The notes under the pieces: generated by a model | Seen by the model: only the letters and a program-made list of their open reading frames with translations | The model's database searches: none | What the model was told of the DNA's origin: nothing | Program-made: the position numbers and the translations under genes | From: Gammaproteobacteria bacterium | Lineage (GTDB): Bacteria > Pseudomonadota > Gammaproteobacteria > Steroidobacterales > Steroidobacteraceae | Direction of reading: 5' to 3' | Assembly: GCA_947455595.1 (NCBI GenBank) | Contig: CANGOP010000017.1 | Coordinates: 1 to 64,000, forward strand | DNA length: 64,000 nt | Part shown: one piece after another, positions 1 through 64,000 of the stretch | How positions within the stretch are numbered: position 1 is the first letter of the stretch | How the letters are laid out: the number at the start of each line of letters is the position of its first letter

Positions 1-923
1 ATGCGCGTCGTGCAGATGGAGCCGGGGCCGATGCCGACCTTCACGCCGTCCGCGCCAGCATCGACCAACGCGAGCGCCGCCGCCGCCGTGACGATGTTGC
101 CGCCAATGACGTCGACATGCGGGAACGCTTTCTTGACGCGGGCGACCATTTCGATGACGCCCTTGGAATGACCGTGAGAGGTATCCACCACCACGACGTC
201 AACGCCAGCTTCTGCTAACTGTGCGACCCGATCCAAGGTATCCGGGCTCGTACCGACAGCAGCGCCGACGCGTAGTCGACCACTCGGATCCTTGCAGGCA
301 CGCGGGAATTCGGTGGCCTTCTGGAAATCCTTGACCGTGATCATGCCCTTCAACAGGCCCGCCGTGTCCACCACCAACACTTTCTCAATGCGGTGCCGAT
401 GCAGCAACGCGAGCACTTCTTCCTTGGGCGCATTCTCGCGGACCGTGATCAGTCGATCCTTACCCGTCATCACCGTCGTGACGGGAGCATCGAAATTGCG
501 CTCGAAACGCAAATCTCGGTGGGTCACGATGCCGGCTACTTCGCCGGCGACGGTAACGACGGGCACCCCGGATATTCCCTTCGCTTGGGTCAATTCGATG
601 ACCTCGCGAATGGTCTTGTCCGGCGTGACAGTGATCGGGTCCGAGATCACACCACTCTCGTATTTCTTCACGAGCGAAACCTGACGCGCCTGATCGGCGG
701 CGCTCATGTTCTTGTGGATGATGCCGATGCCACCTTCTTGCGCCATGGTGATGGCGAGGCGAGCCTCGGTCACCGTATCCATGGCGGCCGACACGGTCGG
801 CAAGTTAAGTCGGATATTCCGACTCAACCGGGTGGACAGATCAACGTCGCGGGGCAGCACGTCCGAATAAGCCGGAACGAGCAGGACGTCATCAAAGGTC
901 AGAGCTTCTTGATCGATTCGCAT
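1..923 (-). CDS. guaB: IMP dehydrogenase (3' end outside window)
   Basis: IMP dehydrogenase oxidises IMP to XMP with NAD, the committed step of guanine nucleotide synthesis in the cytosol. The visible part is the first 307 codons from an ATG at 923-921. The N-terminus begins [20 protein letters not shown], as usual for the family. Two CBS domains lie at about residues 95-205. The window edge cuts just after the active-site loop GSICTTR, with the catalytic cysteine at residue 304, so the last 180 or so residues are missing. The gene diverges from xseA, a common gammaproteobacterial pairing, and guaA would be expected beyond the edge. Identity is secure. Confidence 0.97.
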
Positions 924-1033
924 GGGCAGTCCTCTGCCGCAACTCGGTGCGGCGGGGCCTATGCGGCACGCACGGCTCCGCCGGGGAGCCTTGGTGAAAG
1001 CGTGGCATCCTACGCGAGTCACGACGATCCGTA

Positions 1034-1060
1034 AACCTGAGAGTTGGCCTGACTCAGGTT
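1034..1060. promoter_or_regulatory. Inverted repeat in the guaB-xseA divergent region
   Basis: A perfect 8-base inverted repeat, AACCTGAG (1034-1041) and CTCAGGTT (1053-1060), is separated by 11 bases. Its right half also forms an 11-base palindrome CCTGACTCAGG (1048-1058). It ends 14 bases before the xseA ATG, so it could be an operator or a leader hairpin that affects xseA translation. No regulator can be named from the sequence. Confidence 0.35.
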
Positions 1061-1074
1061 AAACTTCAGCCATC

Positions 1075-2418
1075 ATGTCTAGCCCCCCGCCCCGCGACGT
1101 CTATTCCGTCTCCCGCCTGTGTGTCGAGGCCAACCTCGTGCTGGAGGGACGCCTGCCTGCGGTGTGGATGGAAGGCGAGCTGTCCAACGTCAAGCGATAC
1201 CCGTCCGGACATTGGTATTTCACGGTCAAAGACGAGGTCTCGCAGGTTTCCTGCACGATGTGGAAGAGCAAGACGTACCGGGCTCGGGTCGCTCCCCGGG
1301 ATGGGCTACGGGTGCTCGTCTACGGCAAAGCGGGGGTCTACGCGGCCCGGGGCAGCTTCCAGTTCAATGTCGACTACTTAGAAGATGCGGGTGAAGGCGA
1401 GTTGCGACGCCGATATGAGGAGTTGAAAGCGGCCCTGGCCGCCGAAGGCCTCTTCGATGTCACGGCCAAGCGCCCGCTGCCCAAACTTCCTCGCCGCATC
1501 GGTCTCGTGACGTCACCCGCCGGCGCCGCCATCCGCGACATCCTGCATATCCTGAAGCGTCGTTTTCCGTCCATCCCGGTCGTGGTTTACCCCGTCGCCG
1601 TTCAGGGCGCCGGGGCGGCGCAAGAGATCGCGCGCGCTCTGAACGTGGCCTCTGCGCGTGCGGAGGTCGACGTGCTGATTCTGGCGCGCGGCGGTGGCTC
1701 TCTTGAAGACCTGTGGTCGTTCAATGAAGAGGTGGTCGCCCGCGCAATCCGCGCCTGTCGGATACCCGTGGTCGCCGGTGTCGGGCACGAGACCGACACC
1801 ACCATCGCAGACTTTGCGGCCGACCTACGCGCACCGACGCCCTCCGGAGCGGCTGAACTCGTCGTGCCCGATCAAGCCGAATGGCGCCGCGTCCTCAGCA
1901 GCCACCGAACACGGCTGACCGCCGTCGTGCGCCGGCAGTTGCGTTCACACCGCGAGCGTCTTGTCTTTCTGCAGCGTCGACTCACTCAGTCCCATCCGCG
2001 CCACCGCCTGCGGGACCGAACCCAACGACTCGATGAACTCGAAAGTCGCCTGCTGACCGCCTGGCGGCGGGATCAGGACTCGCGCGAGGCACGTCTACGC
2101 TGGCTTTCCACTCGCCTAGCGCAAACCCATCCAGGCCGTTTACTGGAACAGCAGACAACGGATCTATCACGACTGTCGGATCGCCTGGGCCGAGCCATCG
2201 CCCACCAACTGATCCGGCACCGCAGTCGCTTCGAGACGGCCGTCAGAACGCTGCAAGCGGTCAGCCCGTTGGCCACTGTCGAACGCGGCTATGCAATCGT
2301 GACGACTGACGGTGGCGCAGTGCTCCGCGACACGGCTGGCGTTCAGATGGGAAGCAAGATCGAGGTACGGTTAGGGCGGGGCCGGCTTCGAGCCACCGTC
2401 ACCGAGCGGATCGACTGA
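1075..2418 (+). CDS. xseA: Exodeoxyribonuclease VII large subunit
   Basis: This is the large catalytic subunit of exonuclease VII, which degrades single-stranded DNA to oligonucleotides and acts in mismatch repair. It has 447 residues against about 456 in E. coli. An N-terminal OB-fold (residues 6-100) is followed by the catalytic domain with the family motif ARGGGSLEDLWSFNEE and the GHETD segment. The C-terminal half is a long, arginine-rich helical region expected to form the coiled coil. No small subunit gene (xseB) follows. The next gene is a convergent histidine kinase that ends 4 bases away. The inverted repeat at 1034-1060 lies just upstream. Confidence 0.96.
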   Translation: MSSPPPRDVYSVSRLCVEANLVLEGRLPAVWMEGELSNVKRYPSGHWYFTVKDEVSQVSCTMWKSKTYRARVAPRDGLRVLVYGKAGVYAARGSFQFNVDYLEDAGEGELRRRYEELKAALAAEGLFDVTAKRPLPKLPRRIGLVTSPAGAAIRDILHILKRRFPSIPVVVYPVAVQGAGAAQEIARALNVASARAEVDVLILARGGGSLEDLWSFNEEVVARAIRACRIPVVAGVGHETDTTIADFAADLRAPTPSGAAELVVPDQAEWRRVLSSHRTRLTAVVRRQLRSHRERLVFLQRRLTQSHPRHRLRDRTQRLDELESRLLTAWRRDQDSREARLRWLSTRLAQTHPGRLLEQQTTDLSRLSDRLGRAIAHQLIRHRSRFETAVRTLQAVSPLATVERGYAIVTTDGGAVLRDTAGVQMGSKIEVRLGRGRLRATVTERID

Positions 2419-2422
2419 GCGG

Positions 2423-3748
2423 TCAACGCGGCAGCACCAATTCCGCCAACAAGCCTGGGCCATGGTCGCCCAACATCAGGCGCCCACCGTGTAACCGCGC
2501 CACCGCAACGACCAGCGCCAGCCCAAGCCCGCTGCCGGATGTACCGGCAGCATTCGACAAGCGCCTCGAGCGCTCCATGGCACGGGCGCGATCCGCCGCC
2601 GGAATGCCGGGCCCTGAGTCGGCGACCGATACCACCAACTCGCTCCCGCGACGTTCAACACGCACCGCAATGCGCCCTCCGCTCGGTGTGTATTTGATGG
2701 CGTTATCGAATAAATTCGCCACCGCCTGAGCCAGCAATTGCGCGTTACCGTTGACCAGCTGCTCGGCATCCAGATCCGTATCCAGCGCCATGTTCTTGTC
2801 TTCCGCCAGCGGTCGGTAGAGTTCGATGACGTCTGCTACGACTTCGGCGAGATTCACCGGTGCCATACTGGCTGAACCCGATTCCGCCAAGGTGATCCTG
2901 AGCAGAGCGTCGAGCGTAGCCTCTATGCCATCAATCTCATGCAGCGCCGCTTCAATGGTATCGGCCATCTGCGCCTCGGTATTGCCTGGCAACAAACCCT
3001 GTTCCAAACGACTGCGCAGACGATACAGGGGCGTACGCAGATCATGCGCCGTGCTGTCGATCACCGTGCGCGTGGCGAATGTCAGATGCTCGATACGCTC
3101 AAGCAAGCGATTCAGCTGGGCGACGACCTGGCCAAACTCGGTGCGCGCGATGACTGGCAACCGTTGAGCGAGATCACCGGAAATCAACCGTGCGACCGCA
3201 TCCTTGAGATGCTGAACGTCCCGCATTGCCAGACGCATGCGGTAGGCGACATGCAGCCCGGTGAGCAGGAGCCCGAGTAGGAACGCTGCCAGAAGCGCGG
3301 CAACCGACTGCCGGAATCCTAAAAGACGCTGATCGAGACGACCGGCGATCGTCAGACAGTCGCCATTCGAAAAACACTGCCGCACCGCGAGCCAGGTATG
3401 CGACTGCCCTTCCTCAGCGGCTTCGTATTCCCAGTAGCCGGCCTGCTGCGCTCGACGAAGCCCGCCTGTTGGTACCCGGCCAATCGGCACTCCGCCATCC
3501 GACAACTCCAGCATGTATTCGAGTCCGTCCTGCGAACGCGGCACACCGCGAGCCGCCAGAAAACTCAGAAAGCCAGACGATGGCAAGACGCCATGAAAGG
3601 GCGCTACGACCGCCATTTCAGCGTCAAGCTCACCCGCACGCATCGCTTGAAAGGGCGGCCAAACCAACAACCCGATTGACCCTAAGACCGCGAGGGTGCA
3701 GACCGTGAGTAAAACGATGAGTTGCCGCCCAACCACGACTGCCGGCAC
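2423..3748 (-). CDS. Two-component sensor histidine kinase, HAMP type
   Basis: A 441-residue membrane histidine kinase. Transmembrane segments are seen at about 6-30 and 147-170. They flank a periplasmic domain of about 115 residues that contains two cysteines (125 and 131). A HAMP linker spans 171-225. The H-box with phosphoacceptor His235 (STAHDLRTP) is followed by the N-box NLFDNAIKY, the G1 box DSGPGIP and the G2 box GSGLGLALV, so the enzyme looks active. The start is GTG, 4 bases after the stop of the partner response regulator. The pair sits at the end of the der operon. The stimulus is unknown. The DLRTP-type core resembles the envelope-sensing and metal-sensing EnvZ/OmpR class. Confidence 0.9.
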   Translation of the reverse strand: MPAVVVGRQLIVLLTVCTLAVLGSIGLLVWPPFQAMRAGELDAEMAVVAPFHGVLPSSGFLSFLAARGVPRSQDGLEYMLELSDGGVPIGRVPTGGLRRAQQAGYWEYEAAEEGQSHTWLAVRQCFSNGDCLTIAGRLDQRLLGFRQSVAALLAAFLLGLLLTGLHVAYRMRLAMRDVQHLKDAVARLISGDLAQRLPVIARTEFGQVVAQLNRLLERIEHLTFATRTVIDSTAHDLRTPLYRLRSRLEQGLLPGNTEAQMADTIEAALHEIDGIEATLDALLRITLAESGSASMAPVNLAEVVADVIELYRPLAEDKNMALDTDLDAEQLVNGNAQLLAQAVANLFDNAIKYTPSGGRIAVRVERRGSELVVSVADSGPGIPAADRARAMERSRRLSNAAGTSGSGLGLALVVAVARLHGGRLMLGDHGPGLLAELVLPR

Positions 3749-3752
3749 CGGA

Positions 3753-4427
3753 TCAACCCACGTTTAATGCGTAGCCTACGCCGCGTACCGTCGACAGCAC
3801 GGGAGCCTCCGCTCCGTCCCCGATGGCGTGGCGTAATCGACTGATGTGGACGTCGATCACGTTGGTCTGAGGATCGAAGTTGTAGCCCCAGACCTGCTCC
3901 AACAGCATTCGGCGCGTGACGGGTCGTGGGGCAGCACGCATCAGACATTCGAGGAGTCGGAACTCGCGAGGCGTCAAGTCGATGGGACGCTCACCGATGT
4001 GCGCCTCGCGGGCAATCAAATCAAGGGCCAAACCACCCAGTACGAGTTTGGGCTGCACCCCCACTGACGTGACGCGTCGACTGATCGCATCAATGCGCGC
4101 CAACAACTCGCCCAGGTGCACCGGCTTCACCAGATAATCATCAGCGCCGGCATTGAGGCCGATGATCCGATCATCGGGTTGACCCAGCGCCGACAGTACC
4201 AGCACCGGCACTAAAAAACCTCGCTCACGCAGGATGCGGACAAAATCGAGTCCGTCCATGCCCGGCAGCATCCGATCGACGATCAACACCTCCGGCGCTG
4301 CTGCCTTCAATCGCTCCAACGCATCCTCAGCAGAGCCTACGCTTTCAACACCATGACCGGATACGACCAAGCCCTGCGACAGCAGATTCGCAGCTTTTCG
4401 ATCATCTTCGACGAGCAAAATGCGCAC
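3753..4427 (-). CDS. OmpR-family response regulator
   Basis: A DNA-binding response regulator, partner of the kinase just downstream. The N-terminal receiver domain has the acidic pair EDD at residues 7-9, phosphoacceptor Asp51 (LIVDRMLPGMDG) and the conserved KP pair. The C-terminal half is an OmpR/PhoB winged helix ending VRGVGYALN. I chose the GTG at 4427 because GAGG lies 6 bases upstream of it. An alternative TTG at 4439 overlaps the der stop as TTGA and would add four residues. In either case translation is likely coupled to der. The target genes cannot be told from this window. Confidence 0.9.
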   Translation of the reverse strand: MRILLVEDDRKAANLLSQGLVVSGHGVESVGSAEDALERLKAAAPEVLIVDRMLPGMDGLDFVRILRERGFLVPVLVLSALGQPDDRIIGLNAGADDYLVKPVHLGELLARIDAISRRVTSVGVQPKLVLGGLALDLIAREAHIGERPIDLTPREFRLLECLMRAAPRPVTRRMLLEQVWGYNFDPQTNVIDVHISRLRHAIGDGAEAPVLSTVRGVGYALNVG

Positions 4428-4435
4428 AGGGGACC

Positions 4436-5821
4436 TCAACGACCTTTCGCGTGCCGCATCAGACGTCGACGCTTAGAGATCTGCCGCGCGGTCAATTCAT
4501 TTCGACGGCCCGCAAATGGGTTAGCGTCGGAGCGGAATTCAACACGGACGGGTGTTCCCTGTAACTTAAACGCTTCGCGAAAGGTGTTCACGAGATAGCG
4601 TCGATAGGCATCAGGGACATGCGCCACCTGATTGCCGTGAATAATGATGACCGGAGGGTTCTTACCACCCTGATGGGCATAACGCAGCTTGATGCGACGG
4701 CCACGAACCAAGGGGGGCTGATGTGCCTGCAGGGCGGCCTCCAACACACGCGTCAACTCGGGAGTGGCCAGATCCTTGAGGGCGGCGCGCGCAGCACGCC
4801 GAGCCTGTGAGAGCAGATCACCAACGCCGGTCCCATGCAACGCGGAGATGAAGTGCCGCTGCGCGAAATCCAAGAACGGCAGCTTCAATTCCAATTGATT
4901 GCGCATGTGATCGCGCTGATCGGCCGGTATGTGGTCCCACTTGTTAACTGCCAGCAAGAGTGCGCGACCGCGCTCTGCGACATGCCCAAGCAACGTGGCA
5001 TCTTGATCAGCCACCGTCTCATGACCATCCAGCACGCCGATCACGACATGAGCCTCGTCGATCGCCTGGAGGGCCTTCACGACCGAAAATTTTTCGATCG
5101 CGTCGTCGATGCGTGCGCGCCGGCGGACACCGGCCGTGTCGATCAGAACGTAACGTTGTCCGTCACGCTCGAAGGGCACATGCACGCTATCGCGCGTCGT
5201 TCCCGGTTCATCAAATGCCACGACACGCTCTTCCCCGATCAATCGATTGATCAGAGTTGATTTGCCTACATTGGGCCGACCAACGACGGCGATCCGTATC
5301 GCCTCGTCCGGATCTCCCTCGGGTTCTTCCTCGATGGTCAATCCAGCGAGCATGTGGGTCACAAGGGCATCGATTCCCTCGTTGTGCGCCGACGAGATCG
5401 GTATCGGCTGACCCATTCCGAAAGCGTGGAACTCGATCCCTGCGATATCCCGATCGAGCCCTTCTGACTTATTCGCGACGAGCAGAACGTGCGTGCCGGC
5501 GCGTCGCAGACGATTGAGGACGCTCAGATCCTCGGGTGTAGGTCCCGACCGCGTATCGACCACGAACAGCACACGGTCCGCTTCCTCGACCGCGCGCTCC
5601 GTCTGTCGGACCATGAGGGCCTCGACACCCGAAGGCGCGTCTACTAGGCCACCGGTATCCACCACAATATATCGCCCACCACGGCGACCAAAGCCATACT
5701 GCCGGTCGCGGGTCAGCCCCGGAAGATCGGCAACGATGGCATCACGGGTGCCGGTCAAAACGTTGAAGAGCGTCGATTTGCCGACGTTCGGGCGACCAAC
5801 AATGGCAATAACCGGCAGCAT
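4436..5821 (-). CDS. der: Ribosome-assembly GTPase Der
   Basis: Der (EngA) is an essential GTPase with two tandem G domains that helps mature the 50S subunit. At 461 residues it is slightly shorter than E. coli Der. The P-loop GRPNVGKS appears twice, near residues 9-16 and near 180. Each is followed by a DTAG/DTGG G3 motif and an NK(S/W)(E/D) G4 motif. A KH-like domain follows, and the C-terminus is basic. The gene lies 14 bases after bamB, as in other gammaproteobacteria, and it overlaps or abuts the response regulator downstream. Confidence 0.97.
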
Positions 5822-5835
5822 GGAGTTGACCGCGG

Positions 5836-6999
5836 TTAGGACCGCGGTCGACCTCGAAGCGCAAACACCGTGCCAGCATCGTTCTGTACGTAAATCATCC
5901 CATTCGCGGCTACGGGAGCCGTCGTGACCGGTGACTTACGCGCTGTATCCGTACGGCCGACAATTTCCCCGGTGGTGTGATCCAACCAGTGCACGACACC
6001 TTGAAAATCCGCGACCACGATGTAGTCGCCGTCGACGGCTGGACGAGTGATGCCACGGCGCGCCAACGCATCTTGGGTCCATCGCTCAGATCCGTCTTTG
6101 CGTGAGAGCGACACCACTTTGCTATCGGCCGAGGAGAGGAACAATTGGTCGCCAGCGAGCGCCAGTCCACGGTAGGACGATGCGTCCTTCGACCACCAGA
6201 TCTGACCACTATCCAACCCAATCTGGGCAACACGACCTTGGAATCCAACGACGAAGAGGTCGCGGCCATCGGCCACCACGGGTCCGTCGATGTCCACGAG
6301 TCGCTCCAGTTCCGTTTTACCCCGCGACGGACTCACCGCCGTATCCCACAGAATGTCTCCGTTGGAGAGTGCGTAAGCGGACACTTTGCCGTTATCGAAT
6401 GCGCCGACGACGACGTCACCGACGACCGTCGGGCGAGCACTGCCGCGCAACGTTAACGGCGGCACCGCCTGATCGTTGGACCATTCTTCGTGACCGTCAG
6501 ACAGCGCCAGTTTGTGCAGACGGCCATCCACCGTACGCAGCAAGATGCCCGCAGAGGTGATCACCGGCGCCGCCAATACTTCACCGCTCGTCCGAACAAG
6601 CCAACGCTGTGTGCCCGTTGCCGCATCCAGTGCGATCAATTGACCATTCAGTGCGCCGGCCACGACGAGGCCCTCCCCCGTGCCTGGACCCGCTGATAAC
6701 GGCAGTTTTGACGCCGTGCGCCACAAGGACCGCCCCGTCGCAGCATCAAAGGCGGCGATCGTACCGTCGCCACCCGCTGCATACAGCCGCCCTTCGCCGA
6801 ACGCCGGCGCGAGCGCCAAACGCAGTCGACGATCCTTGCCACCGAGACTCGCGCTCCAGACGCGATCAACCGCGACCCGCGCATTGAACGCGACGAGTGC
6901 TTTGGGTGGTTCGACGTCTTTGTCCTTGTCGCATGCCGCCAGCACCGCGCCGAGCAGCGCAATGGCCGCCACGACGCGGCCAAAGCTGGAGTTACGCAT
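5836..6999 (-). CDS. bamB: Outer-membrane assembly lipoprotein BamB
   Basis: BamB is the beta-propeller lipoprotein of the BAM complex, which folds outer-membrane proteins. I take the ATG at 6999, which gives 387 residues and a normal lipoprotein signal with lipobox LAAC (Cys23). The longer in-frame extension lacks a signal and is not credible. Repeated PQQ-like blades (for example [24 protein letters not shown]) run through the protein. Its ATG overlaps the yfgM stop by one base (TGATG), which indicates coupled translation. Context (yfgM upstream, der downstream) matches E. coli. Confidence 0.96.
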
Positions 7000-7649
7000 C
7001 ACGGCTTGCCGCCCTGCGCCGTCGCTTTCACCGAGCCGCCGGCCGCACCGATCTTCAGTTCGATAATCTGCCGGTCCACACCGCGCGACTCGCCCGCGCT
7101 GAGCGCCGCGTTCCAAGCGTCCACCGCAGCCGTCTTGTCACCCTTCTGGAACAGGACGTCACCACGGACATCATCGAAAACGGCTGACCGCGTGTCGCCG
7201 AGCGTTTTCTGTGCATCGTCATACTTGCCAAGCGACGCTTGAACACGCGCCAAACGCAGGCGGGCAACCAACGCCAGTTCCGGGTCTCGCGTCGCCTGAA
7301 CGACCGACTGCAAGCGCGTCGCTGCGGCTTCCAAGCGACCACCTTCAACATCAAAGCGCACGTAGGCGAGATTGGCGAGATCCGGATAGGGCGTCCGGGA
7401 GTAGTCATCCCGTAGGGTCTTCACCATCTTGTCGGCACCCGCGGTATCGCCGCTCGACAAGGCTTGCAGCACCGACTGGTATTGCTCAGCGGCGACCTGC
7501 GCCTGCCGCGCGGTGTACAAGTTCCACTGCTTCATACCAAACAGCAGCGCAAAGCCGATGACGAGTCCGCCGATTGCCCAAGCGGCATTTTCTTTAACCC
7601 ACGCCTTAACCTGCTCAACCTGCTGACGTTCTGATAGATATTCGTCCAC
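6999..7649 (-). CDS. yfgM: YfgM-family periplasmic TPR protein
   Basis: YfgM is an inner-membrane protein with a periplasmic TPR domain that associates with the SecYEG translocon and periplasmic chaperones. Here it has 216 residues. A short charged N-terminus comes first (MDEYLSERQQVEQVKAWVKE), then one transmembrane helix at about 23-42, then helical repeats typical of TPR_21. It sits between hisS and bamB as in E. coli, and its stop overlaps the bamB start by one base. The function is taken from the family and not shown by the sequence itself. Confidence 0.92.
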   Translation of the reverse strand: MDEYLSERQQVEQVKAWVKENAAWAIGGLVIGFALLFGMKQWNLYTARQAQVAAEQYQSVLQALSSGDTAGADKMVKTLRDDYSRTPYPDLANLAYVRFDVEGGRLEAAATRLQSVVQATRDPELALVARLRLARVQASLGKYDDAQKTLGDTRSAVFDDVRGDVLFQKGDKTAAVDAWNAALSAGESRGVDRQIIELKIGAAGGSVKATAQGGKP

Positions 7650-7723
7650 GCTCTCTCTCCCGCCTCATGTCCGTCTCTGAACCTCGCGATTCAATCGCGT
7701 TGTTTTCGCCGGAGTCTAAGAAT

Positions 7724-8995
7724 TTATTTAGAAATCATCGCTACCAGATGCGCCGCTAGCGCATCGAAAGAAACCGTCGTCTGCTCGCCTCCGCGAAGCG
7801 GCTTAACGCTCGCCTCACCTCGCGCCACTTCGTCGTCACCGAGGACGACCGCTACGTGCGCTCCGCTCTTGTCGGCGCGCTTGAATTGCGCTTTAAAACT
7901 ACCCCCGCCCAGATCCGTCTCGATCTTCAAGCCCGGGGCGGCCGTTCGAATGCTTTCCGCCAACTGCAAACCACGCGCCAACGCGCTCTCGCCTGCCATC
8001 ACAACGTACACATCCGGCTGTTCGACCGGCACTTGGCAGCCAAGTTCCTGCATCAACAGGATCACTCGCTCCATACCCATCGCCCAACCGATCGCGGGAG
8101 TCGCCTCGCCGCCCAACTGCGTCACGAGTCCGTCGTAACGTCCGCCTGAGCAAACAGCATTCTGCGAGCCCAGAGCATCGGTCACCCACTCGAAAACGGT
8201 ACGGCTGTAGTAATCCAAACCCCGAACGAGTCGTGGGTTGACTGTATACGCGACTCCTCCCGACTCTAGGAGTTTTTTCAATCGCTCGAAGTGCGCCGTG
8301 GACTCGTCATCCAAATGGTCGGTCAACAGCGGCGCTGCGGCAATCAGCTGAGCCATATCGGCATTTTTGCTATCCAGAATGCGCAGCGGATTACCTTCAA
8401 GGCGACGCTGACTATCCGCATCGAGCTGCGAATAATGACCCCGGAAGTACTCGCGGAGCAGGTCACGGTAGCGAGCGCGCGCCTCAGCAGTGCCGAGTGA
8501 ATTAATCTCTAGCCGAACCCGGGATATGCCGAGCAACTGCCACATTCGCGCCGTCATCAAGATCAACTCGGCATCCACCTCTGGACCCGAGTAGCCAAAG
8601 GCTTCTGCGTCGACTTGATAGAACTGGCGATAACGCCCCTTCTGAGGACGTTCTCCGCGGAACATCGGACCGATCGTGAATAGCCGATGCTTCTGATTGT
8701 GCAGAAGCCCGTTCGAAATTGCGGCACGCACGATGCTGGCCGTCGCCTCTGGCCGCAGCGCGAGACTCTGACCGTCGCGATCCTCGAAACTGAACATTTC
8801 CTTTTCGACGATGTCCGTGTGCTCGCCGATCGCTCGCTTGAACAATTGCGTGCGCTCAAGCAACGGCACCCGTATTTCACGGTAGCCATAGGTCGAGAAG
8901 ACCTCCCGTGTCACCGATTCTAAACGGTTCCACCATGGGGCCTCGTCCGGAAGGACGTCATTCATGCCGCGTAGCGGCTCGATGTGCTCGCTCAA
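7724..8995 (-). CDS. hisS: Histidyl-tRNA synthetase
   Basis: This cytosolic class II synthetase charges tRNA-His. It has 423 residues, the expected length. The class II motifs are visible: RGMNDVLP at the N-terminus, the motif 2 segment with the ATP arginine (FRGERPQKGRYRQFYQ), the histidine-specific LVRGLDYYSRT segment and motif 3 near GWAMGMERV. A C-terminal anticodon-binding domain follows. It lies between rodZ and yfgM. ispG, which sits between rodZ and hisS in E. coli, is missing here. Confidence 0.98.
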   Translation of the reverse strand: MSEHIEPLRGMNDVLPDEAPWWNRLESVTREVFSTYGYREIRVPLLERTQLFKRAIGEHTDIVEKEMFSFEDRDGQSLALRPEATASIVRAAISNGLLHNQKHRLFTIGPMFRGERPQKGRYRQFYQVDAEAFGYSGPEVDAELILMTARMWQLLGISRVRLEINSLGTAEARARYRDLLREYFRGHYSQLDADSQRRLEGNPLRILDSKNADMAQLIAAAPLLTDHLDDESTAHFERLKKLLESGGVAYTVNPRLVRGLDYYSRTVFEWVTDALGSQNAVCSGGRYDGLVTQLGGEATPAIGWAMGMERVILLMQELGCQVPVEQPDVYVVMAGESALARGLQLAESIRTAAPGLKIETDLGGGSFKAQFKRADKSGAHVAVVLGDDEVARGEASVKPLRGGEQTTVSFDALAAHLVAMISK

Positions 8996-9020
8996 CTCTT
9001 CAGATCCTTACAGCAACTGT

Positions 9021-9896
9021 TCAGAGGACGCTGCCGTTTGCTCGCAGCCCAAAACGCGCCTCGGATCCCGCGCGTTTGGATGCAGGAACATCGACGATGT
9101 GAGCACCCAAGCTCACCTCGACTGCGTCGGCATCGCTCAGATAAATTCTCCATGGGCCTGCCGAACGCACTGCACGCATTTCGCCGGCTCGCACATGGTC
9201 ATAGAAAAGCCGCGATCCGTCCGGGCCACGCACTTCCACCCAGGCGTCCTTGACACCCCGGATAGTGATCTCGTCCTCTCGACCTTCTGGCAGGGACGCG
9301 GTTCGGGTCACGCTTAATGGCGCGCCCGTATCGGCCGTATCCGACTCAGAGACCGGTATCGACGCCGGCAGTGCTGTCGAAACGGCAGGTTGGCTCGTCG
9401 CCTCAACCGGCAGCGAACGCGTCTCGTCGTGAGGCGATGGCGCCGCCACTGTCGCGGCCGATACGGCACGCAGACTCGCGGCCCGATACCCCGTGTACCA
9501 ATAGGCCAAAGCCAACGCCGCCAGCACCGCGCCAACCATGGCGAAAGACCGCCCAGAAGGCAGTCGACGACGCCAAGGCAACTGGAGACGAATCCGGGGG
9601 GCTGCGGGCGTGACCGGCACGTGCGTCGGCTCTGCGGGGCCGCCAGAACGCGCCTCGTAAGCTGCAATCACCACGACCGGATCGAGGCCGAGCATGGCGG
9701 CGTACTTGCGCAAAAATCCCTTGGCATAGACCGGCGCATCGAACGACTCGAAGCGGTTGATCTCCATCGCCTCGAGAACCGCGGGTGTCACCCGCAATTC
9801 GGCCGCTAATTTGGCAACGTCCAGACCTTTCTCGATTCGAGCCGATCGCAACATCTGCCCGGGTTCGTCGGTGTAACTGCCGAGCCCGCCGGTCAT
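9021..9896 (-). CDS. rodZ: Cytoskeletal protein RodZ
   Basis: RodZ links MreB filaments to the membrane and controls rod shape. The 291-residue protein has a cytoplasmic helix-turn-helix domain at about 12-80 (LRSARIEKGLDVAKLAAELR). A basic stretch precedes one transmembrane helix at about 117-136. A serine/threonine/alanine-rich periplasmic linker then leads to a DUF4115 domain. The start ATG overlaps the pilF stop by four bases, so the two are probably translated together. Position next to pilF and hisS supports the call. Confidence 0.93.
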   Translation of the reverse strand: MTGGLGSYTDEPGQMLRSARIEKGLDVAKLAAELRVTPAVLEAMEINRFESFDAPVYAKGFLRKYAAMLGLDPVVVIAAYEARSGGPAEPTHVPVTPAAPRIRLQLPWRRRLPSGRSFAMVGAVLAALALAYWYTGYRAASLRAVSAATVAAPSPHDETRSLPVEATSQPAVSTALPASIPVSESDTADTGAPLSVTRTASLPEGREDEITIRGVKDAWVEVRGPDGSRLFYDHVRAGEMRAVRSAGPWRIYLSDADAVEVSLGAHIVDVPASKRAGSEARFGLRANGSVL

Positions 9897-10648
9897 GGCG
9901 ATCCACTCCCGCGTAATTCACGAGCCTGCACAGAGTCCGGGTAGTTGCGCTGCAACTCCTCGGCATAACGGCGCGCTTCTGATTCATCGCCTTGCGCGCG
10001 TTCAATTTTCACAGCGAGTGCCAACGCATCCACCGTCCGCGGCGCGACTTGAAAATACCTCGCGAGGAGCCCTCGGGCGGCAAGACCGTTCCCTTTCTGA
10101 AAACTCAGGTCTGCCAACTGAAGCAACGCATCGGGGAAATCCGCGCGCAGATCCAACGCACGACGAAAATACGTCTCGGCTTTCGCTTTATCGCCGCCTG
10201 CACGTGCACAGACACCCGCATTCGCGTAAGCGACTTCGGGCGTTGTGTACGCGGGGTTACGGGCCGCCGCCTCGAACAGCTTCTGCCCATCTGCAGAACG
10301 TCCATTACGGCATTGAAAAACCGCATAGTTATTCTGCAATTCTGGATTCTTCGGTTCGAGCTTGATGGCTTGCGCGTAGTGCCGATCGGCTACTTCTCGC
10401 TCCTGCAAACGCTCGTACACCAAGGCCGCCGCCGTTTGCACGGCAGAGTCGCGCTCATTCTCGCGCAGTGCTTTATCAACCTTTTCACGCGCCGTGGCGA
10501 CATCACCCTGCTTGAGGTACCCAATCGCCAACTGCGCATTCAAGCGCGCTGCGGTAGCCGCCTGATCACGGCGATCATCTCCTGATTCGCTGCCCTTGAC
10601 CGGCTGAACAGCCAGGCAAAGCATCGCGATCAGCAAGAATCGAGTCAT
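9893..10648 (-). CDS. pilF: Type IV pilus biogenesis TPR protein PilF/PilW
   Basis: In type IV piliated bacteria PilF (PilW) is the pilotin that helps secretin PilQ assemble in the outer membrane. The 251-residue product has an N-terminal signal sequence (about 1-19) and then tandem TPR repeats for most of its length. The usual lipobox is not clear: the only early cysteine, Cys11, follows Met-Leu. So this may be a plain exported form or a weak lipoprotein. Its ends overlap rlmN and rodZ by four bases each, and rlmN-pilF-rodZ is a conserved order. Confidence 0.88.
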
Positions 10649-11769
10649 GCCTCGACTCCTATCCCGAACGTTTTGCTACCCAGTCGAACCGTGGTGCGAT
10701 CGTGCACTCGACCCGCCAGTTGCCCGCAAGCCGCGTCAATGTCGTCACCCCGCGTGCGGCGGACCGTTGCGGTCACGCCTCGGCCGTTCAGATAGTCGCG
10801 AAAGTAACTGATCACATCCGGCTTGGAGCGACGGAAATCAGAGCCGCTAAAAGGATTAAACGGGATGAGATTCACCTTGGCATCATGTCCATGCAACAAG
10901 GTGGCGAGCTGTCGAGCATGTTCCGGGCGATCGTTCACGCCGTCCAACATCACATACTCAAACGTGATCGAACGCCCGTTCTGGGCATCCAAATAATGCC
11001 AGCACGCTTCCAGCAGTTCGGCGATCGGGTGGCGCCGATTGATCGGCACCAGTTCGTTACGCAATTCGTCGTTCGGCGCGTGCAATGACACTGCCAGAGC
11101 CACGTTGATATCTTCAGCGAGGCGATAAATTTGGGGGACGAGCCCTGACGTCGACAACGTCACGCGTCGGCGCGACAGGTCAAAGCAACGGTCATCCAAG
11201 AAAATGCGCATAGCCGGCAGAACGTTCTTATAGTTCGCCAGAGGTTCGCCCATACCCATGAGCACGATATTCGTGATCGCACGGGATCCGTCTGGAGCAA
11301 CCCCCAGCCGTTCATTTGCTAACCACACCTGTCCAACGATTTCGGCCGTCGTCAGATTGCGGTTAAAGCCTTGCGCGCCCGTCGAGCAGAACGCGCAATC
11401 GAGCGCGCATCCGACTTGAGACGAGATACACAACGTGCCACGGCCCATTTCCGGGATAAAAACAGTCTCGATCGCCTGTTCCCGCCCATCAGAGCGACCT
11501 GCGCGCAATAACCATTTACGTGTCCCATCCGCACTCACGTGCTCGGAAACGATCTCAGGCATCCGCACTTCAGCCACATCCGAAAGACGCGAGCGAAGAT
11601 TCTTGCCAAGGTCCGTCATGCCTTCAAAATCACCGACGCGCCGCTTGTACAGCCACGTCAGGAGTTGGCGACCTCGGAAAGGTTTCTCGCCAAGACCAAC
11701 CGCAAACGCCTCCATCTCGGTGGGGGCAAGCCCCAGCAAGTTGATGCGCTCTTGAGTGCTGTCGGTCAT
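10645..11769 (-). CDS. rlmN: Dual-specificity 23S rRNA/tRNA adenine-C2 methyltransferase RlmN
   Basis: RlmN is a radical-SAM enzyme that methylates C2 of A2503 in 23S rRNA and A37 of some tRNAs. The cluster-binding motif CALDCAFC (CxxxCxxC) is followed by STGAQGF, typical of the family. The C-terminal cysteine that resolves the intermediate is present in [15 protein letters not shown] prefer the ATG at 11769 (374 residues, [14 protein letters not shown]) to the GTG at 11784. The latter adds five residues with a poor ribosome site. ndk ends 18 bases upstream of this start. Confidence 0.96.
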
Positions 11770-11787
11770 GGCGAGTACCCGCACGCC

Positions 11788-12219
11788 TTAGCGAGTGCGC
11801 GGGCAGAGCTCCGTTTCAGCGAAGAAGTAGGCGATTTCACGGGCAGCGTTCTCGAGCGAGTCCGAGCCGTGCGCCACGTTCTCTTCGATGCTGGACGCGA
11901 AGTCCGCGCGAATCGTGCCAGGAGCGGCCTTCTTCGGGTCGGTGGCGCCCATGATGTCGCGGTGCGCAGCGACAGCGTTCTCGCCTTCGAGGACCGACAC
12001 GACGACCGGACCGGACGTCATGTACTTGCACAGGTCGTTGAAGAATCCACGCTCGCGGTGGACAGCGTAGAAGCCTTCGGCCTCGGTGAGCGTCAGATGA
12101 CGCATACGGGCAGCGACGATACGAAGACCCGCTTTTTCGAAACGGGCATAGACCTGACCAATCAGGTTCTTCTCAACGCCATCCGGCTTGATGATCGACA
12201 GGGTGCGCTCGAGCGCCAT
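11788..12219 (-). CDS. ndk: Nucleoside diphosphate kinase
   Basis: Ndk moves the gamma phosphate between nucleoside tri- and diphosphates through a phosphohistidine. It has 143 residues, as usual. The active-site motif NVAHGSDS holds the catalytic histidine (about 117), and [17 protein letters not shown] is the nucleotide-binding segment. The gene follows iscA on the same strand. Its 5' leader holds a long hairpin (12238-12276) that ends about 18 bases before the start codon, so control by attenuation or leader structure is possible. Confidence 0.98.
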
Positions 12220-12237
12220 GACTCAACCTCTTAAACA

Positions 12238-12276
12238 CAGGGGAAAGACCCGTCATTGTACGGGTCTGACCCCCTG
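12238..12276 (-). promoter_or_regulatory. Two-tier hairpin between iscA and ndk
   Basis: A perfect 8-base stem AGACCCGT/ACGGGTCT (12246-12253, 12260-12267) has a 6-base loop. It is enclosed by a second 6-base stem CAGGGG/CCCCTG (12238-12243, 12271-12276), with small internal loops of 2 and 3 bases. It lies in the ndk leader on the transcribed strand and has no clear U-tract, so leader structure or partial termination fits better than a strong terminator. The phrase GGGGGTCAGACCC resembles short repeated palindromes known from other proteobacterial intergenic regions. Confidence 0.5.
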
Positions 12277-12350
12277 CCCCGCAACGCAAAGAATGGCGGA
12301 AGTTAGCGAGACTTAAGGGATTTTTTTCAGGCGCGGCCGAGGACAAGACG

Positions 12351-12674
12351 TCAGAACGAGAAGCTTTCGCCGCAACCGCATTCGGCCTTGGCCTTTGGGT
12401 TGCGGAACTTGAAGGCCTCATTTAGGCCGTGGCGGACGAAATCAACTTCGGTGCCGTCCACAAACTCAAGACTGTCAGCGGCCACCACCACTTGGACGCC
12501 CTGATCCTCAAACACGGTGTCGCCAGACTCAATCGCATCGGCGAAGTTGACCACATAGGCATAGCCTGAGCATCCGGTTCGCTTGACACCCAAACGCAGA
12601 CCCACCCCATGACCTCGAGCCTCCAAGAAGCTCCGGACGCGCTCAGCGGCAGCAGTCGACAGCGAAACGGACAT
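12351..12674 (-). CDS. iscA: Iron-sulfur assembly protein IscA
   Basis: IscA is an A-type carrier that delivers Fe-S clusters to target proteins. From the ATG at 12674, which has AGGAGA upstream, the product is 107 residues. This matches E. coli IscA in length. The three ligand cysteines are present: Cys35 in RTGCSG, and Cys99 and Cys101 in ECGCGESF. The segments VFEDQGV and [11 protein letters not shown] are diagnostic for IscA rather than ErpA. It ends the small iscS - iscU-like - iscA group and is followed by ndk. Confidence 0.95.
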
Positions 12675-12705
12675 GCAATCTTCTCCTGCAGAAACCCACG
12701 AGATT

Positions 12706-13086
12706 CTAGGCGGTTTGATCGGCCGCTTGTAGCGCCCGCCGATAAGCATCTTCGACTACGAGCATACGGCCGAGTTTCATCACCGGCGCAGTTAATTCAC
12801 TCAGTAGGCCACGCGGATCCACCGCGACGGTATCCGTCGGCTGCCCAATCCAACGGGAAGCCAGCAACGCGACCGCGGCCACCGTAAACGGACACCCTCG
12901 AACTTCGTAGCGGACGTCTCGAATGCACCCCTGCGCGATAGCCAGATATACGCGCACCCGCGTCGCCGATAGGGGCTCCGCCGCCTCGCCGCGGCGCCAG
13001 CCGGCTTCCATCACGGGTCGGCCCGCGTGCGGCGCCTGCGAGAACAGCTCCCAGACACGTTCAGGATACCGCGATTGAGCGCTCAT
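12706..13086 (-). CDS. Degenerate IscU-like scaffold protein
   Basis: The 126-residue product occupies the iscU position between iscS and iscA, and its second half aligns by eye with IscU. The segment [20 protein letters not shown] matches IscU FKTYGCGSAIASSSLVTEW. Only one of the three cluster ligands remains (Cys65, equivalent to Cys63 of E. coli IscU). The first ligand region (ACGD) is replaced by ATRVR, and the third (KIHCSIL) by KLGRMLV. Another cysteine, Cys54, is not a known ligand. The start overlaps the iscS stop by four bases. It may be a non-scaffold partner of IscS or a vestigial scaffold. The family call is fairly safe but the function is not. Confidence 0.75.
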
Positions 13087-14225
13087 TTTGGCCCCATATC
13101 GCGTAATCTTAATACGGCTTTTTCGACGATTATCGCGGCATTTTCAATATCAAATTGCGTAGTATTGCGTCCGACACTCAACCGAAGCGATGCTTCAGCG
13201 GCCGCATCGTTCAAGCCCAAAGCTCGAAGTACGTAACTCGGCTCTCCCTTTTCCGCCGCACAGGCTGACCCGCCAGAAACCTGAAGCTCACCTAAACTGG
13301 CGTGCAGAGCCTCACCGTCCACAGCCGCAAAGGCCAAATTCAGGATGTGCGGTGCCCGCAGGTCGTCTGCGCCATTGCGCGTCACGCCTTCCAGCGACGT
13401 CAATCGTCGCGCCAACTCATCGGTCAGCCGCCGGAAATGATCGATATCCGCTTCAAGCTGGCACATCGACAGCCGACAGGCCACGCCCATCCCCACCACT
13501 TGGTGCAACGGCACGGTACCCGGCCGCCAACCACGCTCCTGCCCACCCCCCGCCAAGATCGGCTTCAAGTGCGGCGCGGCCCGTTCTCCGACCCACAGCA
13601 CCCCAACGCCCGCAGGTCCGCCCATCTTGTGGGCGGACAGACTCATCAAATCCACATCCAATGCCCGGACGTCGATCGGCAGGTGGCCCAATGCCTGGGC
13701 TGCATCCGTATGGACCAAGATGCCGCGCGGCCGACAGATCCGCGCGATGCCCGCCACATCCTGAACGACGCCCGTTTCGTTGTTCACCAACATGACGGAT
13801 ACGAGGCGCGTCTCCGGACGCAGCGCCGCCTCAACTGCCGCGACCGAGACGCGCCCGGTCGAGTCACTCGTGACGTAGCTGACGGGGCACCCGTCGGCCT
13901 GTAGACGGCGCGCCGCATCTAACACCGCCGCATGTTCAATACGGCTAGTCACCAAGTGTTGCGGATCATTCGGCCGCGGCCTCAGCAACCCAAACAGCGC
14001 CAGATTGTCCGCCTCGGTGGCCCCCGAGGTGAATAGGATCTGGCCAGGCTCAGCACCGATCAGTCGGGCCACCTCGGCCCGGGCCTGCGCAACCCGGCTC
14101 TGGGCGAGACGGCCGGCTGCGTGCACGGCAGAAGGATTCGCGTAGCCCGCCTCCAGCACCGCCATCATTTCCGTCACGACCCGCTGATCGACCGGCGTAG
14201 TGGCAGCGTGGTCGAGATAGATCAT
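13083..14225 (-). CDS. iscS: Cysteine desulfurase (IscS/NifS family)
   Basis: A PLP enzyme that removes sulfur from cysteine as a protein-bound persulfide for Fe-S clusters, tRNA thiolation and molybdopterin. It has 380 residues. MIYLDHAATTP at the N-terminus, the PLP histidine in SRIEHAAV, the aspartate in HTDAAQALG, the Schiff-base lysine in SAHKMGGPAG and the catalytic cysteine in GGSACAAEKGEPSYVL are all visible. It shares four-base overlaps with trmJ upstream and with the IscU-like gene downstream. No iscR, hscA, hscB or fdx lies here, unlike the E. coli isc operon. Confidence 0.94.
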   Translation of the reverse strand: MIYLDHAATTPVDQRVVTEMMAVLEAGYANPSAVHAAGRLAQSRVAQARAEVARLIGAEPGQILFTSGATEADNLALFGLLRPRPNDPQHLVTSRIEHAAVLDAARRLQADGCPVSYVTSDSTGRVSVAAVEAALRPETRLVSVMLVNNETGVVQDVAGIARICRPRGILVHTDAAQALGHLPIDVRALDVDLMSLSAHKMGGPAGVGVLWVGERAAPHLKPILAGGGQERGWRPGTVPLHQVVGMGVACRLSMCQLEADIDHFRRLTDELARRLTSLEGVTRNGADDLRAPHILNLAFAAVDGEALHASLGELQVSGGSACAAEKGEPSYVLRALGLNDAAAEASLRLSVGRNTTQFDIENAAIIVEKAVLRLRDMGPK

Positions 14226-14953
14226 GCCGGCGTCTCCGGGTCCCGACGGGCCTTCGCCATCACGGCTGCGAGGAGCCCGCGGAACATATTGACCTCATGC
14301 TGATCCAGTTCAGCCCGTCCAAACACCCGCGCAAAGCGCCGTTCAAGGTGTCCGCCACCGGCCCGGTCGGTGAACTCGACGGCCGCCAAGACCTGCCCCA
14401 GATGGGTATTGAGTCGCTCGAGTTCCTCGGCCGGCGCGAGCGGCACGAGCCGACGCGCCTCGGGTGCAGGAAGATCCCGCGCGACCCGCAATTCATACGC
14501 CAGGATCTGAACCGCCTGCGACAGATTGAGCGACTCATAGGCCGGATTAGCCGGAATATGGATGAGCGCATTACAGCGCTCGAACTCCTCGTTGGTGAGG
14601 CCCGTTCGCTCGGTCCCGAACACCACCGCGACTGGGCCGTCCACCGCCGCCTGTAATAGCCGCGGCGCGACCTCGCGTGGGGTAAAGACGGGCCAATAGA
14701 AGGCTGTGCGCAATCGGGCCGACGTGCCCACCACCCAGCGACACCCCTCCAGCGCCTCGGCCAGCGTGCCGACCACTCGGGCGCGGCCCAGTAAATCGTC
14801 GGCACCGGAGGCAAGCGCTGTGGCCTCCGGGTGGGGGAACTGAGCGGGCGACACCAGCCAGAGGTCGTCCAAGCCCATCGTCTTCATGGCACGGGCCGTG
14901 GAGCCGATATTGCCGGGGTGACGGGGAGCCACGAGAATGAAGCGAATCTGCAC
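14222..14953 (-). CDS. trmJ: tRNA 2'-O-methyltransferase TrmJ
   Basis: TrmJ is a SPOUT-fold methyltransferase that methylates the ribose of nucleotide 32 in tRNA anticodon loops. From the GTG at 14953 (AAGGAG about 12 bases upstream) the product is 243 residues and starts MQIRFILVAPRHPGNIGSTA, the usual N-terminus. The knot motifs AVVFGTERTGLTNEEF and IPANPAYESLNLSQAVQIL are clear. A longer in-frame reading to 15154 lacks similarity and would overlap suhB, so it is rejected. It is divergent from suhB and precedes iscS, as in E. coli except that iscR is absent. Confidence 0.94.
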   Translation of the reverse strand: MQIRFILVAPRHPGNIGSTARAMKTMGLDDLWLVSPAQFPHPEATALASGADDLLGRARVVGTLAEALEGCRWVVGTSARLRTAFYWPVFTPREVAPRLLQAAVDGPVAVVFGTERTGLTNEEFERCNALIHIPANPAYESLNLSQAVQILAYELRVARDLPAPEARRLVPLAPAEELERLNTHLGQVLAAVEFTDRAGGGHLERRFARVFGRAELDQHEVNMFRGLLAAVMAKARRDPETPA

Positions 14954-15038
14954 GGGAAGAAGGTTCTCCTTGGGTCTCTGATATTCTACGCGCCGCAAAG
15001 AACCGTGCACTCCCGCACGGCCGTTCGGTGAGTACCTC

Positions 15039-15848
15039 GTGTCAACGCATCCTCTCGTCAATATCGGCATCCGCGCAGCCCGCCGTGCCAGCACTGTCAT
15101 CTTGCGTGGGATGAACCACCTAGACTCGCTGGAAGTCTCCGCCAAAGGCCGCAATGACTTCGTCAGCGATATTGATCGCTCGGCCGAGGCTGAAATTATC
15201 GAGACGATTCGCCGCGCCTACCCCGACCATGGGTTCCTCGCCGAAGAAAGCGGCCTCTCGGTCGGCCGGGACGAGGTCACCTGGATCATCGACCCGTTGG
15301 ACGGCACCACGAACTACCTGCACGGATTTCCGCAGTTCTGCATCTCCATCGCCGTACAGATTCGTGGGCGAGTCGAACACGCCATCATCTATGACCCGAT
15401 GCGTCAGGAACTCTTCACGGCCTCGCGCGGCGGCGGCGCCAAGCTGGAAGATCGCCGCATTCGCGTCAGCAAGAGCCGGGGCCTTGAGGGCGCGCTGGTC
15501 GGAACGGGGCTCCCCTTCCGCTCGAATACGCGCTGGTTGGACGCTTACCTCAACATGCTGAAGGCGGTCATTTTGAATACGGCGGGCGTCCGCCGCCCCG
15601 GTTCGGCTGCGCTAGACCTCGCGTACGTCGCGGCCGGTCGCACCGATGCGTTCTGGGAATTAGGTTTAAGCCCCTGGGATACGGCCGCCGGCATCCTCCT
15701 CGTCACCGAGGCCGGCGGTCGAGTGGGCACCCTGACCGGCGAGGACTACCAGCTCGGTGGCGAAATCGTCGCCGGGTCGCCCAAAACCTACGAGGCGCTG
15801 ATCGAACTGCTGGCGCCCTACGTGCCAGACGAGTTCAAGGCGCGCTAA
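15039..15848 (+). CDS. suhB: Inositol-1-monophosphatase SuhB
   Basis: A magnesium-dependent phosphatase of the IMPase family. In E. coli SuhB also joins rRNA antitermination complexes. It has 269 residues with a GTG start. The metal-binding motifs are complete: FLAEESG (Glu), IIDPLDGTTNYLHG (Asp-Pro-Leu-Asp) and SPWDTAAGILLVTEAGG. It is divergent from trmJ, as in E. coli, with 85 bases between them. A likely bidirectional terminator follows at 15860-15889. Confidence 0.96.
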   Translation: MSTHPLVNIGIRAARRASTVILRGMNHLDSLEVSAKGRNDFVSDIDRSAEAEIIETIRRAYPDHGFLAEESGLSVGRDEVTWIIDPLDGTTNYLHGFPQFCISIAVQIRGRVEHAIIYDPMRQELFTASRGGGAKLEDRRIRVSKSRGLEGALVGTGLPFRSNTRWLDAYLNMLKAVILNTAGVRRPGSAALDLAYVAAGRTDAFWELGLSPWDTAAGILLVTEAGGRVGTLTGEDYQLGGEIVAGSPKTYEALIELLAPYVPDEFKAR

Positions 15849-15859
15849 GCGGCCAAAAC

Positions 15860-15889
15860 CGGTCGCCGCTCCCTGCGAAGCGACGACCG
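15860..15889. terminator. Hairpin between convergent suhB and permease genes
   Basis: CGGTCGCCGCT (15860-15870) pairs with AGCGACGACCG (15879-15889) with one mismatch in eleven and an 8-base loop. It lies between two converging stop codons. There is no T-tract, so it is a candidate bidirectional terminator only. Confidence 0.45.
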
Positions 15890-15901
15890 ATCAGCTTGCG
15901 C

Positions 15902-17398
15902 TCAGCGCGCGCGCTCAGCTGCCGCTAAGTGGCTGTGGCGGTTACCGTACGACCAGTACACCACGAGGCCAATGGCGGCCCAGCTGAAAAACAGCGCCTT
16001 CGTGTAGCCCGACAGCTGCGTGAACAGGAAGCTGCAGCCAATGATGGCCAACGGCGCCATCACCCAGATCAGCGGCGCACGGAAATGACGCTCACGATCC
16101 GGATCGGTGCGGCGCAGGATCAGAACTCCCGCGGACACCACCAAAAACGCAAACAGCGTGCCCGAGTTGGAAATGTCCGCGAGTTTGCCCACGGGAAAGA
16201 GCGCCGCAAAGAACGACGCAAACACGCCCGTGGCGATGGTCACGACGTGGGGAGTCTTGTACTTCGGATGGATCCGGGTAAAGACCTGCGGCAGCAGCCC
16301 ATCACGCGCCATGGAGAAGAAGATCCGGGTCTGGCCAAAGATCATCATCAGGATCACCGATGGCAAGGCAATACCCGCGGCAAGGCCGATCAGGTTGCCG
16401 ACATGGGCATGACCCATCGTGCGCAGAACATAGGCCAACGGCTCTTTGCTGCACGCCAACTGGGACGCCGCTTTGCAGGCGGCCGCCAACTCCGGACTGC
16501 CTGGATCAAGACCCACGCCATTCGGGCCCATAATCGGCTGAGCGCCAACCGAACCAATCGCACCCGCGGCAACGAGGATGTAAAAAACGGTGCATATGGC
16601 CAACGAACCAATCAAACCGATCGGAATATTGCGGTTCGGGTTCTTCGTTTCTTCCGCTGCCGTTGAGACCGCGTCAAATCCGACGTAGGCGAAGAAGATG
16701 GAGGCGGCTGCGGGGGCAACGCCCGTACCGACCCAGCCATTCGGCGCGAACGGGTGGAAGTTGTCCATGTTCATCACCGGCAGCGCCAGCGCGATAAACA
16801 CCACCAAGGCGAGAATCTTGATGGTCACAAGGAACGCATTGACGGCCGCACTTTCGCGCGTACCGATCACCAACAACACGGTGACCAGCAACGAAATGAA
16901 CAGCGCCGGGACATTCAAGACACCGCCATCAAACGGGCCCGCTGCCCAATCAGCCGGTATGTCGATATTCGGCAGGAAGGGCACCAAGGAATGCAGGTTA
17001 TGCAGGATGCCCGCCATATAGCCGGACCAGCCCACCGACACCGTACTGGCCGCGATGGCGTATTCCAGAATCAGCGCCCAGCCGACAACCCAAGCCACCC
17101 GTTCACCCAACACGCCGTAGGTGTAGGTGTAGGCGGAGCCGGAAACCGGAATCATCGAGGCCATTTCCGCGTAGCAAAGTGCGGTGACCGCACAGACGAA
17201 GCCTGCGATGAGAAACGAGACCATCATGCCGGGTCCTGCCTTTTGGGCAGCCTCAGCCGTGAGCACAAAAATACCGGTACCGATGATTGCGCCGATGCCC
17301 AGCATCGTCAGTTGGAACGCTCCCAAAGACCGATGGAGCGATTTCTTCTCCGCCGTCGCGAGAATTTCATCGAGCGGCTTGATTCTAAAATGATTCAT
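15902..17398 (-). CDS. APC-family amino-acid permease
   Basis: A 498-residue inner-membrane amino-acid transporter of the cationic amino-acid (CAT/YfnA-like) branch. Helix 1 carries the substrate motif GIGAIIGTGIFVLT. The remaining sequence shows about 12 hydrophobic segments, with the conserved FFAYVGFDAVSTAAEE and the PVSGSAYTYTYG region. The chosen ATG at 17398 gives MNHFRIKPLDEIL. The extra 18 in-frame codons upstream look non-coding. A loop of about 50 residues with two cysteines (AAACKAASQLACS) lies between late helices. The substrate cannot be assigned from sequence alone. Confidence 0.9.
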   Translation of the reverse strand: MNHFRIKPLDEILATAEKKSLHRSLGAFQLTMLGIGAIIGTGIFVLTAEAAQKAGPGMMVSFLIAGFVCAVTALCYAEMASMIPVSGSAYTYTYGVLGERVAWVVGWALILEYAIAASTVSVGWSGYMAGILHNLHSLVPFLPNIDIPADWAAGPFDGGVLNVPALFISLLVTVLLVIGTRESAAVNAFLVTIKILALVVFIALALPVMNMDNFHPFAPNGWVGTGVAPAAASIFFAYVGFDAVSTAAEETKNPNRNIPIGLIGSLAICTVFYILVAAGAIGSVGAQPIMGPNGVGLDPGSPELAAACKAASQLACSKEPLAYVLRTMGHAHVGNLIGLAAGIALPSVILMMIFGQTRIFFSMARDGLLPQVFTRIHPKYKTPHVVTIATGVFASFFAALFPVGKLADISNSGTLFAFLVVSAGVLILRRTDPDRERHFRAPLIWVMAPLAIIGCSFLFTQLSGYTKALFFSWAAIGLVVYWSYGNRHSHLAAAERAR

Positions 17399-17414
17399 GG
17401 AACCCCCGGGTAGA

Positions 17415-17438
17415 CCGTTCGATTGTACGCACGAACGG
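17415..17438. other. Inverted repeat between kup and the permease gene
   Basis: A perfect 7-base repeat CCGTTCG (17415-17421) and CGAACGG (17432-17438) has a 10-base loop in the 72-base gap between kup and the permease gene. It could be a weak terminator after kup or an operator for the permease. No T-run follows on the transcribed strand. Confidence 0.3.
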
Positions 17439-17470
17439 CCCACCGAGGGCAACTGCCCTGCAGTCAGAGT

Positions 17471-19402
17471 TCAAATCTCGACTTGACCGCCTAACTCGAT
17501 GATTCGCTCGGGCGGCAATGAATAGTGGGTACCGGCGAACTCGGCATTACGCGCCATAAAGGCGAACAGCCGCTTGCGCCACCGGGCCATACCCCGGGGG
17601 CTGGAAAGAATGATGTCATCGCGCCCCAGAAAATACGTCGCATCATCCGTCCTGAAACCCAACCCGAGGCGTTCTGCTTCGCGCAGCAACCGGGGAACGT
17701 CAGCGCGTTCGACGAAACCAATGTGAATCTCGACACTCCATAACTGCCGCGCCAGGCGCGCGACTTTCAACCGCCCGCCACGCGCAACTCTCGGGATTCG
17801 CTCGGTGACGATCGACAGAAGCACCGTATGTTCGTGCAGAACACCGTTCGAACGGACGTTTCGGGTCAAGGTCGACGGTACGGCACCGGTCCGGCTCGTC
17901 ATAAAGACCGCGGTACCGGGAACAATCGTGACCGGCACACGCTCAAGGTCATCCAAAAAGACCTTAACCGAGCGCTCGTGGCGCCCCGATTGCTCTTCGA
18001 CCACCCTCCGGCCGCGCATCCAGCTGCGCATGGTGACGAACACGATGAGCCCGCAAAGCAACGGAAACCAGCCACCCTGCGGAATCTTTTCCACGTTCGT
18101 CATCATGAACGCCGCGTCCAGCAAGCCCAATGGCAAGGAGATGGCCAGCATGATCCCCGCCTTGCGATCCTTCTGGCGGCGATGCGCCAGCAACACATCG
18201 ATCAGAATCGACGTGATGACCATGGTACACACCACGGCAATGCCATAAGCGCCGGCCAGCGCGTCGGAAGATTTGAAAGACAGCACCAAGCCGACCGTCG
18301 CCATACCTAGAAACGTGTTGACCGCTGGAACGTAAATCTGGCCAATGGCCTCATCCGACGTCTGCAGGACCTTCATGCGCGGCAAAAAGCCCAATTGCAG
18401 CGCCTGCTGGGTCATGGAGAAAACGCCCGAAATGACGGCCTGCGAAGCAATGATGGTCGCGGCCGTGGCCAGCACCACCAGCGGCATCAACAGCGGGCCT
18501 GGCGCCAGATAATAAAAAGGGTCCGAAATCGCTGTCGGGTCAGCCAGCACCAACGCACCCTGCCCGAAGTAATTCAGAATGAGTGCTGGCCACACCAGAA
18601 CGAACCACGCGAGCCGAATCGGCCGCTTTCCGAAGTGCCCGAGATCCGCGTAGAGCGCTTCGCCACCCGTGACCGCGAGAAAGACGGCCGCCGCGACGGC
18701 GCCACCAATGGCAGGGTGACTGAACAGGAAGTGAACGGCGTACCAGGGGTTCATAGCGACCAAGACGCCTGGGTTGTTCAGAATCTGGCGCAACCCCAAA
18801 GCGCCGATCACCAAAAACCACAACAACATAATCGGGCCGAAGAGTCGCCCGATGCTGCCGGTCCCGTGCCGTTGACCCGCAAACAGGGCAATCAGCACGA
18901 CGACCGACAACGGTACAACCGCTTTGGCGAAGTTGGGGTCCGCCAACTCGAGTCCTTCTATCGCCGATAGCACCGAGACCGCAGGGGTAATCGTGCCGTC
19001 ACCGTAGAAAAACGCACATCCCGCGAGTCCAAGCGCCGACAGCAGCCACGGATACTTCGGTCGACCTTCATGGACCACGAGCGCCGTGAGTGCCAGGACC
19101 CCGCCTTCACCGCGGTTGTCGGCGTTCATGACAATGCCGACGTATTTGACCGTTACAACGAGCGTGATCGCCCAAAAAACAAGCGACAGGAGCCCTAGGA
19201 CAACCGGCAGCGATAAAGCTCCTGCCGGCGCGCCGACTGCGTGCAGGCACGTCTTGAACGCATACAGAGGACTCGTCCCAATGTCGCCGTACACGATGCC
19301 GAGAGCACCTAATGCGAGCAGATGCAGCGGCCCCGAATGCTGGGCCTGAGCGGCGTACCGCTCCTGCGATACGTCCGAAGACCCGAAATCCGAGATATCC
19401 AT
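17471..19402 (-). CDS. kup: KUP-family potassium uptake protein
   Basis: Kup takes up potassium together with protons. The 643-residue protein has the family signature GIVYGDIGTSPLYAFKTC at the start of helix 1 and about 12 membrane helices up to residue 460. A cytoplasmic C-terminal domain of about 170 residues follows, containing VFMTSRTGAVPSTL. The ATG lies 3 bases downstream of the terC stop, and AAAGG within terC provides the ribosome site, so the two are likely co-translated. Confidence 0.95.
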   Translation of the reverse strand: MDISDFGSSDVSQERYAAQAQHSGPLHLLALGALGIVYGDIGTSPLYAFKTCLHAVGAPAGALSLPVVLGLLSLVFWAITLVVTVKYVGIVMNADNRGEGGVLALTALVVHEGRPKYPWLLSALGLAGCAFFYGDGTITPAVSVLSAIEGLELADPNFAKAVVPLSVVVLIALFAGQRHGTGSIGRLFGPIMLLWFLVIGALGLRQILNNPGVLVAMNPWYAVHFLFSHPAIGGAVAAAVFLAVTGGEALYADLGHFGKRPIRLAWFVLVWPALILNYFGQGALVLADPTAISDPFYYLAPGPLLMPLVVLATAATIIASQAVISGVFSMTQQALQLGFLPRMKVLQTSDEAIGQIYVPAVNTFLGMATVGLVLSFKSSDALAGAYGIAVVCTMVITSILIDVLLAHRRQKDRKAGIMLAISLPLGLLDAAFMMTNVEKIPQGGWFPLLCGLIVFVTMRSWMRGRRVVEEQSGRHERSVKVFLDDLERVPVTIVPGTAVFMTSRTGAVPSTLTRNVRSNGVLHEHTVLLSIVTERIPRVARGGRLKVARLARQLWSVEIHIGFVERADVPRLLREAERLGLGFRTDDATYFLGRDDIILSSPRGMARWRKRLFAFMARNAEFAGTHYSLPPERIIELGGQVEI

Positions 19403-19405
19403 GAT

Positions 19406-20143
19406 CTATGCCTTTGGTGCCGCGCCGCGCGAACGAGCACGCATGTTGACCATCTCGACGACAATCGCAAAAGCCATTGCGAAGTAGAGATAGCCCTTAG
19501 GAATATGCAGATCCAAGCCATCGGCAATGAGCGCCACGCCGACCAACAACAGGAATGCGAGCGCCAGCACTTTGATCGTGGGATGGTCTTCGATGAACCG
19601 GCCAATACGGGCTGCCACCAACATCATGAAGATCATGGCCAACACAATCGCCGCAACCATGACTTCAATGCGCTGCGCGAAACCGATCGCCGTAAACACC
19701 GAATCGAGAGAGAAGACAATGTCGACGAGGGCAATCTGAAAGATCACGCCCGCAACACCCAAGGATCGTGAGCGGGAAATCAGGTTGTCTTCGGGGTCGC
19801 TCGACCCACCCTCGACCGCCGCATGAATTTCCAACACGCTCTTCGCGAGCAAGAATAGGCCGCCGCCGATCAGGGCCAAATCGCGACCGGAGATCTCTTG
19901 GCCGAGGACCACGATGAAAGGCGCCGTCAGGCTCGCAAGCCACGTAATGGAAAACAGCAGAATAATCCGCGTGCCCATCGCGACAGCCAGCCCCATCGTG
20001 CGGGCAATAGCCTGCTGCTCCTTCGGCAACCTCGCAACCAGCACCGCTAGCACGACGAGGTTATCGACACCCAGAACGACCTCTAGGACAGTCAACGTGA
20101 CTAAAGCCAGCCACGCCGAGGGATCTGACAGTAGGGCTAACAT
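19406..20143 (-). CDS. TerC-family integral membrane protein
   Basis: A 245-residue membrane protein of the TerC family. Members have been linked to manganese export and metalation of exported proteins, and to tellurite resistance. The family motifs EVVLGVDNLVVLAV and IVFSLDSVFTAIG contain the conserved acidic residues, and seven or so hydrophobic helices are visible. It precedes kup by three bases. A potassium importer next to a TerC protein is suggestive of a shared role in cation homeostasis, but this is only context. Confidence 0.9.
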   Translation of the reverse strand: MLALLSDPSAWLALVTLTVLEVVLGVDNLVVLAVLVARLPKEQQAIARTMGLAVAMGTRIILLFSITWLASLTAPFIVVLGQEISGRDLALIGGGLFLLAKSVLEIHAAVEGGSSDPEDNLISRSRSLGVAGVIFQIALVDIVFSLDSVFTAIGFAQRIEVMVAAIVLAMIFMMLVAARIGRFIEDHPTIKVLALAFLLLVGVALIADGLDLHIPKGYLYFAMAFAIVVEMVNMRARSRGAAPKA

Positions 20144-20164
20144 GATCGAAGTTTAAGCCTGCCC

Positions 20165-21100
20165 CTACGGAAGGTCGTCGACCGGCTCGCGACGTTCGGA
20201 TGGCATCAGATCACGGTGCGAAGACCCCAAATCGAGCGCAACACCACTCGCGACGAACATCGACGAGTAAGTCACGGCGATGATGCCGACGATAAGGGCC
20301 AAGCCGAATCCGCGCAGCGATTCACCGCCAAACAGATAAAGCGCGACGACCACGATCAGTGTCGCCACTTTGGTGATGACGGTACGCGAGAGGGTCTCGT
20401 TGATTGCGCGATCAAACACCTCTTCAGGCGTTTCCTTGCGCATCACCGGAAACAATTCGCGGACACGGTCAAAGACGACGACGGTTTCGTTAATGGAGTA
20501 ACCGATCACGGCCAGCACGGCGGCCAACACCGTCAAATCGAACGTCATACCCGTCAGCGCGAAGACACCGACGACGACGAAAGGATCGTGCAGAGTCGCC
20601 AATACGGCGCCCACACCGAACTTCCATCGGAATCGCATCGCGATGTAGATCAGGATCAGCAGGACCGTGATCGCCATGGCCTGCATACCCTTGACCACGA
20701 GTTCGCGTCCAACCTGCGGACCCACCACTTCGGTGCGCCGGATCTGCACGCCCGCATCAACGGTCTGCAAGGCCGACTCGACCTTCGCCGTCACGTCATT
20801 GGGTGACTCTTTTTCGCCCAGCGGCGGGAGTCGAACGAGTACATCTTTCGACGATCCAAAGTTCTGCACGGTCACTTCGGAGTAACCTGCCGACTTCAAA
20901 GCATTTCGAGTACCGTCTAGGTTTGCAGCACCAGTGTAAGCCGCCTCGATGACAACACCGCCGGTGAAGTCGACCGCAAGGTTAAGCCCATGCACGGCTT
21001 CCGCAGCAATCGATCCGAAGATGATCAATGCCGAGATGACGTAGCAAATTTTGCGGACCGCCATAAAGCGGTAGCGCGGGACTGAGTGGAAAAATTCCAT
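20165..21100 (-). CDS. secF: Protein translocase subunit SecF
   Basis: SecF works with SecD and YajC at the SecYEG channel, using the proton gradient to help pull proteins into the periplasm. It has 311 residues with six predicted helices. A first helix at about 17-37 is followed by the periplasmic P1 domain (VDFTGGVVIEAAYTG) and the conserved GYSINETVVVFDRVRE near helix 5. It begins 19 bases after the secD stop in the usual yajC-secD-secF order. Confidence 0.97.
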   Translation of the reverse strand: MEFFHSVPRYRFMAVRKICYVISALIIFGSIAAEAVHGLNLAVDFTGGVVIEAAYTGAANLDGTRNALKSAGYSEVTVQNFGSSKDVLVRLPPLGEKESPNDVTAKVESALQTVDAGVQIRRTEVVGPQVGRELVVKGMQAMAITVLLILIYIAMRFRWKFGVGAVLATLHDPFVVVGVFALTGMTFDLTVLAAVLAVIGYSINETVVVFDRVRELFPVMRKETPEEVFDRAINETLSRTVITKVATLIVVVALYLFGGESLRGFGLALIVGIIAVTYSSMFVASGVALDLGSSHRDLMPSERREPVDDLP

Positions 21101-21119
21101 GGCTATCGTCTCCCTGAAT

Positions 21120-22967
21120 TCAGACCGGCAGCCGCTTAATGGCTGACTTGCTGCCCCAGACGAGGCCGATAACAGTGCGGCTGCCCATCAACGCCGTAAA
21201 CAGCGTCGTCAGGATGCCGACCGACAAAACAACCGCGAAACCCTTGATAGGGCCGGTGCCGAATGACCACAGCACGACGCCTGCGATCAACGTGGTCACG
21301 TTAGCGTCGCCGATCGCAGAAAAAGCCTTCTCAAAGCCGGCCTTAATGGCGGCATGCGGTGTAACGCCCAACCGGATTTCTTCGCGAATACGCTCATAGA
21401 TTAGGATGTTGGCGTCGACCGCCATGCCGACCGTCAGCATGATGCCGGCAATACCCGGCAACGTCAGCGCCGCGCCGAACAGCGACAGGAACGCGGTCAA
21501 CAACACGACGTTACACAGCAAGACAAAGTTCGCGACCAGACCGAACAAGCTGTAGTAAACGGCCATGAAGATGAATAGCGCGATGGAACCGATCTCAAGC
21601 GCACGAACGCCCTTATCGATGTTGTCCTGCCCGAGGCTTGGACCGATCAGCCGTTGCTCGACGATGTAGACCGGCGCGGCCAGTGCGCCTGCCCGCAGCA
21701 ACTTAGCCAGCTCCTGACCCTCACGAGCCGTGAGTCCGGTGATCTGAAATTGTGAGGAGAACACGCCGCGAATCGTGGCGACGGAAATGACCTGTTCCTT
21801 CGTGACGTCAACCGCGACCTTTTGACCATCCTGATCACGGAGTTGGCGTTCTTTTTCGATGAAGACGATGCCCATCGGCTTACCCAAGTTCTCCTGGGTC
21901 GTCCGAAGCATTTCATCGCCGCCGCGCGCGTCTAAACGGACGCTCACAGACGGCTCACCGTTCTGATACGACGACGTGGCATCGGTTAATTGCTCACCCG
22001 TCACCACGACGTCGCGCTTCAAGAGTACCGGACGGCTGTTGCGGTCCTTGTACAACTTGGTGCCCAATGGCGCGCGACCCGTCGCCTGGGCTTCCATCGC
22101 ATTACCGGCGTCACTGACGAGGCGGACTTCCAGCGTGGCGGTCTTGCCCAACAGGCGGATCACTTCGCTGGCGTCCTGTACGCCCGGCAATTGGACGGCG
22201 ATGCGATTCGCGCCTTGACGCTGCACACTCGCCTCGGAAACGCCCAATGCATTCACGCGGTTACCCAAGGCCGTGATGTTTTGCTGGATCGCAAAGTCCT
22301 GCCGCTGCTTCACCTGCGTTGGCGAAAGCGTGGCATGAATGGTCAATCCGTCCGTCGACCCGGTCAGCGTGACGTTCGAATCGAGACCCTCGAGCACCTT
22401 CTGCGCCTTCGTCGCCGTCGCGGCGTCCTTGAAGACCACATCGACACCGCCAGCGCCGCCCTCGACCGACTCGTACTGCAGCTTCTGTTCGCGCAGAGCC
22501 AGTCGATAATCTCGTTCCAGACGCGACAGGACTTGTTTCACTGCGCCGTCGACATCAACTTCGTAGACGAGATAGATACCGCCGCGTAGGTCGAGACCCA
22601 AGCTCATTGGCTTGAGTCCAAACGTGCGGGTCCACTGCGGTGCGCGTGAAGCCAGAGTCGTGGCAATCGCATACGAATCCGGCGCGGAGGCATCAATGAC
22701 ATCCCGCGCACGCAACTGCGAAGGAACGTCCTTAAAGCGGAGCAAGATTCGCCCGGCCTGCACGAATGCGGCGTCCGGATCCAAGTGCTCACGCGCCAGC
22801 GTCGCTGTCACTTCATTGAGCGCCGTTGTACCGGTGAATAACTCACCGTCTTTGCGCGACAGTTGCAGGGCTGGTGCCTGACCGAACAAGTTCGGCAAGG
22901 CAATCAGAAGGGCGAGGATCATGACGCCTGCGAAAAGCAGGCTCTTCCAGAGAGGATAACGGTTCAT
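21120..22967 (-). CDS. secD: Protein translocase subunit SecD
   Basis: SecD is the larger partner of SecF in proton-driven protein export. At 615 residues it is the normal length. Helix 1 lies at about 7-29. A large periplasmic region follows (motif LGLDLRGGIYLVYEVD, then NRVNALGVSE and VQLPGVQD). The C-terminal five helices carry VGMAVDANILIYERIREE. It is followed closely by secF and preceded by yajC. Confidence 0.97.
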   Translation of the reverse strand: MNRYPLWKSLLFAGVMILALLIALPNLFGQAPALQLSRKDGELFTGTTALNEVTATLAREHLDPDAAFVQAGRILLRFKDVPSQLRARDVIDASAPDSYAIATTLASRAPQWTRTFGLKPMSLGLDLRGGIYLVYEVDVDGAVKQVLSRLERDYRLALREQKLQYESVEGGAGGVDVVFKDAATATKAQKVLEGLDSNVTLTGSTDGLTIHATLSPTQVKQRQDFAIQQNITALGNRVNALGVSEASVQRQGANRIAVQLPGVQDASEVIRLLGKTATLEVRLVSDAGNAMEAQATGRAPLGTKLYKDRNSRPVLLKRDVVVTGEQLTDATSSYQNGEPSVSVRLDARGGDEMLRTTQENLGKPMGIVFIEKERQLRDQDGQKVAVDVTKEQVISVATIRGVFSSQFQITGLTAREGQELAKLLRAGALAAPVYIVEQRLIGPSLGQDNIDKGVRALEIGSIALFIFMAVYYSLFGLVANFVLLCNVVLLTAFLSLFGAALTLPGIAGIMLTVGMAVDANILIYERIREEIRLGVTPHAAIKAGFEKAFSAIGDANVTTLIAGVVLWSFGTGPIKGFAVVLSVGILTTLFTALMGSRTVIGLVWGSKSAIKRLPV

Positions 22968-22997
22968 TCGGGAACGTCGCTCCGCATCGTGCGTCGA

Positions 22998-23330
22998 TTA
23001 GACGCTCTTGTAAGTGCCTTTCGGAAGCAGCTGGACAACCTGATAGCGCTGCAACTGAATGGTCGTATCACGGGCAATTTCAATCGACAGGTAGGTGTCG
23101 CCAGCCGCGGTGATTCGTCCGAGGATGCCGCCTGCCGTCACGACCTCGTCGCCAACGGCCAACTTCGAGACCATTTCGCGCGCTTCCTTCGCCTTCTTCT
23201 GCTGAGGGCGGATGAGCATGAAGTAGAACGCACCGAACAGCGCCACCATCACCAACATCTGGCTCATGTTGTTCGGGCCGGCGGCACCCGCAGCGGCCTG
23301 TGCATTCGCGGTCGAGATCAGAAAATCCAT
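22998..23330 (-). CDS. yajC: SecDF accessory protein YajC
   Basis: YajC is a small inner-membrane protein that associates with SecDF-YidC. I prefer the ATG at 23330, with GGGGA eight bases upstream, giving 110 residues that start MDFLISTANAQAAAG. An upstream ATG at 23345 (AGGG five bases before it) is a possible alternative. A single hydrophobic helix (about 22-40) ends FYFMLIRPQQKKAKE. It is followed by the basic cytoplasmic domain with VGDEVVTAGGILGRI. It sits between tgt and secD, as in E. coli. Confidence 0.93.
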   Translation of the reverse strand: MDFLISTANAQAAAGAAGPNNMSQMLVMVALFGAFYFMLIRPQQKKAKEAREMVSKLAVGDEVVTAGGILGRITAAGDTYLSIEIARDTTIQLQRYQVVQLLPKGTYKSV

Positions 23331-23373
23331 CTGAATATTCCCCATTCAGCCCTACGACGGGCATAGCCCGAGA

Positions 23374-25631
<2,258 letters not shown>

Positions 25632-26302
25632 GCAACACCACGACGGGCGCCGGCTCCGCAGGGCCATAAGTCTCGAGAATTCTCCGGGCATGGTCTGCCG
25701 CGACCACGATCCTCCCCTGAATCGACACGATCACATCGCCATCTTCAAGGCCTGAACCGGCAGAGGCCCGCGTCACGAGCACTCCCGACGGCGCCCCGAA
25801 ATATCGGCCGAGCGCCGGAGATAACGTGGCCAGCTCCAGATCGCCGAACGGACCGCGCGGGAGCATGCCGTCTGGGAATGGCGCATGCATGCCGACATGC
25901 GGCACTGGCGGCCCTAGCGGCCCTAGCGGCATTTTGTGCGACGAGGAGCCATCCATTTCCTCGGGCGTGATGACGATGACCCGCCGTTCAACACGATCCC
26001 CGGGGCCGCCCGCCTCGCCACTCGTCTCGGCTGCGCCCCGGGTAACGCGCAGTTCAATTTGCGCCGGAGCATTCGGGCGACCGGATTCTTTTGCTAATAA
26101 ATCAGTGACTTCCCGCGTCGCTGCATCGAGGCGAGCCTGCGCGGCCCGAAGAGCCGTCGATTCTCCGGGCGGCGGGACCGGGTCCGCGGCATAAGCGGCG
26201 CCAACCCTGCATAGGGCGGCGAGAAGGATCCAGCGGCGGGTCGGGGTATGCAAAGAAACCTCTCCTCAGGGGCCGAGGTCGGCAGCATCTACGCTATAGA
26301 GT

Positions 26303-26331
26303 TTTCGATCAAGTCGCCGACGTGCTAGGAT
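26303..26331 (+). promoter_or_regulatory. Putative sigma-70 promoter of tRNA-Leu
   Basis: TTTCGA (26303-26308) and TAGGAT (26326-26331) are spaced by 17 bases. A GC-rich discriminator follows, and the mature tRNA begins 10 bases after the -10 box. The -35 match is weak. A GC-rich discriminator is typical of stringently controlled stable-RNA promoters. Confidence 0.45.
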
Positions 26332-26340
26332 TCGCCCCGC

Positions 26341-26424
26341 GCCGGTGTGGCGGAATTGGTAGACGCATCTGACTCAAAATCAGACGCCAAAAGCGTGGGG
26401 GTTCGAGTCCCTCCACCGGCACCA
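26341..26424 (+). tRNA. tRNA-Leu (anticodon CAA)
   Basis: The acceptor stem GCCGGTG pairs with CACCGGC, followed by an encoded ACCA. The D-arm region GGCGGAATTGGTAGACGC is typical of leucine tRNAs. The anticodon stem TCTGA/TCAGA encloses CTCAAAA with anticodon CAA, which reads UUG. A long variable arm (CGCCAAAAGCGTG) marks a class II tRNA, and the T-loop is TTCGAGT. The Nudix gene starts 18 bases downstream with no terminator, so read-through into it is likely. Confidence 0.97.
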
Positions 26425-26441
26425 CAAGTACGAGCCGTCCG

Positions 26442-26999
26442 ATGAACTATTGCAGTCATTGCGGTCACAGTGTGAGCCTTCGGGTACCCGAAGGCGATCA
26501 CCTCGCCCGCTTCATCTGCACGGCCTGTGACCTGATCCACTACGAAAATCCCAAAATCATTGTCGGCTGCGTGCCGGACTATGACGGCCACATTTTATTA
26601 TGTCGCCGGGCCATCGAGCCACGACTCGGTTACTGGACGATCCCCGCCGGATTCATGGAAAACGGCGAGACACTCGCTCATGGCGCTGCACGCGAGTGCC
26701 TTGAGGAAGCGGGTGCCGCAGTGAAGGTCGGCAGCCTCCTCGCCGTCGTCAACGTGGTGCACGCGCACCAAGTGCACGTCATGTTCCGCGCTCATTTGCC
26801 TGAACCACACTTCGCGGCCGGCGCAGAAAGCCTCGAGGTCAAACTGGTCAAGCCTGAGAACATTCCGTGGGCGGACATGGCCTTCCCGAGCGTTGAATTC
26901 GCGCTGCGTCGTTACTTGGACGACCGTGCGGCTGAACGGGAAGGCCACCACTTTGCCGACTTCGATCGCTCACACTGGCGCGACCGGACGCCGACCTGA
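26442..26999 (+). CDS. Nudix hydrolase with N-terminal zinc ribbon
   Basis: A 185-residue Nudix hydrolase that would cleave a nucleoside diphosphate linked to another group. The N-terminus carries a zinc ribbon (CSHC at residues 4-7, then CTAC about 22 residues on). The Nudix box reads GFMENGETLAHGAARECLEE and carries on EAGA, so the full consensus is met. The substrate is not evident. Homologues of this layout are annotated as ADP-ribose or NADH pyrophosphatase-like. It lies directly downstream of tRNA-Leu and upstream of fdxA. Confidence 0.9.
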   Translation: MNYCSHCGHSVSLRVPEGDHLARFICTACDLIHYENPKIIVGCVPDYDGHILLCRRAIEPRLGYWTIPAGFMENGETLAHGAARECLEEAGAAVKVGSLLAVVNVVHAHQVHVMFRAHLPEPHFAAGAESLEVKLVKPENIPWADMAFPSVEFALRRYLDDRAAEREGHHFADFDRSHWRDRTPT

Positions 27000-27057
27000 G
27001 CTAGAATAGTGGGATCGGGTCGGTTTCGACCTCATTCAGACACAGGCGCTCACGATA

Positions 27058-27381
27058 ATGACGTTCGTCGTCACCGAAAATTGCATCAAGTGCAAATACC
27101 AAGATTGTGTGGAAGTTTGCCCCGTCGACTGTTTTCACGTCGGCCCCAACTTTCTTGTCATCGACCCAGATGAGTGCATCGACTGCACGCTCTGCGAGCC
27201 AGAGTGCCCCGCGGAAGCGATTTATTCCGAAGAGGATTTGCCGGCCGGTCAGGAAGAATTCCTGAAACTCAACGCCGAACTGGCGAAGCTGTGGCCCGTC
27301 ATCAATGAGAAAAAAGCCGCGCCGGCCGACGCCGACGAGTGGAAGGGCAAGCCTGGCAAACGCTCACTTCTGGAGCGCTAA
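27058..27381 (+). CDS. fdxA: Seven-iron ferredoxin FdxA
   Basis: A 107-residue electron carrier with one [3Fe-4S] and one [4Fe-4S] cluster, of the Azotobacter FdI/FdxA type. The cysteine pattern is C9, C17 and C21 near the N-terminus, then [12 protein letters not shown]. The C-terminal extension after residue 58 ([13 protein letters not shown]) is typical of this group. A 5-base hairpin (27018-27031) lies in the 58-base leader. The gene converges on dsbC, whose stop is only 3 bases from the fdxA stop. Confidence 0.95.
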
Positions 27382-27384
27382 TCG

Positions 27385-28125
27385 TCAGTCGGTCCGGGTA
27401 TCCCCTGAACGCAACATCTCGACTAATTGAGACGGTGGGCGATACCCGGAAATGTAGTCGCCTTTTTCAGTGAATATGCCGGGCGTACCCAACATGCCCA
27501 AGGTCTTGCCAAGATCATAGGTTCGCGCAACCGGGGTTCGGCAGGGTCCTTTTGGCGATCCCGGATCTGCGCCCTGAATAGCGCTGGTCAACGATTCTTG
27601 GCGGTTTGCAGAACACCAGACCGTTTCGGCTTTGCGCCAAGCCTCAGATCCCGGGCCCGGACGTGGGAAAAAGGCGTATCGAACCTTGACACCCAACCGG
27701 TTGTACTCAGCAATCTCGCTGTGGAACATCCGACAAAATTTGCATTCCACGTCGGTAAAGACCGTAACCGTGTAACGCGGCTTTGGCGGCGAAAAAATAA
27801 CGGTTTCTTCGTCCGGCAACGCGCGCAGTAATTCCTGACGCGCTTCCGAACGGCGCCGATCCGTGACGTTGCGACCATGGTCCGTATCGTAGATGTCGCC
27901 CTTGATGGCATAGCGACCATCGGAGGAGACGTAGATAACCTCGCCGCCATTGGCCACTTCGTAAACGCCCGGGATCACGCTCTCGCGAATGGCTTTGACG
28001 GGCACGTCAAGCCTACGGGCGATGTCGGAACGCATATCCGCCGTCGCCGCGCCGCGATTCGTGGCCCCCATGAGTGAAAGGGACAACGTCGCCACGACCG
28101 GAATGAGCAAATACCGAAGTTTCAT
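27385..28125 (-). CDS. dsbC: Periplasmic disulfide isomerase DsbC (CKFC active site)
   Basis: DsbC repairs wrong disulfide bonds in the periplasm and is kept reduced by DsbD. The 246-residue product has a signal peptide (about 1-20). A short N-terminal dimerisation domain follows (VKAIRESVIPGVYEV), then a thioredoxin-fold domain. The active site is C128-K-F-C131 within TDVECKFCRMFH, where E. coli has CGYC. A second cysteine pair (VWCSAN and GPCRTP) corresponds to the structural disulfide. The dipeptide between the cysteines tunes redox potential in this family, so this variant may be unusual. Identity as DsbC/DsbG class is clear. Confidence 0.92.
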   Translation of the reverse strand: MKLRYLLIPVVATLSLSLMGATNRGAATADMRSDIARRLDVPVKAIRESVIPGVYEVANGGEVIYVSSDGRYAIKGDIYDTDHGRNVTDRRRSEARQELLRALPDEETVIFSPPKPRYTVTVFTDVECKFCRMFHSEIAEYNRLGVKVRYAFFPRPGPGSEAWRKAETVWCSANRQESLTSAIQGADPGSPKGPCRTPVARTYDLGKTLGMLGTPGIFTEKGDYISGYRPPSQLVEMLRSGDTRTD

Positions 28126-28204
28126 ACCATCTCCCCGAGTACCGGGATACCGACGAAGCCTGATCGCTCAGCGAGCGACGGGGAGAGTTTAACAGAGCGT
28201 CGAT

Positions 28205-29149
28205 TTATCCCCGAGGATGATGCTTCCCGTGCATTTCCTTCAAGCGCTCGCGCGCGACGTGCGTATAAATTTGCGTCGTCGACAGATCACTGTGACCCAA
28301 CAACATTTGCACGACCCGCAAATCGGCGCCTCGATTCAGCAGGTGCGTCGCGAAAGCGTGACGCAACGTGTGGGGCGAAAGCTCTTTCTGCACGCCCGCC
28401 TTTGCCGCATAGCGCTTGATAATGTGCCAAAAGGCCTGCCGCGTCATACGATCGCCGCGGCGGGTGGGGAATAGAAAGTCTGTCTGGCGATCTAAGAGGA
28501 TCTCGCTACGGGGCCCTTGCACGAACTCGGCTAACCATCGGACCGATTCATCGCCCAATGGAATCAGGCGCTCGCGATTGCCCTTACCCAGAATACGGAT
28601 GACGCCCTGATTGGTATTGACCTGCGCGAAACGGACACTGACCAACTCAGAAACACGAAGTCCCGTGGCATACAACACTTCGAGCATCGTGCGATCACGA
28701 TGGCCCAGGGGGTCCGCAACATCGGGCGCTGCCAGCAACGATTCCACTTCATCCTCGGTCAGCGATTTCGGCAACGTTCGTGGAATCTTCGGCATCGCAA
28801 TCTGAGCGGTCGGATCTTCGCTCAGCACGCCCTCTCGAACGAGATAGCGGAAAAAGCGACGAAAACTCGACAATTGCCGTGCCGACGAGCGTGGCCGCGC
28901 ACCAATCTGCACCCGACCGGCCAAAAATCCTTCCAGATCTGGCCGTGTCGTCCGGTGGATAGTCGTCCGCCGGGCCTCCAGCCACCGTGACAGGGCTGTG
29001 AGATCAGCGCGATAGGCAGCCAGTGTGTTCACCGACAACCCGCGCTCCATCCAGACCGCATCCAGGAATCGGGCGACGGCTGGATCTACGGCAGGTGCCG
29101 AACCAGCATTTCGCTCATCGTAAGTTTCAATTTTGCGGACCATATTCAT
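28205..29149 (-). CDS. xerD: Site-specific tyrosine recombinase XerD
   Basis: XerD resolves chromosome dimers at dif together with XerC and FtsK. From the ATG at 29149 the product is 314 residues. An N-terminal SAM-like core-binding domain (SVNTLAAYRADLTALSRWL) is followed by the catalytic domain, with Arg in ATGLRVSELV, HTLRHAFATHLL, the LLGHSDLSTTQIYTH segment and the nucleophilic tyrosine. A GTG at 29209 would add 20 residues. This is the housekeeping type and not a phage integrase. XerD next to DsbC is a familiar proteobacterial neighbourhood. Confidence 0.94.
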   Translation of the reverse strand: MNMVRKIETYDERNAGSAPAVDPAVARFLDAVWMERGLSVNTLAAYRADLTALSRWLEARRTTIHRTTRPDLEGFLAGRVQIGARPRSSARQLSSFRRFFRYLVREGVLSEDPTAQIAMPKIPRTLPKSLTEDEVESLLAAPDVADPLGHRDRTMLEVLYATGLRVSELVSVRFAQVNTNQGVIRILGKGNRERLIPLGDESVRWLAEFVQGPRSEILLDRQTDFLFPTRRGDRMTRQAFWHIIKRYAAKAGVQKELSPHTLRHAFATHLLNRGADLRVVQMLLGHSDLSTTQIYTHVARERLKEMHGKHHPRG

Positions 29150-29226
29150 GACTGCAACCGAGATTTCGATTTCGTGACAACTCTGTGCATTCCGCGCATT
29201 GCTAGGCACAATGCAGCGCGCGCCCT

Positions 29227-29244
29227 GCCCGGTATCACCCGGGC
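29227..29244. other. Hairpin in the xerD-acyltransferase divergent region
   Basis: GCCCGG (29227-29232) and CCGGGC (29239-29244) form a perfect 6-base stem with loop TATCAC. The surrounding 217-base divergent region (29150-29366) should hold promoters for xerD and the acyltransferase gene, but no convincing -35/-10 pair is seen. Confidence 0.3.
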
Positions 29245-29366
29245 TTGGAGCGAGTATTGCCGCCGGACCTGCGGGGAACTGTGATGTTGCTCACGCAGCA
29301 CCCGGGGTCTTTACATAAAGGCGACGTACATCACATAAATCGGCCACTCAGGACTGTTTTACGCGG

Positions 29367-30089
29367 ATGAAACGCTTACTTCTTCCTGTTTACGGTGTCT
29401 GGTGTTGGGTTGTTTTCACGACCTTGGCGCTGGGCGCCACACTCTCAATGGCCGTGGTACCTGGCCTCCACCGGCGCCGTGTAGTCGTGCATTACACGGC
29501 ACGAAGCATCTTATGGATGAGCGCATGTCCTATCGTGGTCGAGGGTTTGGAACATCTGCCAGACGGACCGTGTGTCGTTGTCGCTAACCATGCGAGCTAT
29601 GTGGATGGCGTCGTCTTGCAAGCGGCGCTACCCCCCCGTTTTGCCTACATGGTCAAACGTGAGATGGCTTCAGTGCCACTGGCTGCCTTTCTCTTGCGAC
29701 GAGTCGGCACGCACTTTGTTGATCGGCGAGATCCCAAGGGTGGGGCCGCCGATGCGCGCCGCGTCCAACGCGCTGCGTCGACGGGACAAGCCATCGCGGC
29801 GTTTCCGGAGGGAACGTTTGATGAGAGGCCGGGCGTTGGACGCTTCCTCGGGGGCGCCTTCGCAGCAGCCGCCAAGGGAGGACTGCCGGTCGTACCCGCC
29901 GCCATCAATGGAGCGCGAGCACTTCTACCGTCGGACCGCGCGCTTCCGCGACCTTCACGCCTCCATGTTCGGCTGTTACCCGCTATTCAACCGCCACCTG
30001 AGGCCGACCGAGCCGCCATACACGCTTTACGGGATGCCGCACGGGCGGCCATCGTCGCCCATGTCGACGAGCCCATCATCGAGGTGTGA
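29367..30089 (+). CDS. 1-acyl-sn-glycerol-3-phosphate acyltransferase (PlsC family)
   Basis: A 240-residue membrane-associated acyltransferase that would acylate lysophosphatidic acid or a similar acceptor in phospholipid synthesis. A hydrophobic N-terminal segment (about 4-33) is followed by the catalytic HX4D motif NHASYVDG (His75, Asp80), the VDRRDP block and the substrate motif FPEGT. It converges on the csrA-like gene with 14 bases between stops. The palindrome CGGGTTTAACCCG at 30099-30111 overlaps the csrA stop and may serve as a weak terminator. Other PlsC-like genes probably exist elsewhere, so it need not be the main plsC. Confidence 0.9.
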   Translation: MKRLLLPVYGVWCWVVFTTLALGATLSMAVVPGLHRRRVVVHYTARSILWMSACPIVVEGLEHLPDGPCVVVANHASYVDGVVLQAALPPRFAYMVKREMASVPLAAFLLRRVGTHFVDRRDPKGGAADARRVQRAASTGQAIAAFPEGTFDERPGVGRFLGGAFAAAAKGGLPVVPAAINGARALLPSDRALPRPSRLHVRLLPAIQPPPEADRAAIHALRDAARAAIVAHVDEPIIEV

Positions 30090-30103
30090 TCGATTGCTCG
30101 GGT

Positions 30104-30466
30104 TTAACCCGTTTCGCCGTCGGCGGGAAGCGTAATTTTGCGAGAGCGCCGCACGGTGACCACCGGGGCTTTGAGTCGACGTTCCGAGGATTCAGGAACC
30201 GAACGAGTTGGATATTCAAACGGTAACGGAGACGCTGGGACTGTCGAGCGCTCGTCCACGATCAACGGCGGTGCGGGGCTAGCAGCCAGTTCCGTCGGCG
30301 CCCCGTCCTCGGGCATCACAGCAGCTGGGCCTACACGTCGGATCGCGATTTCTCGCGGCGCGTCAATACCCAGAACGACCCGGCTACCTGAAATCTCAAG
30401 GACAGTGACCTCAACGTTGTCACCGATCCGCAGCTTCTCACTAAGCTTCCGAGAAATCACCAACAT
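30104..30466 (-). CDS. CsrA/RsmA-family regulator with long C-terminal tail
   Basis: CsrA proteins bind GGA motifs in mRNA leaders and control translation and stability. The first 45 residues are a complete CsrA core (MLVISRKLSEKLRIGD, then VVLGIDAPREIAIRR) and keep the RNA-binding arginine 44. Family members normally end near residue 60-70. This one runs to 120 residues with a proline-, serine- and alanine-rich tail that ends in a basic patch (VVTVRRSRKITLP). The ATG at 30466 has AAGGTGG upstream. The longer in-frame reading to 30604 is unlikely. The tail looks disordered, and its role is unknown. Confidence 0.88.
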   Translation of the reverse strand: MLVISRKLSEKLRIGDNVEVTVLEISGSRVVLGIDAPREIAIRRVGPAAVMPEDGAPTELAASPAPPLIVDERSTVPASPLPFEYPTRSVPESSERRLKAPVVTVRRSRKITLPADGETG

Positions 30467-30740
30467 GAAACCACCTTCAACTGGGCCTGCTCGCAATGCC
30501 ACCCCCAAAATGGCAGCACGCTCACGCGGCTCTCGCTGACGACACGCGCCACCGGTGTCGAATCTGAGGGAAAACACCCGCCACGTGATCAACTTTGCAG
30601 GCACCCCCCAGTGCTTTCGCTGTCATTTTTATCACTTTACTAATAATAAATAAAAGGCTTTCGCCGAAGGGTTGATTTCTCACCACTAAAGGCACAGATT
30701 CGGGTTATGTTGACTTGGGCTCCACAATAGGAGATCGGAC
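30467..30740. promoter_or_regulatory. AT-rich divergent region between csrA-like gene and HTH-receiver gene
   Basis: The 274-base gap contains an AT-rich core at about 30622-30657 (TTTTTATCACTTTACTAATA and the following AATAAATAAAA), much lower in GC than its surroundings. It is the likely promoter zone for both diverging genes. A clear ribosome site AGGAGA stands 6 bases before the ATG at 30741. A TTGACT at about 30710 is too close to that ATG to be a credible -35 box. Confidence 0.4.
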
Positions 30741-31343
30741 ATGGCCGTCCAATCGCAAGAAATTTCCCAGGAAGTAATGTCAACTCGCGCCGCCGCCGCC
30801 CGCTTGGGGGTTGCACTGCGAACCGTACAACTCTGGGTTGAGCAGGGATCGCTGCAGGCTTGGAAAACCGTAGGTGGTCATCGCCGCGTGCTCGTCTCCT
30901 CGGTCGAGCGCATGATGGCTGATCGTCAAGCGAGACTTCAGAATTCAAATCCCGATCACCCACTACGACTCCTCGTCGTGGAAGACGACGCCCGTTTACG
31001 CCGTCTATACGAATTGGACGTGCCTTCATGGAGTCCGCCAGTCGAGTTGGAATTGGCGAAAGATGGCTTTGAGGGACTCCTGAAAGTCGGCACATTCCGA
31101 CCCGAGGTGATTATCACGGACCTCATGATGCCAGGCATGGACGGCTTCGGAATGATTGCTGCCTTACGTAATGACCCCTCGGTCACCGCTCGAATCATCG
31201 TGGTAACCGCTCTAGATGCGGGCACTATTCGCGATCGTGGCGGCCTCCCATCGGACTTGCTTGTCCTCCGAAAGCCTGCCGGGCTGGCAGAACTGCGTGC
31301 GCTGGTAATGGAACCGGGGTCACCCGCGCGGACTGCCAACTAA
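30741..31343 (+). CDS. HTH-receiver response regulator
   Basis: A 200-residue protein with a reversed layout. An excisionase/MerR-type helix-turn-helix at about 13-65 (AAARLGVALRTVQLWVEQG, GGHRRV) is followed by a receiver domain at about 75-190. The receiver has acidic residues EDD (81-83), phosphoacceptor Asp127 (IITDLMMPGMDG), the VVTALD threonine and the RKPAG lysine. It would bind DNA and be switched by phosphorylation. It converges on the H-NOX-linked histidine kinase, and the two stop codons overlap (31340-31343). This suggests it is the cognate regulator, though that is inference. Confidence 0.9.
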   Translation: MAVQSQEISQEVMSTRAAAARLGVALRTVQLWVEQGSLQAWKTVGGHRRVLVSSVERMMADRQARLQNSNPDHPLRLLVVEDDARLRRLYELDVPSWSPPVELELAKDGFEGLLKVGTFRPEVIITDLMMPGMDGFGMIAALRNDPSVTARIIVVTALDAGTIRDRGGLPSDLLVLRKPAGLAELRALVMEPGSPARTAN

Positions 31344-33709
31344 CGATTGTCTGATTCTTGAACCCACAACGTCACGGTTGTCCCCACATTCGGCGTGCTA
31401 TCAATTTCGACGCGCCCGCCCATTCTCTCTGCAATTTCTTTAACAAGCGTCATCCCAAGGCCGGTGCCTGAGACGGCGCTTGATGGATCAGCGCGATAAA
31501 AACGCTCGAAGACCTTCTCGATCTGATCACCGGTCATTCCTATACCGTGATCGCGCACTGAAATCCCGATTTCGGCACGCAATTGGCGGCGACGCCGATG
31601 AAGATGAACGCCGATGGGACCGCCCTTGGCACGAGAATATCGATACGCATTGGCCAGCAAATTGATCAGCGCCTGCGACAGCTTATCTGGATCAGCCACA
31701 GCGAAGTATTCATCATCCGGATCGGCCGAGAAATCGACCCGTCGAGGATCACCTTCAACCATTAGGCCATCCAACACCCGACGAATGACTGGAATCAAAC
31801 TGATCGGATGAATGCGCAGCTCCCCGGACGCTGTTCCTGACGAAAGACGCTCAAGATCCAAGAGATCATTCACCATTCGCACGACGAAATTGGACTGACT
31901 GTGAATCGTCTCGACGACCTCACGACGGGTTGGACTGTCGAGCTCCCGGGTCATCAGCAATTCGGAAAATCCATGAATACTGGACATGGGCGTTCGCAAT
32001 TCATGCGCCGCCGTCGCAAGAAATTCCGTGCGCATTCGATCCAATTCTTTTTCACGCGTAACGTCGCGCAAATAAATCACACGCCCACTCACCTGACCGC
32101 CAGAGTCGCGAACGACTCGCACCGCTCGCCTCACAATCGTGCGGGTTTTCCGCAAACTCAGTACGTCAACCGCGCCATCGGCTTGATCACGGGCGCGAAT
32201 ATATCCATCCTTTGCCTCGGTTAACGTGGACAACAATGCGTCGACATCGCCCTCGGCCATCTGCGCAAGCTGCGAGGGGTCGATTCCGAAAAAGTGCGAT
32301 GCCGCCGGGTTGGAGTAGACAGGCAAACCCGCCTCATCAAACGCGAGGAAACCGTCGGGACTCAACTCGAGAATCATGTCGCGCTCGGCCCGCAATCGCT
32401 CGAGCGCTGCCCGCTGCCGGCGAGCTTCAGTCACATCGCGTTGGACCGAAATAAAGTGGGTCACGGCCCCTCTAGAATCCAATACTGGCTGGACCTCCAG
32501 CGCTGCCCAATACCGTCGGCCATCTGCCGCCGCATTCAGCAGTTCAACACTGAAAGGCTCACGGGCGGCTAGTTTCTCCCGCATGTGCCGAATCGTATCC
32601 CCGTTTGTTTCGGGAACCTGTAAGAGTTCACCAGGTTTACGGCCCCGAAGGACTTTTGGCGCATACCCCGACTGACGCCGAAACGCCATGTTCGCCCATT
32701 CGATGCGCCCATCCGCATCCGTGATCAGCACGCCATTGTCGGTACTCGAGGCCACTAGCGCGAGCTTTCGAATCTGCTTGCGCTGGCTTCTCAGCAACTT
32801 CTCATTCAGCTTCCGGCGCGTAATGTCTTGCAGGGTCCCGGCTCTGATCAGCTTTGAGAGCGATCCCTTATCGACCCGGCTGCGCAAATGCACGTACCGG
32901 CGGCGGCCGTCGGCACGAATGATTCTAAAGTCGAGATGGAGCGAGTCTGCGCCCATATTTCGGATCGCGCTCTCGACGCGCACCCGATCATCTGGATGTA
33001 CGTACGACAACCAAGTGGCTAAGGTTGCGCCTCCCTCTACGTTTGGAACTCCGAAGATTCTGTGGAACTCGTCAGACCATTCCAACCGGTCCTCGGCGAT
33101 TCGATAGCGCCAACTACCCAACTCGGCGATTTCTTGAGCATCCGCAAGATCGCGGGTCGTGATTTCAAGTTGCTCGTTCCGCGCTGAAACCTCCGCGTTA
33201 ACTCTTTGTAACTCAGAACGATGACCTTTCAAAATGTCAGTCAAGCGTCGCAGGTCAGCGTTGGCAATGCGCATTGACTGAACGACCTGGATCAGGTCGA
33301 GCGAAACGTCATGCAATGCGAAATCACCTAATTTGAGGCCAAATCGGTCGAGTGTCTCAGGCCCATCAAGCCAAGGCGACGCGAGGAAGACAAAACCGTT
33401 CCCCGGGTCTTTCGTCGGAATGACCTGCCCGCGAAGCAACATCTGGGTGGGCTCATGCTCGGCGATGAGCAGCAGATCGGTGGATTTACTGAGCAAATCA
33501 GCCGACCACTCAGCGTGCGGCCGGCGCAAATGGAGCAACTCGGCTATCGCTTGACCCATCTTGAGATGAGGCAGCACAAGGGAAAGCGAGCGGCCAACCT
33601 GAATAATCCGTAATTCCGGGCTAAGGACGATATGAAACGGAAACAACGCTATCAACTGAGCCGGGCTCAGCCCGACCGGGATCGTCGCTTCGGGAGAGTC
33701 ACCCGTCAT
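31340..33709 (-). CDS. PAS histidine kinase with H-NOX-associated (HNOBA-like) N-terminus
   Basis: A 789-residue kinase with no transmembrane segments. The first 150 or so residues (ALFPFHIVLSPELRIIQVGR and later LGDFALHDVSLDLI) look like the HNOBA domain that follows H-NOX in soluble guanylyl cyclases. A predicted coiled coil at about 160-205 follows. Three PAS domains then lie at about 205-320, 320-440 and 445-555. The HisKA domain has His569 (TAAHELRTPMSS). The ATPase domain has NLLANAYRYS, DHGIGM and GTGLGMTLV. The ATG overlaps the H-NOX stop by four bases, so the kinase very likely forms a complex with the H-NOX sensor. Confidence 0.9.
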   Translation of the reverse strand: MTGDSPEATIPVGLSPAQLIALFPFHIVLSPELRIIQVGRSLSLVLPHLKMGQAIAELLHLRRPHAEWSADLLSKSTDLLLIAEHEPTQMLLRGQVIPTKDPGNGFVFLASPWLDGPETLDRFGLKLGDFALHDVSLDLIQVVQSMRIANADLRRLTDILKGHRSELQRVNAEVSARNEQLEITTRDLADAQEIAELGSWRYRIAEDRLEWSDEFHRIFGVPNVEGGATLATWLSYVHPDDRVRVESAIRNMGADSLHLDFRIIRADGRRRYVHLRSRVDKGSLSKLIRAGTLQDITRRKLNEKLLRSQRKQIRKLALVASSTDNGVLITDADGRIEWANMAFRRQSGYAPKVLRGRKPGELLQVPETNGDTIRHMREKLAAREPFSVELLNAAADGRRYWAALEVQPVLDSRGAVTHFISVQRDVTEARRQRAALERLRAERDMILELSPDGFLAFDEAGLPVYSNPAASHFFGIDPSQLAQMAEGDVDALLSTLTEAKDGYIRARDQADGAVDVLSLRKTRTIVRRAVRVVRDSGGQVSGRVIYLRDVTREKELDRMRTEFLATAAHELRTPMSSIHGFSELLMTRELDSPTRREVVETIHSQSNFVVRMVNDLLDLERLSSGTASGELRIHPISLIPVIRRVLDGLMVEGDPRRVDFSADPDDEYFAVADPDKLSQALINLLANAYRYSRAKGGPIGVHLHRRRRQLRAEIGISVRDHGIGMTGDQIEKVFERFYRADPSSAVSGTGLGMTLVKEIAERMGGRVEIDSTPNVGTTVTLWVQESDNR

Positions 33710-34266
33710 CCAATACTCCGGTCATTCCACACCACTTCAAACGCAGTGTGATGAGGACCATCACTACGTGCCGCAAGAATGCATGTTTGGGCCTCGACAT
33801 GGAACAAGTCGGCTAAGCCCTGAATGAGCCCGACGACAAACGGCACCAGCCCTTCCCGAGTCGAGCGGTAATGAAGGACTAGGCGATTGTCACCAATTTC
33901 GTCGCAGGCGAATTCCGGTGGGATCAACCGGGGCATGATCAGAGAGACTCGGGCATGGAAGTTCGGCAGCGCGAGGAGGAATTCCCGAAAAGTACGCCCG
34001 CTCGCGTTCAACAAATGCCCGTAGTGGTGTGCCGCCGTGTCCAGTACCCAATACCGCCCAAATTTGTGCAAAACGTCATCGGGCTTCTGGTTTGTCACTT
34101 CACATAATGCCGCTACCAGTTGATAGGTGAATTCGTCCGGATAGGCATCCATGGATATAAACACGTCGTCCGTCACACCAGCCTGCTTGCGAACCACCTC
34201 CCAAGTTGCCGGGCCAAGCTGCTTTTCCACCATCTCCTGCAGGGCTTTATTCACCAATCCGTACAT
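33706..34266 (-). CDS. H-NOX heme nitric-oxide sensor
   Basis: A 186-residue heme-binding sensor. The start ATG at 34266 has AGGAGG about 10 bases upstream and gives MYGLVNKALQEMV, the standard N-terminus. Proximal heme ligand His104 (LPNFHARV), the conserved Pro116 and the YxSxR propionate clamp (Tyr133-Arg-Ser135-Thr-Arg137) are all present. The distal tyrosine that stabilises oxygen in the Thermoanaerobacter protein corresponds to a leucine here, so NO selectivity is predicted. It is encoded directly upstream of its probable partner kinase. The gene diverges from the thiolase gene. Confidence 0.95.
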   Translation of the reverse strand: MYGLVNKALQEMVEKQLGPATWEVVRKQAGVTDDVFISMDAYPDEFTYQLVAALCEVTNQKPDDVLHKFGRYWVLDTAAHHYGHLLNASGRTFREFLLALPNFHARVSLIMPRLIPPEFACDEIGDNRLVLHYRSTREGLVPFVVGLIQGLADLFHVEAQTCILAARSDGPHHTAFEVVWNDRSIG

Positions 34267-34363
34267 ATGCGAGTCGCCTCCTGCGTTCAAGCCGGACATC
34301 TCGCCCGACGTACCATGGTAGCGGAGAAGGTTATGGCCACAAGTTCAGAGTTTTCACTTTACG

Positions 34364-34374
34364 TTGCACTGCAA
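34364..34374. promoter_or_regulatory. Small palindrome in the H-NOX/thiolase divergent region
   Basis: TTGCACTGCAA is an 11-base palindrome with a central C, near the middle of the 176-base gap (34267-34442) between divergent genes. It could be an operator for one or both genes. No regulator is assigned. A TTGACT further downstream has no -10 box at suitable distance. Confidence 0.25.
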
Positions 34375-34442
34375 AAACCTTCAGGCGTAGACTGCGAGAC
34401 TATTGACTGCGGCTAGACATTCGTAGAGGGGTATATTCGGAT

Positions 34443-35624
34443 ATGAGCAACGATTCTGTCGTCATTCTCTCGGCTCGCCGCACGCCAATCGGCGCATTCC
34501 AAGGCATCTTCGCGCAAGTGACCGCACCCCTCTTGGGCGCAGCAGCCATCAAAGGAGCTTTGGAAGCGGCCAACGTCTCGCCGTCGGCGGTCGACGAAGT
34601 CGTCTTCGGATGCGTACTGCCGGCCGGTATCGGCCAAGCACCGGCACGCCAAGCAGCTCTCGGCGCGGGCATCCCCAACGGCACCCCGACGACCACCATC
34701 AACAAAATGTGTGGCTCCGGAATGCGCGCCGTGATGATGGCCGCGGACGCCCTCCGTACCGGCGAAATCGACATCGCCGTCGCCGGCGGTCTGGAGTCCA
34801 TGACCAACGCACCGTATATCCTTCCAAAAGCCCGCGCCGGCTACCGCATGGGCCACGGTGAGATTCTTGACCATATGTTCTGCGACGGTTTGCAGAGCCC
34901 TTGGGATGGGCAGTTAATGGGCTGCTTCGCTGAAAATACAGCGGCAAAGTATGGATTCACCCGTGAATCGATGGATGCCTTCGCGACAGAGTCAGTTCGT
35001 CGAAGCCTCGCGGCGATTGACGCAGGAGCGTTTGCCGAAGAGATCGCTCCGGTAACCGTCAAGAGTCGCAAGGGCGAGTCGATCGTCACGAAGGATGAGA
35101 CCCCGTTCACCTGCGATGTGGCTAAGATCCCAACGCTCAAGCCTGCGTTCCGCAAGGATGGAACGGTAACGGCCGCAAGTTCGTCTTCTATTTCTGACGG
35201 CGCCGCGGCCGTAGTTCTGGCTCGCGCCTCGGCCGCGGCTGAACGCGGTCTGACGCCCGTTGCGCGCTTGGTCGCATATGCCAGCAATGCGCACGAACCG
35301 GAGTGGTTCACCACGGCGCCCGTTGGCGCAATGGAAAAGGTCCTCAAGAAGGCTGGCTGGTCGGTAGGCGATGTCGACCTGTTCGAAGTGAATGAAGCCT
35401 TTGCCGCGGTGACGATGGCCGCCATTCATGACCTGAAACTCGATCCGTCCAAAGTGAACGTAAATGGCGGTGCGTGCGCGCTCGGACATCCCGTCGGGGC
35501 AACTGGTGCGCGCATCATCGCTACGATCATCTCAGCTCTGCGTGCACGGGGCCTGCGTCGCGGCGTTGCCTCGCTCTGTATCGGCGGCGGCGAGGCAACA
35601 GCCGTGGCTATCGAATTGATCTAA
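34443..35624 (+). CDS. Acetyl-CoA C-acyltransferase (thiolase)
   Basis: A 393-residue thiolase that either cleaves 3-ketoacyl-CoA in beta-oxidation or condenses two acetyl-CoA. The nucleophile is Cys90 in NKMCGSGMRAV. The C-terminal catalytic motifs NGGACALGHPVGATGAR and CIGGGEATA supply the histidine and the second cysteine. The sequence is closer to degradative/acetoacetyl-CoA thiolases than to FadA of the fadBA complex. A lipoprotein hydrolase gene starts 26 bases downstream and an SDR gene follows it, probably in one operon. Confidence 0.94.
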   Translation: MSNDSVVILSARRTPIGAFQGIFAQVTAPLLGAAAIKGALEAANVSPSAVDEVVFGCVLPAGIGQAPARQAALGAGIPNGTPTTTINKMCGSGMRAVMMAADALRTGEIDIAVAGGLESMTNAPYILPKARAGYRMGHGEILDHMFCDGLQSPWDGQLMGCFAENTAAKYGFTRESMDAFATESVRRSLAAIDAGAFAEEIAPVTVKSRKGESIVTKDETPFTCDVAKIPTLKPAFRKDGTVTAASSSSISDGAAAVVLARASAAAERGLTPVARLVAYASNAHEPEWFTTAPVGAMEKVLKKAGWSVGDVDLFEVNEAFAAVTMAAIHDLKLDPSKVNVNGGACALGHPVGATGARIIATIISALRARGLRRGVASLCIGGGEATAVAIELI

Positions 35625-35650
35625 CAATGAACCCTGCCGGAGCAGTCCAG

Positions 35651-36694
35651 ATGCGTTTTCCACGGTTCACGGCCTTTCTGATCGCCTGTATGACATTTGT
35701 CGGCTGCGGTCACCCGTCAGGGTCAAATTCAGAACGTGGGAGCGCGTATTTTGACCAGACGGGGCGCACGGATGCCGAATCTGGCGGTGCCCGTATGATT
35801 CCGATTACGACGCCAGCCGGCAATTTCCGTGTCTGGACGAAACGCGTCGGCAACAACCCGAGGATCAAGGTCTTAATTCTGCATGGCGGACCTGGCGTCA
35901 CCCACGAGGCTTACGAGGCCTTCGATAGCTACCTGCCAGGCGCCGGCATCGAGTATTACTACTACGACCAACTCGGATCCGCTTACAGCGATCAACCACA
36001 CGATGCGACGCTTTGGAACCTAGACCGATTTGTCGATGAAGTCGAACAGGTGCGCGTGGCGCTTGGGCTCGATCGCGACAACTTCTTCTTGTACGGCCAA
36101 TCTTGGGGAGGGCTACTCGCCATCGAATACGCCCTGAAACACCAAGACAACCTCAAGGGCCTCATTATCTCGAACATGATGTCGGACATCCCGGCTTATA
36201 ACGAGTACGCAAAGAACGTGTTACTCCCGCAGATGGACCCGAAGGTTCTGAAGGAAATTCAAGATCTCGATGCCCGCGGCGAGTACACGAGTCCACGTTA
36301 CGAGTCATTGGTGATGGAACACTTCTACACCGAGCACATCATGCGTGCGCCAATCGCACAGTGGCCAGAACCATTGGTCCGCGCGTTTAACCATCTGAAT
36401 AAAGAAGTGTATATCCCAATGCAAGGGCCCAGTGAATTGGGCGCACGTGGAGCGCTCGTTAACTGGAGCCGAAGCGCTGATCTACACACCATCAAAGTGC
36501 CTACGCTGGTGATCGGTGCGAAACACGACACGATGGACCCGGCCCACATGGAATGGATGTCAAAGCAGTTCCCAAAGGGGCAATACCTTTATTGCGACAA
36601 AGGCAGTCATATGGCGATCTACGATGATCAAGCCACTTACATGACTGGGATCATTAGCTTTCTCTTGAATACGGACAAAGCGGAGACTCATTAA
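35651..36694 (+). CDS. Exported proline-iminopeptidase-like alpha/beta hydrolase (probable lipoprotein)
   Basis: A 347-residue S33-family hydrolase. The ATG at 35651 has GGAG eight bases upstream and gives a signal sequence ending FVGC (Cys19), a plausible lipobox. Upstream in-frame starts are weaker. The oxyanion motif HGGPG, the nucleophile in YGQSWGGLLA, the acid in AKHDTMDP and the histidine in KGSHMAIYD form a complete catalytic set. Proline iminopeptidases are normally cytosolic, so an exported form next to acyl-CoA genes is odd. It might be an envelope peptidase or an esterase. Confidence 0.88.
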   Translation: MRFPRFTAFLIACMTFVGCGHPSGSNSERGSAYFDQTGRTDAESGGARMIPITTPAGNFRVWTKRVGNNPRIKVLILHGGPGVTHEAYEAFDSYLPGAGIEYYYYDQLGSAYSDQPHDATLWNLDRFVDEVEQVRVALGLDRDNFFLYGQSWGGLLAIEYALKHQDNLKGLIISNMMSDIPAYNEYAKNVLLPQMDPKVLKEIQDLDARGEYTSPRYESLVMEHFYTEHIMRAPIAQWPEPLVRAFNHLNKEVYIPMQGPSELGARGALVNWSRSADLHTIKVPTLVIGAKHDTMDPAHMEWMSKQFPKGQYLYCDKGSHMAIYDDQATYMTGIISFLLNTDKAETH

Positions 36695-36745
36695 CCGTCT
36701 TGTCCCTCTATTTTCGTTCTCCAGACCGCATAGGACTTATCGCAC

Positions 36746-37507
36746 ATGGACATCAAAGGCAAAACAGTCGCAATTACCGGCGCTGCACGTGGCATCGGAA
36801 AATCTCTCGCGCTGGCATTCGCGCACAAGGGCGCTCGCCTCGCGCTAATCGATTTGTCCAAGGACGATCTCGCCTCAACAGCGGCAGCATGTGCGGAAGT
36901 CGGCGCCGAGACGCAAAGTTACGCCTGCAACGTCACGAAGGAAGACGACGTCGTTGCAACGATGAACGCCATTGCGGCTGACTTCGGCGCGCTGGATGTC
37001 ATGCTGAATAACGCTGGTATCGTAAAAGATGGCCTGTTGATCAAAGTAAAAGAGGGCGCCGTTGTTGGGAAAATGTCGCTTGATCAGTGGAACGCCGTGA
37101 TCAATGTCAATCTCACGGGCGTTTTTCTGTGCGGCCGTGAGGCTGCAGAGCACATGATCCGCTTCGGAAAGGGTGGCGTCATCATTAATATGTCGTCGAT
37201 CTCAAAAGATGGCAATCTGGGGCAGACGAACTATGTGGCGACCAAGGCCGGTGTTGCCGCCTTGGCAGTGACATGGTCGAAGGAACTCGCCCGCTACGGC
37301 ATTCGCACAGGCGCGATTGCGCCGGGCTACTGTGCGACCGACATCCTTTCTGGGATGTCGCCGGAGACGCTCTCCAAAGTCACGGCGCCGGTTCCTCTGA
37401 AGCGACTTGGGCAGCCGGAAGAGATTGCTCACACGGCGATCTTTATCGTCGAAAACGACTTCTTCACGGGCCGCACCATTCAGATAGACGGCGGCTTGCG
37501 CATCTGA
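36746..37507 (+). CDS. SDR-family oxidoreductase
   Basis: A 253-residue short-chain dehydrogenase/reductase. The cofactor motif TGAARGIG at about 11-18, NNAG at about 90, the catalytic serine in INMSSISKDG and the YVATK pair are all present. The aspartate after strand 2 (ALIDLSKDD) suggests NAD rather than NADP. The C-terminus GRTIQIDGGLRI is typical of 3-oxoacyl reductases and hydroxyacyl-CoA dehydrogenases. A role with the upstream thiolase in acyl-CoA turnover is plausible. Confidence 0.9.
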   Translation: MDIKGKTVAITGAARGIGKSLALAFAHKGARLALIDLSKDDLASTAAACAEVGAETQSYACNVTKEDDVVATMNAIAADFGALDVMLNNAGIVKDGLLIKVKEGAVVGKMSLDQWNAVINVNLTGVFLCGREAAEHMIRFGKGGVIINMSSISKDGNLGQTNYVATKAGVAALAVTWSKELARYGIRTGAIAPGYCATDILSGMSPETLSKVTAPVPLKRLGQPEEIAHTAIFIVENDFFTGRTIQIDGGLRI

Positions 37508-37646
37508 GGACAGGGTCGATCTAGCTTGGTCGGCGGCATGGAGAAATCCGTGTCGCCGGCGGTTTAGGCGCGAGCGGTTTCAGGGTTTCTCCTAGTCGCC
37601 AGTTCCCCGCCCGTTCATAATCACGCTTCGCCACGAGAGTTCCGCG

Positions 37647-39032
37647 ATGCTGCGTTTTGCCTGGCTGATATCCACGCTAATCATGGTGAGCGGCCTGGCC
37701 GTTGCCAGCGGCGCGCCGCCCGTGACCACGGCTGCGGGACTCAGCGTTCCGATAGAATATTATCGGCTGGCTAATGGACTGCGGGTCGTCTTGGCCCACG
37801 ACGCTTCAATTCCAACGGTCACCGTCGGGACGTACTATCACATCGGATTCCGGCTGGAGCCCCTCGGGCGTACTGGGTTCGCTCACCTCTTCGAACATCT
37901 CATGTTTCAGGAGACACCGAACTTACGGAAAGGTGAGGCCGATCAGGCGATAGCCGGCAACGGTGGATTAGGCAATGGCTCCACACGGTTTGACTACACG
38001 AACTACTACGAGGTGGTGCCTAGTAACACCTTAGAGACTGCGTTATTCGTCGAAGCCGACCGGATGCGCGGTCTGGCAGTCTCAGAATCAAGCATTCAAA
38101 ATCAGAAGGATGTCGTCAAGAACGAGGTCCGCGTCAACGTACTCAATCGGCCCTACGGCGGATTCCCGTGGCTTGATCTTCCGCAAGCCGCGTATACGAA
38201 TTGGCACAACGCTCATAATTTCTACGGCGAGTTGGATGAAATCGACGCCGCGACGGTCAAGGACGTTCGAGCTTTCTACGAGACGTACTACGTGCCGTCT
38301 AATGCCGTTTTGGTCGTTGCGGGAGCTTTTGACCCGTCGACTATTCGAAATTCGGTGGAACGCCACTTCGGCTCATTGCCGACTCGAGCCGCGCCACCCA
38401 CACCGGATATTCGCGAGGGGTCTGAAGGCAAGCCTCGCGAAGTATCGCGTGTGGATGCGTTGGCTCCGCGTCCGGCCCTCGCGGTTGGATATCCTTTGCC
38501 TGAGCGCAATACAGATGAGTGGTTTGCCTTCAACCTGTTGGATGTGATCTTGCTTCAAGGCGAAGAGAGCCGACTTTGGCAGCACCTCGTAACCGAACGC
38601 GGTATTTCGGATGGAATCGAGGGGGGTATTAATTTGCTGGGGTCGCCCTACGACTATGAAGGGCCGATGCTCTGGTCTGCCTCGCTCGTCCATGACAAGA
38701 CCATCTCAGATCTCCAAGTGCTGCGCGAAATCGATGCGGTCATCAATGAATTACAAACGCGTCCGATTGACGAGGACGAGATGCAACGGGCTCGTACCAA
38801 AGTCCGTTCGGCTCTGTACGACATTTCCGGCAGCCCTACTCGGTTTGGGTTGATCGAAATGTTGGCGTGCGCCGCTTTGTTCGATGACAACCCTTTCGGG
38901 GTCAATCGAATTGAGGCGCGACTTGGTGCAGTGTCCCCCGAGCAGATTAGAGAGGTCGCGCGTAAATACTTGTCTGCGCGCAATCGCGCGGTCATTCATC
39001 TTCAAGCGGGCGCGGAGGCCACTCAACCATGA
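37647..39032 (+). CDS. Exported M16-family zinc peptidase, catalytic subunit
   Basis: A 461-residue peptidase with a signal peptide (about 1-22). The inverted zinc motif HLFEH (His80, Glu83, His84) and the distal zinc glutamate Glu160, 76 residues later, are intact, so it should be active. The C-terminal half is the second M16 domain (PF05193 type). The next gene, overlapping by four bases, encodes a paralogue that lacks the zinc motif. Such pairs act as heterodimers in the periplasm and cut small peptides. Confidence 0.92.
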   Translation: MLRFAWLISTLIMVSGLAVASGAPPVTTAAGLSVPIEYYRLANGLRVVLAHDASIPTVTVGTYYHIGFRLEPLGRTGFAHLFEHLMFQETPNLRKGEADQAIAGNGGLGNGSTRFDYTNYYEVVPSNTLETALFVEADRMRGLAVSESSIQNQKDVVKNEVRVNVLNRPYGGFPWLDLPQAAYTNWHNAHNFYGELDEIDAATVKDVRAFYETYYVPSNAVLVVAGAFDPSTIRNSVERHFGSLPTRAAPPTPDIREGSEGKPREVSRVDALAPRPALAVGYPLPERNTDEWFAFNLLDVILLQGEESRLWQHLVTERGISDGIEGGINLLGSPYDYEGPMLWSASLVHDKTISDLQVLREIDAVINELQTRPIDEDEMQRARTKVRSALYDISGSPTRFGLIEMLACAALFDDNPFGVNRIEARLGAVSPEQIREVARKYLSARNRAVIHLQAGAEATQP

Positions 39033-40444
39033 GGAGCATCAGCCGGACCCTTCGGCATCGTCCCCTCGCCCTCATGTTGATCGTGGCGGCACAGTTCTTG
39101 GGATCAACGGGACATGCGGGCGTGCTGCCGATTCCCGAACCCGGGCCCGCACCCGTCGTGGAACTTCCTGCCCGCACCGACTTACGCCTTCCTAACGGCT
39201 TGCAGGCAACCCTGATCCCGTTTGGCACCGTCCCGAAGGTCACGATCATTGTGACCGTTGGCACAGGAGCGATCGCTGACGGAGCACGTCCAGGCGTCGC
39301 GTCCCTTGCGGCTGATCTGATGAAGCAAGGTGTTCGCGGTGGAGACGCCGCGACCCTCTTTCGGCGGGCTGCCGATCTCGGCGGATCGGTGAGCGTTGGC
39401 GCAGGCATCGATACTTTTTCGGTTTCAATCGACGTTCTAGCCGAACACGGCCCACAGGCGCTGCAATTGCTCGCGGACATCCTCCGGCATCCAACGCTTC
39501 CGTCTGGGGAACTCGATCGACTGAAAGCCGACATGAAGCGAGCCATTGCGATTTCACATTCACAGCAACAGGCTATCGCGTCGGAAGCGTTCGCGCGGTT
39601 GTTATTCGGCGATGGTCCGAGAGGTCGGCGAGTCCGGGAGGCGGACGTCGACTTGATCACGCATCAGGATGTCAGCGAATTTATTGACCGTGAACTATCG
39701 GCCTCCCGCACGCAAATCTATGTTGCTGGACACTATGATCGTCACGCCATGGAATCGGCCATCAACCAGTTGTTCTCCGACTGGGCGCCGGGCGAAGGCT
39801 CCCGGGTCGATCGCTCTTCACCAGTTTCTATCCGGCAAATTCAACTGATAGACCGGCCAGGCGCCAAGCAATCCACCATCTTGATGGGACTGCCGCTCCG
39901 TTCGATCACAACACCGGGCTACAGCGATCTGTCACAGGCAAACGCTCTCCTAGGGGGTGCCGGCTTGCTCTCTCGCCTTGATCAGAATTTGCGCGAGGAT
40001 AAGGGCTGGACTTACGGCGTGCAGACCCAACTGGACCCCTTACAAAATGGCAGCCTGTGGATGCTGTATGCGGATGTGAATACACCGGATACGGCGCCAG
40101 CCCTGCGCGAGATTTTTCGTGAGCTCTCACGACTCGCTAAAGATCCCCTCGATCCTCAGGAACTGAAACGGATCCAGAATTATAGGGCCGGTCACTTCCT
40201 GATGGGAGCATCAAGCCGGGAAGGTCTGATCGGTCAACTGCAGTTCGTCGACCACCACGAGCTCGGTCCAGACTGGCTGCCGGGCTATCTTCAGCGGCTC
40301 CAGGCGGTTACTCCAGACGGCGTGAGGCGGGCGGCCGCTGAAATCGACCCCGCTGGAATGACCGTAGTCGTCGCTGGAGACCTTTCAAGGATAAAATCAG
40401 ATTTAGTCGGAATCGAGTCGCTCAACGGCGCCGATTTTCGCTAA
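39029..40444 (+). CDS. Exported M16-family protein, non-catalytic partner
   Basis: A 471-residue M16 paralogue with a signal peptide (about 1-30, ending GHAG). The HxxEH region is replaced by SLAADLMKQG, so it cannot bind the catalytic zinc. The Arg-Tyr pair LREDKGWTYG, used in substrate binding by the partner half in mitochondrial-type processing peptidases, is kept. The start overlaps the stop of the catalytic subunit (ATGA), which favours equimolar production. Confidence 0.92.
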   Translation: MRSISRTLRHRPLALMLIVAAQFLGSTGHAGVLPIPEPGPAPVVELPARTDLRLPNGLQATLIPFGTVPKVTIIVTVGTGAIADGARPGVASLAADLMKQGVRGGDAATLFRRAADLGGSVSVGAGIDTFSVSIDVLAEHGPQALQLLADILRHPTLPSGELDRLKADMKRAIAISHSQQQAIASEAFARLLFGDGPRGRRVREADVDLITHQDVSEFIDRELSASRTQIYVAGHYDRHAMESAINQLFSDWAPGEGSRVDRSSPVSIRQIQLIDRPGAKQSTILMGLPLRSITTPGYSDLSQANALLGGAGLLSRLDQNLREDKGWTYGVQTQLDPLQNGSLWMLYADVNTPDTAPALREIFRELSRLAKDPLDPQELKRIQNYRAGHFLMGASSREGLIGQLQFVDHHELGPDWLPGYLQRLQAVTPDGVRRAAAEIDPAGMTVVVAGDLSRIKSDLVGIESLNGADFR

Positions 40445-40477
40445 GAATTACACACTTCAGACCTTGCGAGAACGCAT

Positions 40478-42091
40478 ATGAGCGCAGAAATCGAACGCGA
40501 CCAGATGGAATACGACGTGGTCGTGGTTGGGGGAGGTCCAGCCGGACTGTCCGCCGCCATCCGTCTCAAGCAACTGAACAGTGACCTGAATGTCTGCGTC
40601 CTTGAAAAAGGTGCGGCAGTTGGTGCTCACTCGTTGTCGGGCTTGGTTTTGGAACCGGGACCGTTGGATGCTCTGCTGCCATCATGGCGCGACAATAAGC
40701 CTGAAATCTGCGTGGAAGCGACCCGCGATGAGTTTCGTCTACTGACGAAGAACAAAGCGATCTGGATGCCAACCCCGCCGCAGATGAACAACCACGGCAA
40801 TTTCATTCTCTCGCTGAGTCAGTTGACGCCCTACATCGCCTCACAAGCGGAAGCATTGGGTGTGGACGTCTTCGCTGGCTTCGCCGCTGCGAAGGCCTTG
40901 TTTGATGAATCCGGCACTGTTTGTGGCGTCCAGATTGGGGATATGGGAATCGGCCAGGATGGCGAGCCTGGGCCCAATTTCGCGCCGGGACCCGAGATCC
41001 GTGCCAAGACCACCATCTTCGCGGAAGGCTCGCGCGGCAGCATCACCAAGCAATTGATTGCACACTACGGCCTAGATGCCGATTGCTCGCCGCAGACATA
41101 CGGCCTCGGTTTCAAGGAACTGTGGCAATTGCCAGAAGGCCGCGTCGAGCCTGGGCTGATCTCGCACACGGTTGGGTATCCGGTGGATGCGCATACCTAC
41201 GGCGGCAGCTTTGTTTACCACTTGAACGACAACCGGGTTTATGTCGGCTACGTGGCGGGTTTGGACTACAAAGACCCGCGTTTCAAGCCCTTTGAAGCCT
41301 TCCAGCAATTCAAAAATCATCCCTCTGTCCGTCCTCTCTTGGAAGGCGGCGAACTCCTCACGTACGGCGCACGAACAATCGCTGCAGGCGGCTTCCAGTC
41401 GCTGCCCAAGACGGAGATGCCCGGCGCCATGCTGGTGGGTTGTGGTGCGGGCCTAGTCAATCTGCCCAAGATCAAGGGCGTTCATCAGGCCATTCGCTCG
41501 GGCATGCTCGCAGCGGAACACTTGGTTGAGACGGGCGGGACGGCCGGCTACGACGCCCGCCTACGCGCTTCGGCGGCAGGTCAGGAACTGCGCAAGGTGC
41601 GCAATTTCAAGCCTGGCTTTAAAAAAGGGCTTTGGGTTGGGCTCGCCAATGGGGCACTGGAAACGGTCACGGGCGGCCGTACCCCTTGGACACTGAAGAA
41701 CAAGGTCGATTATCTCCAACTGCGTCGTCTGAGCGAGTTCAAATCCCCGGATCGTCAGTGGGATGCTGAGCGCACGCTCAAACCGCGCGATCGCACGGCG
41801 GCGGTCTATTTCGCATCGACCATGCACGACGATGCACAGCCAGCGCATTTGAAGGTGCATGACACCAGCATCTGTGCGGACCAATGCGCGAAGGAATACG
41901 GCAATCCGTGCCAGAATTTCTGCCCGGCTGGCGTCTACGAAATGGTAGACGATGGCAGTGGCGGCAAGAAATTGCAGATCAATGCTTCCAATTGCGTCCA
42001 CTGCAAGGCATGCGATATCAAAGATCCCTATGCGCAGATCACCTGGACCACCCCTGAGGGCGGATCGGGACCGAATTACACGAATCTCTAG
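40478..42091 (+). CDS. Electron-transfer flavoprotein-ubiquinone oxidoreductase
   Basis: ETF-QO passes electrons from acyl-CoA dehydrogenases, through ETF, to the quinone pool at the inner membrane. It has 537 residues. The FAD motif VVGGGPAGLSAAIRLKQ is at about 16-32. The quinone-binding region (GFKELWQLPEGRVEPG, GGSFVYHL) is in the middle. The C-terminal 4Fe-4S site is CQNFCPAGVYE with NCVHCKACDIKDP. The etfAB genes are not in the window. Position next to thiolase and enoyl-CoA hydratase genes supports a role in fatty-acid or branched-chain acid oxidation. Confidence 0.96.
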   Translation: MSAEIERDQMEYDVVVVGGGPAGLSAAIRLKQLNSDLNVCVLEKGAAVGAHSLSGLVLEPGPLDALLPSWRDNKPEICVEATRDEFRLLTKNKAIWMPTPPQMNNHGNFILSLSQLTPYIASQAEALGVDVFAGFAAAKALFDESGTVCGVQIGDMGIGQDGEPGPNFAPGPEIRAKTTIFAEGSRGSITKQLIAHYGLDADCSPQTYGLGFKELWQLPEGRVEPGLISHTVGYPVDAHTYGGSFVYHLNDNRVYVGYVAGLDYKDPRFKPFEAFQQFKNHPSVRPLLEGGELLTYGARTIAAGGFQSLPKTEMPGAMLVGCGAGLVNLPKIKGVHQAIRSGMLAAEHLVETGGTAGYDARLRASAAGQELRKVRNFKPGFKKGLWVGLANGALETVTGGRTPWTLKNKVDYLQLRRLSEFKSPDRQWDAERTLKPRDRTAAVYFASTMHDDAQPAHLKVHDTSICADQCAKEYGNPCQNFCPAGVYEMVDDGSGGKKLQINASNCVHCKACDIKDPYAQITWTTPEGGSGPNYTNL

Positions 42092-42107
42092 GCAATCGAT
42101 GCCCTGA

Positions 42108-42890
42108 TCAAGGCGTCCAAGGAGGGGGTCGCCGCGACAACATCGCGGCGATTCCTACCTGGGCTTCTTCCGAGGAGCGTAGGCGAGCGAGCCAATCCGC
42201 CAATCGAGCGTCTCGATCGGGCCCAGCCGGATCCAGAGGCAAGCTTGCGATCAATTCCTTACATTCACGTAACGCGTGCGGACCCCCTTGGGCCAAGTCC
42301 GTCGCGAAGCGAAAAGCTTCGCCGCCGAGCGCTGGGGTCGGCACGACCTCATGTAACAGACCTAATTCTCGGGCACGCTCCGCACCCATCATTTCCCCTG
42401 ATAACGCGTAGCGACGCAGTTGTCGCAGCCCGATGGCCTCCATCAGGTACGGCGAAACAATCGCCGGGATAATACCCAGACGGACCTCTGACAGGCAGAA
42501 CTTGGCTTCTTCGGCGCCGATCGCCACATCACACGCCGCGACGAGGCCAACGCCCCCACCAAACACCGGACCCTGAACCACGGCAACGGTCGGCTTCGGG
42601 ATTGCCCTCAATTCGGCAAGCAGTGCCGCAAAGGCGAGCGCCTCAGCCTTGTTATCCGAATCGGATGCTTGCCCACTCAGCAACATGGACTTGAGATCCA
42701 AGCCGGCGCAAAACGCCGCTCCGGCCGCCCTGAGCATGATCACCCGGGTCTCTGTACGCCGCGACTGAACGGCAATCCGGTCGCGCAAGGCGGCCACCAA
42801 TTCCGCATCCAACGCGTTCCGCATCTGAGGGCGGTTCAAAATCCACTGCACAATCCCTGGCAACGGCTCGGACTCGAGCAGGACAGTCAT
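42108..42890 (-). CDS. Enoyl-CoA hydratase/isomerase family protein
   Basis: A 260-residue crotonase-fold enzyme acting on a CoA thioester. The oxyanion-hole motifs AFCAGLDLKSM and GPVFGGGVGLVAACD are present. A catalytic glutamate lies in CLSEVRLGIIPAIVSPYL. The pattern fits methylglutaconyl-CoA hydratase-like members of leucine breakdown as well as generic hydratases, and I cannot separate these by eye. It converges on ETF-QO with 16 bases between stops, and it diverges from the GST-like gene. Confidence 0.9.
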   Translation of the reverse strand: MTVLLESEPLPGIVQWILNRPQMRNALDAELVAALRDRIAVQSRRTETRVIMLRAAGAAFCAGLDLKSMLLSGQASDSDNKAEALAFAALLAELRAIPKPTVAVVQGPVFGGGVGLVAACDVAIGAEEAKFCLSEVRLGIIPAIVSPYLMEAIGLRQLRRYALSGEMMGAERARELGLLHEVVPTPALGGEAFRFATDLAQGGPHALRECKELIASLPLDPAGPDRDARLADWLARLRSSEEAQVGIAAMLSRRPPPWTP

Positions 42891-43028
42891 GATTTTCCCT
42901 CATCGGACACTATTGCGGTTCCCATGGTCCCACAACCGATCCGCTGGCGGCAGACTCTACGCAAGCTCATGGACTGTGCACGCCGGATCGGGGCATCATC
43001 GGAATCTGGTCCGCCGGAGCTCGTACAC

Positions 43029-43634
43029 GTGCAACTCTATTACTCAGCGACGTCTCCTTACGTCCGCAAAGTGCGGATCGTTGCCATTGAAAAAGGCTTG
43101 GACGGCGCGATTGAACTTGTCGAGGCCATGCCGTGGCCCGATCCCTCACTCATTTCGACCCAAAATCCCTTGGGGAAGGTTCCGGCGCTCGTACTGGACG
43201 ATGGTTCTGCCCTCTATGACAGCCCGGTCATCTGCGAATATTTGGATACGCTGGGCGAGGGCAGTCGGCTCCTACCGCAAGCAGGACCCGCCCGTTGGCG
43301 GTCTCTGCGGATCCAAGCGCTGGCCGACGGCATCATGGACGCCGCGGTATCGATCGTTCTTGAACGGCGTCGACCGGCGGAACTGCAGTCCCTTGAGGCC
43401 ATCCAGAGGGCCACGCAGGCGATCCGTCGCGGTGTGGTTGCTCTCGCTCAGGACCTCGGCCCTGATCTCACTGCTCCTTTTGACTTAGCCCAGATCGCAA
43501 CTGCCGTTGCGATTGGTTACTTACACTTTCGCCTGCCCGATTTGGAATTAGGTCTCGGGAGTCGTCGAATTTCCGAGTGGTGGTCACTCATCCGTGAACG
43601 TCCAAGTCTCGCAGCCACTGCCCCACCAATCTGA
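43029..43634 (+). CDS. Glutathione S-transferase family protein
   Basis: A 201-residue GST-fold protein. I chose the GTG at 43029, with GGAG nine bases upstream, because it gives MQLYYSATSPYVRKVRI, the normal start of the thioredoxin-like domain. The glutathione-binding segment is PLGKVPALVLDDGSALYDSP. The catalytic serine/cysteine position is in SATSP. A helical C-terminal domain (about 85-195) follows. The substrate is unknown. The ATG at 42969 would add 20 residues of unlikely sequence. gbuA-like ureohydrolase starts 7 bases downstream. Confidence 0.88.
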   Translation: MQLYYSATSPYVRKVRIVAIEKGLDGAIELVEAMPWPDPSLISTQNPLGKVPALVLDDGSALYDSPVICEYLDTLGEGSRLLPQAGPARWRSLRIQALADGIMDAAVSIVLERRRPAELQSLEAIQRATQAIRRGVVALAQDLGPDLTAPFDLAQIATAVAIGYLHFRLPDLELGLGSRRISEWWSLIRERPSLAATAPPI

Positions 43635-43641
43635 GCCTGAC

Positions 43642-44592
43642 ATGACCAAAACACTTTTTCAGCCGTTGTCCGGAAATGAAATGCCCCGCTTCGGCGGTCC
43701 AGCGACATTCATGCGCTTGCCGGCGTGCACCCTCGAGGATGCATTAGACGTTGGTTTCGTGGGAGTACCGCTCGATATCGGCACGTCGAATCGACCGGGC
43801 GCACGCCTTGCGCCACGACAGATTCGCGACGAATCAAGGATGCTTCGGCCATACAACATGGCGACTCGTGCCGCGCCTTTCGACAGCCTGCGGATTGCTG
43901 ATCTTGGCGACGTGGCAATCAATACGTTTAACTTGGAAAAGAGCGTCGCGATCATCGAGGCTCATTACGACCGCATATTGGCAGCAGGTACCATCCCGCT
44001 GAGCATGGGGGGCGACCACACGATTGCGTTGCCGATTCTGCGGGCGATGGCTAAGAAGCACGGGCCCGTTGGGCTTGTCCATGTCGACGCTCACGCCGAC
44101 ATCAATGACACGATGTTCGGGGAGCGCATTGCACACGGAACGCCGTTTCGCCGCGCGGTCGAGGAAGGATTGCTCGACTGCAATCGGGTGGTGCAAATTG
44201 GCTTACGTGGCACGGGCTATGCGGCTGACGACTTTGATTGGCCTCGCCAACAGGGCTTTCGGGTTGTGCAGGCTGAAGAATGCTGGCATCGCTCTCTCGC
44301 CCCGTTGATGGAGGAAGTGCGCCAGAAAGTACAAGGCGGCCCCATCTACGTCAGCTTTGATATCGACGGTATCGATCCTGCCTACGCGCCAGGGACCGGA
44401 ACGGTCGAGATCGCCGGCTTAACCGTCCCTCAGGCTCTGGAGATCATCCGCGGACTCAAAGGTCTACCCATCGTGGGTGGCGACCTCGTTGAAGTGAGCC
44501 CTCCATACGACCCGACGGGTAACACAGCTCTCTTGGGCGCGAACCTTCTGTATGAAATGCTCTGCGTCCTGCCCGGCGTTGTTTCTCGATAA
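43642..44592 (+). CDS. Agmatinase/guanidinobutyrase-family ureohydrolase
   Basis: A 316-residue manganese enzyme that hydrolyses a guanidino compound to urea and an amine. The metal motifs GGDHT, HVDAHADIND and SFDIDGIDPAYAPGTG are intact. The N-terminus MTKTLFQPLSGNEMPRFGG and the motif RPYNMATRAAPFDSL strongly recall Pseudomonas guanidinobutyrase (GbuA). So 4-guanidinobutyrate is the best substrate guess, with agmatine (SpeB) as the alternative. The ATG at 43642 fits that N-terminus. A GTG at 43594 overlaps the GST gene and is rejected. Confidence 0.92.
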   Translation: MTKTLFQPLSGNEMPRFGGPATFMRLPACTLEDALDVGFVGVPLDIGTSNRPGARLAPRQIRDESRMLRPYNMATRAAPFDSLRIADLGDVAINTFNLEKSVAIIEAHYDRILAAGTIPLSMGGDHTIALPILRAMAKKHGPVGLVHVDAHADINDTMFGERIAHGTPFRRAVEEGLLDCNRVVQIGLRGTGYAADDFDWPRQQGFRVVQAEECWHRSLAPLMEEVRQKVQGGPIYVSFDIDGIDPAYAPGTGTVEIAGLTVPQALEIIRGLKGLPIVGGDLVEVSPPYDPTGNTALLGANLLYEMLCVLPGVVSR

Positions 44593-44656
44593 TGTATGCC
44601 CACCGCAGCCTACTAAGACACTTAGCCGACGCGTCAACAGGCGGAGCGAACCCTGA

Positions 44657-45748
44657 GTGAGTATTGGGCGACGATTTCAGGAGCACCTTGCCGGTCAGGG
44701 CTTTCAGCCAGACGAGTCGCAGATGGCAGCTGCCGCCAGTCTCGATCGGCTAATAGAGCAGTTGGCACAAGCGCGCCGAGAAAAGCAGCGCCCGAACTTC
44801 CTGATGCGTCTACTGCATAGCCGGCGCTCTCCTGCCCCGCGCGGACTCTATCTCTGGGGCGGTGTGGGTCGAGGGAAGACGCTACTGGTCGATCTGTTCG
44901 CAGAAGAAGTCGGCGGTCGCGTGCGCCGCTCTCACTTCCATCGTTTCATGCAAGAAACGCATGCGCGCCTCCGTGTCTTACGCAACTCCGCGGTAACGAA
45001 TCCCGTTGCGGAGCTTGCAAGAGAACTTGCAGACGAATTGGATCTTTTGTGTTTCGACGAACTGTACGTGTCCGATATCGCAGATGCGATGATCTTGGGA
45101 TCCCTCTTTAAGGGACTCACCGAATGCGGCGTAACGCTTGTCGTGACCTCAAACGTTCCGCCATCCGGTCTATATAAAGATGGCCTACAGCGAAATCGGT
45201 TTGTCCCGACCATCGAGTTGCTCGAACGGGTCACGGAAGTTCGCGAGGTAGACGCCGGCGTTGACTATCGACTTCGTGTGCTACGCCGTGCGCCGATGTT
45301 CTCACTATGCGACGGCAACGCGGATCGGTTCCTGAATGAACGATTCAAAGACCTTTCAACGGGTCCAGCGCCAGCAGACTCCGTAATCGAGATAGAGGGG
45401 CGTCCTATCCCTATTCGAAAACGTCAGGGGGGTATCGCCTGGTTTGAATTCAGCTCCCTATGCCAAGGCCCTCGCGGAACCGACGATTACATCTCCATCG
45501 CGCGACAGTTTCATACGGTCATTATTTCTAACGTGCCGTCGCTGTCTGCTGATGACAATGCGGCGCGGCGGTTCATTAGCTTGATTGACGAGTTTTATGA
45601 GCGATCCGTCAAGCTCTTGCTGACGACCGAACATCCGATTGAAAAGCTATATGAGGGGGACCGGCTACAGTTTGAATTTCGCCGCACGGTCAGTCGTTTA
45701 ACGGAGATGCAGTCGGAAGCCTATCTGGGTTTACCGCACCGGCCGTAA
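44657..45748 (+). CDS. zapE: Cell-division ATPase ZapE
   Basis: ZapE is an AFG1-type ATPase that is recruited late to the division ring. The 363-residue protein has a Walker A motif LWGGVGRGKT (about 67-76), Walker B LLCFDELYVSDI and the sensor segment VTSNVPPSGLY. The later region FEFSSLCQGPRGTDDYI is typical. The start is GTG with GGAG ten bases upstream. It lies alone between the ureohydrolase and the glutamate dehydrogenase genes. Confidence 0.95.
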   Translation: MSIGRRFQEHLAGQGFQPDESQMAAAASLDRLIEQLAQARREKQRPNFLMRLLHSRRSPAPRGLYLWGGVGRGKTLLVDLFAEEVGGRVRRSHFHRFMQETHARLRVLRNSAVTNPVAELARELADELDLLCFDELYVSDIADAMILGSLFKGLTECGVTLVVTSNVPPSGLYKDGLQRNRFVPTIELLERVTEVREVDAGVDYRLRVLRRAPMFSLCDGNADRFLNERFKDLSTGPAPADSVIEIEGRPIPIRKRQGGIAWFEFSSLCQGPRGTDDYISIARQFHTVIISNVPSLSADDNAARRFISLIDEFYERSVKLLLTTEHPIEKLYEGDRLQFEFRRTVSRLTEMQSEAYLGLPHRP

Positions 45749-45780
45749 CGAGCGGTTTGGCTTTTGTGTCATACAATGGG

Positions 45781-45796
45781 GGGTATATTGATACCC
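45781..45796 (+). promoter_or_regulatory. Hairpin at the start of a possible leader ORF
   Basis: GGGTAT (45781-45786) and ATACCC (45791-45796) form a perfect 6-base stem with loop ATTG. It directly precedes an ATG at 45797 and covers a G-rich run that could act as a ribosome site. Confidence 0.35.
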
Positions 45797-45943
45797 ATGC
45801 CCGCCTCTGCTGAGCATGAAGCCGAATTAGGTGTCCGCGATCATGGTCGGGCACGGGTTGCCTTTCGCCCTTTAGTGTCGACACAACTGCCCCACTCCCT
45901 AGGCGGAAAAGCCCGCTCTTTTTATGAGGAGTCGCTATGTTAG
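45797..45943 (+). CDS. Possible 48-residue leader ORF before NAD-glutamate dehydrogenase
   Basis: An open frame of 48 codons begins at ATG 45797 (or at the in-frame TTG 45788, which has GGGGGG four bases upstream). It ends at a TAG that overlaps the first seven bases of the glutamate dehydrogenase gene. The peptide begins MPASAEHEAELGVRDHGRAR and has no known relatives that I recognise. It fills nearly all of the 188-base gap and ends in a coupling-like overlap. That makes a regulatory leader possible, but chance cannot be excluded. Confidence 0.25.
   Translation: MPASAEHEAELGVRDHGRARVAFRPLVSTQLPHSLGGKARSFYEESLC
45903..45923 (+). terminator. Attenuator-like hairpin just before gdh
   Basis: GCGG (45903-45906) pairs with CCGC (45913-45916) across AAAAGC and is followed at once by TCTTTTT. 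The stem is only four pairs (five with a G-U), but the U-tract is the clearest seen in this window. It lies just upstream of the GAGGAG ribosome site of the dehydrogenase gene, so it could act as an attenuator. Confidence 0.35.
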
Positions 45944-48900
45944 GACCGATACCTCCCGCACGACTCAGACTGGTTGACGACATCTCTAGATTAGCGAGCT
46001 CACGGGTAGCGAAGGCTATGCGCGCGCTCGTCTCCGACTTCGCAAAGGCCTATTTTCGCGGCGCAGCCGATGATGATTTGGCCGCCATTGAGCCGTCCAA
46101 TCTCGCCGCAATGGCATTGAATCACTTGGCGAGTGGCCTGGTCCGACAGAAACGCAAGCCGTACGTTCGGGTCTTTAATCCCGACCCCCTCGCCGATGGT
46201 GTCCGGACTCCCCATACCGTCGCGATGATCGTCTGCGAGGACATGCCTTTTTTGGTGGATTCGGTTTGTATGGCAGCGAATCAATCTGGGCTCGCCGTCC
46301 GCCTCATCATTCACCCGGTCCTAGAGGTCACGCGCGAAAATGGGCGCGCGATCTCGGTCGGGGCCTCGAACAGCACAAAACGGGGCGCAATGGAGTCCTG
46401 GCAATGGCTCGAGATGGATCGTATTGAGGATCCAGCCAAACTGTCCGAGCTTGAACAGCGCATTCGAGCATCGCTCGGCGACGTTCAATCGGCGGTTTCG
46501 GATTGGAGCGCCATGTCGCAACGCGTCCTGGACCTTGCCAGTTCACTCCAGTCGCTGCCGCACCCGGCCCCAGCAACCGAACGTGCCGAGATTGCAGCGC
46601 TATTCGAGTGGATGGTGGATCACCATTTCACATTTCTAGGCGCACGATACTACCGTCTTGAGCGAGGCCCAAGATCTGATCGCCTCATTGCGGACGCAGC
46701 GTCAGGGTTAGGAATTCTGCGCGCTAAGCGAGGGCAACCGACGCGCCGCGCTCGCATGCTAACCGCTTCGGCGCGCGATCGTGCGCGAGATACGACACCG
46801 ATCACCGTAACTAAAGCGAATGCCCTAGCGACCGTGCACCGCGCGACTCGCTTAGATTACGTTGGATTGAAAACTTACGACACGAAGGGGCGAGTTACAG
46901 GTGAACATCGCTTTCTCGGTCTGTGGACGGCGGGCATGTATAGCGCTCGTCCAAAGGAAATCCCCCTCATTCGACAAAAGGTTGCAACGGTCATTGAGCA
47001 TTTTGGACTTGCTCCATCCAGTCACGATGCAAAAGCCGTTCAGCATGCTCTCGATAGCTACCCACGCGACGAATTGTTTCAGGCCTCTGCGCAAGACCTC
47101 ATCTCGACCGTCAGGGGTATCGTCAATTTATACGATCGTCAGATCGTCCGAGCTTTCTTACGACGCGATACTTTCCACCGGTATTGGACTTGCCTGATCT
47201 ACGTACCTCGTGATCGATACAGCACGGAAGTTCGACGCAGAATTGAGGCGATCGCGCTCGAAGTTCTGAGCGGAGCCGCCGTCGAATCCAGCGTTCAACT
47301 CACGGAATCGACGCTCGCACGATTGCAACTGGTGGTGCACACGAATCGACCCGCGCGCGGTGGCGACGCCGCGACCCTAGAGTCACGAATCCGTGCGGCT
47401 GTGCTGACGTGGGATGATGCGCTCCGAGACGCACTGTGCGTACGCAATACAGAAACCCGCGCACTCAGTCTCATGGCGGAGTACGCACGCGGCCTTCCAG
47501 CCGCTTACCGGGAGGACACTTCTGCCGCGGAGGCTGCGGCAGACATTGAGCGACTGGAGGCCCTCAAGGGTACTCAGCCTGCCATACGCCTATATCGTCG
47601 GGAAGGTTCTGCGTCTTTCCAAGCGAATCTGCGCCTGTATACCGCCGGTTCGCCTCAGGCCATTTCCGACCTCCTGCCGGTGTTCGAAAATCTCGGCTTA
47701 CGCCTGCTCAGTGAAAGACCGTATTCCGTGCTGCGAGCGCGGGGCGACCACTTGCATGTTCAGGACTTTGAACTCGAGTCTCGTCAGAATCTAGATATCC
47801 ATATTGCCAGCGACGGCGAGAGAATTGTCGAGGCTGTGGAGGCGGTGTGGCGCTTTCTAACCGACAACGACGGGTTCAATAAACTGATTCTGGCTGGCGC
47901 TCTACACTGGCGGGAGGTTGGGGTTCTCCGAGCTTACTGTCGCTGGCTGCTCCAAACCGGCATACCCTTCAGCCAGAGCTACGTTGAGTCGGTTTTACTT
48001 CAGAACGCCCACACAGCCAGTCGCCTTGTAAGACTGTTTACATTGCGATTTGACCCAACGATCGCCGAGCGTTCGCGGGGAATGCTGATCGCGCGCCTGT
48101 CGCGCGAAATTGACAGCGCTCTTGCAGCCGTACAACGACTCGATGAGGACCGCATCCTCCGGTCGTTCCGCGCCGCGATCGACGCCACGCTCAGAACCAA
48201 TTACTTCCAGCGCATGCCTACCGGAGAACCGAAGCCTTATCTATCGATGAAACTGTCTCCCGCAAAGGTTCCTGGGGTGCCCGAACCTCTCCCACTGTTT
48301 GAGATCTGGACGCATTCGGTAAGCGTTGAAGGCATCCACCTTCGTAAGGGCCGCGTCGCTCGCGGCGGATTGCGTTGGTCCGATCGATACGAGGATTTCA
48401 GAACCGAAGTTCTGGGTCTGATGAAGGCGCAGAACGTCAAGAACACCGTTATTGTCCCGGTCGGCGCAAAAGGTGGCTTCGTGTGCCGGCGTTTGCCAGC
48501 AACTCGCGAGGAGCAGGCCGCGGAGGTCATCGCCTGCTATCGAACCTTCATTCATTCGCTCCTTGATCTGACCGACAATATCGTCAACGGACAAGTCATA
48601 CCGCCGGCAGATACGGTGCGCCAAGACGCTGACGACACCTACCTTGTCGTTGCCGCCGACAAAGGCACTGCCTCATTCTCGGATGCGGCCAACAGCATCG
48701 CCGAACAATGGGGGTTTTGGCTAGGCGATGCATTTGCATCCGGCGGATCCGCCGGCTACGACCACAAAAAAATGGCGATAACGTCGCGTGGTGCGTGGGA
48801 ATGCGTCAAACGCCATTTCCGCGAAATCGGTATCGACACGCAAAGTCAGCCTTTTACTGTAGCCGGCATCGGCGACATGTCTGGAGACGTATTCGGAAAC

Positions 48901-50745
48901 GGCTTGACCCGGTCTCGGCAGGCTCGACTCGTTGCCGCTTTTAATCATCAACATATTTTTATCGACCCAACGCCAGATCCCGAACGTTCGTTCGCCGAAC
49001 GTGTCCGATTGTTCGCGCTCCCACGCTCTACGTGGGCGGATTACAACCCGAAGGAACTTTCCCGCGGTGGATCAATACAGTCCCGTACAGCCAAGTCGAT
49101 TAGCCTGAGCCCGGAGGCTAGGCGTCTTCTTGGCATCGAGACACCGAACGCGTCGCCTAACGACGTAGTTCGAGCGATCCTCAAGCTTGATGTGGACCTG
49201 CTTTGGAATGGAGGTATTGGCACCTACGTGAAGGCGAGCCAAGAGTCCCACGCTGCAGTCGGAGATCGCGCCAATGACGCCGTTCGTATTGATGGGCGTG
49301 AGTTACGTTGCAAAATTGTCGGCGAGGGCGGAAATCTCGGATTTTCACAGTTAGGCAGAATCGAATATGCCCTGAACGGCGGGCGTCTGAACACCGATTT
49401 CATCGATAACTCGGGTGGCGTGAACTGCTCTGATCTTGAGGTCAACATTAAGATCTTGATGAAGATTGCCGCCGAGCGCCGTGGATTACGTCGACCCGCA
49501 CGTGATCAACTACTCGCAGAAATGACCAACGAAGTCAGCTCTCTCGTACTGCGTAATAATTACCTGCAGGCACAGGCTTTGAGCGCACTCGAGGCACGCG
49601 CGACCGAAAGAGCCGGTGAGCATCTACACGCCATCGGTGTTTTGGAGCGCGCCGTCGATCTCAGCCGGGCAATTGAATTTCTCCCGAGTGACGCAACGGT
49701 GATCGAGCGGGTCGGTCGTGGCCGTGGCCTAACTCGGCCGGAGCTCGCCATTTTGCTGAGCTATTCAAAAATCTGGCTCTATCAGCAAATTGTGGATTCG
49801 GATGTGCCTGAGGACCCGTATCTATCCAACGAGTTGGAGCGTTACTTCCCTCCGGAGCTCGTGCGGCGCTACGCTGATTTAATCGCCGCGCACCCGCTGC
49901 GGCGCGAAATCATCGCAACCGCAACCACCAACAGCGTGGTCAATCGGATGGGTCCAGTGTTCGCGATACGCGCCGCCGAAGACACTGGCGCCACCGTCGG
50001 CTCCATTGTGCGGGCCTACGCCATCGCGCGTGAGGCCACTGCAATGCGCGACATCTGGGGCGCTATCGAAGCGCTGGATAACAAAGTGCCCGCAGCAATC
50101 CAGACGGAAATGGCCAATGTCACGACTCGCGCCTTGAAGTTAGCGACCCACTGGGTGCTTGGTCATCGGAAATCCCTCGCTGTGGATTCCAACGTCGCTG
50201 CGCTAAGACCGAGCCTCACAGCGCTAGCAGCGCTCGCGCCCGACCTGTTGGTCGGTGGCGTCTCGAATCGGATTCAGTCCATTCGGGATCGGCTGGTGAG
50301 CAGCGGGGTTCCCGAACTGTTGGCCGTCGGCGTAGCTCAACTTGAACTGTTGCCCGGCGCATTCGATATGGCTGAGCTTTCACAAGTTCTCAAGAAGCCT
50401 TTGCCGACGACCGCGCGGGTTTATCTTCGGGTCGCTGCCGAGTTGGGTCTGGATGAGCTAGGGGTCGCAATTGGTGCCCTGGCTTCACAGGGTCACTGGC
50501 AGTCGGTAGCCCGATCGTCGCTACGCGAGGATCTGCTGCGGCTACACCGAGCGCTGACTCAACGGATTCTTGAGCAGAAGTCGAAGGGAGATGCCGATCG
50601 ACTGACTCGCGAGTGGCTAACGAAACATAGCCGCGGCGTCGAACACTTCCGTGGCATCACCACCGACATTCACGCTTCCGGTGCCATTGACTTCCCAACG
50701 CTCTCGGTGGCGCTGCAGTCGCTGCGACGTCTTGCAGGACTCTAG
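45937..50745 (+). CDS. NAD-specific glutamate dehydrogenase, 180-kDa class
   Basis: This large enzyme deaminates glutamate to 2-oxoglutarate with NAD and mainly serves amino-acid catabolism. Its 1602 residues match the class known from Streptomyces and Pseudomonas (GdhB). A regulatory N-terminal half with ACT-like repeats runs to about residue 720. The catalytic region follows, with the substrate lysine in IVPVGAKGGFVCRR (about 838-850) and TVAGIGDMSGDVFGNG. The dinucleotide domain has IVGEGGNLGFSQ. The long C-terminal helical region is typical. The ATG has GAGGAG five bases upstream. It is probably allosterically controlled, as its relatives are. Confidence 0.96.
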   Translation: MLGPIPPARLRLVDDISRLASSRVAKAMRALVSDFAKAYFRGAADDDLAAIEPSNLAAMALNHLASGLVRQKRKPYVRVFNPDPLADGVRTPHTVAMIVCEDMPFLVDSVCMAANQSGLAVRLIIHPVLEVTRENGRAISVGASNSTKRGAMESWQWLEMDRIEDPAKLSELEQRIRASLGDVQSAVSDWSAMSQRVLDLASSLQSLPHPAPATERAEIAALFEWMVDHHFTFLGARYYRLERGPRSDRLIADAASGLGILRAKRGQPTRRARMLTASARDRARDTTPITVTKANALATVHRATRLDYVGLKTYDTKGRVTGEHRFLGLWTAGMYSARPKEIPLIRQKVATVIEHFGLAPSSHDAKAVQHALDSYPRDELFQASAQDLISTVRGIVNLYDRQIVRAFLRRDTFHRYWTCLIYVPRDRYSTEVRRRIEAIALEVLSGAAVESSVQLTESTLARLQLVVHTNRPARGGDAATLESRIRAAVLTWDDALRDALCVRNTETRALSLMAEYARGLPAAYREDTSAAEAAADIERLEALKGTQPAIRLYRREGSASFQANLRLYTAGSPQAISDLLPVFENLGLRLLSERPYSVLRARGDHLHVQDFELESRQNLDIHIASDGERIVEAVEAVWRFLTDNDGFNKLILAGALHWREVGVLRAYCRWLLQTGIPFSQSYVESVLLQNAHTASRLVRLFTLRFDPTIAERSRGMLIARLSREIDSALAAVQRLDEDRILRSFRAAIDATLRTNYFQRMPTGEPKPYLSMKLSPAKVPGVPEPLPLFEIWTHSVSVEGIHLRKGRVARGGLRWSDRYEDFRTEVLGLMKAQNVKNTVIVPVGAKGGFVCRRLPATREEQAAEVIACYRTFIHSLLDLTDNIVNGQVIPPADTVRQDADDTYLVVAADKGTASFSDAANSIAEQWGFWLGDAFASGGSAGYDHKKMAITSRGAWECVKRHFREIGIDTQSQPFTVAGIGDMSGDVFGNGLTRSRQARLVAAFNHQHIFIDPTPDPERSFAERVRLFALPRSTWADYNPKELSRGGSIQSRTAKSISLSPEARRLLGIETPNASPNDVVRAILKLDVDLLWNGGIGTYVKASQESHAAVGDRANDAVRIDGRELRCKIVGEGGNLGFSQLGRIEYALNGGRLNTDFIDNSGGVNCSDLEVNIKILMKIAAERRGLRRPARDQLLAEMTNEVSSLVLRNNYLQAQALSALEARATERAGEHLHAIGVLERAVDLSRAIEFLPSDATVIERVGRGRGLTRPELAILLSYSKIWLYQQIVDSDVPEDPYLSNELERYFPPELVRRYADLIAAHPLRREIIATATTNSVVNRMGPVFAIRAAEDTGATVGSIVRAYAIAREATAMRDIWGAIEALDNKVPAAIQTEMANVTTRALKLATHWVLGHRKSLAVDSNVAALRPSLTALAALAPDLLVGGVSNRIQSIRDRLVSSGVPELLAVGVAQLELLPGAFDMAELSQVLKKPLPTTARVYLRVAAELGLDELGVAIGALASQGHWQSVARSSLREDLLRLHRALTQRILEQKSKGDADRLTREWLTKHSRGVEHFRGITTDIHASGAIDFPTLSVALQSLRRLAGL

Positions 50746-50815
50746 GTTGCTACAGTTTTGACTACAGGACGCGCGACGGCTAACGTTCGTTCGCGTCGTA
50801 ACGGGAGAATGGCAC

Positions 50816-51574
50816 GTGACACAGAAGGCAGGGACGTTGGCGCTGGTCCGGCATGGGCAGAGTGACTGGAACCTCAAGAATCTCTTCACTGGTTGGACAG
50901 ATGTCGACCTCACCGAGCAGGGTTGCGCGGAGGCCCTAGAGGCAGGCCGTCTGCTCGCAGCCGAAGGCATTGATTTTGATCAGGTGTATACGTCGGTACT
51001 GATCCGCGCGATCCGCACAGCCAACCTCGCGCTGGATGTCATGGAGCGACTTTGGTTACCGGTTGAGCGCAGTTGGCGTCTAAATGAACGTCATTACGGG
51101 GCGCTGCAGGGCCTGGATAAAGCGGAGACCGTAGCTAAGCACGGTGCCGATCAGGTGAAGATTTGGCGCCGGAGTTACGACATTCCGCCACCCGCATTGG
51201 CGATTGACGACCCCCGTCATCCGCACGCTGATCGACGTTACCGAGACCTTGATCCGGCTTTGCTGCCAGCGACCGAGTCGTTGAAGGATACGCTGGCACG
51301 GGTCGAGCCACTCTGGAACAACAGCATTGCTCCGGCCTTGAAAGGTGGGCGAAACGTGTTGATTTTCGCCCACGGAAACAGCCTTCGAGCGATGGTCAAA
51401 ATGCTCGATGGGATGAGTGAGGCTGACATACTCGAGTTCAACATCCCAACTGGCGTGCCGATCATCTATGACTTGGCGCCTGATCTGACGTCACTCGGTC
51501 GGCGGTTTTTGGGCGACCCTGCCGCCATTGCAGCGGCTGCCGAGGCTGTCGCCAAACAGACTGAGAAAAAGTAG
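50816..51574 (+). CDS. gpmA: 2,3-bisphosphoglycerate-dependent phosphoglycerate mutase
   Basis: GpmA interconverts 3- and 2-phosphoglycerate in glycolysis and gluconeogenesis. It has 252 residues with a GTG start. The phosphohistidine lies in [12 protein letters not shown] (His13). [17 protein letters not shown] and the second catalytic histidine in [11 protein letters not shown] complete the active site. The gene is followed by the stem-loop at 51606-51629 and by a convergent ferredoxin gene. Confidence 0.97.
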
Positions 51575-51605
51575 CCCGGATAAAAAGAGCGAGTTGCCGC
51601 CGATC

Positions 51606-51629
51606 AGTCCCGGGCACCCGCCTGGGACT
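51606..51629 (+). terminator. Terminator hairpin after gpmA
   Basis: AGTCCCGGGC (51606-51615) and GCCTGGGACT (51620-51629) form a 10-pair RNA stem with one G-U wobble and loop ACCC, between the convergent gpmA and ferredoxin stops. No T-tract follows, so termination may need help from Rho. Confidence 0.6.
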
Positions 51630-51646
51630 ACCGGCGCAAGACAGAC

Positions 51647-51961
51647 TCACTCGTCTGGGGCTACCGCGAGCTTGAGACCATCCAATGCATCCGAGAACGT
51701 GACCTGACACGACAAGCGCGAGTTGGGCTTGTAGCTTCCAAGCTCACGGAGCAGTTCAAGCTCATCGCCCTGTGCGGCCGGCAGGCGTGCCGTCCATTCC
51801 TGATCCACGTAGACGTGGCAAGTGGCGCATGAGCACATGCCGCCGCAAATGGCCGCCATATCAAAGTCGCTATCGCGGAGGGTTTCCATGATGGAAGTTC
51901 CCGCACGTCCCGTGACGCGATGCTCTTTGCCCGATCGATCAATGACAACCATCTCAGCCAT
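51647..51961 (-). CDS. 2Fe-2S ferredoxin, adrenodoxin type
   Basis: A 104-residue electron carrier. From the ATG at 51961, with GGGAG eight bases upstream, the protein starts MAEMVVIDRSGKEHRV. The cluster ligands follow the adrenodoxin/Fdx spacing: CGGMCSCATC (ligands at positions 1, 7 and 10 of that stretch, plus an extra cysteine at position 5). The fourth is in RLSCQV. It could be the partner missing from the isc locus or serve a monooxygenase. The longer in-frame N-terminus to 52039 is unlikely. Confidence 0.92.
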   Translation of the reverse strand: MAEMVVIDRSGKEHRVTGRAGTSIMETLRDSDFDMAAICGGMCSCATCHVYVDQEWTARLPAAQGDELELLRELGSYKPNSRLSCQVTFSDALDGLKLAVAPDE

Positions 51962-52062
51962 ACCATTCACTCCCAATCCGTTAAAACCAGCCGGACAACC
52001 TCTCGCGCGGCGCCGGCATGGTAACGACCCCAGCGGCAAACGACCAGTCGCTTTGCACGGTG

Positions 52063-52905
52063 TCAGGGTCTCAGGCGATGGACGAGAGCGGTCTGCCGCT
52101 CAAGGGGTAACGAGTCCCACGCGTCGGCGGTATCCAACCATAGCGCATGAATAACGTCGAACAGGGTCACCCAAGGCATCAATGCCTCCCGCTGAATGCC
52201 CCCATAAGCGGCCAGTAACGCATCCGTCTGGGCGGCGTTCAGATCGTGGTAGGCCACAATGCCGGCTAATTCGAATAAGGGGTCCCCGACTCCCGCATAT
52301 TCCCAGTCAATGAACCAAATTTGAGACCCGTCCAGCACATTCAAATGGTGCAAGTCGTTGTGACAAAACAATGGGTTAGGAGATTTTAACCGCTTGCGCG
52401 AGCGCTTTTCGGCGGCCAGAAGCGCCGTGCGCGAGACGGGTCCCGTACCCGCGCGCGCACCCTCCAAGTAGTCTCGGACAATCGAATCCGCATCAATGAC
52501 GCGCAAACCTGACGGAACGGCGCCGTCATGCAACGCGCGCAACTGCCGCGCCACCCGCGACAAGCCCATCGATGTTCGAAACAGCGCCACCGATGCCACG
52601 GGCGCCTCGATCCACTGTGACACCAGCAGCCCGTTGTGCGGCTCGGCATAAATAACGGCGGGTGCGACCCCCAAACAAGCGGCCGCCGTCTGCGCCCGGT
52701 ATTCGCCGGCGCGACTCACGATCAGCGCCTCGTCACCCGGGCCCGCCATTCGGACCGCCCAATCGCCGGCCGATGAGACCACCCGCGTCACCCGATTCAC
52801 CGCGCCGTGAGTGACCGACTCGAGCCGATAGCCGGCGACCAACGCGTCACGACCGGCCGAAAATCGACTCAACGCGTCTTGGATGAGTTGTTCAGGAATC
52901 ATCAT
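52063..52905 (-). CDS. APH/choline-kinase-family small-molecule kinase
   Basis: A 280-residue phosphotransferase of the aminoglycoside/choline/thiamine kinase fold. The catalytic motif HNDLHHLNVL supplies the aspartate and asparagine, and the metal-binding aspartate is in IWFIDWEYAGVGDP. The ATG at 52905 overlaps the stop of the PnuC-type transporter gene (ATGA). That coupling suggests it phosphorylates the imported molecule and traps it in the cell. Thiamine is my first guess, and a nicotinamide riboside-like or choline-like substrate cannot be excluded. Confidence 0.85.
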   Translation of the reverse strand: MMIPEQLIQDALSRFSAGRDALVAGYRLESVTHGAVNRVTRVVSSAGDWAVRMAGPGDEALIVSRAGEYRAQTAAACLGVAPAVIYAEPHNGLLVSQWIEAPVASVALFRTSMGLSRVARQLRALHDGAVPSGLRVIDADSIVRDYLEGARAGTGPVSRTALLAAEKRSRKRLKSPNPLFCHNDLHHLNVLDGSQIWFIDWEYAGVGDPLFELAGIVAYHDLNAAQTDALLAAYGGIQREALMPWVTLFDVIHALWLDTADAWDSLPLERQTALVHRLRP

Positions 52906-53522
52906 TCCGACGGCTTTGGGCGCCACGCCCGCCAACCCAACACAGCAAGGCCCACGAAAAGCCCGTAGAGAGTGGCCGTCAACGTGAGCCCCTGGCGTAA
53001 GCACAACCACATGATCACGAGGTCTACCGCGACCCACCATAACCAGTTTTCTCGGCGTTTACGCGCCTGGAGCCATGTGGCGTAGCAGCTGCCCCAGGTC
53101 GTGAAGGCATCGAGAAGAGGGTCCGAGGAATGTGTCTCAACGGCCAAAATCCGCCCCGTCACGAACGCCAACAGGATGACGGCAACCAACGCCTGCAGGC
53201 TGGAGGCAATCGACCCTGTCGTCACCGGCCGCTCAGCCGCCGAACGGGTCCAGGCGAACCAGCCGTAGATAGCCGCCGCCAGAAAATAGCCTTGTAGCGC
53301 GGCCTGCATAAAGAGCCGCGTCTGCCAAAAAACCACCAGGTAAAGGGCTGTGCTCGCAAAAGCAAACGTCCAACACCACCGCGACTCTCTGACGGCCAAC
53401 AGCACGTAAACCAGTCCGAGCAGTGCCGCACCGCCCTCCAACGGCGAAACAGAACCCAGGCTGCGTGCAATCAGAGTTAAACCGTCGCTGAGCGTCACAA
53501 ACACCTCTTGATGGGGCAACAC
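52902..53522 (-). CDS. PnuC-family vitamin transporter
   Basis: A 206-residue membrane protein with about seven hydrophobic helices. It matches the PnuC family, whose members move nicotinamide riboside, thiamine (PnuT) or riboflavin (PnuX) by facilitated diffusion. The conserved C-terminal signature TWLQARKRRENWLWWVAVD is present. Several possible starts exist (GTG 53522, TTG 53519, GTG 53504, GTG 53498). GTG 53522 follows a G-rich stretch, and GTG 53498 has AGAGG five bases upstream. The overlapping kinase gene downstream implies metabolic trapping of the substrate. Only 57 bases separate it from the divergent phzF-like gene, too few for a riboswitch. Confidence 0.85.
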   Translation of the reverse strand: MLPHQEVFVTLSDGLTLIARSLGSVSPLEGGAALLGLVYVLLAVRESRWCWTFAFASTALYLVVFWQTRLFMQAALQGYFLAAAIYGWFAWTRSAAERPVTTGSIASSLQALVAVILLAFVTGRILAVETHSSDPLLDAFTTWGSCYATWLQARKRRENWLWWVAVDLVIMWLCLRQGLTLTATLYGLFVGLAVLGWRAWRPKPSE

Positions 53523-53579
53523 CCCGCCTTCGTTCCAGACTGTTAGGATATGAGATTATCCAACATGAGGTTTTGCCCC

Positions 53580-54491
53580 ATGGCTCAACGCTCGGTCAAG
53601 GTTTATCAGGTTGACGTCTTCACCGAAACGCTCTTCACGGGGAACCCCGCTGGCGTAGTACTCGGCGCAGAAACCCTGAGTGAATCTGAAATGCAGGCAC
53701 TCGCGCGGGAACTGAACAACTCAGACTCCGCGTTCGTCTTACCGGCTGATGGTGCGGATCACGACGTCATCCTGCGCTTTTTCACCCCCAAGAATGAAGT
53801 GGGGTTCGTCGGCCATGCCACGGTCGCTGCGCATGTTGCCCGTCTCGCCGCCGGCGATGTTGGGACTGGAACGCTTCGACAAAAGTCTCGCTCGGGCATT
53901 CAGTCCGTCAGCGTCACCGGCACCCCGGACAATCCCCACGTTGCCGTCACCATTCCGCCACCGATGTGCCTGCCGCCAATTTCGAGTGAGCAAAAAAGTC
54001 AGTTGCTCGATATTTTCGGCATCGACACGGCCGCTTTGGATCCCAAGTGCCCCATTCTGGTGACGAAGCGGGCAACGACCCGACTCATGATCGGTCTGCT
54101 GTCAACGGATCTACTGGCGTCACTTGAGCCCGATTTGGAAGCACTGAAACGACTCACCCCGCATGTCGGTGCCGATGGGTACCTGCTGTTTGTTCGGGAC
54201 GCCCATGGGCCTGGCACTTTTGAGGCGCGACTTTTCTCGCCGGTGCTCGGCATCGCCGAAGATCCGGTTAGCGGAAATGCGCATGGCATGCTGGGCGCCT
54301 ATCTCGTGACCCATCACCTTCTTCCGGTCACGAACGGCAAAGCTCATCTGCGAGGCTATCAGGGCAGCAGCATGAACCGACCTGGCATGGTCGATATCGA
54401 GGTTTCCGTTCGCGACGGAGAACCGTCTCAGATTGTGATCAGCGGCACCGCTCGCATCGTATTCACGACGGACATCGCTCTGCCCCAATAA
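53580..54491 (+). CDS. PhzF-family isomerase/epimerase
   Basis: A 303-residue protein with the two-domain diaminopimelate-epimerase-like fold of PhzF/YddE. The ATG at 53580 has GAGG nine bases upstream and gives MAQRSVKVYQVDVFTE. The motifs TGNPAGVV, GFVGHATVAAH and EDPVSGNAHGMLGAYL are present. The general acid/base glutamate of PhzF (Glu45) corresponds to Asp49 here (NNSDSAF), a change seen by eye against the NxSET consensus. The physiological substrate of such stand-alone members is unknown. Confidence 0.9.
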   Translation: MAQRSVKVYQVDVFTETLFTGNPAGVVLGAETLSESEMQALARELNNSDSAFVLPADGADHDVILRFFTPKNEVGFVGHATVAAHVARLAAGDVGTGTLRQKSRSGIQSVSVTGTPDNPHVAVTIPPPMCLPPISSEQKSQLLDIFGIDTAALDPKCPILVTKRATTRLMIGLLSTDLLASLEPDLEALKRLTPHVGADGYLLFVRDAHGPGTFEARLFSPVLGIAEDPVSGNAHGMLGAYLVTHHLLPVTNGKAHLRGYQGSSMNRPGMVDIEVSVRDGEPSQIVISGTARIVFTTDIALPQ

Positions 54492-54493
54492 CC

Positions 54494-55744
54494 TCAGGCG
54501 GTTGGCTGCGCTTCATTGGGCGCAGCCAATTCTCCTTCAAATGCCGCAACAACGGCCGTCGCAACCGAATTACCGATCACGTTGGTCGCGCTGCGACCCA
54601 TATCCAGAAACTGGTCAACGGCCAGAATAAGCACCAAGCCGGCCTCTGGAATGCCAAAGTGCGCCAAGGTGGCGGCGATCACGACCAGCGATGCGCGCGG
54701 TACGCCGGCCATTCCTTTGCTTGTCACCATCAAGAGCAAGAGCATCGTGATCTGCTGAGAAATCGTCAACGCGATACCGTATGACTGCGCGATAAACAAC
54801 GTCGCAAAAGTGCAGTACATCATTGACCCATCGAGATTGAACGAGTAGCCCAACGGCAGGACAAAACTCGCAATGCGGTCTGAGACACCAAAGTGCGACA
54901 ACTGGGTCAGTGTTTTGGGATAAGCCGCCTCAGAGCTTGCGGTTGAGAAAGCCAGGAGTACCGGTTCACGTAACAACGGAACCAGTCGCAACACTCGGCG
55001 ACCCAGGACGAGACCACCCAACATCAACAGCACGACCCAAAGGACAACCAAAGAGAGGTAGAAACCACCCACAAAACGCCCATACGTCGCGAGCACCCCA
55101 AATCCGTGCTGCGCCACGACCGCAGTGATGGCGGCAAAAACAGCGACGGGCGCAAACAACATCACATAGCCGGTCATCTTGAGCATGGCGTGCGCTAAAT
55201 CGTCTAGGAGGGAGACCAAGCGCTCTACTCGAGACCCCAACGTCGCAAGCGCGGTTCCCAAAAATGCTGAGAACACGACGATCTGCAGAATTTCATTGCC
55301 GACCATTGCTTCGGCAATCGACTTCGGCACCAGATGCGTCACAAAGTCTTTCAACGTGATGGGAGCGACATGGACGCCGCTTTCGGACCCGGCGGTGGGC
55401 AACGTGAATCCAGCACCCACTCCGGGCGCAATCCACGTGACCATCACAAGACCAAGCGACAGCGAAATCAGTGAGGCAAGGACGAACCAGCCAAGCGTCC
55501 GCGCACCGACTCGACCCAAGCGCGCAGGGTCCCCCATATGCGCAATGCCAACGGAGAGTGTGGACAGGACCAAGGGCGCGATGATCATCTTGATGAGTCG
55601 CAAGAATAGATCAGTACCAATCTGGCAATAACCGGCAATCTCCTGCCGCAACACCTCGTCGGCAACGTACGTATGAATTGCAGAGCCCACCGCGATTCCC
55701 GCGACGAGAGCTCCAACAACCACGAGGGTGAATTTCTTGGCCAT
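54494..55744 (-). CDS. Dicarboxylate/amino-acid:cation symporter (DAACS)
   Basis: A 416-residue secondary transporter of the GltP/DctA family, which imports glutamate, aspartate or C4-dicarboxylates with protons or sodium. Eight helices with two re-entrant loops are expected. The serine-rich loop LLAFSTASSEAAYPKTL, the cation motif LPLGYSFNLDGSMMY and the substrate segment VDQFLDMGRSATNVIGN are all visible. The last arginine-to-asparagine region fits an acidic-substrate carrier. It converges on the phzF-like gene with two bases between stops. An overlapping hairpin is listed separately. Confidence 0.92.
   Translation of the reverse strand: MAKKFTLVVVGALVAGIAVGSAIHTYVADEVLRQEIAGYCQIGTDLFLRLIKMIIAPLVLSTLSVGIAHMGDPARLGRVGARTLGWFVLASLISLSLGLVMVTWIAPGVGAGFTLPTAGSESGVHVAPITLKDFVTHLVPKSIAEAMVGNEILQIVVFSAFLGTALATLGSRVERLVSLLDDLAHAMLKMTGYVMLFAPVAVFAAITAVVAQHGFGVLATYGRFVGGFYLSLVVLWVVLLMLGGLVLGRRVLRLVPLLREPVLLAFSTASSEAAYPKTLTQLSHFGVSDRIASFVLPLGYSFNLDGSMMYCTFATLFIAQSYGIALTISQQITMLLLLMVTSKGMAGVPRASLVVIAATLAHFGIPEAGLVLILAVDQFLDMGRSATNVIGNSVATAVVAAFEGELAAPNEAQPTA
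54502..54529 (+). terminator. Terminator for phzF-like gene inside the symporter coding end
   Basis: TTGGCTGCGC (54502-54511) and GCGCAGCCAA (54520-54529) form a perfect 10-base stem with an 8-base loop, followed on the plus strand by TTCTCCTTC. It starts 10 bases after the stop of the plus-strand gene and lies wholly inside the last codons of the minus-strand symporter gene. Confidence 0.6.
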
Positions 55745-55746
55745 GA

Positions 55747-57264
55747 CTACCTCCGGATCGGACTGTGGCGGTCGACGCGAGATTTAGCAACCGCATTGCG
55801 GAGGAGAATGCGCCCACGTCCATTGCGAATTTCGAGCAGGTGCCCGATTTCGGGGCACAGATCCGTCGCATGGTGAGCTGCGACGAGCAATTGCACTCCG
55901 GACTGTGCCAACGAAGATAACAATGCCCTCACTTGCGCTCGGAAAGGGGCGTCCAGCCCCGTCAATGGCTCGTCCAACAACAATGCCTCAGGCTTAAGCA
56001 CCAAAGCGCGGGCAAACAAGACAAGACGTCGTTGGCCGTAAGACAAAATTCGCACGGACGCACCGAAGGATCCGGAAAATCCAACCAGTTCAAGCGCGGC
56101 ATGCGCGCGGCGGCGCTCGGCAGCGGTTGCGCGACGCAGTAATCCAAAACTCAAACGCTCACCGCTGACGACGAACTCTTCCACTGACAAGTCATCAAGG
56201 TATTCGGTTTGTAACTCTGGCGATACGAATCCGAGTCGACGACGCCACTCCTCGATGTGGACGCCCAATTCATAACCCCGACGCCGTACCTGCCCACGTG
56301 AAGCGAAGGGCAACAATCCGTAGACCGCCTGCAGGAGCGTTGATTTACCCGAACCATTCGCGCCAAGAATGGCCCAGTGTTCACCTGCCCCGACGGTCCA
56401 GTCCAAACCCCGAATCACAGGGCGATAGTCTCGGTATAGCCACGCGTCCCGCAGTTCCAGCAGCGGTTGCTCGCTTGAGGCGATGGAGGGCAAGGCGCAC
56501 GATGCTCCCTGACCCTCCAGCGTCAACCAGTGCTGCGGCGCATCCGCAAGTGGCCCGTCGTACTCGATTTGACCGTCTCGCAAGACGACGGCACGGCCAA
56601 ATAGCGACGAGACATCATCAACGCGGTGAGCGGCCATGACCAACGTGGTGCCGCGCTGAGCCAACCGACAAAGCTCGCGGTCCAATACCCGTCGCGTCTG
56701 CGTATCCAGACCGTTATGAACCTCGTCTAACAGGATTAACGCTGGATTGCCTGCAAGTGCCCTCGCAATCAGTACACGTCGTTTCTCGCCATAGGAGAGC
56801 GTCAGAAATCGCCGGCGGGCCAACCGCTCCAGCGAAAAGCGCTTCAACAAGGCCCTTACGCGGGATCGTTCCGCGGGCTTCAAGCGAACGATCGGGCGGA
56901 CGGTATTGTGGACCCCGGTCGACACCACGCGCTGAACCGTGAAGTTCCAGTCGTAGCGGTAGTACTTATCCTGACGCTCACCACCGATAAATTCGATCCT
57001 CGGCAGCGCTTCGGTGGTCTCCACAAGAGCACCGTCCGCTGAGTAATAGTGTCGGTACTCATCACCGCGCGCCGTCGGCGTTGGCCAGCGCTCGCCGCCC
57101 AGCAATTTGAGAAGCTGCGTCTTACCCGCCCCGTTGGGCCCCAACAAGAGCAATCGCGAGCCGGCGGGAATATCGAGGTCAAGCGGGCCCAGCACGGTTC
57201 GGCCACCCAGAACGAGAGCAGCACGATGGCAGGCAATGCGAAAGCCGTTCACAGCGCGCGCCAT
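55747..57264 (-). CDS. Double ABC ATPase, ModF-like
   Basis: A 505-residue soluble protein with two ABC ATPase domains in tandem. Domain one has Walker A GPNGAGKT, signature LSYGEKRRVL and Walker B LILLDEVHNGLD. Domain two has Walker A GANGSGKST, signature LSYGQRRLVL and Walker B ALLLDEPLTGLD. No membrane domain is present. The layout and length match ModF (PhrA), encoded near molybdate-transport genes in E. coli, and here it is 1.4 kb from a molybdenum-cofactor operon. The ATG at 57264 lies 16 bases inside the upstream MBL gene. Confidence 0.85.
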   Translation of the reverse strand: MARAVNGFRIACHRAALVLGGRTVLGPLDLDIPAGSRLLLLGPNGAGKTQLLKLLGGERWPTPTARGDEYRHYYSADGALVETTEALPRIEFIGGERQDKYYRYDWNFTVQRVVSTGVHNTVRPIVRLKPAERSRVRALLKRFSLERLARRRFLTLSYGEKRRVLIARALAGNPALILLDEVHNGLDTQTRRVLDRELCRLAQRGTTLVMAAHRVDDVSSLFGRAVVLRDGQIEYDGPLADAPQHWLTLEGQGASCALPSIASSEQPLLELRDAWLYRDYRPVIRGLDWTVGAGEHWAILGANGSGKSTLLQAVYGLLPFASRGQVRRRGYELGVHIEEWRRRLGFVSPELQTEYLDDLSVEEFVVSGERLSFGLLRRATAAERRRAHAALELVGFSGSFGASVRILSYGQRRLVLFARALVLKPEALLLDEPLTGLDAPFRAQVRALLSSLAQSGVQLLVAAHHATDLCPEIGHLLEIRNGRGRILLRNAVAKSRVDRHSPIRR

Positions 57265-58100
57265 GCATCCTCGCCGCAAACCGCGACCCGATTCTCCTCT
57301 TCCAATTTCACGAGGTGTGCAAGCAGCGTGTGCCGGGCCATTTCATGAAGCGCCTTCGGGACATCGGTGTAGACCTTCGGCAGCATCGCGGCGACCGAAT
57401 GACACGCGCCATCCGCCAATGCCGCGAGCACCCTGTGCTCCCGCAGGTGTCGATGGGCCGCCAAACGGTCGATGATTTTCGCAGGATCGTGCACGACCGG
57501 CCCATGACCCGGCAGCAGGGCCGCGGGATGCAGTTGTTTGACCTTCTCGAGTGATGCGAGGTAGTCCCGAAGACTACCGTCTGGGTGCACGATGACCGGA
57601 GAAACACTCCCAAGAATATGATCTCCGGTGCAGACGTACCCTGGTTGCACGAGGTGCCAACAGACGTGGTTCGACGCATGTCCGGGCGTCAAGATGGCGC
57701 GTAAAGGACCCAGATCCGTTTCAATCTGATCACCATCTTCAACGCTGCGGTTAGGTTGGAAATGAGGGTCTTGATATTGCCGGTCCCGGGGCGGCCGCCC
57801 AATCAGGTGTACGCCGAGCCGTTCTGCCAAGGGAAACGCCGCTGGGGAATGGTCAATGTGGGTATGGGTGACCACAATCGCCTCTACCGTCGATGAACCC
57901 ACTGCCCGCTCAATTGCCTCCACCTGGCCATCAATGGCGGGGCCTGGATCCACGATGACAACCCGTTTTTTCCCCAAAAGGTAGGTATTGGTGCCGGGCC
58001 CGGTCATCATGCCGCCATTGGCCGCGACGACACGGCGGACCCCAACGGCAAGTTCAACGACCCGGCCTGGGGTGAAATCGGTCGATTCCAAAAATGCCAT
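57249..58100 (-). CDS. MBL-fold metallo-hydrolase, LACTB2-like
   Basis: A 283-residue metallo-beta-lactamase-fold hydrolase. The ATG at 58100 has GGAG six bases upstream. The metal motif THTHIDHSPAAF is followed by the later ligands in LTPGHASNH, YVCTGDHILG and LLPGHGPV. A C-terminal winged-helix-like region (HREHRVLAALADG type) is shared with LACTB2-like proteins, some of which are ribonucleases. The substrate is unknown. It overlaps the ABC ATPase gene by 16 bases. It diverges from a small exported-protein gene, with 147 bases between them. Confidence 0.88.
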   Translation of the reverse strand: MAFLESTDFTPGRVVELAVGVRRVVAANGGMMTGPGTNTYLLGKKRVVIVDPGPAIDGQVEAIERAVGSSTVEAIVVTHTHIDHSPAAFPLAERLGVHLIGRPPRDRQYQDPHFQPNRSVEDGDQIETDLGPLRAILTPGHASNHVCWHLVQPGYVCTGDHILGSVSPVIVHPDGSLRDYLASLEKVKQLHPAALLPGHGPVVHDPAKIIDRLAAHRHLREHRVLAALADGACHSVAAMLPKVYTDVPKALHEMARHTLLAHLVKLEEENRVAVCGEDAWRAL

Positions 58101-58247
58101 GAATTGCTCCGGCCGGCAGGGCCGTTGGCGATGGTACCGACCGCAGCGCATCAGGGCGAGTCGAACGAGGGGGGGTTCCCCCGATGGCCTGAGGTTATAA
58201 GATGGGGGCTCATCGGCCATGTCGGCCGACATTTGAGGACCGCATCC

Positions 58248-58631
58248 ATGATCCGCTTCCAACCCATCGCTGCCTCGCTCCTCCTGCTCGGTCTCACGGC
58301 ACCGGTATATGCCAGCTGCATCGCCCCCAAGGCTCCGTCGTCGTATCCGAACGGCGCAACGGCGAGCCTGCCGGAAATGGTTGAGGCGCAGAAGGCGGTA
58401 AAACAGTTCCAGGCTGACCTCGCCACCTATCGCAAGTGCATTGACGAAGAATCGCCGCCGGCCCCAACGGGTGCAGCGCTCACGGATGAACAGAAGAAGG
58501 CGCAGAACGCGCGCGAGAAAGAGCGCATGCAGAAGTACAACGAATCGGTTGATCAAGAACAAGCGGCAGTTGCTGAATTCACGCAGCAATTGCACGCCTA
58601 CAAAGACGCGCAGGCCAAGAAAGACAAGTAA
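58248..58631 (+). CDS. Small exported protein of unknown function
   Basis: A 127-residue protein that I do not recognise. The ATG at 58248 has GAGG nine bases upstream. A signal peptide (about 1-22, ending YASC) is followed by a proline-rich stretch. The remaining 90 residues are strongly helical and charged (lysine, glutamine, glutamate), with one more cysteine in YRKCIDEE. Cys23 follows Ala-Ser, so a lipoprotein is conceivable, though the lipobox YASC is weak. It lies 6 bases upstream of moeA and is likely co-transcribed with the molybdenum-cofactor genes. Confidence 0.75.
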   Translation: MIRFQPIAASLLLLGLTAPVYASCIAPKAPSSYPNGATASLPEMVEAQKAVKQFQADLATYRKCIDEESPPAPTGAALTDEQKKAQNAREKERMQKYNESVDQEQAAVAEFTQQLHAYKDAQAKKDK

Positions 58632-58637
58632 TTTCCA

Positions 58638-59825
58638 ATGCTAACGCCCGCTGAGGCCTCGTCGGCGATCGGCGCTTCGCTGACGCCCATCGCCGACGAA
58701 ACGGTGCCGCTAGAAGCCGCCGCGGGCCGCATTCTGGCGGAAACGCTCGTCGCAGAACGGGACCTCCCGCCGTTTGACCGCGTCGCGATGGATGGGATCG
58801 CGATCCGCCATCGCGCGTGGGCGGCGGGCGGTCGTCGCTACCGTGTGGAGGGCGTGGTCGGAGCCGGAAGTGAACCGGCGGCGCTGAACGATGATGGCCA
58901 ATGCCTTGAGGTTATGACGGGCGCGATGCTGCCGCCGGGAGCCGATACCGTCATCCCGGTCGAATCGATCCGCTTCGCCGACGGCTTTGCCGTTCTAGGC
59001 AACGAGCCCGTCATTGTGGGTGCCAACGTGCATCGACAGGCCAGCGATGGAGACGCCGGTGACATCGCCCTGACCATCGGCACTCGGCTGCGCGGCCCGG
59101 AGCTCGCGGTCGCCGCCTCCGTCGGTCGAGGGACCGTGCGCGTCTCGCGAAGCCCCCAAATCGCCATCATTTCGACTGGGGACGAATTGGTCGGACCGAA
59201 CGTCTCGATTCAGCCTTGGCAAATCCGGCGATCCAATGCACATGGGATCGCCGCATTGCTGCGTGAGCGCGGGCATTCAGATCTCGTTGATGTCCACGTA
59301 AGCGATGATCGCCCGCTACTCACCGAGCGGATCTCGACATTACTCGCGACGCGCGACGTGCTGATCCTCTCGGGAGGCGTCTCCGCCGGTCGATTCGACT
59401 ATGTGCCGGGGGTTTTAAGCGATCTGGGCGTGCGCCGAATTTTTCATAAAGTCGCCCAGCGGCCGGGCAAACCCCTTTGGTTCGGCGTTTCAGCCGAGGG
59501 GAAACCGGTCTTCGCCCTGCCGGGCAATCCGGTTTCAACCCTCGTGTGCTTGGTTCGCTACGTACTCCCAGCCCTTGATCGCCTGTGTGGCCGGCCGCCA
59601 ACAACGCCACCCGGAGTGGTACTGGACAATGGATGGCCCGGGACTGGAGCGCTCACGGCCTTTATTCCGGTCGTACGCTCTGGCGACGGTAGCGCAAGCG
59701 TTCGACTGCACCAGACCAGAGGATCGGGTGATTTCATCTCGCTCGTCAACACCGAGGGATTCGTTGAGCTACCGCCGGGACAGCCTTTGCCCCCCGGATC
59801 GACGGTTCCGTTCTACACTTGGTAA
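58638..59825 (+). CDS. moeA: Molybdopterin molybdotransferase MoeA
   Basis: MoeA inserts molybdate into adenylylated molybdopterin in the last step of cofactor synthesis. It has 395 residues. The N-terminal part has LPPFDRVAMDGIAI and the MoCF-binding domain has ISTGDELVG, ILSGGVSAGRFDYV and ALPGNPVSTLVC, all conserved. A C-terminal beta domain follows. It is the first molybdenum-cofactor gene of a tightly packed operon. moaA starts 2 bases after its stop. No mogA or moaB gene for the adenylylation step is in the window. Confidence 0.96.
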   Translation: MLTPAEASSAIGASLTPIADETVPLEAAAGRILAETLVAERDLPPFDRVAMDGIAIRHRAWAAGGRRYRVEGVVGAGSEPAALNDDGQCLEVMTGAMLPPGADTVIPVESIRFADGFAVLGNEPVIVGANVHRQASDGDAGDIALTIGTRLRGPELAVAASVGRGTVRVSRSPQIAIISTGDELVGPNVSIQPWQIRRSNAHGIAALLRERGHSDLVDVHVSDDRPLLTERISTLLATRDVLILSGGVSAGRFDYVPGVLSDLGVRRIFHKVAQRPGKPLWFGVSAEGKPVFALPGNPVSTLVCLVRYVLPALDRLCGRPPTTPPGVVLDNGWPGTGALTAFIPVVRSGDGSASVRLHQTRGSGDFISLVNTEGFVELPPGQPLPPGSTVPFYTW

Positions 59826-59827
59826 CC

Positions 59828-60868
59828 ATGAGTGAAATCGTCCTTCTGAAAGACCCCGCCCGGCCGCTCGATCAACGCGGCCGGGCAATGCATGACCTGC
59901 GCATATCGGTCATGGATCGATGTAATTTTCGATGCACGTACTGCATGCCGAAAGATACGTTTGGCGAAGGCTATCGTTTCCTGTCGTCGGCTGAACGCCT
60001 ATCTTTTGACGAAATTACCCGTCTAGCGGGCCTATTCGTTGGCTTGGGTGTCCGAAAACTACGTCTGACGGGCGGAGAGCCTCTGCTGAGGGCGGGCTTA
60101 CCGGAACTTATCGGGGACTTAGCCGCGCTACCGGGTATTGAGGACGTTGCACTCACCACTAACGGCGTACTGCTGCCCCGCCATGCTGCCGACTTGAAGG
60201 CGCAGGGCCTCGGGCGTGTCACGGTCAGTTTGGATTCGCTCGACCCCGACGTATTCCGTCATATGTCGGGTGGATTCGGCTCCCCAACGGAAGTTTTAAA
60301 CGGCATCGACGCTGCCCTTAATGCAGGACTAGGCCCCATCAAGGTCAATTGCGTCGTTCAGCGCGGCGTGAATGACCACACGATTCTGGACCTCGTCAAA
60401 CACTTTCGCGGCACGCCCGTCATCGTCCGTTTGATTGAATACATGGACGTGGGCAATCGAAATCATTGGAATCTTGAGCGCGTCGTAACCGCACGCGATC
60501 TACAGACCGAAATCAACGCAACATGGCCCCTCGTGCCCGTCGCTCCAGGGTATTCAGGAGAAGTCGCCGAGCGTTACGCCTACGCCGACGGCGCCGGCGA
60601 GATTGGGTTTATCGCGTCAGTGAGCCAGCCTTTCTGCGGCGACTGCACGCGGGCCCGACTGTCCTCAGAAGGAGTCCTGTATACCTGCCTCTTCGCCAGT
60701 CATGGAATCGACCTGCGCGCCTTATTGCGCAGCGGGGCCACCGACAACGACCTGGAAGAGCGGATTCGAGGAACTTGGCTCTCGCGCAATGATCGATATA
60801 GCGAGCTTCGCGCCGATCACACAGCGACGCCGGAGCGCAAGATCGAAATGTATTACATCGGTGGTTGA
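59828..60868 (+). CDS. moaA: GTP 3',8-cyclase MoaA
   Basis: MoaA is a radical-SAM enzyme that starts molybdopterin synthesis from GTP. The 346-residue product has the N-terminal cluster motif CNFRCTYC. The C-terminal cluster region is [19 protein letters not shown], and the protein ends in the functional Gly-Gly tail (YYIGG). The ATG at 59828 is preferred over a TTG three codons earlier. Its TGA overlaps the moaC ATG by one base. Confidence 0.96.
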
Positions 60869-61341
60869 TGAACACGCTGACACATGTTGATGCCGACGGT
60901 CGCCCCACCATGGTGGATGTCGGAGGCAAAGTGGCTTCCGCTCGCGTTGCCGTCGCAGAAGCGAGAGTTCGGCTACCTCATCACGTAGCCCAAAGCCTCG
61001 CGCAAGCTGGGTTTTCCACCAAGAAGGGCCCTGTGTTTGCGACCGCGATTATTGCGGGAACAATGGCCGCGAAGCGGACCCATGAACTGATTCCGTTTTG
61101 CCATCCGCTCGGTCTCGAAAAGTGTTCCATTGATATCTCCACCGATGGCGATGAAGTGGTTATCCGTTGCGAAGTCGGCGTTCATCATAAAACAGGCGTC
61201 GAAATGGAGGCGCTGACCGGCGCGAGCGTAGCGGCACTTACGGTCTACGACATGTGCAAAGCGCTTTCTCATGAAATCGTTATTGAGAACACACGCCTGG
61301 TCGAGAAACGAGGCGGAAAAAGCGATTTCGGTACTCGGTAA
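60868..61341 (+). CDS. moaC: Cyclic pyranopterin monophosphate synthase MoaC
   Basis: MoaC converts the MoaA product to cyclic pyranopterin monophosphate. From the ATG at 60868 it has 157 residues. [32 protein letters not shown] and [20 protein letters not shown] are the family hallmarks and include the catalytic lysine and aspartate. It overlaps moaA by one base and mobA by one base (TAATG). Confidence 0.97.
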
Positions 61342-61946
61342 TGTCCAACCCCCCGCCTATCGCTGGACTCGTCTTATCAGGCGGTCATAGCAAGCGCATG
61401 CAACGCGACAAGGCTGCATTGCTGATCGATGGCCAACACCAGTTGGGACGTGCCGTGGCATTGCTGCGCCACGTTTGCGCCGACGTTTTTGTCTCAGTCC
61501 GACCGGACCAGATCAACGACCCAATGCGCAGCCAGTATCCTCAGGTAATTGATCAAATTCAGGATGTCGGACCGGCAGCCGGGATTTTGGCTGCATTCGC
61601 ACTGAGACCCGACCACGCCTGGTTGATCGCCGCGGTTGATCTGCCTCTACTGGATGCCGCGACACTCAATCAACTCGTGAGCGAGCGAAATCCTCAGTTG
61701 ATGGCGACCGCATTCGTCAGCGCGCACGACGGGCTACCGGAACCGCTCTGTACTATCTGGGAACCCGCAAGCCGTGCGCCGTTAGAGACGTTTCTCAGTG
61801 GCGGTCGCAGTTGCCCACGAAAATTTCTACTCAATCATCCGACTCAGCTCATCCAATTGAGTTCGTCGAATACCTTGGCCAACGTCAACACGCCCGAAGA
61901 GTATGCTGCAACTGTTATAGCCTTAGGGCGCGGAGGCTCTGAATGA
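61341..61946 (+). CDS. mobA: Molybdenum cofactor guanylyltransferase MobA
   Basis: MobA adds GMP to the molybdenum cofactor to make the guanine dinucleotide form used by DMSO-reductase-family enzymes. The 201-residue protein starts with the nucleotide motif LVLSGGHSKRMQRDKA, in which His replaces the more common Arg/Lys after GG. It also has AVDLPLLDAATL for metal binding and a C-terminal NVNTPEEY. It overlaps moaD by four bases. A CTP- or other NTP-transferase role is possible but less likely in this context. Confidence 0.9.
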   Translation: MSNPPPIAGLVLSGGHSKRMQRDKAALLIDGQHQLGRAVALLRHVCADVFVSVRPDQINDPMRSQYPQVIDQIQDVGPAAGILAAFALRPDHAWLIAAVDLPLLDAATLNQLVSERNPQLMATAFVSAHDGLPEPLCTIWEPASRAPLETFLSGGRSCPRKFLLNHPTQLIQLSSSNTLANVNTPEEYAATVIALGRGGSE

Positions 61947-62185
61947 CCAACATCCGTATCCAATACTATGCACTCCTGCGCGAGCAAGCCGGTATGAGCC
62001 GCGAAACCGTGCAAACGAACGCAGCCGATGCCGCAGCGCTGTATGAAGAATTGCGGCAGCGCCACTCCTTTTCCCTGTCCAAGTCACAACTGCGCGTTGC
62101 CATCAATGGCGAATTTGCAGATTGGGAATCCGCACTGTCCGACGGGCAGGATGTCGTGTTTATCCCACCGGTTGCGGGGGGCTGA
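61943..62185 (+). CDS. moaD: Molybdopterin synthase sulfur carrier subunit MoaD
   Basis: MoaD is a ubiquitin-like protein that carries sulfur as a C-terminal thiocarboxylate to MoaE. It has 80 residues and ends in VFIPPVAGG, the Gly-Gly tail that MoeB adenylylates. It overlaps mobA by four bases and is followed after 2 bases by the fused moaE-moeB gene, so all the MoaD-handling domains are encoded together. Confidence 0.96.
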   Translation: MTNIRIQYYALLREQAGMSRETVQTNAADAAALYEELRQRHSFSLSKSQLRVAINGEFADWESALSDGQDVVFIPPVAGG

Positions 62186-62187
62186 TC

Positions 62188-63729
62188 TTGCGCGCGTTTG
62201 CTTTCTCAGATTCGGCCTTGGACTTAGCCGCTCTGCGCTCGACCGTTGAGGATCGTTCGTGCGGCGGCTATGTCAGTTTTGAAGGCTGGGTGCGGGACCA
62301 TAATGACGGCCAGCAGGTCGAACGTTTGGAGTACGAGGCATTCGAATTGCTCGCCGTAAAAGAGGGCGAGCGAATCATCGAGGAAGCCGTTCGTCGCTTT
62401 GGTGTCACGCAAGCGCGCTGCATTCACCGCGTGGGACTACTCGAACTCGGACAGGTGGCTGTTTGGGTAGGCGTGAGTTCCCCGCATCGCGGAGAGGCGT
62501 TTGCAGCCTGCCGTTACATCATCGATGAAGTGAAGCACCGGGTCCCGATTTGGAAAAAGGAGTATTACGTCTCCGGGAACTCGGGTTGGGTCAATTGTGA
62601 GCGTTGCGCATCTGCCGCGCACGACCACGATAACGACCACGACCACGACCATGACCATGACCATGACCATGACCAGAAATCAGTCACCCGTCATCCAGAG
62701 GGGCTGCCCGCATCCGACTACTCGCGTCAACAAGTTCTTGCTGAGGTGGGGCCTCATGGACAGGCACGGATCCGCGGGGCTCGCGTGCTCGTCATCGGCG
62801 CAGGTGGACTTGGCGTCCCGGTGCTGTCTTACCTTGCTGGGGCTGGGGTTGGCACCCTCGGGATCATGGACGGAGACACTCTCGATGCCTCCAACCTACA
62901 CCGGCAAACCCTTTACGCCCTGCAAGATACCGGCCGACCCAAAGCACTGCTCGCCGCCGAGCGTTTGCGGGCTTTGAACCCTGAGGTAGATGTCCGTCCC
63001 TACGTTGAAAACGCAAGTCGACAGAATCTGAGTGGCATCGCGGCCGGATACGACGTGATCGTGGACTGCTCGGATAACTTTACGGCTCGATTCTTGGTGA
63101 ATGATGTGGCCGTGACGCTTGGGAAGCCAGCCGTCCTTGCCAGCGTCTACCAATACGAGGGGCAGTTACAGGTTGTCACCGCCAATAGCGCTTGCTTGCG
63201 TTGTCTCTGGCCAGAGGGCACTGCCGATGGGACCGTCGGCAACTGCGCGCAAGCCGGCGTTCTCGGTCCGGTACCTGGCGTCTTGGGCAGTCTGCAAGCA
63301 CTGGAAGTCCTCAAAGTTATCCTGGATATCGACTCGCCTGCCCGGTCGAGCGTCATTCTCGTCGATCTGCGGACGTTGGAAAGCCAACATTTGACGACCA
63401 AGCGAGCGACCAATTGCCCTGCGCATTGTTTGAACGCCCTCCAGAGCGAATCCGGAGCTGACGACGACATCGGTATTTCGATTACCTTGCCGACGTCAGA
63501 CTGGATCGTCGTCGATGTTCGCGAGCCCAATGAGGTAGCCGCGCAACCGTTACCGGGTCCGAGCGTGCATATTCCACTCGGCCAATTACTCGATCATCCA
63601 GAAAAGCTGGCAGACAACTCGAAATACTTGTGCGTTTGTGCCCGTGGAAAACGTGCACTGGCAGCGTCCAAAGCACTACGCCTCGCGGGCCGAGATGCCG
63701 TGTACCTGATCGGCGGTTACCCAGGCTGA
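62188..63729 (+). CDS. MoaE-MoeB-rhodanese fusion protein
   Basis: A 513-residue fusion. Residues 1-141 are MoaE, the catalytic subunit of molybdopterin synthase (VSFEGWVRDHN, SSPHRGEAF, VPIWKKEYY). Residues 142-176 are a linker with an alternating His-Asp run (145-162). Residues 177-400 are a MoeB/ThiF adenylyltransferase (VLVIGAGGLGVPVLSY, SNLHRQ, CLRC, NCAQAGVLGPVPG). From about 425 a rhodanese domain follows, with Cys484 in CARGKR. The start is TTG at 62188 after GGGGGG; an ATG at 62122 would overlap moaD. The protein could charge MoaD with sulfur and use it for molybdopterin synthesis within one chain. Confidence 0.92.
   Translation: MRAFAFSDSALDLAALRSTVEDRSCGGYVSFEGWVRDHNDGQQVERLEYEAFELLAVKEGERIIEEAVRRFGVTQARCIHRVGLLELGQVAVWVGVSSPHRGEAFAACRYIIDEVKHRVPIWKKEYYVSGNSGWVNCERCASAAHDHDNDHDHDHDHDHDHDQKSVTRHPEGLPASDYSRQQVLAEVGPHGQARIRGARVLVIGAGGLGVPVLSYLAGAGVGTLGIMDGDTLDASNLHRQTLYALQDTGRPKALLAAERLRALNPEVDVRPYVENASRQNLSGIAAGYDVIVDCSDNFTARFLVNDVAVTLGKPAVLASVYQYEGQLQVVTANSACLRCLWPEGTADGTVGNCAQAGVLGPVPGVLGSLQALEVLKVILDIDSPARSSVILVDLRTLESQHLTTKRATNCPAHCLNALQSESGADDDIGISITLPTSDWIVVDVREPNEVAAQPLPGPSVHIPLGQLLDHPEKLADNSKYLCVCARGKRALAASKALRLAGRDAVYLIGGYPG
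62620..62673 (+). repeat. Hexanucleotide tandem repeat encoding (His-Asp)n
   Basis: Nine tandem hexamers lie within the fused moaE-moeB gene: CACGAC, CACGAT, AACGAC, CACGAC twice, then CATGAC four times. The last four identical copies suggest recent expansion by slippage. Six-base steps keep the frame. The encoded run has eight histidines and nine aspartates, with one asparagine, and could bind divalent metal. Confidence 0.9.
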
Positions 63730-63745
63730 GCGGGTTCGCTCAGCC
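63724..63745. terminator. Bidirectional hairpin between moeB fusion and proA
   Basis: GGCTGAGCG (63724-63732) and CGCTCAGCC (63737-63745) form a perfect 9-base stem with loop GGTT. It contains the stop codons of both convergent genes. There is no T-tract, so it is a probable rather than proven terminator. Confidence 0.55.
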
Positions 63746-64000
63746 CGGTCTCACCTGACCTCGGCCACGCACCACATACTTATAGCTAGTCAACTGCTCG
63801 ACACCGACCGGGCCGCGCGCGTGAAAACGATCGGTGGAAATGCCGATCTCGGCACCCATACCAAACTCGCCGCCGTCTGCAAATTGAGTAGAGGCGTTAT
63901 GCAAGACGATCGCGCTATCGACCCCAGCCAAGAACCGCTCCGCGGTGACATCGTTTTCCGTCACGATTGACTCGGTATGCGCCGATCCATATTGAGCAAT
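63740..64000 (-). CDS. proA: Gamma-glutamyl phosphate reductase (C-terminal part)
   Basis: ProA reduces gamma-glutamyl phosphate to the semialdehyde in proline synthesis. Only the last 86 residues are in the window; the start lies beyond base 64000. The visible sequence ([20 protein letters not shown], then [20 protein letters not shown] and [20 protein letters not shown]) is diagnostic of the ProA C-terminus. It converges on the moeB fusion gene across the hairpin at 63724-63745. Confidence 0.96.

Follow-up and report, generated by a model that had tools for sequence, protein, structure and literature searches.

A MoaE-MoeB-rhodanese fusion protein as a probable one-chain system for loading and using the sulfur carrier MoaD

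In a 64,000-nucleotide stretch of a Steroidobacteraceae genome (GCA_947455595.1, contig CANGOP010000017.1; hereafter the window), a single gene joins MoaE, MoeB and rhodanese domains directly after moaD. We consider it highly probable that this gene encodes a trifunctional enzyme of the second step of molybdenum cofactor synthesis, which loads MoaD with sulfur and uses it in one chain. Its domains, residues, gene order, gene complement and phylogeny support this reading, and we infer from them that the fused protein would be catalytically active and probably dimeric, that persulfide would flow through it and that tethering may bring a kinetic gain.

The fused gene and its domains

The gene (62188-63729, forward strand, stop included) is a single 513-codon frame with a TTG start and no internal stop, encodes 513 aa and is conserved in frame among relatives. 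The TTG is plausibly the right start, an ATG or GTG standing in the same alignment column in 15 of 24 relatives; in the other nine the start was chosen by script and lies further in. Pfam places the MoaE domain (molybdopterin (MPT) synthase catalytic subunit) at residues 8-118 (62209-62541, +), with R36, H100, R101 and K116 inside it and K123 just past its end. It is followed by the MoaE C-terminal tail or linker (62596-62706, +), where CERC (C137, C140) precedes a His/Asp-rich stretch, by the ThiF/MoeB adenylyltransferase (E1-like) domain at residues 178-411 (62719-63420, +), and by the rhodanese domain at residues 437-512 (63496-63723, +), with its active-site Cys C484 in the motif CARGKR. 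The MoaE domain scores 123.9 bits against the curated cut-off of 23.4 for PF02391, and the ThiF (239 bits, PF00899) and rhodanese (32.2 bits) domains also lie above their Pfam cut-offs, which rules out chance domain matches in the frame. The three-domain protein proposed in the original prediction is thus borne out by Pfam and by conservation in relatives.

The protein scores under the NCBIfam cut-offs of the MoaE equivalog NF007959 (84 bits, cut-off 175), the MoeB model TIGR02355 (157.6 bits, cut-off 376.55), the subfamily model NF004281 (206.2 bits, cut-off 266) and its top NCBIfam match, NF006444 (279.1 bits, cut-off 449). Its layout is that of MoeBR, with a rhodanese carrying the active Cys C-terminal to ThiF, and it is not of the MoaX type, since MoaD is encoded by a separate gene.

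Active-site residues and predicted structure

Residues, linkers and moaD genes were counted over fused loci, with duplicates and second fetches of the same loci (L152-L181, L208 and others) excluded. The active-site motifs noticed earlier in all three domains proved near-invariant over 87 fused proteins. When the window MoaE domain was aligned with five solved MoaE chains, the residues followed were those that we take to be equivalent to K119, K126, R39 and H103 in E. coli numbering; R36, H100, R101, K116 and K123 are each present in 87/87 fused proteins. The active-site lysine of MoaE is given as K119 / K240 in the accessible text of PMC4443979. In the ThiF domain, the nucleotide-loop glycines G204 and G206 are kept in 87/87 and G209 in 84/87, and R239, K252 and D296 in 87/87 each. 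C353 is kept in all 83 fused proteins that cover the position and aligns with a Cys of Uba4, presumably the catalytic one. The first CXXC pair is present (C336 in 85/86, C339 in 84/86), whereas the second pair of MoeB/MoeBR is altered, reading CPAHC in the window and C-x2-5-C in 64/82 fused proteins. The rhodanese C484 occurs in 80/81 and R489 in 79/81 fused proteins; Cys is missing from the C484 column in L078.

The structural model of the window protein (pLDDT 78.3, pTM 0.50, much of the tail below 50 pLDDT) is good within domains and leaves the placement between domains undefined. A short-linker relative (L060), modelled with 46 alignment rows, reached pLDDT 92.5 and pTM 0.71, with Uba4, ThiF and MoeB as its top PDB matches. 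Among the best 50 Foldseek matches for each of these two models, E1-type chains and Uba4 were found and none was described as holding MoaE.

A molybdenum cofactor gene run with one carrier

The fused gene is the last of a forward-strand run comprising moeA (58638-59825, Pfam), moaA (59819-60868) and moaC (60865-61341), both above NCBIfam cut-offs, mobA (61341-61946, a MobA-like NTP transferase gene with a 4-base overlap with moaD) and moaD (61943-62185, PF02597). The genes from moeA to moaD overlap by 1-7 bases, and moaD, encoding the sulfur carrier, ends 2 bases upstream of the fused gene, as originally noted. The window MoaD ends in ...PPVAGG. Downstream, on the opposite strand, lies the end of a proA-like gene. 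A ModF-like double ABC ATPase is encoded close to the cofactor run (55747-57279, reverse strand; 225.6 bits, under the cut-off of 459).

This setting recurs among relatives. A MoaD with a GG end is encoded upstream, at most 200 bases from the MoaE domain, in 83/87 fused loci, and among the 42 fused loci with more than 4.5 kb upstream, matches anywhere in the locus were found to moaA in 39, moaC in 35, moeA in 32 and mobA in 28. The four loci without upstream MoaD are L010, which a contig end cuts off, L072, L077 and L084. Upstream of the fused gene in L072 (Lysobacter silvestris), no MoaD profile match was found within 6 kb. In L077 and L084, a 2Fe-2S ferredoxin-like frame, its translation judged by eye, occupies the usual moaD place.

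In 11/15 genomes of the window's genus, no ThiF match at E <= 1e-20 other than the fused gene was found (in G006 it is in pieces), and the fused protein therefore looks dedicated to MoaD there; the other four (G001, G003, G010, G012) carry an additional lone MoeBR, that is, a second E1. A family search covered 15 genomes chosen because the fused gene gave the sole matching row. In 11/15 of these, including 9/9 of the genus, the fused gene was the only PF00899 match above cut-off, while G060, G066, G072 and G076 had further ThiF-family genes above cut-off. MoaD was the only PF02597 match above cut-off in 13/15, and in the window's genome (87.7% complete) moaD is the sole PF02597 match at E <= 0.001.

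Conservation and spread

The survey of conservation covered 60 genomes: 59 relatives and the window's own. MoaE and ThiF share one frame in 14/14 other genomes of the window's genus. The fused gene of G006 was recovered as two pieces that overlap and lie at contig ends, and in G001 and G012 the contig stops within the rhodanese; the fused protein of G009 has 76% identity to the window protein over residues 2-511. Across the family's other genera (22 genomes), the gene is fused in 14, MoaE and E1 are apart in seven, and in one (G020) moaD, moaE and moeBR lie side by side, with a single stop separating moaE from moeBR. The order's other families, represented by 23 genomes, show the fusion in two (G039, G058), no fused match in 18 and no match in three. 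In one locus (L145, G035) MoaE is separate and the MoeBR frame is in two overlapping pieces, through decay or sequencing error.

A scan of named genomes used an alignment of 25 fused proteins as query, and the best 80 of 579 loci, found by MoaE patterns, were kept. In these, MoaE and ThiF shared one frame in 60, moaE and moeBR were neighbours in 12, and MoaE stood without nearby ThiF in eight; because the best 80 of 579 were chosen by patterns in MoaE, 60/80 is not a frequency. A rhodanese was found in 55 of these 60 fused loci, and four of the others (L052, L081, L083, L093) run off the end of their contig. In L100 (an Opitutus sp. bin), MoaE is joined to ThiF with no rhodanese in frame, though the contig continues. 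Among the best 80 of 579 loci, fused records bear at least 11 phylum names (Pseudomonadota, Hydrogenedentota, Kiritimatiellota, Lentisphaerota, Melainabacteria, Omnitrophota, Acidobacteriota, Armatimonadota, Zixiibacteriota, Bdellovibrionota and Verrucomicrobiota), and 14 of the 60 fused loci come, by title, from strains of Dyella, Rhodanobacter, Frateuria and Lysobacter. Outside Pseudomonadota, every fused record but Pontiellaceae B1224 has the title of a metagenome bin, and contamination of single records is therefore possible.

In the phylum and class samples, the MoaE scan was run on matches made into loci, and other genomes were judged by match and frame length. An evenly drawn sample of Gammaproteobacteria held the fusion in 2/143 genomes, both in the window's family; a MoaE match was present in 66 genomes, and in these two alone it lies in a frame longer than 250 aa. 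In samples of the phyla of G062, G075 and G069, the fusion occurred in 3/59, 3/41 and 1/59 genomes, respectively, each count including the central genome. The original impression that the architecture is rare therefore holds for even samples, where it is uncommon, but not for the window's genus and family, where it is usual, and the fusion reaches at least 11 phylum names. On plasmids, 249 records matched at E <= 1e-20 and none covers 80% of the query. Two fused copies were seen in G063 (L062 and L180) and in G081 (C40, or L095, and C31, the latter judged from one 482-aa frame holding both matches).

Phylogeny of the E1 and MoaE domains

A quick ThiF-domain tree was built from 228 rows without bootstrap, excluding ThiF pieces below 140 aa or 100 bits. 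One branch (support 99) has on one side 88/88 fused rows, 13/17 moaE-adjacent rows and one lone row (L130, on a long branch), and on the other 122/123 lone rows with four adjacent rows of the same family and phyla (L106, L227, L275, L286). A further test used 82 of the 228 rows: 61/88 fused, 12/17 adjacent and 9/123 lone. The adjacent rows included L089, where a run of N at the moaE/moeBR junction leaves the label unsure. Here the 73 fused and adjacent rows were separated from the nine lone ones with support 100, the groups having been named after the first tree was known, and fused rows as one clade were rejected (AU p 4.4e-5). A separate origin of the fusion in each phylum, from local E1 genes, was considered as well and is unsupported because fused and adjacent rows group together against lone ones in both analyses.

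The ThiF tree also contains moaE-adjacent, unfused members of this E1 lineage, including a nine-row clade, and their existence indicates that fusion is not required for function; such unfused moaD-moaE-moeBR neighbours had been overlooked in the original prediction. The MoaE tree has too few columns (122; 15/193 inner branches starred) to add to this, its fused and unfused rows being intermixed. The ThiF topologies suggest that this E1 lineage goes with moaE, that it has probably moved between phyla, and that the fused and split states have probably interconverted, with joining or splitting on more than one occasion.

The MoaE tail

Judged from the sequences, the segment between MoaE and ThiF is MoaE's own tail rather than a new linker, because many unfused MoaE proteins of the lineage share WVNCxxC and a His-rich end. 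This presence of the His/Asp-rich segment in unfused proteins had also escaped the first reading of the DNA. With the tail defined as CxxC plus at least five His in 20 residues, and rows with X omitted, it was counted in 37/87 fused and 18/44 unfused MoaE; CxxC with or without the His stretch was counted in 54/87 and 32/44, respectively. Tails of this kind in the lineage, fused or unfused, include those of the window, L027, L044, L102, L103, L133, L139, L140 and L143. The segment is 9 to 90 residues long in fused proteins (median 28), and His is absent from it in 10 of the fused proteins whose tails were compared, which shows that fusion does not depend on the His stretch. In the Gammaproteobacteria sample, both tail features occur in 3/67 MoaE loci, namely the window, G029 and G170. 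The G170 MoaE (L362) has a similar CxxC/His tail and is placed among common-type MoaE in the MoaE tree; its tail thus looks independently gained, and the feature has probably arisen more than once.

The tail would lie near the MPT synthase active site. It is conceivable, at long odds, that it forms a putative metal site there and passes a protecting metal such as copper to the newly made dithiolene. A 2004 paper reportedly deals, by its title, with Cnx1G and copper, and no paper on His-rich MoaE was found, judged by title, in the searchable open-licence literature. If this reading of the tail were true, the fused protein would be a sulfur-and-metal relay, running from the rhodanese persulfide to MoaD, the pterin and the metal.

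Proposed function and alternative explanations

MoaE and MoeB are homodimers, and in E. coli MoaD must leave MoaE, be reloaded by MoeB and a sulfur donor, and then return. The known chemistry of MoeB/MOCS3/MoeBR and of MoaE, together with the residues kept, leads to the following proposed cycle. The ThiF domain would adenylylate the C-terminal glycine of separately made MoaD; the rhodanese would carry persulfide on C484 and, with C353, convert MoaD-AMP to the MoaD-thiocarboxylate. Loaded MoaD would then move to a MoaE domain within that protein, which is probably a dimer, and there its sulfur would pass to cyclic pyranopterin monophosphate via K116/K123, and spent MoaD would go back to the ThiF domain for reloading. 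The MoaE tail would act as a flexible tether, MoaD would be channelled between sites of a single chain, and the protein would replace separate MoaE and MoeBR. MoeB adenylation and rhodanese-driven thiocarboxylation are known reactions according to the accessible parts of PMC3227635 and PMC9370521. The earlier suggestion of a single chain able both to load MoaD and to use it gains support from the kept catalytic residues and the adjoining moaD.

One alternative, which we regard as possible if somewhat less probable than its converse, is that the fusion is selectively neutral: neighbouring operon genes would have lost or regained a stop, and the joined product would work as the separate enzymes do, without channelling. 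It denies only the benefit of tethering, so its odds and those of the trifunctional enzyme need not sum to one. The rejection of fused rows as a sole clade, in 82 of the 228 rows, fits such joining and splitting, as do the variable linker length and four loci (L027, L044, L046, L069) where the two genes share a frame and a single stop codon separates their open frames. Neutrality fits less well with the joined state of MoaE and ThiF in 15/15 genomes of the genus and its presence, active sites conserved, in far-diverged lineages.

Cutting of the fused protein, or re-initiation of translation, could also yield separate MoaE and MoeBR as the working units in the cell. We think this unlikely, even though MoaX, a MoaD-MoaE fusion, needs cleavage to work in the accessible account of PMC4326299, the tail is modelled with low confidence as expected of a disordered tail, and an ATG, GTG or TTG occurs in the linker of 52/87 fused genes (ATG in 13). 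Against it, MoaD is separate here, so that no C-terminus needs freeing, unlike in MoaX, and Prok-JAB (PF14464, the sole protease family searched) is above cut-off in 1/15 genomes and absent from the window's. The window linker (residues 138 to 180) has no in-frame ATG, GTG or TTG codon, and dual coding of a free MoeBR in the window gene was rejected for the same reason, though 52/87 fused genes have such a codon.

It is very unlikely that the E1 half chiefly serves other carriers, in ThiS-dependent reactions, tRNA thiolation or cysteine synthesis, with MoaE as a passenger. Mycobacterium MoeZR serves CysO as well as MoaD, as stated in the accessible portion of PMC3227635, but in the fused lineage MoaD is the sole carrier above the PF02597 cut-off in 13/15 genomes and adjoins the gene in 83/87 fused loci. 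Scarcely any weight is given to a further role of the tethered E1, the linking of MoaD to the active-site lysine of MoaE, which would shut the synthase off in the manner of Haloferax sampylation, where SAMP1 linked to MoaE K240 inhibits MoaE (PMC4443979, accessible text); the near-absence of Prok-JAB, above cut-off in 1/15 genomes and without a match in the window's genome, leaves no obvious enzyme to undo such a conjugate. Finally, a sequencing or assembly artefact that joined two genes, a doubt attached to the original prediction, is ruled out to near certainty. MoaE and ThiF share a frame in the other members of the genus (14/14) as well as in 14 fused Dyella, Rhodanobacter, Frateuria and Lysobacter records whose titles denote strains rather than bins (among the best 80 of 579 loci). 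No sign of an artefact was found for the window itself, though L089 illustrates how a locus may be mislabelled when its junction contains a run of N.

Relation to known systems and significance

Among the closest known systems are MOCS3, Cnx5, Uba4 and bacterial MoeBR. They share with the fused protein an E1-like ThiF domain and, C-terminal to it, a rhodanese acting in thiocarboxylation of the carrier, along with the first CXXC pair and the Cys aligned with C353. The fused protein differs from these in its N-terminal MoaE and altered second CXXC pair, and its ThiF domain belongs to a clade apart from the MoeBR sampled in the tree, all of them bacterial. The NF006444 (PRK08762 type) MoeB likewise has E1 and rhodanese in one chain, and its rhodanese is N-terminal. 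Rows with rhodanese before ThiF fall on the opposite side of the ThiF tree, whereas the rhodanese of the fused protein follows ThiF.

Other fusions also unite parts of the pathway. MoaX of Mycobacterium tuberculosis and other MoaD-MoaE fusions hold MPT synthase parts in one chain, as the fused protein does; MoaX unites carrier and MoaE and needs cleavage (PMC4326299, accessible text), whereas the carrier here is separate with a free GG end. The archaeal MoaD-MoeB and MoaD-MoeBR proteins similarly join E1, with or without rhodanese, to another protein of the second step, but link it to its carrier substrate and not to the carrier-consuming MoaE (available part of PMC11237513). MoaE is fused to another cofactor enzyme in Haloferax MobB-MoaE (PMC4443979) and archaeal MoaC-MoaE (PMC11237513); there the partner is different, and no E1 or rhodanese is named in the accessible parts of these papers. 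In surveys, as far as their accessible text goes, MoaD-MoaE and E1-rhodanese fusions are given in PMC1779556, MoaC-MoaE, MoaD-MoaE, MoaD-MoeB and MoaD-MoeBR fusions in PMC11237513, and fusions of molybdoproteins in PMC6147048, which covers ~5900 organisms. No MoaE-MoeB or MoaE-MoeB-rhodanese protein was found in the accessible text of open-licence papers, while InterPro may list the architecture. The fusion is thus apparently undescribed in the searchable open-licence literature, although each part apparently does the known job of its family.

For genome annotation, the finding implies that the joined gene may be present where moaE or moeB has been recorded as missing from a genome. In genomes found to have a single carrier and a single E1, the fused protein, which has both stations in one chain, offers a compact natural system for testing carrier channelling, and the naturally split relatives of the same lineage provide built-in controls. 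The fused enzyme is one that cofactor specialists would want to test.
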